NCBI GenBank assembly: GCA_017437065.1 | Contig: JAFSBX010000052.1 | Coordinates: 1-36,598, forward strand | Length of the DNA stretch: 36,598 nucleotides | Direction of reading: 5' to 3' | From: Lachnospiraceae bacterium | Lineage (GTDB): Bacteria; Bacillota; Clostridia; Lachnospirales; Lachnospiraceae | In this document: one piece after another, positions 1 through 36,598 of the stretch | Layout of the letters: each line of letters begins with the position of its first letter | Position numbering within the stretch: the first letter of the stretch is position 1 | Notes under the pieces: model-generated | What the model was told of the DNA's origin: nothing | The model's database searches: none | The model's input: the letters and a program-made list of their open reading frames with translations, nothing else | Translations under genes and position numbers: made by a program

Positions 1-1
1 A

Positions 2-220
2 GTAGAAAGCATGCACTGGCAGCTTGATGTAACATTTCGAGAAGATGCAAACCATACATTGGATAAAATAGCAGCGCAAAATCAGAATGTAATACGAAAA
101 TGGTGTTTAAGCATATTGAAACTGTTAGAAATCAGAGGGAAAAAAATGTCAATGCAGAGGAAACGATTTAATATAGCAATGAATCCAATGAAATATTTAG
201 AAGAAATATTATCATTTTAA
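2..220 (+). CDS. ISAs1-family transposase, C-terminal part
   Basis: This is the C-terminal part of a DDE transposase; the frame is open at the window edge, so the 5' end lies outside. The segment H-W-Q-L-D-V-T-F-R-E-D-A matches the block around the last catalytic glutamate of ISAs1-family transposases, where the usual form is HW-x-LDVTFREDAS. The remaining ~55 residues resemble the family's basic helical tail. Whether the missing part is intact cannot be judged. It starts a stretch of IS debris that runs to about 1860. Confidence 0.7.
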   Translation, partial: VESMHWQLDVTFREDANHTLDKIAAQNQNVIRKWCLSILKLLEIRGKKMSMQRKRFNIAMNPMKYLEEILSF

Positions 221-681
221 AAAGAGTATTTATGGAGTTGGATGAAGGAAAAGATTCATGCGTTTGTCGTGATGAAAGTGGAATATTTGTTGTCTTAACT
301 TAAAAGAAGTTGTATACTATTGATGTGGGATGGAAATAAAGTTTGCGGCATGTTGTGCCGAAATATGATAGAGAAGTATGCAACATTAATAGAAACTATG
401 TCATAATCTCTCGGAATCCTGAGTGATTATAACCAGAACAGCTGGCAGTGAACATTGAAAAGTGAATATTATCTGAAATGAATAAAAATAAACATGAGAA
501 ACAGACATAACTGTCGCTATGTCAAAAAAAGGGTGTATAATAATCATAGGATTATGTCATTTCTAAAATCAACTTTCGCAGGTGGATTCAAAGGGCAAAT
601 CCCATGCATCAAAATGTTGCAGCATTATGATGTTATAGAGGCGGCAGTACCACATCTTAGTAAAGCGGTGTCTGCCGTTTT
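221..681. other. IS-flank DNA, no recognisable gene
   Basis: No gene is recognised here. The short open frames present (for example 494-685 on the plus strand) have no convincing ribosome binding site and no recognisable domain. The only notable element is the 28-bp repeat at 403-430, listed separately. Confidence 0.4.
403..430. repeat. 28-bp imperfect palindrome, copy 1
   Basis: This 28-mer begins ATAATC and ends GATTAT and is itself an imperfect palindrome. Its reverse complement matches 4477-4504 at 27 of 28 positions, so the two copies lie in inverted orientation about 4.1 kb apart. A partial copy (about 15 of 17 bases) sits at 1841-1857. It may be a transposon end or a protein-binding palindrome. 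Confidence 0.6.
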
Positions 682-1800
682 CTAATAGGAAATCATATTT
701 CTAACGTTTATTGGAACGTTCTGCAGAAGTTCTTGCATTAAATTCCGTTTTCCATTCAGGTCAATAAAAGGAGTAATTCCTTTGCGTTTACAGTATTTAT
801 AAAGAGGCATGACATCATGTGCAGAATCAAGAAGCAGCTTGAATATGTTAAATTTAGGCAAAAAGCTTTTCATTCTGAAAAAGGTATGCAGAAAGCTGTG
901 GGAATCATGTCTTGAGGCAGGATTCAGCAAAGGGAAAATAGGAAGGTAGCTTTCTGAATCAGAAGCAACCAGCATATATAAATCGTACCCATGATAAAAA
1001 CAGGAACGGGATGAATCCCATCCGATGTCACAATCAGGCTTGGAAAAGTAACGGTCACAGGAACAGTCAATGATACCTTTCGAGACACAGTCACAAACAC
1101 GATGCTTCCGCTCTCTAGCAGAAGTAACAAAAGGAGTACCATCGCCGGCAAGAGCCAGTGTATCTGGATTAATAAGCTCTTTAGAAACAGACTGCTGTAA
1201 GAATTTCCGGTTATAAAGGTCAAACAGAGAACCATAAGGCTGTTCAGAAATGGAGAAGGTAGTATTTTTTAGTTTCAGTAAGAGCTGCTCAACAGATATT
1301 TTTTCAACAGATTACGCTTTTCCACCTTTAGCGGAAGGCTTTTTAACAGAAGTTTTCATGGGATGAATGTGAGGAGTAAGGTTGTCTTCATCGGAATCCC
1401 AAATCCGGTTCAAAAAATCATAGAAAGTACCAACACTTGGAGTGTTCCCGAAAACAAAACCGCTGAGAATGGAAAAAAGTGGGTTGATTTTTAGTTGTAC
1501 AGCCCACTCAGTGAGGGAAGAAACTTTAAAATCCAGAGACAGCAGATAAGAACGGTGCATGCAGGAAGGGGTCCTTGGTTTAGAACCAAAGACAGAATAC
1601 TTTTTTTAGTTTTTCATCAGTGTAGGAAAGGTCGAGATTCCAAAAACGATCAATGATACCCCATGTAGAACGGGCGATGGAATCAGGATTAGGATAATAT
1701 TTACGTAAATTTTCGACAACAAAATTTTGGGAGTCGGAATGACTGCCGCATTTTTCGATGGATTTGTCAAGTGTTTTTGATAAAAAAGTGGGGGATTTTA
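682..1800 (-). pseudogene. Broken DDE transposase
   Basis: One reading path on the minus strand encodes a transposase-like protein of about 370 residues, broken at least twice. Going from the 5' end there is a frame change in an A7 run (plus-strand T7 at 1601-1607), then an in-frame TAA at 1312-1314, after which the same frame stays open to 682. Conserved-looking pieces include L-A-L-A-G-D-G-T-P-F, with a likely first catalytic Asp, and L-L-L-D-S-A-H-D, with a likely second. The C-terminal region with the last acidic residue is not seen. The partial repeat at 1841-1857, about 40 bp upstream, could be its terminal inverted repeat, with 403-430 as the other end. The family is uncertain (IS4/IS1182-like). 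Confidence 0.65.
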
Positions 1801-1840
1801 ATAAAAAGGGAATCTAAAAGCCTTATATTTACTGGCTTAA

Positions 1841-1857
1841 AGATTCTGAGAGATTAT
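1841..1857. repeat. Partial copy of the 28-bp repeat
   Basis: AGATTCTGAGAGATTAT matches the right half of the 28-bp element at 4477-4504 with two differences. It lies just upstream of agrA and just outside the 5' end of the broken transposase, so it could be an IS terminus or a regulatory half site. Confidence 0.5.
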
Positions 1858-1882
1858 TGTCGTATTTGGAGGAGAGAAATGG

Positions 1883-2608
1883 ATGTTTAGGATTGCTATA
1901 TGTGAAGATGAAAGCTCTTTTAGAGAAGAATTAAAGAAAATCATATCTGAGTGTATGCTGAAAAAAGGTCTTGTTTTTAAAATAGATACATATAGCTCTG
2001 GAGAAAAGTTTATAGCATTAGGTATAGAAATGATTCAATATTCTATTATATTTTTGGATATCAACATGAATGAAGTTGATGGCATTATGACTGCTAAGAA
2101 AATTCGAGAAGTAAGTAAAGAGGCGTTTATCATTTTTGTAACGGCATATGTAAACTATACACTGGAAGGTTATAAGGTAGATGCCATACGATACTTGTTG
2201 AAAGGCGGTAATAATTTTAAAAGTGCGATTGATGAGTGCATAAATGCAATTATAGAAAAAATGAATTATACGATAGTAACTAAAAAGTTTAATTTTAATG
2301 AAGGTGTCAGAAAAATTGCATTGGAAAGAGTATTATATATTGAAAGCAGACTGCATAAACTTGAGTTTCATGTCATGGAAGAAGTTATGAAGATTTACAC
2401 CATGTATGAAACTTTGAATAATTTGGATAATGAATTACAAGATACTGATTTTGTAAGAATACATCAAAGTTATCTTGTTAATTTAAAATATTTAATGAGT
2501 GTTGCTAGATACAAAGCTGTATTAACAAATGGAACGGAGTTAGTTATACCGAAAGCTAGATATAAATATGTTAAAGAAAAATTTATTGCATATCGAGGAG
2601 AAGTGTAA
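1883..2608 (+). CDS. agrA: AgrA-type LytTR response regulator
   Basis: This is a cytoplasmic DNA-binding response regulator that takes phosphate from AgrC and activates target promoters. The N-terminal receiver (about residues 1-125) has the acidic pair E8/D9, phosphoacceptor D59 in F-L-D-I-N-M-N, the T in V-T-A-Y and the switch lysine in Y-L-L-K. The C-terminal half (about 140-238) is a LytTR domain with the L-Y-I-E-S and F-V-R-I-H-Q-S-Y-L-V-N motifs. At 241 aa the length is normal for AgrA/VirR proteins. GGAGGAG about 9 nt upstream supports the ATG at 1883. The next gene, agrC, starts immediately after its stop codon, so the two are co-translated. Its likely targets are the paired direct repeats at 4509-4539 and 6785-6814. 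Agr membership rests on context with agrB and agrD. Confidence 0.9.
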   Translation: MFRIAICEDESSFREELKKIISECMLKKGLVFKIDTYSSGEKFIALGIEMIQYSIIFLDINMNEVDGIMTAKKIREVSKEAFIIFVTAYVNYTLEGYKVDAIRYLLKGGNNFKSAIDECINAIIEKMNYTIVTKKFNFNEGVRKIALERVLYIESRLHKLEFHVMEEVMKIYTMYETLNNLDNELQDTDFVRIHQSYLVNLKYLMSVARYKAVLTNGTELVIPKARYKYVKEKFIAYRGEV

Positions 2609-3907
2609 ATGTTTGATTTATTACCAGATGTGTTGATGATATTTTTTGAGATTTTTTGTTGCAAGATATTCTATGAAATATTCGGAGTAATACGCTATAA
2701 AGGTTGGATTAATGTAGTACAGTTAATATTATTAACGGGATGTGCATTGGTATCTGCAAAAGGTTTGTCAGATTTTTTTATTTTAAAGCAAATTTTAATT
2801 ATTGTAGTAGTTGCTGGTTTCATGTTTTGGCATATAAAAATTAGTATGAAAAAGTCATTGATACTTGCTGCTTTATATCAGGGTCTATTGTTAGCGGTAG
2901 ATTATATAGCGTTTTTGATTTATAGTGGGTCAGTTTTAAATAGCAAAGCGGAAGGAACGCAGTATACATTGGAAAGTGTCTTGGTTGTTTTGCTCGGTAA
3001 AGTGATTCTATATTTAAGTATTATTATTATTAAGAAGAGATTCGAAAAAAAATCATCGGAAATGCTTGTTGATATAGAATGGCTCAAATTTTTGTTTTTC
3101 CCTATTTTTACAATAGTTATTATATCGGCTATGCTTTCTGTTTTTGGATATGTTGAGGGATCTAAACAGGCAAATTTATTATTTATTATTGCATTTGGCA
3201 TGGCAGCGATGAATATTGTAGTATTTTATTTGATTAATGATATTATAGGACGAGAAATAAAATTGCATGAAAATGAAATTTTTAAAATACAGGTAAAAAA
3301 TCAAGTAGAGATGTATCAAACTATATCAGAAAGTTTTGATAATCAAAAAAAGAAAACGCATGAATATAAAAATCAGATTATATGTATAGAATCATTATTA
3401 GGAAAGGGAAAATATTTAGAATTAGAGGAATATGTAAAAGGCATTTATGGTCATCTTAATAAAGAATTAGATGCTATAAATACAAATAATGTGATTGTAA
3501 ATGCAATATTAAATACAAAGTATCAGGAAGCGGATGAGAAAGGGATTGTTTTTGTATTTCGGGTTAATGATTTATCTGAGCTTAGAATGAAGGATGAAGA
3601 TATAGTAACTATATTATCCAATTTATTGAATAATGCGATTGAAGCCTGTGAAGAATGCAGTGACAAAAAGGTAATAAAATTGAAATTTGTCAATGAAGAT
3701 AACATGATAATTATTTCAGTAAAAAATACATTTGCCCATTCAATATGCTATGCGGATGGAGAAATAAAATCTTCTAAATTAGTGAAAACAGAAGAGCATG
3801 GGGTGGGTATTAAAAACATTGTTAGAGTTATTGAGAAGTATAATGGTTCATATATTATTAATGATAGTAATGAAGAATTTTACTTTTCAATTATTATTCC
3901 TGCTTGA
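2609..3907 (+). CDS. agrC: AgrC-type sensor histidine kinase
   Basis: This is a membrane receptor kinase, expected to bind the cyclic AgrD-derived peptide outside the cell and phosphorylate AgrA. The N-terminal ~215 residues contain about six hydrophobic membrane segments. After these, H251 in the T-H-E-Y-K-N motif is the likely phospho-acceptor, in the position of the H-D-Y-x-N motif of AgrC/HPK10 kinases. The ATPase domain shows the N box I-L-S-N-L-L-N-N-A-I-E-A and the G box E-H-G-V-G-I-K-N-I. At 432 aa the length is typical. It begins directly after the agrA stop, with its ribosome binding site (GAGGAG) inside agrA. A terminator-like hairpin follows at 3913-3944. Confidence 0.9.
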   Translation: MFDLLPDVLMIFFEIFCCKIFYEIFGVIRYKGWINVVQLILLTGCALVSAKGLSDFFILKQILIIVVVAGFMFWHIKISMKKSLILAALYQGLLLAVDYIAFLIYSGSVLNSKAEGTQYTLESVLVVLLGKVILYLSIIIIKKRFEKKSSEMLVDIEWLKFLFFPIFTIVIISAMLSVFGYVEGSKQANLLFIIAFGMAAMNIVVFYLINDIIGREIKLHENEIFKIQVKNQVEMYQTISESFDNQKKKTHEYKNQIICIESLLGKGKYLELEEYVKGIYGHLNKELDAINTNNVIVNAILNTKYQEADEKGIVFVFRVNDLSELRMKDEDIVTILSNLLNNAIEACEECSDKKVIKLKFVNEDNMIIISVKNTFAHSICYADGEIKSSKLVKTEEHGVGIKNIVRVIEKYNGSYIINDSNEEFYFSIIIPA

Positions 3908-3912
3908 TTTAG

Positions 3913-3944
3913 AAAGTATCTTATAACCAGTAAGGTACTTTTTT
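3913..3944 (+). terminator. Terminator after agrAC
   Basis: AAAGTATCTTA pairs with TAAGGTACTTT (one G-U pair) across a 7-nt loop, and the hairpin is followed by a run of T. It ends the agrA-agrC transcript 5 nt after the agrC stop codon. Confidence 0.7.
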
Positions 3945-4476
3945 GTATGCCTTGCGTAATACGTTGCGTTTGTAAGTAAGCGCTTAGTTTCGGGGGGGAT
4001 TTTATCCACTCCGTTTCTGTTTTATAATTGTAGCTAGGAAACGCAAGCGTTTTGCTCTACATGGAGGCTAGCAATTATGAAAGCCAGCCGTCGGAAGTCA
4101 GCAAAAAACAGAGATTAATGTTTGTTGCAATCAAAACGGATGACGGCACGATTAAGGGCAAGTCACTAAGTTAAGATTAATTTGTGACAAAATCATGATA
4201 AAAAGGTAAACGCTTAATTGGTGCTTACTAAGGAATCTTACTATTCGAAAATTTAATTTAAAAAATTTTGCAGATTCTGCTTTTTTGTTTTTTATCATGT
4301 AGAAGCACAAAGCTAGACTTTCTTTATTTTATCAATATATATCCTATTAACAGCCGTTTTTATGGCTGTTTTATAGCTATGCTTTCGTGATTGTTGAAAA
4401 CATTTGCTGTCAAGGTTTAGTTTATCGTTACGAGATTTTATTTTCGTAGCAAGTTCATTTGCTCAAAGGTGCTATC
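3945..4476. other. agrC-agrB spacer with hairpins, gene remnants
   Basis: There is no convincing gene in this ~530 bp. A 37-codon frame at 4061-4174 (ending D-D-G-T-I-K-G-K-S-L-S) lacks a good ribosome binding site. A GGAGG at 4063-4067 instead serves a 13-codon frame starting at 4077, so this may be a decayed gene. Two terminator-like hairpins are visible: GCAGATTCTGC followed by T6 at 4270-4286, and AACAGCC/GGCTGTT at 4349-4370. The density of hairpins without genes suggests deletion or insertion debris between the two halves of the agr locus. Confidence 0.4.
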
Positions 4477-4504
4477 ATAATCACTTAGGATTCCGAGAGA
4501 TTAT
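4477..4504. repeat. 28-bp imperfect palindrome, copy 2
   Basis: This matches the reverse complement of 403-430 at 27 of 28 positions. It starts ATAATCACT and ends GAGAGATTAT, and it ends 4 bp before the LytTR-type direct repeats of the agrB promoter. It could be the outer end of a mobile element carrying agrAC, or an additional operator of agrB. Confidence 0.6.
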
Positions 4505-4508
4505 ATTG

Positions 4509-4578
4509 CCATTTTCTGTTTAGAAATGTCCACTTTCTGCAAAAAGTTATTGTTTTATATGGAAGGGAGCTTTATACT
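4509..4578 (+). promoter_or_regulatory. agrBD promoter with LytTR direct repeats
   Basis: CCATTTTCTG (4509-4518) and CCACTTTCTG (4530-4539) are direct repeats with a 21-bp period, two helical turns apart, as expected for a LytTR dimer. After 10 bp comes a -35 TTGTTT (4550-4555), then exactly 17 bp, then a -10 TATACT (4573-4578). The weak -35 fits an activated promoter. Transcription would start near 4585, giving a very short leader with AGGAGG almost at the 5' end. The same layout is seen at 6785-6852. Binding by AgrA is inferred. Confidence 0.75.
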
Positions 4579-4597
4579 TAGTGAAGGAGGTGCATTT

Positions 4598-5179
4598 ATG
4601 ATAGCGAAAATGGCATTGAAATTGGTAAATCGGATGGAAGCAGAAAAAATGATAGGTAAGAACGAAAAAGTATATTATGAGTATGCTTTAATTACTATGG
4701 CAGAACGTATTATTACGATTGGAACTGTCCTGTCTGTTGGAATGGTTTTTAGACAGGTTATTCCGACAGTTTGCTTTCTGGTGTTTTTTCTATTATTAAG
4801 GAAACGGACTGGAGGTTATCATGCAGATAAATTCTGGCAATGCTATTTTATGACAATTATAACTTACATAACGGTTATGCAGGTTTCTCTTCTCCTTTTT
4901 GAAAATCCTATAGTAATGTATGTAATGCTATTTTTTTCAGTAATTATTATTGGGGTTATTGGAACAGTAAATCATCCTAACGTGGGTATGGACAGGAGAG
5001 AGTTACAGGAAGCGAAGAAAGTAGCTAGATTGTGTGTTTTTATAGAGACATTGATAATTGCGTTGCTGATTGCTTTAGATATTGACGATTTATATGTATG
5101 CTATATGTCATTGGCTATTATATTGTGTGCAACCTTACTATGTGTAGCTAAAATTGCAAAACAGGAGGTTAAATTATAA
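4598..5179 (+). CDS. agrB: AgrB peptide-processing membrane protease
   Basis: AgrB is a membrane cysteine endopeptidase that cleaves the C-terminal tail of AgrD and forms the thiolactone ring of the autoinducing peptide. The hallmark is G-G-Y-H-A-D-K-F-W-Q-C, with catalytic His and Cys seven residues apart as in staphylococcal AgrB. About five hydrophobic membrane segments follow. The open frame extends up to 4526, but the start at 4598 is preferred. It has AAGGAGG about 7 nt upstream and gives 193 aa, normal for the family, whereas the longer start would lie upstream of the predicted promoter -10. Its stop codon overlaps the agrD start (TAATG), so the two are translationally coupled. Confidence 0.92.
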   Translation: MIAKMALKLVNRMEAEKMIGKNEKVYYEYALITMAERIITIGTVLSVGMVFRQVIPTVCFLVFFLLLRKRTGGYHADKFWQCYFMTIITYITVMQVSLLLFENPIVMYVMLFFSVIIIGVIGTVNHPNVGMDRRELQEAKKVARLCVFIETLIIALLIALDIDDLYVCYMSLAIILCATLLCVAKIAKQEVKL

Positions 5180-5343
5180 TGAAGAAACAGGAGAACGTTG
5201 GTAGTAAGGTTTTAAGGGTAGTTGAAAAAATCGTCCGAAACGAGGTGGAGAAGAACTGTTTTGACTGGCCGCCGGTATGTATGGGTATTTTTCATCAGCC
5301 GAAAAGACCAAAGAATGTAAAAAAAGAAAATAACAGTTTATAA
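5179..5343 (+). CDS. agrD: AgrD autoinducing peptide precursor
   Basis: This short gene encodes a 54-residue precursor of a secreted cyclic peptide signal. It has an amphipathic N-terminal helix (about residues 8-25), then N-C-F-D-W-P-P-V, then C34-M-G-I-F38, then H-Q-P-K-R-P and a basic tail. By analogy with Listeria AgrD (C-F-M-F-V before Y-E-P-K-S-P), C34-F38 would form the five-residue thiolactone ring, with AgrB cutting after F38. There is a second cysteine, C27, and the tail is basic where many homologues have an acidic P-E; both are unusual. The start overlaps the agrB stop by 1 nt, and CAGGAGG in agrB is the ribosome binding site. It is below common gene-calling length limits and easily missed. 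Confidence 0.88.
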   Translation: MKKQENVGSKVLRVVEKIVRNEVEKNCFDWPPVCMGIFHQPKRPKNVKKENNSL

Positions 5344-5351
5344 GAGCATCG

Positions 5352-5384
5352 AAGAAGTTCTAGGATATTCAGTGAGAACTTCTT
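5352..5384 (+). terminator. Hairpin after agrD
   Basis: AAGAAGTTCT pairs perfectly with AGAACTTCTT across a 13-nt loop, 8 nt after the agrD stop codon. The following T run is short (TTTGG), so termination may be weak, or the stem may protect the mRNA. Confidence 0.5.
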
Positions 5385-5437
5385 TGGTAATAGCTATCAA
5401 GTTCGACAAAACAGAACAAGAATAGATTGGTTTTGTA

Positions 5438-5856
5438 AAGGGGCTGTCGGGAAATAGACAGTTCTAAATAGGGCAAGGTACGGCTCACATGAGCCGCTCC
5501 TCGCCCTAACTTTATGTCTATAAAAGAGAAAAAAGATGGCTAACGACAACCATCTTCTCTCCATTACATGTTATAATGTAACTATGTTTAAGCAAAATTA
5601 TTATAACGAATTTTTTGAATTAGGACAACAGAAAATCAACTTTAGTTTTCTTGAATTGAGTTTACCTGATGACGATTCAGTCTATACCCTGAAAAAAGTG
5701 ATGGAGGATATCGATTATTCTGGTCTGCTGGCTCAGTATTCAAATAAGGGAAGAAACGGGTTTAACCCAATCATGATGTATGCGACGGTTGTTTATGCTG
5801 CCATGCGTGGAATCCGGTCTGTTGATACGATTGTGGATCTGTGCAAAAGAGATAGA
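5438..5856 (+). pseudogene. IS1182-like transposase, N-terminal remnant
   Basis: Residues from about 5584 (M-F-K-Q-N-Y-Y-N-E-F-F) to D-L-C-K-R-D at about 5850 match the DUF772 N-terminal domain of IS1182-type transposases, including the block around F-N-P-I-M-M-Y-A. The frame then runs into foreign DNA (the IS3 end) and stops. The probable IS left end is GGGGCTGTCGGGAAATAGAC near 5440. The stem at 5470-5507 (AGGGC/GCCCT outer arms with CGGCTCA/TGAGCCG inside) could block read-in transcription. The catalytic domain is absent, so the protein is inactive. Confidence 0.7.
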
Positions 5857-5870
5857 TTGTCAACACTTTT

Positions 5871-6695
5871 TTAGACAACTTTTTTAAGGTTATTTTCTCT
5901 AAACTGTACCGGTGTCTGATACCCGAGTGAAGAATGAATCCGATGCTGATTATGCCAGTTTACATAATCCCATAACTTTAATCTTAATTCATCTAAATCG
6001 TGAAATCGTTCATTCCATATAAATTCTGTTTTGATGATTTTAAATGTTGCTTCTGCAACTGCATTATCATATGGACACCCTTTATGGCTTAATGAACGTT
6101 CTATGTGAAAAGTTTCCAATATTTCTTCTATCACATGATTTTTGAATTCATTTCCTCTGTTTGTGTGAAACAGTTTGATTTCTTCCAGATTTCCTTCTAC
6201 ACTTTGAAATGCCTGTTTTACCAGTTCGGCAGACTTGTGTTCTCCAGCACTGTAACCGATGATTTCCCTGTTAAATAGGTCAACAAGTACACATACATAA
6301 TTCCATTTTAATCCAACTCTTACGTGTGTTAAATCGCTGACAACCACATTCCGATATTTCTGCTCCTGAAATTTCCTGTTTAATACATTTTCTACTTTTG
6401 ATTCATTACAGTTATCTTTCTGTGGTTTAAACTGTGTGGTTGTATAATTCGATACCATTCCTCCCTGTTTCATGATTCTTCCTATTCGCCGACGCGATAT
6501 CTGTTTTCCCTGATTTTTGAATTCTTTTTTGATTTTTCTGGTTCCATAATTGTGACGATTGTTTTCAAATATTTCTGTAATATCAGAGATTAGTTCAGAT
6601 TCATCTGGAACAGCTGTTGCTTCGTAATAATATGTACTTCTGTTTACCTGTAGGACGCGACACATTGCTGATGGAAGAGCGGCCAAAGCTTTCAT
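5871..6695 (-). pseudogene. IS3-family orfB, catalytic Asp lost, orfA missing
   Basis: This is the catalytic half of an IS3-group (IS150-like) transposase: the HTH_21 region with H-N-Y-G-T-R-K-I, then an rve integrase core. The first Asp is in V-V-S-D-L-T-H-V and the Glu is in N-A-V-A-E. The second Asp, normally H-(S/T)-D-R-G, is replaced by Asn (H-T-N-R-G-N-E-F, codon AAC). No orfA precedes it on the minus strand. The frame is closed by a stop a few codons upstream of 6695, and the flanking DNA is the leader of the metabolic operon. The IS end TGTCAACACTTTTTTAGACA at about 5857 abuts the IS1182-like remnant. The element is therefore probably dead. Confidence 0.8.
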
Positions 6696-6784
6696 CGGAT
6701 TCCATTAAGAGAGTGGAAGGTGGAAAAATAACTATGTCGTTAGAAAATTTTCCGAGTATTGTAGATGTATTTGATGTTTTATTG

Positions 6785-6852
6785 TCATTTTCTGTAATAG
6801 AAGGTCACTTTCTGCCACTGACATTGAAACTTTATATATATATATATATGCT
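6785..6852 (+). promoter_or_regulatory. Operon promoter with LytTR direct repeats
   Basis: TCATTTTCTG (6785-6794) and TCACTTTCTG (6805-6814) repeat the motif pair found upstream of agrB, here with a 20-bp period. The interrupting segment shares AGAA with the agrB copy. After 9 bp comes -35 TTGAAA (6824-6829), 17 bp of mostly TA repeat, and -10 TATGCT (6847-6852). The shared layout with 4509-4578 is the main evidence that AgrA controls the operon starting at 6991. Confidence 0.75.
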
Positions 6853-6990
6853 ATTGTGAAAAAGCTGTATACATGTTGGCATTATTAAAAATTTAGGAGG
6901 AGTTATTATGTTAAGTTGAGAAAATGAATGAGCAGGGAAATTAATCTGCAAATGATAGGGAAAAGTTATAAAAAGAAAAGAGGTAAAATT
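6853..6990 (+). other. Operon leader with minigene
   Basis: The leader is about 130 nt. TTAGGAGGAG at 6895-6904 is a strong ribosome binding site placed over ATG TTA AGT TGA (6908-6919), a three-codon frame. The real first gene starts downstream at 6991 with its own weaker site. The minigene may be a translational regulator or the relic of a broken start. Confidence 0.4.
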
Positions 6991-7935
6991 ATGGAAGCGA
7001 AAAATATGTTAAAAGGAATCGTTTTTTGTGCAATAGCAGGAGTAACATTTGGAGGGCAATGGCCTGTTGCAAAAAAGGCTTTACAGATTATAGATCCGTT
7101 TTATTTCACGTTATTTAGATATTTAATAGTGGCGGTGGTTTTGTCTGTAATTTTATATATGAAAGAGGGGAAAGAAAGCTTTAAGTTTGAAAAAAAAGGA
7201 ATAATCTTATGGTTTTTTGGAACGATGGCATTTACTGCCTATAATTTTCTAGTATTTTTAGGACAGAAATTGATTGGAGATTCAGGAGCTATTGTTGGCT
7301 CTGTGCTAATGGCTTTGATTCCGTTGGTATCTGTTTTAGTAGTTTGGTGTGTTAAGAAAAAGCAGCCGACGAGGTTTACATTAATTAATATTGTAATTGC
7401 ATTCATTGGCGTTGTATTAGTTGTAACAAAGGGAAATTTCAGAATGTTTTTAGATGGAAGTTTAAGTTTGCTACCTATTATTCTTATGTTGATTAGCGTA
7501 ATTGCGTGGGTAATATATACTCTTGGAACAGAATATTTTGCAGATTGGAGTTCATTGAGATATACTACATTGACCTGCATACTTGGAAACATAAGTTCGG
7601 CGGTCATTGTTTGTTTATGTACGAAAATAAATTATATTACTGTTCCTTCTGTAGAAGATATGTCAAAGTTAATTTTAGAAATGCTTTATATGTCTATTGT
7701 TTCAGGAGTGATTGGAGTTTTGGCGTGGAATGCTGGAAATAAATTGTTGACACCAATTAATGGTACACTATTTATGAATTTAGTGCCAATCGTAACGTTT
7801 ATTGTTTCGGTTATTTTGGGATATCAGATTACTGGTATTGAAATTATTGGTTCAATTATTACGATAAGTGCTTTAATAAGTAATAATATGTATCAAAGGA
7901 ACATAATGAAAAACAGTAATAAATGTAACAGATAA
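6991..7935 (+). CDS. EamA/DMT-family transporter
   Basis: This is an integral membrane protein of 314 aa with ten predicted hydrophobic segments in two EamA repeats (about residues 8-140 and 150-300), the normal build of drug/metabolite transporters of the DMT superfamily. The first repeat begins G-V-T-F-G-G-Q-W-P-V-A-K-K, a typical EamA opening with a conserved W-P. The family moves small metabolites, often as exporters; the substrate cannot be read from sequence. An in-frame ATG exists at 6928, but the start at 6991 is chosen because GAGG lies 7 nt upstream and the homologous domain begins there. It is the first gene of the seven-gene operon and probably exports its product or imports its substrate. 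Confidence 0.85.
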   Translation: MEAKNMLKGIVFCAIAGVTFGGQWPVAKKALQIIDPFYFTLFRYLIVAVVLSVILYMKEGKESFKFEKKGIILWFFGTMAFTAYNFLVFLGQKLIGDSGAIVGSVLMALIPLVSVLVVWCVKKKQPTRFTLINIVIAFIGVVLVVTKGNFRMFLDGSLSLLPIILMLISVIAWVIYTLGTEYFADWSSLRYTTLTCILGNISSAVIVCLCTKINYITVPSVEDMSKLILEMLYMSIVSGVIGVLAWNAGNKLLTPINGTLFMNLVPIVTFIVSVILGYQITGIEIIGSIITISALISNNMYQRNIMKNSNKCNR

Positions 7936-7967
7936 GAAAGAATTATAGAATAGAAAGAGTAATAGTT

Positions 7968-8936
7968 ATGAAAATGAAATTAATGGATGTGACACTTAGG
8001 GAGTCAATTTATCTTCCCAATAATAAAATTACTATTGAGGCAGCACAGAATTTAGTAAGGGGACTATCAGAGGCAGGAGTGGATTATATTGAAATAGGTT
8101 ATATTTCTAAAGAGAGCAGTAAAATTTTGCAGGAATACAGTCCGGAACATTACATAGAAGCAATGGAAGAAGCTGTAGTCCCTGATTCAAAATGCAGTTT
8201 AGTGGTTATGCTACATCCGCATTTGTATAGTGACAAAGTTTTAGAGCGGCTTATGAAAAGCAAAATCGGTATGATTAGATTATGCGTACCATATGCTAAA
8301 TTAGAAAGTAGTTTACCAATTATAAAAAAACTGAAAGAAATTAATATCGCAGTAGCAACAAATTTAGTAAGAGCAAGTTGTTTATCATCAGATGATATTT
8401 TGAAATTTGCAAGAACAGTGCAAGAAGCTGGATCTGACTATGTGTATCTTGCAGATTCTAATGGTTCTATGCTCCCTGAAAATGTATCTGAGTTATATCA
8501 CATGTTATCTCAAAAAACTGATATGGAGTTGGGTTTCCATCCTCATAATAATTTAGAGTTAGCCTCTGCTAATGCTATTGAAGCATTAAATAGTGGGGCA
8601 AGAATTATTGATAGTAGTATATATGGATATGGGAAAGGAATGGTGAATCTTTGTACAGAATCATTTGTAGCAATATTACAACAATTGAATAAGTGTCAGC
8701 ATGTAGATTTTGAAAAGATAATTTTGACAACTAAGAGGGCATATCAAGATTTTTTAGTGGCAGTCTCTACAGATATTTTTGATATTAAGGCTAATAGTTT
8801 AGTGAGTGGGTATAAGAACATCAATTTAGATAATCAAAAAGAGCTGGCAAAGTTGGCAAAAGAAAAAAATATTCCTCTTTTTGATTTATTGCTTAAGGTT
8901 CGGAGAGGTGGAAACTTAGAAAGTGTGACAATATAA
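7968..8936 (+). CDS. DRE-TIM aldolase/acyltransferase (HMGL-like)
   Basis: A 322-aa TIM-barrel protein of the HMGL-like (DRE-TIM metallolyase) superfamily, which includes 4-hydroxy-2-oxovalerate aldolase, homocitrate synthase and isopropylmalate synthase. It opens with M-D-V-T-L-R-E-S in place of the usual D-x-T-L-R-D-G: the metal-site Asp and the Arg are kept, but the following D-G is E-S. The metal-binding motif is G-F-H-P-H-N-N, and the later I-D-S-S-I-Y-G-Y-G-K-G resembles the DmpG-type aldolases more than LeuA. It may catalyse C-C cleavage or condensation of a 2-oxo acid; the substrate is unknown. It follows the transporter by 32 nt. No LeuC/LeuD-type isomerase is encoded nearby, so a standard leucine-like elongation pathway is incomplete. 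Confidence 0.8.
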   Translation: MKMKLMDVTLRESIYLPNNKITIEAAQNLVRGLSEAGVDYIEIGYISKESSKILQEYSPEHYIEAMEEAVVPDSKCSLVVMLHPHLYSDKVLERLMKSKIGMIRLCVPYAKLESSLPIIKKLKEINIAVATNLVRASCLSSDDILKFARTVQEAGSDYVYLADSNGSMLPENVSELYHMLSQKTDMELGFHPHNNLELASANAIEALNSGARIIDSSIYGYGKGMVNLCTESFVAILQQLNKCQHVDFEKIILTTKRAYQDFLVAVSTDIFDIKANSLVSGYKNINLDNQKELAKLAKEKNIPLFDLLLKVRRGGNLESVTI

Positions 8937-9059
8937 GTATTTTGGGGATATGTCAAGAAGATTTTAGAAAAGATTTTTGATATGATTTCCTGAAAAAGGG
9001 CGCACTTCACCAATGCTCATAGATAAAATGAAAAAATGAGCCCTATAAGGAGAGTTGTA

Positions 9060-9842
9060 ATGAATAGAAGATGGATCAACATAATCGGTAATGGTACTAA
9101 AAAAATATGGGTATTTCCACGGATGGATTATCGTGGAGATATAGTTAGTGAATTTGCAATATTTAATGAATTTTGTGATAAGGCACAATTTTATATCATG
9201 GATTTACCAGAGAAAATGATTCAAGAGTCGAAAACATGGGATTTGATAGCCGATTTAGCAAAAGAGGTTATTGGTTTAGTTGGAACAGATATACCACACC
9301 CAGATTATATAATTGGATTATCAATGGGCGGTATGATTGCACAAGAATTGCTCTTTTATAAAGAATTTGAGTCAATACCCGTGTTAGTTATTTCGTCCAA
9401 TATTTGGGCTAATGTAAAACTTAAAGCAATATTTTCGTCATGGCTGTTAGTAGTAAAATACTTTAACGTTTCGGCTTTTGATTTAGTACTTAGTTCATGG
9501 ATTTGTGTATCATCTAAACTTCCAATTGATAACACTGAATATTTTGAGTGTGTAGATGAAGAAGAAAAGAAACTTGCAACAAAAAAAATTCTTCTAAGTC
9601 TTAATTCAGTAGCAAGACATGACGCTAGAAAGTTAAGGGAATTGAATAAACTGAATGTTACATTGTGGCGTGGTGAAAAGTCAGTGTTAATATCGCAGAC
9701 GGAAGAAGATGAGTTTGTAAAATATGTTCCAAGCCTTAAAATTATACATGCACCGGAATGTGGCATGAGAATACTTAGCGAAAATAAGAAATTTGTATGT
9801 GATAATTTGAGAGAGTTTATACAATTGGGGGATGAAAAATGA
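9060..9842 (+). CDS. Alpha/beta-hydrolase-fold protein
   Basis: A 260-aa protein with an alpha/beta-hydrolase core. The nucleophile elbow is G-L-S88-M-G-G. The usual acid position in G-E-K-D is Ser here (R-G-E-K-S), and the usual G-H near the C-terminus appears as C-G-M-R-I-L, so the expected Asp and His of the catalytic triad are not at their canonical places. The start at 9060 is chosen over the in-frame ATG at 9036 because AAGGAGAG lies 6 nt upstream. The gene overlaps the next one by 4 nt (ATGA). Its role in the operon could be hydrolysis of a thioester, ester or lactone intermediate, or a non-catalytic function. Confidence 0.75.
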   Translation: MNRRWINIIGNGTKKIWVFPRMDYRGDIVSEFAIFNEFCDKAQFYIMDLPEKMIQESKTWDLIADLAKEVIGLVGTDIPHPDYIIGLSMGGMIAQELLFYKEFESIPVLVISSNIWANVKLKAIFSSWLLVVKYFNVSAFDLVLSSWICVSSKLPIDNTEYFECVDEEEKKLATKKILLSLNSVARHDARKLRELNKLNVTLWRGEKSVLISQTEEDEFVKYVPSLKIIHAPECGMRILSENKKFVCDNLREFIQLGDEK

Positions 9843-10948
9843 AAATTGCAGTATTACCTGGAGATGGAATAGGAAAGGATGTAACAGAAGTTTGTTTGCC
9901 TGTTTTTGAAAAACTAAGTCTTCCAATAGAACTATATTTCGGTGATTTGGGATGGGAGTTTTGGAAAAAAGAGGGAACTCCAGTTCCAGAGAGAACGTGG
10001 CAACTGATAAACGAATGCGATACTGTTTTAGTTGGTGCTGTAACAAGCAAGCCCCAGGAAAAAGCTGAACAAGAGTTGAATAAGGAATTACAAAATAGTG
10101 GACTTAAATATGTTTCCCCAGTCATTCAATTACGACAGAGGCTGAATTTATTTGCAAATATAAGACCTATATATAGCATTTATAGAGAAAAATCTCAAGA
10201 TTTTCCTAAATTTGATTTTACAGTTATAAGAGAAAATACCGAAGGGTTATATGCAGGATTAGATTTTTATCCAATTCCAAATAAATTATATGAATTTGTT
10301 CAGAAGCGTCATTCTATACAGCATGCTTGGCAGATGAAAAAACCAGAGGATGGTGCAATATCATGTAGATTGATAACAAGAGATGGTCTATGTAGATTGT
10401 TACGGTATTCATATGAGTTGGCACAAAAAAAGGGCATTAAGAAAATTATATGGGCAGATAAACCGAATGTGATGAGGAGTTCAGGGCAATTTGTTTTGGA
10501 TTTAATAAAAGAAATTGGTAAAGATTATCCCAAAATCGAATGTGAAGTCAAAAATGTTGATGCAGTTGCTATGTGGATGGTTAAAAAGCCAGAACAATTT
10601 GAAATGATTATATGCGAAAATCAATTCGGGGATATTTTATCAGATTTAGGAGCAGGCATTATGGGAGGTTTGGGATTGGCTGCCAGTGCAAATATAGGAA
10701 AAAATAAATCTTATTTCGAGCCAGTACATGGTTCGGCACCTAAATATGAGGGAAAAAACATAGTTAATCCGTCTGCAATGTTTCTTACAATATCTATGAT
10801 GCTGGAACATACTGGTTATCTTGATGAAGCTAATAGAATAAAAAAAGCTGTTTTTGAGGTTATTAATTTAAGAAAGTGTGTTACTAAGGATCTTAATGGA
10901 TCAGCAACGACTATTGAGATGGCAAAAAGTATTATTGAGAGGTGTTGA
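9839..10948 (+). CDS. Isocitrate/isopropylmalate-type dehydrogenase
   Basis: A 369-aa beta-decarboxylating dehydrogenase of the IDH/IPMDH superfamily, which oxidises and decarboxylates a 2-hydroxy-3-carboxy acid with NAD(P). It starts with the typical L-P-G-D-G-I-G-K-D-V. The substrate loop reads R-E-N-T-E-G-L-Y-A-G, which resembles isocitrate/homoisocitrate dehydrogenases rather than LeuB (R-E-L-T-G-G). The metal/cofactor regions F-G-D-I-L-S-D-L-G-A-G and E-P-V-H-G-S-A-P-K are intact, so activity is likely. The start codon overlaps the upstream stop (ATGA), with GGGGGA as the ribosome binding site. The substrate is presumably a substituted malate made elsewhere in the pathway. Confidence 0.88.
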   Translation: MKIAVLPGDGIGKDVTEVCLPVFEKLSLPIELYFGDLGWEFWKKEGTPVPERTWQLINECDTVLVGAVTSKPQEKAEQELNKELQNSGLKYVSPVIQLRQRLNLFANIRPIYSIYREKSQDFPKFDFTVIRENTEGLYAGLDFYPIPNKLYEFVQKRHSIQHAWQMKKPEDGAISCRLITRDGLCRLLRYSYELAQKKGIKKIIWADKPNVMRSSGQFVLDLIKEIGKDYPKIECEVKNVDAVAMWMVKKPEQFEMIICENQFGDILSDLGAGIMGGLGLAASANIGKNKSYFEPVHGSAPKYEGKNIVNPSAMFLTISMMLEHTGYLDEANRIKKAVFEVINLRKCVTKDLNGSATTIEMAKSIIERC

Positions 10949-10951
10949 GCT

Positions 10952-11617
10952 ATGAATGAATTTTGTAAAAAATTACAATTATTTGATACAGCAAGTATTT
11001 CAGATGCGTTAGATAGTTTATGTATTAATGGTGGATTACAAGGTATTGTGCCACGTACTATGAGTAAAAAAATATGCGGGAAGGCGTTTACTGTTAAATA
11101 TGGTGATGTGTCAGAAGAAGAAAGAAAAATTGGCAGAGCATCAGATTTTATTGATGAAGTTTCAGAAGGTGATGTAATAATATTAGGAAATAATGGGCGT
11201 TATGATTGTACTGTATGGGGTAATATTCTAACGACAATGGCTATTATGAAAAAAGCCGCTGGAACTGTAATAGATGGAGCTTGCCGTGATATTGAGGAAA
11301 TCAATCAAAAGATGTATCCATTATTTAGCAAATCCGTGTATATGAAATCTGGTAAAGGTAGAACAAAGAAAATAGATATTCAAGTACCAATTACTGTAGA
11401 AAATACATATATTGAGCCGGGCGATTATGTTCTAGGTGATTGTAATGGAGTTGTTATTGTACCACAGAATCAGATTGAGATTGTATTATATCGAGCTGGA
11501 TTGATAAAAAGAACGGAAGAAAAAATTATGAATGCAGTTAAACAAGGAATGCGGTTAGAGCAGGCAAGACAAAAATATCACTACCATGAACCGTGGAAGA
11601 ATATGGAGGAAAAATGA
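10952..11617 (+). CDS. RraA-like aldolase/decarboxylase
   Basis: A 221-aa protein of the RraA/4-hydroxy-4-methyl-2-oxoglutarate (HMG) aldolase family. Visible motifs are the N-terminal D-T-A-S-I-S-D-A-L-D-S-L, then G-K-A-F-T-V-K, and the catalytic block V-I-D-G-A-C-R-D-I-E-E-I, containing the Arg and Asp that bind substrate and metal in HMG aldolases. Family members cleave 4-hydroxy-2-oxo diacids or decarboxylate oxaloacetate; some bind RNase E instead, which is unlikely in this operon setting. It lies 3 nt after the dehydrogenase gene and overlaps cinA by 4 nt. Confidence 0.82.
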   Translation: MNEFCKKLQLFDTASISDALDSLCINGGLQGIVPRTMSKKICGKAFTVKYGDVSEEERKIGRASDFIDEVSEGDVIILGNNGRYDCTVWGNILTTMAIMKKAAGTVIDGACRDIEEINQKMYPLFSKSVYMKSGKGRTKKIDIQVPITVENTYIEPGDYVLGDCNGVVIVPQNQIEIVLYRAGLIKRTEEKIMNAVKQGMRLEQARQKYHYHEPWKNMEEK

Positions 11618-12852
11618 AAGCAGAAATTATTGCAGTTGGTACAGAGATTTTACTTGGTGATATCGTCAATACAAATGCACAATTTTTAGCAAAAGAACTT
11701 GCTAATGTAGGTATTGAAGTTTTTAAGCAGACAGTTATAGGTGACAATTCTGAAAGGTTGTCTCAAGCATTTGAGGAGGCTTTAGCAAGTTGTGATATGG
11801 TTATAACTACAGGTGGACTTGGACCAACGGAGGATGATTTGACAAAAGAAACAGCATGTCAGGTGTTAGGGATGTCATCGGTACTGCATAAACCATCTTT
11901 GATTGCATTAGAAGCTTTTTTTAAAAAAGTTGGAAAAGAAATACCAGAAAGTAACTATAAGCAAGTGTATTTTCCAAAAGAGGCTACTGTACTGTCAAAT
12001 CCAAATGGAACTGCACCAGGAGCTATTTTACAGCAAGGAAAAAAAACGATCATTGTGTTACCTGGTCCGCCCAAAGAGATGATGCCTATGTTTAGAAATT
12101 TAGTGAAACCATATCTAATGAAAATGAGTAATGGTGTTATTGTATCAGAGATGGTAAGGGTATTAGGAGTAGGCGAGGGGTATGCTGCTGAGAAATTAAA
12201 GGATTTGATTGAAAATGGGCAGAATCCTACAGTGGCGCCTTATGCAAAGGAAGAAGATGTGGTGTTTAGAATTACTGCAAAAGCAAAGTCTTTTGAGGAT
12301 GCTTTAAAAATGATTTATCCACTGAAAATGGAAGTAAAAAATAGAATGGGTATTGATGCTTATGCAGAGGGAGATGATATTACTATTCAAGCAGTTGTAG
12401 CAGACCTGCTAAAGAGAAAAAATTTGACGATAGCGGTAGCAGAGTCTTGTACGGGTGGACAAATTGCATCAAGATTAGCTGAACAATCAGGCATATCAAA
12501 AAATTTTTTAGAAGGCATTGTTGCATATACGGATGATTCAAAAATTAAACGTTTGGGTGTAAAAAGAGAATCTTTGGAGAAATATACGGCAGTAAGTGAG
12601 AACGTTGCTGAAGAGATGGCAAAGGGTGTGGTAGAAATGGTTGGTGCTGATATAGGTATATCAACAACGGGGTATGCAGAAAAAGGTGATGGTGTATCAG
12701 ATGAGATGTCGGGTATTGTTTTTATTGGAATAATTTATAATGGTAAGACGCATGTACAAAAACATTCTTTCACTGGTAATAGAAATACTGTTAGGAGGAA
12801 AGCTTCAATCGCTGCATTAGATTTCGTGAGAAGATGCATATTAAATGAATAA
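11614..12852 (+). CDS. cinA: CinA-family protein (NMN deamidase domain)
   Basis: A full-length CinA of 412 aa. The N-terminal MoCF-biosynthesis-like domain (residues about 1-170) has T-T-G-G-L-G-P-T-E-D-D-L-T. The C-terminal PncC-type domain (about 255-410) has the A-E-S-C-T-G-G motif of nicotinamide-mononucleotide amidases. In many bacteria CinA recycles NMN or hydrolyses ADP-ribose. The start at 11614 (M-K-A-E-I-I-A-V-G-T-E) matches the family N-terminus and has GGAGG upstream; the in-frame ATG at 11593 lies inside the RraA gene. An operon-embedded copy may be a specialised paralogue serving the pathway, for example in cofactor repair, rather than housekeeping CinA. That reading is inference. 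Confidence 0.9.
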   Translation: MKAEIIAVGTEILLGDIVNTNAQFLAKELANVGIEVFKQTVIGDNSERLSQAFEEALASCDMVITTGGLGPTEDDLTKETACQVLGMSSVLHKPSLIALEAFFKKVGKEIPESNYKQVYFPKEATVLSNPNGTAPGAILQQGKKTIIVLPGPPKEMMPMFRNLVKPYLMKMSNGVIVSEMVRVLGVGEGYAAEKLKDLIENGQNPTVAPYAKEEDVVFRITAKAKSFEDALKMIYPLKMEVKNRMGIDAYAEGDDITIQAVVADLLKRKNLTIAVAESCTGGQIASRLAEQSGISKNFLEGIVAYTDDSKIKRLGVKRESLEKYTAVSENVAEEMAKGVVEMVGADIGISTTGYAEKGDGVSDEMSGIVFIGIIYNGKTHVQKHSFTGNRNTVRRKASIAALDFVRRCILNE

Positions 12853-13681
12853 GATAAAATTTTTTGATCCACATATACACATCAATCCTGACTTGTATTT
12901 TCGGAAATATGATTTATTTACTTTGGGGGAGGAACTTAAAAAGGTTGACAGTTGTGCCGTTTTAAAGAGTCATTTATGTTCAACTATAATACAAGCTAAA
13001 TTGGCACAAAGACTTGGTTATAAAATTTATGGATCTATTGTATTAAATCGTTGTAGTGGAGGCGTTGATATAGAAACTGTTAAATCTGCAATAGTTGCTA
13101 ATGAAAACAACCAAATGCTTATATACATGCCAACATTACTTAACAGCCAAATGAAAATTAAGACAGATGAAACTATCCATCCAATTTTAAATAATCTTTC
13201 CTATGAGGATGAAATTGGAGAAAGTGTTAGTAGACAACATGAAATCTCGGAAATCCTAACAATAGCGTCTAATTATAACATACCTATAGCAACAGGTCAT
13301 ATGACAAAAAAGGATACAGAATTTATTGTCAATTTGGCAATAAAAAAGGGAACAAAAGTTATATTAACACATCCGTTACATAAGATGATTGGATTATCTA
13401 TAAAAGAGCTTAGAGATATAACAAATAGTAAAAATATTTTCATGGAATTGACAATTCTAATGTATGTTTTAGAACAACAAAAGGAGGAGAATATTAGGGA
13501 AGTATTTAACAATATCAATTATAAAAAAATTATTGTATCCAGTGATCTAGGACAAGTGAGAAATTGCTCAGTGACAAAAGGATATGAATTATACTTTAAT
13601 GTGTTAAGTAGATTTCTATCACAAGAAATGGTAGAGTCTGTAATTTATAGAAATATGATGGATATATTTAAAACAAATTAG
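12845..13681 (+). CDS. DUF6282-like metal-dependent hydrolase
   Basis: A 278-aa TIM-barrel protein resembling the amidohydrolase-like DUF6282 family. Likely metal ligands are visible in F-D-P-H-I-H-I-N-P, V-L-K-S-H, T-G-H-M-T, L-T-H-P-L-H and the late S-S-D-L-G-Q, the order expected for amidohydrolase barrels. The central G-S-I-V-L-N segment is typical of the family. The reaction is unknown, but such families hydrolyse lactones, cyclic amides or related bonds. It overlaps cinA by 8 nt and is the last gene of the operon. Twenty-odd bases later IS-type sequence begins, and no clear terminator is seen. Confidence 0.7.
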   Translation: MNKIKFFDPHIHINPDLYFRKYDLFTLGEELKKVDSCAVLKSHLCSTIIQAKLAQRLGYKIYGSIVLNRCSGGVDIETVKSAIVANENNQMLIYMPTLLNSQMKIKTDETIHPILNNLSYEDEIGESVSRQHEISEILTIASNYNIPIATGHMTKKDTEFIVNLAIKKGTKVILTHPLHKMIGLSIKELRDITNSKNIFMELTILMYVLEQQKEENIREVFNNINYKKIIVSSDLGQVRNCSVTKGYELYFNVLSRFLSQEMVESVIYRNMMDIFKTN

Positions 13682-13755
13682 GAATTGGATAGGCTACAAT
13701 AAACTGGACAGATTTTTTAAGGTCATATACTATAAAAGCAATAAGAAAAGGAGCA
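13682..13755 (+). other. IS3-type end sequence
   Basis: GGACAGATTTTTTAAGG (about 13708-13724) resembles the inward-reading end at 5871-5887 (AGACAACTTTTTTAAGG) next to the orfB remnant. It is therefore probably the left end of an IS3-type element. It begins just after the last operon gene. Confidence 0.5.
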
Positions 13756-13869
13756 ATGAATATGGCCGAACAAAAACAAAGAAGAAAACCTCGTAAATAT
13801 ACGGATGAATTCAAAAAACAACTGGTTGACTTATATCATTCTGGTAAACGAAGATACAACCAGTTATGA
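13756..13869 (+). pseudogene. IS3-family orfA, N-terminal remnant
   Basis: Thirty-seven codons starting M-N-M-A-E-Q-K-Q-R-R, with K-Y-T-D-E-F-K-K-Q-L-V-D-L-Y, match the N-terminal HTH start of IS3-group OrfA proteins, which are normally about 100 aa. AAAGGAG is upstream. The frame stops where IS1182-like sequence begins, so the gene was cut by a later insertion or deletion. Confidence 0.7.
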
Positions 13870-14036
13870 AGAGCAGCCCTTGAGTGACAAAACACTTTCT
13901 CGTTTTAGAAAAAGATGCTATGAGTATGAATCTTCTTATGGTATTGACTTATTGCATGATTGTGTCGCAGATCTGAGTAATAAGATTGTCAAAATGATGA
14001 ATCTCAGTCCACGTATGAATATCTTAAGCTGATTTT
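13862..14036 (+). pseudogene. IS1182-like transposase, internal remnant
   Basis: The frame encodes Y-E-E-Q-P-L-S-D-K-T-L-S-R-F-R-K-R-C, then L-H-D-C-V-A-D-L and I-V-K-M-M-N-L-S-P-R-M. This matches an internal part, just ahead of the catalytic domain, of an IS1182-type transposase. Both ends are broken. It may or may not belong to the same element as the remnant at 5438-5856. Confidence 0.6.
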
Positions 14037-14430
14037 ACAGTTGTTCTGTTTTTGAACATGCTGTTAAAAAAATGTGTGAAATTTTCAAGGTACTAAGGAC
14101 AGGGGAAAATAAAAACTTATATTTGACCCTGGCGTCATAAGATTAGGGTGTCAAAAGGTCAATGACCTTTTGAGATCATATTTGTACCTTGAAAACTTAA
14201 CACGATAACAATAATAGATATATATTTGGTATAATATAATTATCAAATAACGAGGTGGTTCTACGGCTTTTGTATACCTGTAATCAAAATATGTAAGGGA
14301 ACACTAATTGTTGCTTTTTCAAATTGATCCTTCTGAAATGAGTCAATGAATATGAGGATTCTATTTAAATCATTAACAATGTGAAAAATATATGCTTGAA
14401 AAAAGTCCGTTTTTTTGGACATAAAAAATG
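14037..14430. other. Intergenic spacer, no gene seen
   Basis: No gene is recognised. The stretch contains the palindrome at 14151-14173, a TATAAT-containing AT-rich segment near 14229-14236, and a small GTCC/GGAC hairpin at 14405-14420. Confidence 0.4.
14151..14173. repeat. 11-bp-arm perfect palindrome
   Basis: TCAAAAGGTCA and TGACCTTTTGA are perfect complements around a single A. It lies downstream of the transposase remnant and has no T run, so it is not an obvious terminator; an IS end or an operator is possible. Confidence 0.5.
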
Positions 14431-14476
14431 TTACCTTCTTTTCAGAACAAAGAAATTCATTCTGAGAGGAAGGTAA
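14431..14476 (+). promoter_or_regulatory. Hairpin masking the RBS of the small gene
   Basis: TTACCTTC (14431-14438) pairs with GAAGGTAA (14469-14476), and inside it TCAGAA (14442-14447) pairs with TTCTGA (14460-14465). The right arm contains the GGAAGG ribosome binding site of the gene at 14482, so folding would hide it. Confidence 0.5.
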
Positions 14477-14481
14477 TTTTT

Positions 14482-14595
14482 ATGAAAGGTTATTCTGTTG
14501 AAAGTGGTTATATGGGTTACGTTAAAGATAAATATATGTTGTTTGCATGTGAGGAGGACTATTTTGATTACATTTCATCCTCAAGCATACGATAG
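14482..14595 (+). CDS. Small Tyr-rich protein, unknown function
   Basis: A 37-codon gene starting M-K-G-Y-S-V-E-S-G-Y-M-G-Y-V, rich in Tyr, Gly and acidic residues, with no membrane segment. GAGGAAGG about 8 nt upstream is a good ribosome binding site. Very similar short proteins are familiar from Lachnospiraceae but have no known function; this is from memory and unchecked. Its last codons overlap the 3' end of the response regulator on the other strand by 28 nt, so the native C-terminus may have been altered at this junction. Confidence 0.6.
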   Translation: MKGYSVESGYMGYVKDKYMLFACEEDYFDYISSSSIR

Positions 14596-15278
14596 CCGAT
14601 ACCGATTTCCGTAAAAACATATTTGGGTTCTGCCGGATTTTCTTCGATTTTACGACGGATATTTGCCATATTTACGCGAAGAATCTGGTTGTTGCTGTCA
14701 TCGGCGTAAGGTCCCCAGATTTCACCGATAATATAGGAATATGTCAGTACTCTGCCGGAGTTTTTAGCAAGCAGAGAAAGTAGTTTAAATTCAATTTGTG
14801 TTAAATGAATTTCCGTGTCATTTAAGGAAACAATACGTTTTTCAAAATCTAGGGTAAGTCCCTGTGCATGATATGGTCTTGTATTCAATGGACTGCCTGT
14901 TGCCAGACGATTGCTATGACGGATAGAGGTACGGATACGTGCCATAAGTTCGGAAGTTCCGAAGGGTTTTGTGATATAGTCATCCGCACCGGCATCCAGT
15001 GCCGCAACTTTTTCGTGTTCCTGTGTTCGGGCAGAAATTACAATAATTGGGATGCTGGACCATGTACGGATACTTTTAATAACTTCCATGCCATCGATGT
15101 CAGGAAGTCCTAAATCTAACAGTATTACATCAGGGCACTGGGAAGTAACCAGACTTAATCCGTCATTTCCGTTGTGGGCAATTGTCAGTTTATAATCAGA
15201 AGTTTTCAGTGCTGTTGCGATAAAGTTACATATGTTTTGTTCGTCTTCTATTAATATGATTGAAATTTTAGGATGCAT
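14568..15278 (-). CDS. kdpE: KdpE-like response regulator
   Basis: An OmpR/PhoB-type transcription factor of 236 aa. The receiver domain (1-120) has E11/D12, phosphoacceptor D55 in V-I-L-L-D-L-G-L-P-D, and the K in I-T-K-P-F-G. The C-terminal winged helix (about 135-232) shows L-T-Q-I-E-F-K-L-L and Y-V-F-T-E-I-G-I-G-Y-R-M, close to KdpE. The frame is open upstream to 15329, but the start at 15278 is preferred because AAGGAGG lies 10 nt upstream. It overlaps the kinase gene by 11 nt. No kdpFABC potassium ATPase genes are in the window, so in this host it may control another potassium system. The symbol reflects family resemblance only. Confidence 0.85.
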   Translation of the reverse strand: MHPKISIILIEDEQNICNFIATALKTSDYKLTIAHNGNDGLSLVTSQCPDVILLDLGLPDIDGMEVIKSIRTWSSIPIIVISARTQEHEKVAALDAGADDYITKPFGTSELMARIRTSIRHSNRLATGSPLNTRPYHAQGLTLDFEKRIVSLNDTEIHLTQIEFKLLSLLAKNSGRVLTYSYIIGEIWGPYADDSNNQILRVNMANIRRKIEENPAEPKYVFTEIGIGYRMLEDEM

Positions 15279-16380
15279 ATATTTTTTCCTCCTTAGGTAA
15301 GTCAAATACAAATTCAGCTCCATCATCATGGTTACGGGCGGTTATGTTTCCGCGGTGTGCCGTAATGATTGTTTTACAAATGGAAAGTCCGATTCCCATA
15401 CCTTTGCGGGCATCAGAAGTTTCGCTTGCTTCGTAGTTGGAACCATCGAAAATGGTGTCAATTCTGTCCTCGGCAATACCGATTCCAAAATCTCTTATTG
15501 AAAACTGAATAGTGTCAGGACAATCGGTTACGGTAAAAATAATGGGTGACTCGCTGTTAGCGTGTACAGCCGCGTTTTCTAAAAGATTAATGATAACCTG
15601 TTCAATTAACATGGCATCTATAGGAATAAAAATATATTCCTCAGGAATTGTAACCTGAACCGGAACATCGGGAAGTCTTTTTTTGAACCGGGACATTGCC
15701 TCGCCTACAACTTCTTCCACAGCTTCAAGGGAAGTGGTTACTTTCATGGTATTGGTGCGTATCCTTGTTACGGACAGGAGATTTTCTACCATGTTGAGAA
15801 GCCAGTTGGAGTCGTCATTAATACGCTGTACCAGCTTCAATTTTTCGGAATCATCTAAAATATTTGTGTTATCTATGTATGCGGAACTGTTACCAATAAT
15901 GCCCGTAAGTGGTGTTCGTAAATCGTGTGAAACTGCACGAAGCAGATTGGCACGCATTTTTTCTTTTTCAGCTTCCATTAACAGTTTTTCACGTTCAGCA
16001 AGCAGGACGGCCTGTTTTTTTAAGTGGCTTGTCATGGTACTTGTTATTAATGAAATTGTCAACATACATACAAAGGTAATCGGATAACCTGTTAGTGTAA
16101 AATTCAATGCAAAGTATGGATAGGTAAAAAAGTAATTTACACATATCACACCGACTATGGCAGAAAAAATACCATAAAAATATCCATCCGTAGTTTTTGT
16201 AATGAGTATTAAAGCCAAAATCTGAATTAATGCAATATTAGCGGATTTTTCAGGTACAAAATAAAAAAATACAGATGAAAGAAGGATGGCAGCTGCCTGA
16301 AGAAGAACTGTAATACACCAGTCCTTAATATGTGGATGGTGTAGAATAATTAGTTTACATTTATCGATAAAACCTCTCAT
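15268..16380 (-). CDS. KdpD-like short sensor kinase
   Basis: A 370-aa membrane histidine kinase corresponding to the C-terminal half of KdpD. It has four hydrophobic segments (about 22-42, 46-64, 66-86 and 97-116; DUF4118-like), then a short coiled linker, HisKA with H152 in A-V-S-H-D-L-R-T-P-L, and an HATPase domain with N-L-L-E-N-A-A, D-F-G-I-G-I and G-M-G-I-G-L-S-I. The large N-terminal KdpD and universal-stress domains (about 400 residues) are absent, so it senses through the membrane part alone. AGGAGA upstream supports the start. Promoter at 16405-16433. Confidence 0.87.
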   Translation of the reverse strand: MRGFIDKCKLIILHHPHIKDWCITVLLQAAAILLSSVFFYFVPEKSANIALIQILALILITKTTDGYFYGIFSAIVGVICVNYFFTYPYFALNFTLTGYPITFVCMLTISLITSTMTSHLKKQAVLLAEREKLLMEAEKEKMRANLLRAVSHDLRTPLTGIIGNSSAYIDNTNILDDSEKLKLVQRINDDSNWLLNMVENLLSVTRIRTNTMKVTTSLEAVEEVVGEAMSRFKKRLPDVPVQVTIPEEYIFIPIDAMLIEQVIINLLENAAVHANSESPIIFTVTDCPDTIQFSIRDFGIGIAEDRIDTIFDGSNYEASETSDARKGMGIGLSICKTIITAHRGNITARNHDDGAEFVFDLPKEEKIYAS

Positions 16381-16404
16381 AATATCTCCTTTTCTCTTTT
16401 TCTG

Positions 16405-16433
16405 ATTATAGCTTTTTTGGATTTATTATTCAA
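16405..16433 (-). promoter_or_regulatory. Promoter of the KdpDE-like pair
   Basis: On the minus strand: -35 TTGAAT (16433-16428), exactly 17 bp, -10 TATAAT (16410-16405). It lies 25 bp upstream of the kinase start codon. Confidence 0.75.
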
Positions 16434-16574
16434 CGGAACTACGTTAAGATGACGTTAAAATATTCATGTTGTGGTATGAAGTGAATTTTAAAAAGTGCCG
16501 TATTTCCGCTGTTTTCTACATAGCAGTATGTGTAAAAATATGGTGTTTTTTACTTCACTAGTGACAAGCTAGTG

Positions 16575-16615
16575 ACAAAAAATAAACCCCTCTCGGATGC
16601 TCTCCGGCAGGGGTT
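16575..16615 (-). terminator. Terminator of the integrase gene
   Basis: AACCCCT (16585-16591) pairs with AGGGGTT (16609-16615), with an inner CCGGA/TCCG stem. On the minus strand it is followed by TTATTTTTTG. The stem overlaps the stop codon the integrase would use without its frameshift (16614-16616). Confidence 0.7.
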
Positions 16616-16645
16616 ATATCATTTCTATAGCTTCTCGAAGCTCCT

Positions 16646-17680
16646 CTATGCTCTTGTGTGTGTGTATGTGCGTGTTGTGATGGAATCGGACGCGTGACCG
16701 ATGAGCCTATCTATACATACCTGATTAGCTCCGGCACTATCCAGTAGTGATGTGAAGGTGTGGCGACAGTCATGGGGTGTGTGATGCGTATTAATGCCGA
16801 TAGCCTTAAGCGTTTCCTTAAATAGCTTTCTGTAGGTCGATACGTTTATTGTCTGGCCGTCCTTGGCTAATAATATGCCGTTATTGGTGTTTAGCCGGTT
16901 CTCCACAAATTCTCGTATTTTTGAGTGAATGGGTACAATACGGTTTTTTCCTGCTGCTGTTTTCAGTCCACCTTTAAATAGTCCCTCTTGTAGGTCTATA
17001 TCCTCGGTAGGCATCCGTATGAGTTCCGACACTCTCCAACCGGAATATATGTATATTAGTATGCTGTCTACCCACGGCACGTCCTTATTGTTCCATAAGG
17101 TCTGTAGTTCCTCGGCGGTAAATGGTACGCCCGGCTCGTCATCCTCTTCCACGGTAATAGCTGCGAAAGAAGCATAGCCTTTTTCGATTACATCATTCTG
17201 CAGGGCGAATTTATCCATTTGTGTGAATAGGTTCTTTATGTGTTCCTGCATGGCATGAGACAGGGGCTTGCCTTTCGTGTTCATTTGCCCCAAAATGCCC
17301 CGAAAATCGTCTACCCTTAACTTGCTATAGGATATGTCATATAAGGGCTTACAGTGACCGTATGCGGACTTGGTGCAGTTCCTTGTACTGTCTGAATAGG
17401 TTTTGCCGCTAAGCTCATACTTGTTTTTATAGAATTTCTCATAGAGCTGTGCGAATGTGATTTCCCGGTCCGATATGTTGTAAGGGCTTTTATTGTACTC
17501 TGCCAGGGCAATAAGTGCCTGCTCACGTTCCTCAAATCTTCCTAATACGTCATATACTGGGTAGTACCGTTCATCCATCCGGGTATTAACTCGCACCTCA
17601 AAGGGCTTTCTTCTACGTCCTGAGAGCTTCACTACAGAGCCGTAGCCGTTGGGGTTCTTCATTGGTTTGCCGCGTGGCAT
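16646..17680 (-). CDS. Tyrosine recombinase, C-terminus frameshifted
   Basis: A site-specific integrase of 344 aa, likely of an integrative element. It has an N-terminal AP2-like/arm-binding region with N-G-Y-G-S-V, a SAM-like core-binding domain (about 90-180), and a catalytic domain with R in S-G-W-R-V-S-E-L, H-x-x-R in H-D-C-R-H-T-F, H in I-G-H-A-S and the nucleophile Tyr in R-T-Y-T-H. The start at 17680 has AAAGG 9 nt upstream. The frame ends T-R-A-stop inside a CA dinucleotide tract. Removing two bases there would continue as H-K-S-I-E-E-L-R-E-A-I-E-M-I and stop at 16614, the usual C-terminal helix. All catalytic residues remain, but the helix that packs against the neighbouring protomer is lost. 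Confidence 0.85.
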   Translation of the reverse strand: MPRGKPMKNPNGYGSVVKLSGRRRKPFEVRVNTRMDERYYPVYDVLGRFEEREQALIALAEYNKSPYNISDREITFAQLYEKFYKNKYELSGKTYSDSTRNCTKSAYGHCKPLYDISYSKLRVDDFRGILGQMNTKGKPLSHAMQEHIKNLFTQMDKFALQNDVIEKGYASFAAITVEEDDEPGVPFTAEELQTLWNNKDVPWVDSILIYIYSGWRVSELIRMPTEDIDLQEGLFKGGLKTAAGKNRIVPIHSKIREFVENRLNTNNGILLAKDGQTINVSTYRKLFKETLKAIGINTHHTPHDCRHTFTSLLDSAGANQVCIDRLIGHASDSITTRTYTHTRA

Positions 17681-17849
17681 GTGTATCATCCTTTCTAAAA
17701 AAGGGTATAAAAAATACACCCTATTGCATGGATGTACTAAAATATGCTATATTATCAGTGTCTAGGTGATTCTATAGCAGGTACATCCTGTTGATAGTTT
17801 CATGTACCGTCTCGGTGTTGGTAGCACTGGGGCGGTTTTCAATTTGTGG
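17681..17849. other. Integrase upstream region
   Basis: No gene is seen. It contains two inverted repeats that could bind integrase or excisionase: GGGTATA/TACACCC at about 17703-17721, and GGTACAT/ATGTACC at about 17779-17806. Confidence 0.35.
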
Positions 17850-17878
17850 TTGTAAAATAGCGGTACATTGGGTATAAT
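17850..17878 (+). promoter_or_regulatory. Antitoxin RNA 1 promoter
   Basis: -35 TTGTAA (17850-17855), 17 bp, -10 TATAAT (17873-17878). It faces the 3' end of toxin gene 1, as in type I toxin-antitoxin loci. Confidence 0.65.
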
Positions 17879-17884
17879 GTACTT

Positions 17885-17988
17885 AACAGGATAGTCGGAA
17901 GGTGAGTGCACTTCACCCGTCCCGGCGAAATAACAACATTAAGAAATAGTCGTCAGCTTACCAGGGCAGGACGGCTATTTCTTAATTT
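17885..17988 (+). ncRNA. Predicted antisense antitoxin RNA 1
   Basis: A short RNA of about 100 nt is predicted from the promoter at 17850-17878 to the hairpin at 17941-17983, where AAGAAATAGTCGTC pairs with GACGGCTATTTCTT (one G-U pair). Its 3' part is complementary to the end of the toxin 1 mRNA, which uses the same stem as its own terminator. The layout resembles txpA/RatA. The RNA is inferred, not observed. Confidence 0.55.
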
Positions 17989-18058
17989 TCATATTCAGAA
18001 TGGAGACTATCAACATTGCTGTTGTCAATATAATCATAAATTCTTCGTATGTACTCAT
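17975..18058 (-). CDS. Holin-like type I toxin 1
   Basis: A 27-residue membrane peptide: M-S-T-Y-E-E-F-M-I, a single hydrophobic helix (residues 7-21), and a basic end N-M-K-I-K-K. This is the pattern of the putative holin-like toxin family (Hol_Tox/TxpA-like), which depolarises membranes when its antisense RNA is lost. AGGGGGTGGAG upstream is a strong ribosome binding site, and a TATAAT lies on the minus strand about 75 bp upstream. It is too short for usual gene calling. Confidence 0.75.
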   Translation of the reverse strand: MSTYEEFMIILTTAMLIVSILNMKIKK

Positions 18059-18158
18059 AAGCTCCACCCCCTTCCAACAGGCTCGGAACGGATGGAGAGC
18101 ACGTCCCCCGGCTACCCGGTTAAATACATTATACGGTTTTCAATGTGCAATTTTTTTG

Positions 18159-18187
18159 TTGATTTTGTGCAAAAATTTGAATATAAT
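18159..18187 (+). promoter_or_regulatory. Antitoxin RNA 2 promoter
   Basis: -35 TTGATT (18159-18164), 17 bp, -10 TATAAT (18182-18187). It lies opposite and upstream of toxin 1 and faces the 3' end of toxin 2. Confidence 0.65.
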
Positions 18188-18193
18188 ATACTT

Positions 18194-18292
18194 AACAAGA
18201 GAGCCAATGACTAGCGTACACCTAGCCGCTGGCAAATAATGATACTACAAAAGTAGCGCCTTAACTTACCAGGTCGAGGGCGCTACTTTTTG
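18194..18292 (+). ncRNA. Predicted antisense antitoxin RNA 2
   Basis: An RNA of about 100 nt is predicted from the promoter at 18159-18187 to a perfect 12-bp stem, AAAAGTAGCGCC (18249-18260) with GGCGCTACTTTT (18279-18290), then T. The stem overlaps the last codons of toxin 2 and works as a terminator on both strands. The first bases (CTTAACA) resemble the start of antitoxin RNA 1, suggesting a common origin. Confidence 0.55.
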
Positions 18293-18369
18293 CGTTTAAT
18301 GTTGATAACAAGAGTTATAACAGCGCAAAGCATAATTACAAAAGTAAACAAATCACTATATGTAACCAT
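18283..18369 (-). CDS. Holin-like type I toxin 2
   Basis: A 28-residue peptide: M-V-T-Y-S-D-L-F-T-F-V-I-M-L, a hydrophobic helix to residue 23, then K-R-K-K. It closely follows the putative holin-like toxin pattern (M-x-T-Y-x-x-L plus a transmembrane helix and a basic tail). A ribosome binding site (GGGAG) lies about 10 nt upstream. It is the second unit of a tandem pair with the gene at 17975-18058, in the same orientation and with the same convergent RNA arrangement. Confidence 0.8.
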   Translation of the reverse strand: MVTYSDLFTFVIMLCAVITLVINIKRKK

Positions 18370-18553
18370 TGGCACCAGCTCCCTTCCTTAGCGTCCAGCA
18401 GCTGACGTATCACCCCATTGGCTCCCCAATTAAGTATATTATATTTTCAATGTCCTACAATGCCCCGATTAGCTTCGCATTGCCACTTTCTCCGCGGTTT
18501 AACCGTGTCAGTGGGGAAATGTTAGGCTGTGGGAGTAAATGGGGTGTATGGGG
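18370..18553. other. Toxin 2 upstream region
   Basis: A TATAAT on the minus strand (about 18438-18443) could be the -10 of the toxin 2 promoter. A stem with arms CCACT/AGTGG and inner CGGTTTAACCG lies at about 18486-18515. No gene is seen. Confidence 0.35.
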
Positions 18554-18661
18554 CTATTTCTGCTTTTTCTTGCGCAACTCTTCAAGTCTGAATTTTAGGT
18601 AAGCGTCTGTTTCATCATTTAATGAAATACCTTGATATTCCGATATTTCTTGACACTCCAT
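18554..18661 (-). CDS. Small ORF or gene tail at element edge
   Basis: A 35-codon frame reading M-E-C-Q-E-I-S-E-Y-Q-G-I-S-L-N-D-E, with a helical, basic end E-L-R-K-K-K-Q-K. No good ribosome binding site precedes the ATG, and the frame stays open upstream into the trpB leader. It may be the 3' tail of a gene interrupted at the edge of the integrative element. It overlaps the trpB promoter. Function unknown. Confidence 0.35.
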   Translation of the reverse strand: MECQEISEYQGISLNDETDAYLKFRLEELRKKKQK

Positions 18662-18678
18662 TTCAGAACCAATAAAAT
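18650..18678 (+). promoter_or_regulatory. trpB2 promoter
   Basis: -35 TTGACA (18650-18655, perfect consensus), 17 bp, -10 TAAAAT (18673-18678). Transcription would start near 18685, about 28 nt before the start codon. Confidence 0.8.
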
Positions 18679-18712
18679 AGAAGATGATTATGCAAAAACG
18701 GAGGAAATACTA

Positions 18713-20080
18713 ATGAATCAAATTCCATATAAAATTTATCTTGAAGAGCAGGAGATGCCAAAGCAGTGGTATAACGTGCGTGCTGATATGAAGAAAAAGC
18801 CTGCTCCGATTTTAAATCCGCAGACATTACAGCCGGTAACGGTTGAGGAGTTATCCAATATTTTCTGTACAGAGCTTGCAAAACAGGAGTTGGATGATAC
18901 AACTGCTTATTTTGATATCCCGGAGGAGATTCGCAATTTCTATAAAATGTACAGACCATCTCCATTAGTACGTGCTTATTGTCTGGAGAAGAAGTTGGAT
19001 ACACCGGCACATATTTATTATAAATTTGAAGGTAACAATACATCAGGAAGCCATAAACTGAATTCTGCAATTGCACAGGCTTATTATGCAAAACAGCAGG
19101 GGTTAAAGGGTGTTACAACGGAAACAGGTGCAGGTCAGTGGGGAACTGCTCTTTCTATGGCATGTTCTTATTTTGATCTGGATTGCCAGGTATACATGGT
19201 AAAATGTTCTTATGAGCAGAAACCATTCAGACGTGAAGTAATGCGTACATACGGAGCAAAGGTGACTCCTTCTCCGTCCATGAATACAAATGTAGGACGT
19301 CAGATTAATGCAGAATTTCCGGGAACAACAGGAAGTCTTGGATGTGCGATTTCAGAAGCTGTTGAGGCAGCAGGTAATCAGGAAGGTTATCGTTATGTAT
19401 TAGGTTCTGTGTTGACACAGGTATTATTACATCAGTCCATTATCGGTCTGGAAACGAAAACAGCACTTGATAAATATGGTATTAAAGCAGATATGATTAT
19501 CGGATGTGCAGGCGGCGGTTCCAATCTGGGTGGTTTAATTTCTCCGTTTGCAGGGGAAGTTTTAAGAGGCGAAGCAAATTATGAAATGATTGCTGTTGAG
19601 CCGGCATCCTGCCCAAGTTTGACAAGAGGTAAGTATGCATACGATTACTGTGATACAGGTAAGGTTTGTCCGCTTGCGAAAATGTACACTCTGGGTAGTG
19701 GTTACATTCCTTCTGCAAGTCATGCGGGCGGTCTTCGTTACCATGGAATGAGTTCCGTTGTTTCTGAGCTTTATGATCAGGGACTTATGACAGCAAGAAG
19801 CGTGGAGCAGACAGAAGTATTTAAGGCAGCACAGGAATTCGCCAGAGTGGAAGGTATTCTTCCGGCACCGGAAAGCAGTCATGCAATCAAAGTTGCAATT
19901 GATGAAGCTTTGAAGTGTAAAGAGACAGGCGAAGAGAAGAATATTGTATTCGGTTTAACCGGTACAGGATATTTTGATATGTTTGCTTATCAGAGATATA
20001 ATGACGGTGAAATGGTTGATTTCATTCCGACAGATGCGGAAATTGAGAAAGCGTTGGCTAAGTTGCCGGAAGTGAAGTAA
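18713..20080 (+). CDS. trpB: Tryptophan synthase beta chain, TrpB2 type
   Basis: A PLP enzyme of 455 aa that joins indole with serine (or O-phosphoserine) to make tryptophan. It is of the TrpB2 subclass: about 50 residues longer than TrpB1, with an N-terminal extension (P-I-L-N-P-Q-T-L-Q-P-V) and R-P-S-P-L. The PLP lysine is K115 in G-S-H-K-L-N-S-A, and the phosphate-binding glycine loop is C-A-G-G-G-S-N. TrpB2 proteins usually act without TrpA, for indole salvage; no trpA is nearby. CGGAGG 8 nt upstream fixes the start at 18713 rather than the in-frame ATG at 18632, which lies upstream of the promoter. The gene is monocistronic, with its own promoter and terminator. Confidence 0.93.
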   Translation: MNQIPYKIYLEEQEMPKQWYNVRADMKKKPAPILNPQTLQPVTVEELSNIFCTELAKQELDDTTAYFDIPEEIRNFYKMYRPSPLVRAYCLEKKLDTPAHIYYKFEGNNTSGSHKLNSAIAQAYYAKQQGLKGVTTETGAGQWGTALSMACSYFDLDCQVYMVKCSYEQKPFRREVMRTYGAKVTPSPSMNTNVGRQINAEFPGTTGSLGCAISEAVEAAGNQEGYRYVLGSVLTQVLLHQSIIGLETKTALDKYGIKADMIIGCAGGGSNLGGLISPFAGEVLRGEANYEMIAVEPASCPSLTRGKYAYDYCDTGKVCPLAKMYTLGSGYIPSASHAGGLRYHGMSSVVSELYDQGLMTARSVEQTEVFKAAQEFARVEGILPAPESSHAIKVAIDEALKCKETGEEKNIVFGLTGTGYFDMFAYQRYNDGEMVDFIPTDAEIEKALAKLPEVK

Positions 20081-20108
20081 GGAAATAGAATAACAATTTA
20101 ATTATTAT

Positions 20109-20149
20109 AAAAACACGGATTTGTAGGGGATACAGGTTCGTGTTTTTTT
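20109..20149 (+). terminator. trpB terminator
   Basis: AAAAACACG pairs with CGTGTTTTT and is followed by more T, 29 nt after the stop codon. Confidence 0.8.
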
Positions 20150-20219
20150 GTGTAGTGGGATTTGGGTGTCAAAAGGGAGTGGGTTAAGTTGTGATGGCAT
20201 GTTGCGCAAAATTATTTAA

Positions 20220-20274
20220 AATAAACAGTATATAACAGTTGACAACAGTTCGGTACTGTTATATACTGTTTATT
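20220..20274 (+). promoter_or_regulatory. Autoregulated promoter in 20-bp inverted repeat
   Basis: Positions 20220-20239 and 20255-20274 are perfect 20-bp inverted arms with a 15-bp spacer. The promoter is built into it: -35 TTGACA (20239-20244), 17 bp, -10 TATACT (20262-20267). A GntR dimer bound to the arms would cover both promoter boxes, as expected for YtrA-type autorepression. Confidence 0.8.
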
Positions 20275-20312
20275 GTTAACAGATGTACCAATGCGATCGC
20301 AGGAGGATTTAA

Positions 20313-20687
20313 ATGAGAATAATAATAAATAATTCATCGATGGTTCCAATTTATGAACAGATCATGGAACAGGTGAAAGCGATGATTGCCGGTAAAGAAT
20401 TGAAGGAAAATGATATATTACCATCTGTGCGTTCTCTGGCAAAGGAGTTGAAAATCAGTGCGTTGACTGTAAAAAAGGCTTATGACCTTTTGGAAGAAGA
20501 AGGATTTACGGTGACTGTACATGGAAAAGGGACTTATGTGGCTGCAATGAACACGGAACGAATGCTGGAGGAGTACAAAAAGGAAGTGGAGAGTGAATTT
20601 GAAGAAACCATTCAGAAAGGGAAGCGGTATGGTCTTGGCAAAGATGAGATTAGAGAATTGTTTGAGATTATTATAGAAGAGTGGTAG
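20313..20687 (+). CDS. GntR regulator, YtrA subfamily
   Basis: A 124-aa repressor with an N-terminal winged helix-turn-helix (residues about 10-75; P-S-V-R-S-L-A-K-E-L-K-I-S, T-V-K-K-A-Y and G-K-G-T-Y-V-A) and a short helical tail instead of a ligand domain. This is the hallmark of the YtrA subfamily, which controls adjacent ABC transporters. AGGAGG is 7 nt upstream. It heads the operon with the ABC ATPase at 20798 and probably represses it through the inverted repeat at 20220-20274. The inducer is not known; cell-envelope antibiotics act on related systems. Confidence 0.88.
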   Translation: MRIIINNSSMVPIYEQIMEQVKAMIAGKELKENDILPSVRSLAKELKISALTVKKAYDLLEEEGFTVTVHGKGTYVAAMNTERMLEEYKKEVESEFEETIQKGKRYGLGKDEIRELFEIIIEEW

Positions 20688-20797
20688 ATGGGGAGCCTGC
20701 TTACGAGGTGATAAGTATGGAAGCATGAAAAATGTAAGGCGAGTAGTGGGAGCAATGCGAAAAATTCGCAAATTATGAGAAAGGTGTGATTCGTTGT

Positions 20798-21643
20798 ATG
20801 ATTAAAGTGGAGAATTTGAAGAAAAATTATGGGGCATTCAGTCTGGAATGTTCACTGGAAGTACAGCCGGGAATGATTACCGGATTAATCGGACCAAACG
20901 GTGTTGGTAAAAGTACTACCTTTAAATCTATTTTGGGATTGATTTCAATTGATGGCGGTAGTATTCAGGTTTTCGGAAAAGATATAAAAGAGCTGACAAC
21001 AACGGATAAGCAGAAAATAGGGGCAGCATTATCTGAGTCAGGATTTAGTGGGTATCTGACGGTAAAAGGCATCGTTTCTATATTGGAAAATATGTATGAG
21101 AAATTTGAGAAAGAGAAATTTATCGAGTTGTGTGAACATTTTGGGTTGCCATTTGATAAAAAAATAAAGGATTTTTCCACAGGTATGAAGGCAAAATTAA
21201 AGGTGTTGGTGGCAATATCTCATAATGCAGAACTTCTGATACTGGACGAACCAACGGCCGGGTTGGACATAGGGGTAAGGGAAGAGCTTCTGGATATATT
21301 AAGAGCGTATATGGAGCAGGATGAAAAACGTGCGATTTTGATTAGTTCCCATATTTCTTCTGACTTGGAAGGGTTATGTGATGATATTTATATGATTCAC
21401 GAAGGAAAAATTGTCCTGCATGAGGAAACAGACGTATTGCTTAGTGAGTATGCAGTTTTGAAAGTGGATGAAAAACAGTTTGAAACAATGGATAAACAGT
21501 ATATTTTAAGGAAAAAGAAAGAAAGCTTCGGTTACAGTTGCCTGACGAACCAAAGACAGTATTATCAGGAAAATTATCCGAAGATAGTGGTGGAAAAGGG
21601 AACTATTGATGATTTGATTTTAATGATGATAAGAGGTAAGTAA
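20798..21643 (+). CDS. ABC transporter ATP-binding protein
   Basis: A 281-aa cytoplasmic ATPase of an ABC-2 type exporter. It has Walker A G-P-N-G-V-G-K-S-T, signature F-S-T-G-M-K-A-K (an S-T-G-M variant common in YtrB-like proteins), Walker B L-L-I-L-D-E-P and the D-loop T-A-G-L-D. The C-terminal ~60 residues are a variable extension. The start at 20798 (M-I-K-V-E-N-L) is preferred over the GTG at 20786 by homology, although the ribosome binding site AAAGG is rather far away (about 12 nt). It pairs with the permease at 21686. Confidence 0.88.
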   Translation: MIKVENLKKNYGAFSLECSLEVQPGMITGLIGPNGVGKSTTFKSILGLISIDGGSIQVFGKDIKELTTTDKQKIGAALSESGFSGYLTVKGIVSILENMYEKFEKEKFIELCEHFGLPFDKKIKDFSTGMKAKLKVLVAISHNAELLILDEPTAGLDIGVREELLDILRAYMEQDEKRAILISSHISSDLEGLCDDIYMIHEGKIVLHEETDVLLSEYAVLKVDEKQFETMDKQYILRKKKESFGYSCLTNQRQYYQENYPKIVVEKGTIDDLILMMIRGK

Positions 21644-21685
21644 CAGTAGTTCAAGGCCATTGGAATGGCAGAGAGTGAGGGAACA

Positions 21686-22354
21686 ATGAAGGGATTATTA
21701 GTTAAAGATTTCAATATTTTGCTATTACAAAAGAAATTTTTGGGAATGGTTTTAATGATTTCGATAATTTTGTTATTGACTGCAGAGGATCCGTCGTTTC
21801 TGGTTGGTTATATAACAGTTATGTGTGGTATTGTAACGGTTAGTACGATAAATTATGATGAATTTGATAACGGAAATACATTTTTATTTACTTTACCAAT
21901 TACAAGAAAGGGATATGTATTGGAAAAATATGTGCTTGTAATGTTGTTTAGTGGTCTGGCATGGGTGGCAGCCACACTGGCGAGTATTTTGTTTTCAGTT
22001 GTTAAGCTTCCCGGTTTTGATGTTATGCAGGGCATTGGAGAAGCGGTGCTTGTGTTCGTGGTTTGCATGATGTTTGAATTTATTATGATTCCTATTCAGT
22101 TAAAGTATGGCGGGGAGAAATCTAAAGTAGTAATGGTAGCTATGGTAGGAATTGTTGTAGTGTTAGGAACTATTTTGAAATTTGTCTTTGAAAAACTGGA
22201 GGGGGTAATTTCTATTGACGTAGAGGGGCTGATTCAGACTTTAGATTCCATAGGATTTGCCGAATGGATAGTCATAGTTGTAGTGGCAAGTGTGGCAGTG
22301 ATGATGATTTCTATGAGTGTGAGCAGACAGATTATGGAGAAAAAACAATTTTAA
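21686..22354 (+). CDS. ABC-2 type permease
   Basis: A 222-aa membrane protein with six hydrophobic segments and the N-terminal M-K-G-L-L-V-K-D-F typical of ABC-2 permeases in GntR-linked operons (ABC2_membrane_5-like). The conserved F-L-F-T-L-P-I-T-R motif between helices two and three is present. The start at 21686 has GAGGG 5 nt upstream; a longer in-frame start at 21665 is less likely. It forms the transporter with the ATPase upstream. The substrate is unknown. Confidence 0.85.
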   Translation: MKGLLVKDFNILLLQKKFLGMVLMISIILLLTAEDPSFLVGYITVMCGIVTVSTINYDEFDNGNTFLFTLPITRKGYVLEKYVLVMLFSGLAWVAATLASILFSVVKLPGFDVMQGIGEAVLVFVVCMMFEFIMIPIQLKYGGEKSKVVMVAMVGIVVVLGTILKFVFEKLEGVISIDVEGLIQTLDSIGFAEWIVIVVVASVAVMMISMSVSRQIMEKKQF

Positions 22355-22380
22355 TTAAAATCAGGTTCTAAATTCATAAT

Positions 22381-22617
22381 GTGAAAAATACATGGAAAAG
22401 CGGATATACTTTGGGAGATGAAGTTTTAACGAGTATTGGACTGAAACCGTGGTCAAATGGATTACATGGGACACATTATACAGTAATATATTCAGTGGTA
22501 ATGATATTACTTGCTTTTGGAATTTATGCGGCAACTACCAAAAAGAAATTAATAACTTTATTGTATTTGCTTTGTGGCTTTTTGATTATGTTTTTGGTCG
22601 CCAATATAATGTTTTAG
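22381..22617 (+). CDS. Small two-helix membrane protein
   Basis: A 78-codon frame starting with GTG, 26 nt after the permease. It has a soluble N-terminal ~35 residues and two hydrophobic helices (about 37-53 and 58-77). The ribosome binding site is weak, so the gene may be a degraded tail or a minor partner of the ABC transporter. No family is recognised. Confidence 0.45.
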   Translation: MKNTWKSGYTLGDEVLTSIGLKPWSNGLHGTHYTVIYSVVMILLAFGIYAATTKKKLITLLYLLCGFLIMFLVANIMF

Positions 22618-22650
22618 AATTGTTTTGGCTGAAAAGGAATAAATGAAAAT

Positions 22651-22697
22651 AGCAGTATCGGTGTTTGAAAAGTCAAGTTACCGGTACTGCTGTTTTT
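22651..22697 (+). terminator. Terminator of the gntR-ABC operon
   Basis: AGCAGTATCGGT pairs with ACCGGTACTGCT (one G-U pair) and is followed by GTTTTTG. Confidence 0.8.
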
Positions 22698-22724
22698 GTA
22701 ATAGGAAAAAGTATGTGTATACAA

Positions 22725-22753
22725 TTGAAAAAATAACGGTGGTTTGCTAGAAT
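22725..22753 (+). promoter_or_regulatory. Wadjet operon promoter
   Basis: -35 TTGAAA (22725-22730), 17 bp, -10 TAGAAT (22748-22753). Transcription would start near 22760. This argues against the ATG at 22757 and supports the TTG start at 22805. Confidence 0.7.
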
Positions 22754-22804
22754 AAAATGTCAAAAGCATTTCATGAAGTGTTTCTAAGACGAAGGAGGTA
22801 CCCT

Positions 22805-24235
22805 TTGACAAATCAGTTTTTAGAAATTCCCGATTCTTTTTGGAAATTATTCCGTTCGAAGAATCGTCAGATATATATTGATGCATTGTTGCGGATAAAT
22901 GAAGAATATCAGTACAGCAATTACTTTTTGAGTAAGGAAACATGTGTAGATGTTCTCGGCAATTATTTTACAAGAAATAAAGTAACGTTAGAGGAAGAGG
23001 AACAGGAAGAAACAGGCGAAGCGGCAGCAGAAACAATGGAAAGAATTGTGGAAGAAACAGAGCCGATACCCACGAGAATATTAAACTGGCTGTTGAAAAA
23101 CCACTGGTTGCGTAAAGTGGACGATTATAACACTATGACGATATATATCGTCATACCGGACTATGCCGCCGTGTTTATAGATGCCTTTTCCCATCTGGCA
23201 GGAGAGGAAGAGGATGAAACACAGATTTATATACAGAATGTATATGCAATTTTGTTTGCATTCCGGAATGACCCAAGAGCAAATATTGCATTGTTAAAAA
23301 CGGCGTTGATAAATACGCGTAAGTTAAATAAATCTTTGCAGGACATGCTTCATAATATAGATAAATTTTTTGAAAGTCTGTTACAGCAGGACAATTATGG
23401 AGACTTGTTGAAGGAGCATTTAGACGGGTATGTTGAAGAAATTGTACGAAAAAAATATCATATTCTGAAAACTTCGGACAATTTTTATTTGTATAAAACG
23501 GATATTAAGAAATTATTGCAGGAAATGCGGCAGGATTTGGTGTGGATGGAGAATGTCTGTCGGAAAAATAAACAGTTGCGGGGAATTGAAATTACCGTAG
23601 AAGATTTGTGCGAGCAGTTAGATATGATTGACCGTGGGTTTGCGGATATTGAGCATCGAATAATGAATATGGACAGAGAGCATACCAGATATATTCGTGC
23701 AACAGTCACCAGATTGAATTACTTGTTGAGTACCGAGGATAACATGAAGGGACTGGTGATACAGCTGTTGAATACCATATCGGATGCAGACGATACAGAG
23801 AGGGAGGAGGCGTTAATTGAAAAGACGGGAGAAATTATGAATCTGTCTTTTACGGCGTTACTTTCCAAGAAATCTTTGTATAAGAGAAGACAGACCAGAC
23901 AGAAGTTTGTGGATGCCTTGGAGCCGGAAGAAAGTACGGAAGAATTATCCCGTGAGGAAGTATTGAAGTTAAACAAAATGGAAAGACGTTACAGCAGGAA
24001 ACAGATAGAGGCGTTTGTAAGTGAACATATGCAGGGAGACTGCTTTACAGTGAATGAAGATACGGTTAACACAAATGAAGATTTTGAAAAACTGGTACTG
24101 GCATATGACCATTCCATTCGAAGAGACAGCTTTTATGAAGCGGAGATTGATGAATCCGTAGTGATTGATAATGGGAATTTCCGTTATCCCGGCATGAGTT
24201 TTAAGAGAAAACCGGGGAAAGGTCCAAATGCGTAA
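22805..24235 (+). CDS. jetA: Wadjet defence protein JetA
   Basis: JetA is the MukF-like kleisin subunit of the Wadjet complex, an SMC-type machine that recognises and cuts small circular DNA such as plasmids. The 476-aa product starts with T-N-Q-F-L-E-I-P-D-S-F-W-K-L-F, typical of the DUF5716-type JetA, and then has winged-helix and long helical regions. TTG at 22805 is the likely start: GGAGG lies 6 nt upstream and the family's N-terminal motif follows at once, whereas the in-frame ATG at 22757 sits at the transcription start. It is the first of four jet genes in standard order. Confidence 0.88.
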   Translation: MTNQFLEIPDSFWKLFRSKNRQIYIDALLRINEEYQYSNYFLSKETCVDVLGNYFTRNKVTLEEEEQEETGEAAAETMERIVEETEPIPTRILNWLLKNHWLRKVDDYNTMTIYIVIPDYAAVFIDAFSHLAGEEEDETQIYIQNVYAILFAFRNDPRANIALLKTALINTRKLNKSLQDMLHNIDKFFESLLQQDNYGDLLKEHLDGYVEEIVRKKYHILKTSDNFYLYKTDIKKLLQEMRQDLVWMENVCRKNKQLRGIEITVEDLCEQLDMIDRGFADIEHRIMNMDREHTRYIRATVTRLNYLLSTEDNMKGLVIQLLNTISDADDTEREEALIEKTGEIMNLSFTALLSKKSLYKRRQTRQKFVDALEPEESTEELSREEVLKLNKMERRYSRKQIEAFVSEHMQGDCFTVNEDTVNTNEDFEKLVLAYDHSIRRDSFYEAEIDESVVIDNGNFRYPGMSFKRKPGKGPNA

Positions 24236-24277
24236 ATCCTTAATTTGGGAGCAGTGAGAGCCGGAAGAGGAGTAAAA

Positions 24278-24904
24278 ATGATAGAATATTATGAAAATCT
24301 GATGGAGGATGAACAGCGAAAAATATCAGAATCCATTACACAGTTACATAGGCAGACATTTCTGTTGGAAAGAATATACGATAAGAAAAATAAAAGATAT
24401 ATTATCAATAAAGATTTTTACCAGTGTGATAAACACCTTGAGTTTATTAGGGCATATTTTGCCATTATGGGTATAGAAGTAGTGGAAAATTCACAGATGG
24501 GTGTGATTTATATCAGAGGCGAGCAGGTGTTAGGGGAAAGATTATCGAAACTGGCAACACTTTATATTCTGGTGTTGAAGCTGATTTATGATGAGCAGAT
24601 GGCAACGGTGTCTTCCTCTATTAATGTGGTTACGACTATTGGAGCAATCCATGAAAAGCTGGGTGTGTACCGTCTGTTGAAAAAAGAGCCGTCCATGACG
24701 GCAATTAAGGAGACATTGGCACTTTTAAAACGCTACCAGATGATTGCGACTGTGGATGCTATGGATGAAATTGACGGATACAGTAAAATTATTGTATATC
24801 CGACGGTAAATGTAGTGATGATGGGGGATGACGTCAAGGCTATATTAAAAGATTTTGAGGAAGAAGGAGAGACTGAGGATGACGACGACGAATCCGAGAT
24901 TTGA
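24278..24904 (+). CDS. jetB: Wadjet defence protein JetB
   Basis: A 208-aa DUF4194-type protein, the MukE-like partner that bridges JetA and the JetC ATPase. It consists of two winged-helix-like parts; G-V-I-Y-I-R-G-E and K-L-A-T-L-Y-I-L-V-L-K-L-I-Y are visible, and a very acidic tail (E-G-E-T-E-D-D-D-D-E) ends the protein. The start at 24278 follows AGAGGAG; an in-frame ATG at 24245 lacks a comparable site. Its last 26 nt overlap jetC, indicating translational coupling. Confidence 0.88.
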   Translation: MIEYYENLMEDEQRKISESITQLHRQTFLLERIYDKKNKRYIINKDFYQCDKHLEFIRAYFAIMGIEVVENSQMGVIYIRGEQVLGERLSKLATLYILVLKLIYDEQMATVSSSINVVTTIGAIHEKLGVYRLLKKEPSMTAIKETLALLKRYQMIATVDAMDEIDGYSKIIVYPTVNVVMMGDDVKAILKDFEEEGETEDDDDESEI

Positions 24905-27900
24905 GGCACTATCAAAGATTTGCTTAAATAACTGGCACTATATTTCTCAAAAAGTACTTCCGTTGAATCAGGGAATTAATTTTTTTACAGGGCATTCGGG
25001 AAGTGGTAAGTCTACCGTAATTGATGCGATGCAGATTGTACTTTATGCAAATACGGACGGAAGGGGATTTTTTAATAAAGCGGCTACGGATGATTCGGAT
25101 AGAAATCTGATTGAATATTTGCGAGGTATGGTAAATATAGGCGATGATAACAATTTTACTTATCTGAGAAACAACAATTTTTCCAGTACGATTGTGTTGG
25201 AGTTTCAGGATACAGAACAGGAAAATTATCAGTGTGTGGGAGTTGTATTTGATGTGGAGACTGCCACGAATGAAATTACGAAGATGTTTTTCTGGCACAA
25301 AGGTGAATTGCCAGCAGACCATTATCGTACCATTAACCGTGCCAAATCTACAGAGGAAGTGAAAACATGGCTTACGAAAAATTTTCAGAAAGAAGACTAT
25401 TATTTTGGTTCTCATAATGAAAGATTCCGTAAGCAGCTGTATGATATTTATCTCGGAGGATTGGATGGAGAGAAATTTCCAAGGCTTTTCAAGAGAGCCA
25501 TTCCGTTTCGTATGAATATCAAGCTGGAAGAGTTTGTAAAAGAATATATCTGTATGGAGCAGGATATTCACATAGAAGATATGCAACAGAGCGTTATGGA
25601 ATATGGTAGGTTGCGTAAGAAAATTGAAGAAACCTGTCGGGAGATTGAAAAACTTGGAGCAATCTGTGAGCAGAATGACATTGTTACACAGGAAAAGAGT
25701 ACGATAAAGAAACTCCAGTATTTTTGTGATAAACTGGATATTCTTAAAGAACGTCAGATACTTCAGGCGGTTCGGGATAAAGAAAAGGCTTATCAGGAAC
25801 AACTGGTGTCAATAATGCAGGACATAAAAAATAGAGGCGGATACATTCAGGAAAACAGGGAAAAGAGTGATGAGCTGTTACGTCAGATTGCATCTACGGA
25901 TTATGAACAGTTGCGGCAACAGTTGGAGGCGTTAAAGGAAATTATCGTAAGCTATGACAGAAGCCGTACGAAGTGGCAGCAGACAGCTGAAAAGCTGACT
26001 GCATGGGAAGATGTGGAGGTTGTAAGTAACCAGAGCTTATGGGATATTGAAGCTTTTCAGAGTGGAGAGATTGAAGAAGAGGCAATTTTAAGGCTGAAAA
26101 AGAATCTGGCAGAAACGAAAGAAGAAGTAGAAAAAGAACACAAAGAATACAGTAGTCAGTTGCGGGAGATGAAGCGGAACCGAAGCAGCATGGAAGAGGA
26201 ACTTGCCCAGTTAAAAATGGGTGAAAAGGCCTATCCGAAGGAGCTGGAAGAGCTTAGAAGAACGTTACAGCTTCGGTTGAGTGAGGAAAACGGAAAAGAA
26301 GTAGCGGTAGAAATACTGGCAGACCTTTTAGATATTCGTGACGAAGAATGGCGTGATGCGGTGGAAGGTTATCTTGGCAGTCAGAAATTAGGTCTGATGG
26401 TAGAACCCAAATTTGCAAAACGTGCGATGGAAATTTATCAGGAACAGGATAAAAATAAATATTTCCGTTATGGTGTCATTGATACAGAAAGAGTTTCCAA
26501 TGACAAACATCAGGTACTGGAAAATGCACTCGCAGAAGAAGTAATTACAAATAAACCGTATGTGAGGGCTTATATTGACTTTTTGTTAGGAAAAGTGATT
26601 AAATGTCATACTACGGAAGAACTTCGGGAGTGTAGAATCGGTATTACAAGTAACTGTGTGTTGTATCACAGCTACCGCATTCAGCATATGAATCCGTCAT
26701 ATTATACACGTTTTGCTTATATCGGAAAAAGCAGTTTGCAGCAGAGAATCCGTCTGCTTCAGGGAGAAATTCGTACTTTAAAGGCGAAACAGGAGCCAAT
26801 AAAACAGGAAATGGAGTCACTTGGTCGGATTTTAGAGCTGGAAGCTTTGAGTTTAGATACAGAGGAATATATCCGATGGCAACAGGAAATGCATTCCTTA
26901 AAAGGCAAACTTAAGGAACAGGAACGTCTGGAGAAACGTCTGGAGTCAGAAAACCATCAGGATATTAAACGTCTGGAAGAGGAACGAAAAGCATTGCTTG
27001 AGTTAATCAAAGGAGAAGAAGCAACACAGCGTGAGCAGGAAAAAGCACAGACTAAACTGCAAGATTCCATTGAGGAACAACAGAGGAAAATGGTGGAATT
27101 AAATGAGTCTCTTGTGGAAAAAGAAGGCAGATTTCATGCGATAGCTTCTTTTGAGACAGAATTTGATGAATTCATGAACCAAAAAGCAGGTGTTTCCTAT
27201 GAGCAAATAAAACATAAATGTGAGCAACAGTTAGAGAATTCCAATGCAAAATATGATGATGAGAGAAATAAGCTGATTGGGATTCGTTCGGATTACCTTC
27301 GTACCTATCCGAACCGTAATTTTTCTCCTACGGATGAGGATAATCGTGAATATCAGGAGCTTTATGACAGCTTAAACTGTGATAGTCTGGAGGAATTCCG
27401 AAAGAGAGCGGCACAACAGGCAAAAACTGCGGTGATTCATTTTAAAGATGACTTTATGTACAAGATCCGAAGTGCAATTAAAGAGGCACAGCAGAAAAAA
27501 GACGAGTTGAACCGGATTATCAGTAAGCTGGATTTTGGTAAAGACAAATATCAGTTCTACATCGGAAAAAATAAAGGTCCGGATGGGGAATACTACGATA
27601 TGTTTATGGACGATTCTCTGGAAATTAATCCGTCGGATTTGGACATTGGTCTGGATAATCAGTTAAATATGTTTACCATGGAGCATGAAAATCATTACAG
27701 TGCAATGATTAATGACTTAATCAGCATTTTCATCCCGCCGGATAATGCTACCGTGGAAGAGATGGAAGCCGCCAAGCGCAACATGGATAAATACGCGGAT
27801 TACCGGACATATCTGACTTTTGATATGCAACAGCTGATTCAGAATGAAGAAGAAACCATCAAAATCCGTTTAAGTAAAATGATTACCAAAAACTCCGGTG

Positions 27901-28247
27901 GTGAAGGGCAGAACCCGCTTTATGTGGCACTGCTTGCAAGCTTTGCCCAGGCATATAAGATTGACTTACGCCCGGGAATACAGAGAAATCCTACCATTCG
28001 TCTGGTTGTTTTGGATGAGGCATTTTCAAAAATGGATGCGGAAAAGGTGGCAAGCTGTATTAAGCTGATGCGTGGACTGGGATTCCAGGCGATTATCAGT
28101 GCTACCAATGATAAAATACAGAATTATCTGGAGACGGTAGACAAAGTATTTGTGTTTGCAAATCCGAATAAGAAGGCGATATCCATACAGGAGTTTGAGC
28201 GAAAAGAGTTTGAGCAGTTGAAGTCGGATATTGTGGAAGAGGAATAA
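24879..28247 (+). CDS. jetC: Wadjet SMC-like ATPase JetC
   Basis: A 1122-aa MukB/SMC-like ATPase, the motor of the Wadjet complex. Walker A is G-H-S-G-S-G-K-S-T (residues 38-46). Long coiled-coil segments (about 260-470 and 630-790, rich in E, K and Q) flank a hinge-like globular part around 480-620. The C-terminal head has the signature N-S-G-G-E-G-Q-N-P and Walker B R-L-V-V-L-D-E-A-F-S-K-M-D. All ATPase motifs are intact. The start at 24879 has GAAGGAGA upstream; the in-frame ATG at 24855 lacks a site. Wadjet loop-extrudes DNA and selects small circles; that is family knowledge. Confidence 0.93.
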   Translation: MTTTNPRFEALSKICLNNWHYISQKVLPLNQGINFFTGHSGSGKSTVIDAMQIVLYANTDGRGFFNKAATDDSDRNLIEYLRGMVNIGDDNNFTYLRNNNFSSTIVLEFQDTEQENYQCVGVVFDVETATNEITKMFFWHKGELPADHYRTINRAKSTEEVKTWLTKNFQKEDYYFGSHNERFRKQLYDIYLGGLDGEKFPRLFKRAIPFRMNIKLEEFVKEYICMEQDIHIEDMQQSVMEYGRLRKKIEETCREIEKLGAICEQNDIVTQEKSTIKKLQYFCDKLDILKERQILQAVRDKEKAYQEQLVSIMQDIKNRGGYIQENREKSDELLRQIASTDYEQLRQQLEALKEIIVSYDRSRTKWQQTAEKLTAWEDVEVVSNQSLWDIEAFQSGEIEEEAILRLKKNLAETKEEVEKEHKEYSSQLREMKRNRSSMEEELAQLKMGEKAYPKELEELRRTLQLRLSEENGKEVAVEILADLLDIRDEEWRDAVEGYLGSQKLGLMVEPKFAKRAMEIYQEQDKNKYFRYGVIDTERVSNDKHQVLENALAEEVITNKPYVRAYIDFLLGKVIKCHTTEELRECRIGITSNCVLYHSYRIQHMNPSYYTRFAYIGKSSLQQRIRLLQGEIRTLKAKQEPIKQEMESLGRILELEALSLDTEEYIRWQQEMHSLKGKLKEQERLEKRLESENHQDIKRLEEERKALLELIKGEEATQREQEKAQTKLQDSIEEQQRKMVELNESLVEKEGRFHAIASFETEFDEFMNQKAGVSYEQIKHKCEQQLENSNAKYDDERNKLIGIRSDYLRTYPNRNFSPTDEDNREYQELYDSLNCDSLEEFRKRAAQQAKTAVIHFKDDFMYKIRSAIKEAQQKKDELNRIISKLDFGKDKYQFYIGKNKGPDGEYYDMFMDDSLEINPSDLDIGLDNQLNMFTMEHENHYSAMINDLISIFIPPDNATVEEMEAAKRNMDKYADYRTYLTFDMQQLIQNEEETIKIRLSKMITKNSGGEGQNPLYVALLASFAQAYKIDLRPGIQRNPTIRLVVLDEAFSKMDAEKVASCIKLMRGLGFQAIISATNDKIQNYLETVDKVFVFANPNKKAISIQEFERKEFEQLKSDIVEEE

Positions 28248-28279
28248 CTGTTTACGAACTTTGGGGAGGCGGTTTTATT

Positions 28280-29554
28280 ATGAAGCATTATTTGATTCAT
28301 AAGATTCTGGACAAGTATGAAAGTAGCTCCGTGGATTGGAAGGAAGTGCAAGCGGGAAATCGTAGTATTAAGATTCAGCAGGCTGACTATGATAAGTTGG
28401 AAGAAATGCTTCGGCAGGAAGAGTATGAGGTAACATGGGAAGAGAACCCGGAATATGACGGGGCTGAATCCTATGTTACCGGAAAAGAGTGCCTGATAAA
28501 AGAAGCATTATGGCTGGAAGAACAGAAATTGATTTCGATTAAGTGGTTATCTTTCAAAAGTGATATTGGTTCATATAAGTATTCGTTGGAAAATATTTCC
28601 CATTTTTATAAGATGGCAGAAAGAATTCCGAAATTCGAAAAAGTTCATACAATAAGTGAAATAATTAGGAATTATTTCGGACAGGCAAAGAGTGAATGGT
28701 TGAGAGGTTATTATCAGGAACAGATGGAATTTGCAGGCAAAGGCAAAAAAACAGATTTAGAAAAACATTCAGAGGATTTGCTTATTTGCCTGAATGCATT
28801 GGAAAAACTGAAATTCCCTATGTATATAAGAGTTTTTAGTTCGCAGTATTTGGACAATTCAAAGGTCTTTGAAAATAAATTTAAATCGAAAGTGATTTCG
28901 ATTGCAAAGAACTACCATCCAACTGTGGACGAAGAAATGGAAGATTATCAGGTTCTTGAACAGCTTTATCTTGACACGTACAGTCAGGAAATGGCTGTAA
29001 AAGGAGCTTTAAAAATTCAGTTGGATGGACAGGAAATTGATTTAGCATCTTTTGTATATGGAACTGTACTGAATTCTGAAACTTTAAAGAGAGCAGAAAT
29101 TCTTTCAACGCAAGAAATACACAAAATTATTACGGTAGAAAATAAAGCGAATTTTGTTTCTATGCCATATGAAGAGAATACATTGATTATTTTTTCACAT
29201 GGATTTTTCTCGCCATTGGAAAGAGAATTTTTAAAGCAATTGGAGCAAATTCTGGAAGAAAACGTGCCGGAACAAGTACAATATTATCATACCGGAGATT
29301 TGGATTATGGAGGAATTCGTATTTTTCAGTATATCAGAAAGCAAATCTTTCCGAGGTTACAGCCATATCAGATGTCTGTGGAACAATATGAAAAATATAA
29401 GTCCAATGCCATTGATATAGAGAGAAAGCCATTACAGGAATTGCAGAAGTTTAAGGAGCCGTTGATGCAGGATTTAATTGATGCAATTTGCCGGGAAAAA
29501 AAAGTAATTGAGCAGGAGAGCTTTTTGTATAGGGAAAATGAGTCGGTAAGGTAA
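28280..29554 (+). CDS. jetD: Wadjet nuclease JetD
   Basis: A 424-aa protein with an N-terminal DUF3322-like part and a C-terminal Toprim (DUF2220/Spo11-TopoVI A-like) nuclease domain that cuts DNA trapped by JetABC. The Toprim glutamate is in T-V-E-N-K-A-N-F and the acidic pair in H-T-G-D-L-D-Y-G-G-I-R-I, so the metal site looks intact. GGGGAGG upstream supports the start. It ends the four-gene operon, followed by a terminator at 29575-29625. Confidence 0.9.
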   Translation: MKHYLIHKILDKYESSSVDWKEVQAGNRSIKIQQADYDKLEEMLRQEEYEVTWEENPEYDGAESYVTGKECLIKEALWLEEQKLISIKWLSFKSDIGSYKYSLENISHFYKMAERIPKFEKVHTISEIIRNYFGQAKSEWLRGYYQEQMEFAGKGKKTDLEKHSEDLLICLNALEKLKFPMYIRVFSSQYLDNSKVFENKFKSKVISIAKNYHPTVDEEMEDYQVLEQLYLDTYSQEMAVKGALKIQLDGQEIDLASFVYGTVLNSETLKRAEILSTQEIHKIITVENKANFVSMPYEENTLIIFSHGFFSPLEREFLKQLEQILEENVPEQVQYYHTGDLDYGGIRIFQYIRKQIFPRLQPYQMSVEQYEKYKSNAIDIERKPLQELQKFKEPLMQDLIDAICREKKVIEQESFLYRENESVR

Positions 29555-29574
29555 ATAAAATTTATAAAATGAAT

Positions 29575-29625
29575 AAACGTCGGTATCAATCATTGAAAAT
29601 TAAGTGAGTGATACTGACGTTTTTT
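29575..29625 (+). terminator. Wadjet operon terminator
   Basis: AAACGTCGGTATCA pairs with TGATACTGACGTTT (one mismatch), with T6 at the 3' side. Confidence 0.85.
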
Positions 29626-29627
29626 GG

Positions 29628-29656
29628 TTGACATTACAATTAAACTGAAATACAAT
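29628..29656 (+). promoter_or_regulatory. Promoter of the HTH-KilA-N pair
   Basis: -35 TTGACA (29628-29633, consensus), 17 bp, -10 TACAAT (29651-29656), directly after the Wadjet terminator. Confidence 0.75.
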
Positions 29657-29707
29657 AAATGCACGCAAAGCGTATATACAAATAAAGAGAAAAAAGGGGG
29701 AGCGTAG

Positions 29708-29932
29708 GTGGATATGGAATTAAGAGATGAATTAATAAAACTTAGAAAAAGTACAGGGATGAATCGTAAGGAATTTGCGGCATACTTCGGAATTCCTTAC
29801 CGAACTATGCAGGATTGGGAACTTGGTAACCGTAAAATGCCGGAATATTTGTTACGGTTGATTGCTTATAAGATGCACATGGAGAGACTACAGAAAGAGG
29901 GGAGCGAGGAGGTACATGAGAGTGAAGAATAG
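29708..29932 (+). CDS. Small HTH DNA-binding protein
   Basis: A 74-aa helix-turn-helix protein. The recognition region reads M-N-R-K-E-F-A-A-Y-F-G-I-P-Y-R-T-M-Q-D-W-E-L-G-N, a pattern (T-x-Q-x-W-E-x-G) common to small Xre-like regulators of Lachnospiraceae. A GTG at 29708, with GGGGG 7 nt upstream, is taken as the start; ATG at 29714 is the alternative. Its 3' end overlaps the KilA-N gene, so the two are a unit. Possible role: regulation of its partner or of the neighbouring defence operon. Confidence 0.75.
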   Translation: MDMELRDELIKLRKSTGMNRKEFAAYFGIPYRTMQDWELGNRKMPEYLLRLIAYKMHMERLQKEGSEEVHESEE

Positions 29933-30413
29933 AATAATTACGGTACAAGATATAGATATATCTGTATCGAGAGAAAATAGGGATGACTACATATGCATTA
30001 CCGATATAGCAGGGGCAAAAGGGGAGAATTCAAGAGCAGCAGATATTATTAGAAATTGGTTACGAAACCGAAGTACATTGGAATATCTGGCAACATGGGA
30101 ACAAATATATAATTCTGATTTTAAAGTGTTCGAATCTGAACACTTTAAAAGGCAAGCTGGATTATTAACGTTCACACCAAGTGTTTCTGAGTGGGTAGAG
30201 CAGACAAATGCAATAGGTTTATATGTGAAGCGTGGAAAATACGGGGGAACATATGCACATAAAGATATAGCCTTTGAATTTGCATCAGCAATTAGCCCCG
30301 TCTTTAAATTATATCTCATTAAGGAATTCCAAAGATTAAAAGAAGAAGAACAGAGCAGGGAGAAAATAGAGTGGAACGCAGAACTTACAAGTAAAAAGGT
30401 GTCATTTTTTTAG
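29916..30413 (+). CDS. KilA-N domain protein, probably truncated
   Basis: A 165-aa protein whose bulk is a KilA-N DNA-binding domain (D-Y-I-C-I-T-D-I-A, I-I-R-N-W-L-R-N-R, L-E-Y-L-A-T-W-E, G-L-Y-V-K-R-G-K-Y-G-G-T-Y-A-H and F-A-S-A-I-S-P-V-F-K-L-Y-L-I-K-E-F). Homologues usually continue about 100 residues beyond the E-F-Q-R-L-K helix. Here the frame ends with S-F-F-stop inside a perfect 23-bp-arm palindrome (30393-30439), so the C-terminus was probably replaced. GTG at 29922 is an alternative start with better spacing from AGGAGG. Such proteins are often of phage origin. Confidence 0.7.
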   Translation: MRVKNRIITVQDIDISVSRENRDDYICITDIAGAKGENSRAADIIRNWLRNRSTLEYLATWEQIYNSDFKVFESEHFKRQAGLLTFTPSVSEWVEQTNAIGLYVKRGKYGGTYAHKDIAFEFASAISPVFKLYLIKEFQRLKEEEQSREKIEWNAELTSKKVSFF

Positions 30414-30439
30414 AAATTCTAAAAAAATGACACCTTTTT
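30393..30439. repeat. Perfect 23-bp-arm palindrome
   Basis: Arms 30393-30415 and 30417-30439 are exact complements around one A, each containing GGTGTCAT and runs of A/T. It supplies the stop codon of the KilA-N gene and could act as a terminator on both strands. Its perfection suggests a recent insertion of a mobile palindrome or a residual transposon end. Confidence 0.7.
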
Positions 30440-30701
30440 GAAAAATACAGACTTATACACGGTTGTGTAAAAGTGATAAATTTGTGAACATGACAAACCT
30501 AAAGATAAGCAAAAACACCAAATGCTTATTAAAATAAAAATTATAAAAGGAGGTAAAATGATGAGGAAAAAATGAATTTATGTCTAAAGTTTGTCTAAAA
30601 TTACACTAAAGAACGCCGAAAGAGAACTCGGCAAAGCAAATGGGGTTAAAAAGTAGAAAAGCAGTGAAATTGGCACTGCACAGTATTGGAAGGAGAAGGA
30701 A
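30440..30701 (+). other. Structured leader of the glucanase gene
   Basis: A strong ribosome binding site, AAAAGGAGG, serves a five-codon frame M-M-R-K-K-stop at 30558-30575. Two hairpins follow, GCCGA/TCGGC (about 30613-30630) and GCAGTG/CACTGC (about 30660-30680), before the real start at 30702. The leader may carry post-transcriptional control. No known riboswitch is matched. Confidence 0.45.
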
Positions 30702-33700
30702 ATGAGAAGAAATAACAAATGGTTGAGATGTTGCTTTAGTATGATGATGGCTGCTACATTAACTGTAACAGGCGTAGTACCTGCTACAACTATGGTGGCA
30801 ACAGCAGCAGAAACAGAAAGTGTAAACAGTGTAATTACTTCAATGGCATATGACGACGGTCCTACATTTACCGTATCCGGTTTATCAGAAGGAAGCTTTG
30901 GTTTCCGTATGCCGGTATTTAACGGTGGTTCAAGTGTATGGGGTGACGTTGCAGCAGACTTAGGCGTAAATGTAAAAGTAAACGGTGCATGGGTGGATAT
31001 TGATTCTATCGATAAATACGTTTACAACAGCAACTGGGGACATTGGTCAGACAGCGGATTCAATGGTTTCTGGTTTACAGTAACAGAAAGTACATATCTT
31101 CAGTTGTATTCTAAAAGCAATCCAAGTGTTACGCTTGAATACAATTTGATTTTAAATACAGCAGATACTTCTGCGGTAACAGCATTATCTGCAGCAGCAG
31201 GAACAACAATTTCTGCAAATCGTACAGGAAGCGGCTTCATTGCATTCCCGAATGCGATTGCAAATGGTGGAAGTTTCCCGACAAATGCGGACAATTTAGT
31301 TGCATATGTAAAAAAAGCAGGTGAACCGGATAGTGCATATGTAAACATTGACAATAATGCAGAAAGCGGTTGGGTATACAATACAAACTTTGGTATTGAA
31401 CAGTATGGATACTGGTTTAAAGTAGAAGAAAGCGGTTCCATCAATGTAAAATTAGCATTAAAAGACAATGAAAATGTTTCTTTAGTTTATGATATTACAT
31501 ATTCTGATACAGTAAGAGACAGCTACAAAGTATATGCAAATGGTGCAACAACCATTACGGCAGATGCCAAAACTGGTGCTACAGGCGTAGTTTTCCCGTG
31601 GCTTGGCGGTACAACAGATGCAAATTTACCTACAAACAAAGAGTTGGATACCTTTGTAATCGAATATTACAACGAAAGCACAGGCAGCTGGGTAGAATTT
31701 GCAAACGCAGCAGAAAGCGGCTGGTATTATCAGGGAAATGGTTATGTAAACTATTCATCTAAAAACCAGTGGGGTTATTTTGATGATTATGTGTTTGGAC
31801 TTTGGTTCCAGCCTGTAACAGAAGATTTTAAACTTCGTATCGGATATCCTGAAAGTGGCGTAAAAGGTGATGCGGTAGGTTCTAACTACATTGAATATCA
31901 GTTCATCGGCGCACCAAACGCTTACAGACCGGAAGATGTAGAAATCGGAGATATTTCAGTAGGTGGTGAAGGCAGTGATCCTTACGCATTAGACGGATGG
32001 GATTTATACTTCAATGATGAGTTCTCAGGAAATACTCTTGATATGAGCAACTGGAGCTACAACACAGGTTACTTCCTTGATCCTTCTGATCCTAATACAT
32101 TTGGATGGGGAAATAACGAAGAAGAATATTACACAGATGATGCAGACAATATTTTTGTAAATGACGGAGCACTTCATTTAGTTGCAAAATATGATCCATA
32201 CACATTTACATGTACAGATGCAGCACAGACAAAAGTTACAGCAGATTATTCTTCTGGAAAAATTATTTCCAAAGATAAAGTGTCCTTTACTTACGGACGT
32301 GTTGATTTCAGAGCAAAGCTTCCGGCAGGACAGGGATTGTGGCCGGCATTATGGTTACTTCCAAATGATGAAAGCTACGGAACATGGGCAGCTTCCGGTG
32401 AAATTGATGTTATGGAAGCAAGAGGACGTGTAACAAATGCAACAAGTGGTACGATTCATTATGGTGGAGCATGGCCAAACAATAAATACACAGGAACAGA
32501 TTATATTTTCCCGGAAGGTTCTACATTTGATGACGGATATCATGTATATAGTGTAATTTGGGAGGAAGACAATATTACATGGTATGTGGACGGAGAATTT
32601 TTCCAGTATATTCCAAAAGGCCAGTGGTACTCTGCAAACTCTAATTCTGATACAGCACCTTTTGATCAGGATTTCTACCTTATTATGAACCTTGCAGTTG
32701 GTGGATGGTTTGACGGTGGTGTGTTACCGACTTCCGATTTTTCATCGGCAGAAATGTTAGTTGATTATGTACGTGTTTATAAAGAAGAAGGAAGCGTTGA
32801 TGCACAGACTGTTCCGATTGAAGGATTAGAACTTGATACTACAAGTGTTACATTAAAACCGGGACAGACAGCAAATTTAAACAAAGTTTACGCACCAAGC
32901 AACACAACACAGAGAAACGTAAACTGGACTTCTTCTAATGAAGCTGTTGCAACAGTAAGTGCAGGACAGATTACAGCAATTGCAGACGGTACAACAGTAA
33001 TTACAGCAACATCTGCCGCAAATCCGGCAATTACAGCAACTTGTACGGTAACAGTAACAAATGGCGAAGTTGGTGGCGAAACAGGCAGTGGAAATGAGGG
33101 AACAACCGGTGGTGAAACAGGCAGCGGAAATGAAGGAACAACCGGTGGTGAAACAGGTAATGAAAACGAAGGCGGAGATGTAACAGATACAGAAATCGTA
33201 GTTACAGATGAATATGGTGTAATCAGAAATGCCAACGGAACATTGACATTCTATGTGGAAGCACAGGATACAGCTTTTGCACCAATGTTATTCTGGGGTG
33301 TAAATAAAACAAATCCGTCATTATCACAGCTTGGCGGTGTGTTCTTTGAAAAGAATACAGCATTAGGCGAAAATTATTTCAGTTTTACAACTACAGAAAG
33401 CTTTGCAGGAACAGATACAGTTTCCTATATGTTCAGTTACACACCACTTGAAGGTGCAGGAAGAATGGACACGGAAATCATGAACACACAGGTAGCAGAT
33501 ATGAGTGATGGTACTGCAAAAGACCAGAATGGTAACGAAGAAGACACAAATACAGAAATTGGTGACGGAAACGAAGAAGAAACAGAGGAAGAATCCGGCG
33601 AAGATGTTGGCGGTGAAACAGATAACGAAACTGACAAAGAAGTTGTAGGCAGCGAAGAGTATGGTGTTTTAAAGAATGCAGACGGTACAGTAACTTTCTA

Positions 33701-33944
33701 TGTATATGCAAATGAAAATGAAGCTGCTCCATTGGTATTCTGGGGACTCAACATGACAAATCCAACACTTAGTCAGCTTGGCGGTTATGCTATGGAAAAG
33801 ACAGGCGATATTGAAGGTTACTACACCTTTACAACTGCCGAAAAAATAAGCAGTGGAACAACAGTATCTTATATGTATGGTTATACACCTTTGGGAGAGA
33901 CAGGAAGAAGAGATACTATAATTGTTACAGAAACAATGAAATAA
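30702..33944 (+). CDS. Secreted modular GH16 beta-glucanase
   Basis: A 1080-aa secreted enzyme that cleaves beta-1,3(-1,4)-glucans. A signal peptide (residues about 1-35: basic start, hydrophobic core, A-T-A-A site) is followed by three diverged ~110-residue repeats (about 40-405; each with G-x-W/F-x-x-x-E-S and an aromatic G-F/Y-W-F), possibly carbohydrate-binding. The GH16 domain (about 430-695) has the catalytic motif G-E567-I-D-V-M-E572-A, the E-x-D-x-x-E form with the extra Met typical of laminarinases. Then come a bacterial Ig-like (Big_2) domain (about 704-785), a Gly/Glu/Thr-rich repeat linker, and two ~95-residue C-terminal repeats (about 835-935 and 985-1080; F-W-G-x-N-x-T-N-P-x-L-S-Q-L-G-G). 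No sortase or S-layer anchor is seen, so it is probably released. GGAAGGAGAAGG precedes the start. Confidence 0.9.
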   Translation: MRRNNKWLRCCFSMMMAATLTVTGVVPATTMVATAAETESVNSVITSMAYDDGPTFTVSGLSEGSFGFRMPVFNGGSSVWGDVAADLGVNVKVNGAWVDIDSIDKYVYNSNWGHWSDSGFNGFWFTVTESTYLQLYSKSNPSVTLEYNLILNTADTSAVTALSAAAGTTISANRTGSGFIAFPNAIANGGSFPTNADNLVAYVKKAGEPDSAYVNIDNNAESGWVYNTNFGIEQYGYWFKVEESGSINVKLALKDNENVSLVYDITYSDTVRDSYKVYANGATTITADAKTGATGVVFPWLGGTTDANLPTNKELDTFVIEYYNESTGSWVEFANAAESGWYYQGNGYVNYSSKNQWGYFDDYVFGLWFQPVTEDFKLRIGYPESGVKGDAVGSNYIEYQFIGAPNAYRPEDVEIGDISVGGEGSDPYALDGWDLYFNDEFSGNTLDMSNWSYNTGYFLDPSDPNTFGWGNNEEEYYTDDADNIFVNDGALHLVAKYDPYTFTCTDAAQTKVTADYSSGKIISKDKVSFTYGRVDFRAKLPAGQGLWPALWLLPNDESYGTWAASGEIDVMEARGRVTNATSGTIHYGGAWPNNKYTGTDYIFPEGSTFDDGYHVYSVIWEEDNITWYVDGEFFQYIPKGQWYSANSNSDTAPFDQDFYLIMNLAVGGWFDGGVLPTSDFSSAEMLVDYVRVYKEEGSVDAQTVPIEGLELDTTSVTLKPGQTANLNKVYAPSNTTQRNVNWTSSNEAVATVSAGQITAIADGTTVITATSAANPAITATCTVTVTNGEVGGETGSGNEGTTGGETGSGNEGTTGGETGNENEGGDVTDTEIVVTDEYGVIRNANGTLTFYVEAQDTAFAPMLFWGVNKTNPSLSQLGGVFFEKNTALGENYFSFTTTESFAGTDTVSYMFSYTPLEGAGRMDTEIMNTQVADMSDGTAKDQNGNEEDTNTEIGDGNEEETEEESGEDVGGETDNETDKEVVGSEEYGVLKNADGTVTFYVYANENEAAPLVFWGLNMTNPTLSQLGGYAMEKTGDIEGYYTFTTAEKISSGTTVSYMYGYTPLGETGRRDTIIVTETMK
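33070..33172 (+). repeat. 36-bp tandem repeat in linker
   Basis: The glucanase linker encodes nearly identical 12-residue units, G-G-E-T-G-S-G-N-E-G-T-T, twice, followed by a diverged third (G-G-E-T-G-N-E-N-E-G-G-D). The DNA copies are almost identical, so linker length may vary by slippage. Confidence 0.75.
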
Positions 33945-33957
33945 AAGAATGAAAAGG

Positions 33958-34000
33958 CAGTATCAGCACTTGTAAATTTCAAGTTGCTGATACTGTTTTT
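33958..34000 (+). terminator. Glucanase gene terminator
   Basis: CAGTATCAGCA pairs perfectly with TGCTGATACTG and is followed by TTTTTG. Confidence 0.85.
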
Positions 34001-34045
34001 GTGTAAATTTAAAATAAATGAAAAAGGAATAGATTGTCATTTTGC

Positions 34046-34074
34046 GTATAATTTAAAATCTTTTTAACATACTA
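34046..34074 (+). promoter_or_regulatory. Forespore (sigma-G-type) promoter of spoVT
   Basis: GTATA (34046-34050), 17 bp, CATACTA (34068-34074) matches the forespore sigma-G pattern (G-H-A-T-R at -35, C-A-T-A-C-T-A at -10). spoVT is sigma-G-dependent in Bacillus subtilis. Confidence 0.65.
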
Positions 34075-34145
34075 ACTTTAGAACCAGAACATTGGAGAAA
34101 ACTGATGAGAAAAAAGCAAAGTATATGGAAAGAGAGGAAGAAAAA

Positions 34146-34691
34146 TTGAAAGCAACAGGCATAGTTCGTAGAATAGATGATTTAGGACGTATTGTAATCC
34201 CGAAGGAAATCAGAAGAACATTACGCATCAGGGAAAGTGACCCTTTAGAAATATTTACAGACAGAGAGGGAGAAATTATCTTAAAAAAATACTCACCCAT
34301 TGGAGAAATGAGTACTTTTGCAAAACAGTATGCAGAAAGTCTGGCTCAGGTATCAGGACATACAGCGTTGATTACTGACAGAGATCAATTTATAGCAGTT
34401 TCAGGAGGATATAGACAGGCACTGGGGAAATCTATTAGTAAGGATTTGGAAGATAAAATAAATAATAGAGAGACTATGATGGCAACAAAGGGAGACAGAA
34501 ATTTTATTCCCGTATTTGCGGAAGGAAATGAGGAATATGTGCATGAGGCAATCAGCCCGATTATTTGTGAAGGTGATGTCATTGGTGCGGTTGTCCTAGT
34601 TGAAGATGACAATAAATCAAAAATGGGAGAAGTAGAACAGAAATTAATTTTGTCGGCGGCAGGATTTTTGGGAAGACAGATGGAACAGTAA
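34146..34691 (+). CDS. spoVT: Stage V sporulation protein T
   Basis: A 181-aa forespore transcription factor. The N-terminal AbrB-type swapped-hairpin domain (M-K-A-T-G-I-V-R-R-I-D-D-L-G-R, V-I-P-K-E-I-R-R-T-L, L-E-I-F) is followed by a GAF-like domain (about 60-178). SpoVT tunes sigma-G genes and spore germination. The start is TTG at 34146: it gives the canonical N-terminus and family length, and GAGAGGAAG is 5-8 nt upstream. An in-frame ATG at 34092 would add 18 unusual residues. The promoter at 34046-34074 supports sporulation-stage expression. Confidence 0.93.
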   Translation: MKATGIVRRIDDLGRIVIPKEIRRTLRIRESDPLEIFTDREGEIILKKYSPIGEMSTFAKQYAESLAQVSGHTALITDRDQFIAVSGGYRQALGKSISKDLEDKINNRETMMATKGDRNFIPVFAEGNEEYVHEAISPIICEGDVIGAVVLVEDDNKSKMGEVEQKLILSAAGFLGRQMEQ

Positions 34692-34768
34692 AGTTGAAGG
34701 GGAAATCGGTATGAATGATTTCCCCTTCGTGTTTGTATCAAGTCTTTCATGGATTACATAACTTGTTT

Positions 34769-36223
34769 TTAACTTTCATCTATTTGATTTAGCAAGTCTA
34801 TTTTAGTATCATAAAGTTTCAACGATAAATCCACATATACTTCGTGAGGATTTACGAGACGCCTTGTTTCTTCCCAAAGTGTATCAAGCTCTTTTTGGCA
34901 GTATTCTCTGATTTCCATAGTTTTCGGAGAAGTATAAACACATTCGCCTTTTAGAAATACAGGAACTAATAATTCACGCAATGTATAGCTGCCACCGGCG
35001 AGACGTGTTTTTTTCCACGGTTCTAACGGGTCAAATAAAAGTAACGGCTCATTTTCATCAAAATGTTCATCGGTAAGGCATATTAAATCGGCTTTGATTT
35101 TGCCGGATTCCTTTTCGTAAACACGATAAATAGTCTTGTTGCCCGGATTGGTAACTTTTTCGGAGTTTTCGGAAAGTTTAATTTTGGGAATAAAGTTGCC
35201 ATTTTTATCGCGGATTGCCGCCAGTTTGTATACACCGCCAAAAGAAGGACAGTCCTTTGAGGTAATGAGGTTTGTACCAACACCCCATGAGGTAATTTTG
35301 GCACCCTGCGTTTTTAAGCTGTCTATTAAGTATTCATCCAAATCATTGGAAGCACAAATAACGGCATCAGTAAAGCCGGCCTCATCTAACATTTTTCTTG
35401 CTTTTTTTGAGAGATAAGCAAGGTCACCGCTGTCCAGACGAATGCCATAGTTGGTAAGTTTAATACCAGCTTCGCGTAATTCTTTAAAAACACGAATGGC
35501 ATTTGGAACACCGGATTTTAAGGTATCGTAAGTATCTACCAATAACGTGCAGGCGGACGGATACATATCGGCATAAGTTTTGAATGCTGTATATTCATCG
35601 GGGAAGCTCATAATCCAGCTGTGTGCGTGTGTGCCTTTTACCGGAACATCAAAAAGCTGTCCACATAGTACGTTGGAAGTACCTACACAACCACCGATAA
35701 CAGCTGCCCTTGCACCATAAATACCGGCATCCGGTCCCTGTGCACGACGTACTCCGAATTCCATAATGCCATCGCCTTTTGCAGCATAGCAGACACGGGA
35801 TGCTTTTGTGGCAATCAGACTTTGGTGGTTCATAATATTTAAAATAGCAGTTTCTACAAGCTGTGCTTCCATAATAGGTGCAATGACTTTTATCATAGGC
35901 TCGCGCGGAAACATAACCGTTCCTTCTGGAATGGCATAAATATCTCCCGAAAATTTAAAATCAGCAAGGTATGCGAGGAAATCTTCTTCAAAAATCCCCA
36001 GATTTCTCAAATAAGTAATATCTTCTTCTTCAAAATGCAGGTTTTTAATATAATCTATTACCTGTTCCAGACCGGCAGAAATGGCATAACCGCCACCGCA
36101 CGGATTGCTGCGGTAAAAGGCATCAAAGATAACAATTTCATTTTGGTCTTTATTTTTAAAATAACCCTGCATCATTGTTAATTCATACAAATCTGTAAGC
36201 AAAGTGAGGTTTTGTCTGTCCAT
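34769..36223 (-). CDS. pncB: Nicotinate phosphoribosyltransferase
   Basis: A 484-aa enzyme of the Preiss-Handler NAD pathway that joins nicotinate with phosphoribosyl pyrophosphate, using ATP, to give nicotinate mononucleotide. The start L-T-D-L-Y-E-L-T-M-M-Q-G-Y matches PncB, followed by F-D-A-F-Y-R, G-T-H-A-H-S-W-I-M-S-F, L-V-D-T-Y-D-T and G-I-R-L-D-S-G-D-L, which line the active site. The His of the T-H-A-H-S-W block is the likely autophosphorylated residue. AAAGGAG lies 8 nt upstream on the minus strand. It is monocistronic, and the promoter is at 36343-36371. Confidence 0.95.
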   Translation of the reverse strand: MDRQNLTLLTDLYELTMMQGYFKNKDQNEIVIFDAFYRSNPCGGGYAISAGLEQVIDYIKNLHFEEEDITYLRNLGIFEEDFLAYLADFKFSGDIYAIPEGTVMFPREPMIKVIAPIMEAQLVETAILNIMNHQSLIATKASRVCYAAKGDGIMEFGVRRAQGPDAGIYGARAAVIGGCVGTSNVLCGQLFDVPVKGTHAHSWIMSFPDEYTAFKTYADMYPSACTLLVDTYDTLKSGVPNAIRVFKELREAGIKLTNYGIRLDSGDLAYLSKKARKMLDEAGFTDAVICASNDLDEYLIDSLKTQGAKITSWGVGTNLITSKDCPSFGGVYKLAAIRDKNGNFIPKIKLSENSEKVTNPGNKTIYRVYEKESGKIKADLICLTDEHFDENEPLLLFDPLEPWKKTRLAGGSYTLRELLVPVFLKGECVYTSPKTMEIREYCQKELDTLWEETRRLVNPHEVYVDLSLKLYDTKIDLLNQIDES

Positions 36224-36342
36224 AGAAGTCTCCTTTTTTATTAGTAATCAAATTTTTCGGTTTACAAATTGCGTTTGTAGTCAAAAGCTTGATCGTTTAT
36301 GAAGTATTCCCTTTGATAAATAGTGTTTCCTACTTGTGGTTT

Positions 36343-36371
36343 ATTATATAGAATTTCTATGGGAAGTACAA
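36343..36371 (-). promoter_or_regulatory. pncB promoter
   Basis: On the minus strand: -35 TTGTAC (36371-36366), 17 bp, -10 TATAAT (36348-36343). The leader is about 110 nt. Confidence 0.7.
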
Positions 36372-36453
36372 TATAAGTTTAAAATGTAGAAATTATACGG
36401 GAAGTTTGTGCATTTCAAGCAATTTATAAAATTTATAAAATCAAATATTTGAA

Positions 36454-36520
36454 TTGACGGGAGTTTAACAGTTGAATATTAGAAAAAGTAGTTGCAGGTA
36501 TTGATTTACCTGCATTTTTT
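36454..36520 (+). promoter_or_regulatory. Promoter followed at once by a terminator
   Basis: TTGACG (36454-36459), 17 bp, TATTAG (36477-36482) form a plausible promoter. Ten bases after it a hairpin TGCAGGTA/TACCTGCA followed by T6 (36493-36520) looks like an intrinsic terminator. No gene lies between. Another TATACT at 36579-36584 may belong to a gene beyond the window. Confidence 0.45.
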
Positions 36521-36598
36521 GTGTCAAATTTTCTGTTTTATTTAGTAGTAATTGGTGGTAATTCTTAAAGAAGTATGATATACTAAAAGAAAAACGGA

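Follow-up and report, generated by a model that had tools for sequence, protein, structure and literature searches.

The locus described here raises the question of whether a peptide quorum-sensing system of the Agr type governs, besides its own signal genes, a neighbouring operon of small-molecule metabolism. We refer to the whole analysed stretch of 36,598 nucleotides, a contig of a Lachnospiraceae bacterium, as the window; genomes, contigs and loci of the comparison are numbered with the prefixes G, C and L. A sequence-only reading of the window had proposed that the same pair of repeats precedes agrB and a seven-gene operon, and that the AgrD peptide would activate both transcription units through AgrA. 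Our analysis makes it likely that the window indeed carries an AgrA-controlled regulon of two promoters, in which site 1 would serve agrBD and site 2 the seven-gene operon, the latter site being probably derived from an agr island.

The agr genes lie on the forward strand, adjacent and intact, and align with their orthologues over nearly their full length. They comprise agrA (1883..2608), coding for a LytTR response regulator of 241 aa (Pfam LytTR, 2.4e-17, and Response_reg), agrC (2609..3907), coding for a sensor kinase of 432 aa (HATPase_c_5, 6.2e-28), agrB (4598..5179), coding for the peptide-processing membrane protein (Pfam AgrB, 4.8e-35), and agrD (5179..5343), coding for the signal precursor (TIGR04223, 1.1e-7, over the cut-off). 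AgrA shares 82% identity with the AgrA proteins of G277 and G029, the highest value among the fetched loci, and AgrC is 74% identical to AgrC of G277. The AgrA motif FhRhHRS (PMC4227749) reads FVRIHQS in the window. AgrD has a ring-forming cysteine and a conserved C-terminal part: the predicted ring CMGIF is followed by HQPKRP (5278-5310), a motif common to the orthologues. C-x4 followed by HQPKRP or YQPKRP was seen in 13 of the 14 AgrD reads, the window included, while the frame taken for G122 did not show it.

Repeat pair 1, the predicted AgrA site of the agrBD promoter, consists of CATTTTCTG at 4510-4518 and CACTTTCTG at 4531-4539 (forward strand, period 21, 12 bp between the half-sites). 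It is followed after 10 bp by a -35 box TTGTTT (4550-4555), a spacer of 17 bp and a -10 box TATACT (4573-4578). Repeat pair 2, the predicted AgrA site of the operon promoter, has the same cores, CATTTTCTG at 6786-6794 and CACTTTCTG at 6806-6814, on the same strand (period 20, 11 bp between the half-sites). Here the gap is 9 bp, the -35 box is TTGAAA (6824-6829), the spacer again has 17 bp, and the -10 box is TATGCT (6847-6852); a TA run in the spacer region spans 6833-6848. Both -35 boxes are thus of the TTG type, and the positions, periods, -35 gaps and spacers reported in the sequence-only reading were all confirmed.

How specific are these repeats within the organism itself? A search of its genome (3,913,931 bases in 156 contigs, with a contamination estimate of 5.58%), which had been suggested along with the original model, found the exact cores with a gap of 8-14 bp twice, at these two promoters of the window and nowhere else; the reversed pattern, used as a control, gave 0 matches in the same genome. 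As the genome has no more than two exact copies, we discarded the possibility that the repeats are the ends of an insertion sequence. When up to 3 mismatches were allowed at periods 20 and 21, the only matches with at most one mismatch were both window sites and one at C124:18131, which is situated inside long open frames. We also scored sites by a matrix built from 26 half-sites, chosen by eye, of 13 loci from other genomes, the window being left out. The window sites score 32.6 and 29.9, below most sites of the relatives, the C124 match scores 24.9, and the best of 200 Markov-resampled windows reached 22.6. Nothing else in the window exceeds 14.

A lack of the repeats beside agrB homologues had been named as one of the points on which the model could fail; in fact, they recur at agrB orthologues. 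A joined hydrolase-AgrB query (E<=0.001) matched 100 of the 397 family genomes searched and, the organism's own matches aside, nearly all those listed fall in the AgrB part. As a sample of AgrB relatives, the 20 best-scoring loci were fetched, with the organism's own locus excluded. The order agrA-agrC-agrB is found in 18 of them; agrB comes first in L111, and only agrB and agrD were seen in L112. A direct-repeat scan of the fetched loci yielded repeats of the type CAYTTTCTGCAA with a period of 20-21, which mostly precede agrB. Matrix scores above 24 upstream of agrB were obtained in 14 of the 20 loci, and these scores are partly circular, since the matrix itself was derived from agrB promoters. 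The loci at or below 24 were L104, with one visible half-site in its agrB promoter, L107, L114 and L115, with weaker repeats, and L111 and L112. In a second sample, outside the matrix, the pair stands upstream of agrB in three of five loci (G627, G576 and G708), G576 being close to G322, which had contributed to the matrix; as for the others, L216 has no score above 24, and the sequence of L215 stops shortly before agrB.

Independent support comes from the direct-repeat scan, from matches outside the agrB promoters, from the spacing relative to the -35 box and from the reversed control. In the 735,769 bases of the window and 40 loci there are 46 matches above 24, versus 0 in the reversed sequences, and 30 of the 46 are neither an agrB promoter nor site 2 of the window. 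When the best placement of the -35 and -10 boxes was sought among gaps of 5-14 and spacers of 15-19, the gap to the -35 box was 8-10 bp in 38 of the 46 and the spacer 16-17 bp in 40. Overall, the comparison of these loci supports the interpretation of the repeats as a conserved agr promoter element.

Sites above 24 outside the agrB promoter number eight in G277 (two of them overlapping), nine in G029 and seven in G269, with one each in G197, G144, G342, G391, G171 and G122. The G391 match duplicates that of G342, and the G122 match (27.1), far from its agr locus, may be due to chance. Sites were found upstream of agrA, too, in G277, G029, G269 and G171. The whole genomes of G277, G029 and G269 were searched at periods 20 and 21, allowing up to 3 mismatches. 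Of the 21 matches with no more than one mismatch, 20 lie on the contig that carries agr; the remaining one, on contig C119 of G277, is located past the end of an agrC-like gene. In G277, G029, G269 and G144, some of the sites lead runs of radical SAM, TIGR04066-like, acyl-carrier-like, S8-protease-like and ABC genes, the names in G029, G269 and G144 being assigned from the position, the length and the initial residues of the proteins. Family matches were sought with NCBIfam for seven proteins of G277, a hydrolase of G029, one protein each of G708 and G576 and two of G627, and with Pfam for ten proteins of G277, G197, G342 and G029. In G277, CcpM (568 bits, cut-off 500) and TIGR04066 (296, cut-off 200) passed; TIGR04069 (51.4, cut-off 70), a QhpE-like protease (87.5, cut-off 165) and a CLI_3235-type precursor (25.3, cut-off 26) stayed below. 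Genes of radical SAM peptide clusters of the CcpM / CLI_3235 type are found behind the same type of site in G277, where the families were tested; for G029, G269 and G144, the position and appearance of the genes suggest the same. The window holds no such cluster, its cargo being the metabolic operon.

Elsewhere the cargo varies. One site in G627 precedes genes for an unclassified protein, a C-terminal piece of BioB and a geranylgeranyl-reductase-type flavoprotein, with matches below the curated cut-offs for the last two, and the G708 protein has no NCBIfam match. No second site above 24 was seen in G322 or G576; agrBD of G576 is followed by a CcpM-like gene (482 bits, cut-off 500). A stricter pattern matched 144 of the 397 family genomes, mostly, as it looks, by chance. 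The best two of the 30 pattern loci returned were an agrA promoter in G116 (41.2) and the known island site of G391 (38.1). Two others, with no agr gene within the fetched stretch (up to 3 kb), still score 31.9 and 30.6, so we rejected the matrix score alone as decisive across genomes, and it does not by itself carry the case.

We now turn to the cargo of site 2. The seven genes, all on the forward strand and separated by 32, 99, -4, 3, -4 and -8 bases, encode an EamA-family transporter (6991..7935; Pfam EamA, 4.1e-28), an enzyme resembling HMGL and 4-hydroxy-2-oxovalerate aldolase (7968..8936; Pfam HMGL-like, 1.2e-28, with PDB matches and NCBIfam below the cut-off), an alpha/beta hydrolase (9036..9842; weak Thioesterase and Abhydrolase matches below the cut-off), an enzyme of the isocitrate/isopropylmalate dehydrogenase family (9839..10948; Pfam Iso_dh, 3.7e-82, with PDB matches), an RraA-like protein (10952..11617; Pfam RraA-like, 3.7e-35; PDB 3k4i, 2.4e-55), a CinA-type protein (11614..12852; NF001813, 491 bits, over the cut-off) and a DUF6282 protein (12845..13681; Pfam DUF6282, 2.7e-34). 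Such a set of enzymes would point to 2-oxo or hydroxy acids. Radical SAM families are absent from the family matches of the operon proteins, which sets the operon apart from CcpM-type clusters. The GC content is 0.28-0.37 in ten agr and operon genes versus 0.40-0.41 in three genes further along.

Close relatives of the three operon genes searched for, those of the aldolase, the hydrolase and the DUF6282 protein, were not found in the sampled genomes. The DUF6282 protein had matches in 14 of 200 family genomes, its own included, the others at no more than 31% identity. At E<=1e-30, the aldolase matched only itself among 392 genomes of the order, and its relatives in the two other members of the genus, where AgrB gave no match, are 23-29% identical. 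Within the joined query, for which few candidates were scored per genome of the 397, the hydrolase had only its own match among those listed. In a collection of genome contigs, three loci matched the aldolase (23-24% identity). Against viral contigs, the hydrolase gave two matches of 35-36 residues and AgrA none. Against plasmids, the hydrolase had no match, the aldolase matched 361 records (28.8% identity at best among the matches listed) and RraA 934 (up to 43.1% among the matches listed). Since no close relatives of these three genes were found in the sampled genomes, the link between agr and the operon is a single case and may reflect a promoter captured recently, as opposed to a circuit that has been conserved.

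Two open reading frames are situated between agrBD and the operon, a putative transposase-like fragment (5536-5874, forward strand) and a putative IS3-like transposase (5871-6695, reverse strand). Directly before repeat pair 2 is the remnant of an HTH regulator gene (6683..6784, forward strand), 34 codons long, with 20 of 33 residues identical to the middle of the HTH protein of G277; tblastn aligned it at 1e-7 over 6671-6832, and one alignment extends through pair 2. The islands of G277, G029 and G269 contain an intact HTH gene, followed in G277 and G029 by a repeat pair. Site 2 is identical to these post-HTH sites of G277 and G029 at 34 and 35 of 50 bases. Its flank was rejected as a specific match to them, as it is no more similar to them than to other agr-type sites (up to 37 of 50 for several, 33 sites being compared). 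With site 2 no closer to the post-HTH sites, it is the HTH remnant that points to an island origin. Because site 2 directly follows a remnant of the island type, its promoter was probably inherited from an agr island similar to the ones in G277, G029 and G269; the sequence of the site does not prove which island copy gave rise to it.

Taken together, these features suggest the following scenario. AgrB would cut and cyclise AgrD into a peptide with the predicted ring CMGIF, and the cyclic peptide would activate AgrC. A pair of phosphorylated AgrA molecules would then occupy the direct repeats, which are spaced by about two helical turns and lie directly upstream of the -35 box, and recruit RNA polymerase. 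Site 1 would thereby drive agrBD in a positive feedback, and site 2 the operon of transporter, aldolase and dehydrogenase genes. As to how site 2 came to be there, the simplest account is that a larger ancestral agr island was broken by the insertion of an IS and a deletion, leaving the metabolic operon behind a surviving agr promoter.

Three other explanations have to be weighed against this regulon. Site 2 might be a fossil, the agr promoter of a lost island, with the operon driven by another promoter or silent. The HTH remnant and the transposase debris that adjoin it would fit, as would the TA run in the promoter spacer and the lack of a conserved pairing of site and operon in the sampled genomes. 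However, both half-site cores, the 9-bp gap and the 17-bp spacer are intact, and the cores equal those of site 1, unlike the CATTTACTG with which the candidate counterparts after the HTH genes of G277 and G029 start. We therefore hold decay to be unlikely here, if well worth keeping in mind. That the repeats are chance or low-complexity matches is hardly credible to us: the core is T-rich, scans of many genomes give similar scores at loci whose fetched sequence shows no agr gene, and the organism's own genome has the 24.9 match within an open frame, but none of the 200 resampled windows exceeds 22.6, the own-genome control is empty and the repeats are conserved at agrB orthologues.

A different LytTR regulator of the genome, rather than the AgrA of this locus, could act at one or both sites. 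The sequence-only reading had noted agrA as the only LytTR regulator in the window, which agrees with what we saw; the genome as a whole encodes 17 LytTR domains and has two further AgrB-like loci. Still, the motif goes with orthologues of the local AgrA, another repeat pair (ATTGTCGATTA twice, period 20) is found at the paralogous agr locus of C99, and the 15 fetched stretches around the other LytTR genes score at most 20.4, so we judge a foreign regulator very improbable. The paralogous locus on C123 has at most a weak pair with a period of 22; as the pairs of C99 and C123 differ from that of the window, each AgrA seems to have its own site. The peptide-controlled two-promoter model is thus strengthened by an agr element that is conserved and lies in a promoter-competent position at the operon, and weakened by AgrA being one of 17 LytTR proteins and by the absence, from the sampled genomes, of close relatives of the three operon genes searched for. 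Overall, we still favour the AgrA-controlled regulon.

Regulation of this kind is already known from Lactiplantibacillus plantarum, Staphylococcus aureus and clostridia. In the plantaricin (pln) regulon of L. plantarum, several operons of one locus have 9-bp tandem repeats arranged in pairs, with a spacer of 12 bp, directly before the -35 and -10 boxes (PMC2714321). The window shows the same anatomy: at each of two operons of the locus, a pair of ~9-bp direct repeats with ~12 bp between them directly precedes the -35 box. In L. plantarum, too, the regulators PlnC/PlnD are AgrA-like and belong to quorum sensing; the repeat there is TACGTTAAT, in contrast to CAYTTTCTGCAA here. A further difference from pln is that the metabolic operon is among the two targets of the window. 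To our knowledge, the pln signal is not a cyclic peptide of the AgrB/AgrD type. In Staphylococcus aureus, the LytTR protein AgrA binds two direct repeats upstream of the agr promoters P2 and P3 (PMC4227749), as is predicted for AgrA here. The gene order of the window, A-C-promoter-B-D, differs from that of S. aureus, and the promoter spacer is 17 bp versus 18 and 20. No Rfam family reached the gathering threshold in the window, which thus shows no RNAIII, unlike S. aureus agr. In Clostridium acetobutylicum, according to PMC10301443, in which the phrase 'direct repeat' does not occur, Agr controls a neighbouring natural-product-like gene, CA_C0082, from its own promoter; that target resembles a lanthipeptide synthetase, whereas here it is a metabolic operon. 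An influence of agr on metabolism is likewise on record for clostridia (PMC8748961). Among the titles and abstract openings searched, a scope mostly outside the subscription literature, we found no description of this operator or of agr control of CcpM-type clusters. The kind of regulation is therefore known; what these searches did not bring up is the operator itself, the regulon of peptide clusters in the relatives and the metabolic cargo.

It is tempting to suppose that such agr islands form a family sharing one conserved AgrA operator (CAYTTTCTGCAA twice, 20-21 bp apart), which acts as an exchangeable quorum-controlled promoter. The cargo behind it would change between radical-SAM peptide clusters, secreted proteins and, in the window, a small-molecule operon, and the peptide signal would gain a new metabolite output by such an exchange; we offer this as a tentative view, about which we remain somewhat doubtful. 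For a set of related agr systems, the results provide a concrete operator sequence from which peptide-responsive operons, radical-SAM peptide clusters included, can be predicted. If the operon responds to a synthetic peptide of the CMGIF type, adding the peptide could switch on the metabolite and make the operon's product findable. If true, the scenario would represent a quorum circuit that gained a new output by promoter capture.

The AgrD peptides of the window and of the orthologue loci share a common pattern: in 13 of the 14 reads, that of the window (5278-5310) among them, a five-residue ring with cysteine in first position precedes the sequence HQPKRP or YQPKRP. The same genome harbours a second agr locus, on contig C99, where a small agrD-like frame and agrB are preceded on the minus strand by a repeat pair of their own, ATTGTCGATTA, with period 20 (locus L052, 6007-6037, minus strand).

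GC content ranges from 0.28 to 0.37 in ten agr and operon genes of the window, lower than the 0.40-0.41 of three genes that lie beyond them, and no AgrB match was found in the two other genus members searched. For these two reasons, the segment with the agr and operon genes (window 1883-13681) looks like an acquired island.

In a relative, G627, the genes behind a further agr-type repeat pair include a C-terminal BioB fragment and a flavoprotein of geranylgeranyl-reductase type (L210 7966-10689, minus strand), both named from family matches below curated cut-offs; this is a second cargo that looks metabolic. In G277, another relative, the first gene after one such site encodes a DUF6033 protein (L096 11083-11862), and a radical SAM gene lies downstream of it.

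Most of the spacer of the predicted AgrA-dependent operon promoter is a TA dinucleotide run (window 6833-6848). Promoters that vary in phase through slippage in spacer repeats have precedent. Strand slippage in this run could shift the distance between the -35 (6824-6829) and the -10 (6847-6852) by 2 bp, which would make the promoter of the metabolic operon phase-variable.
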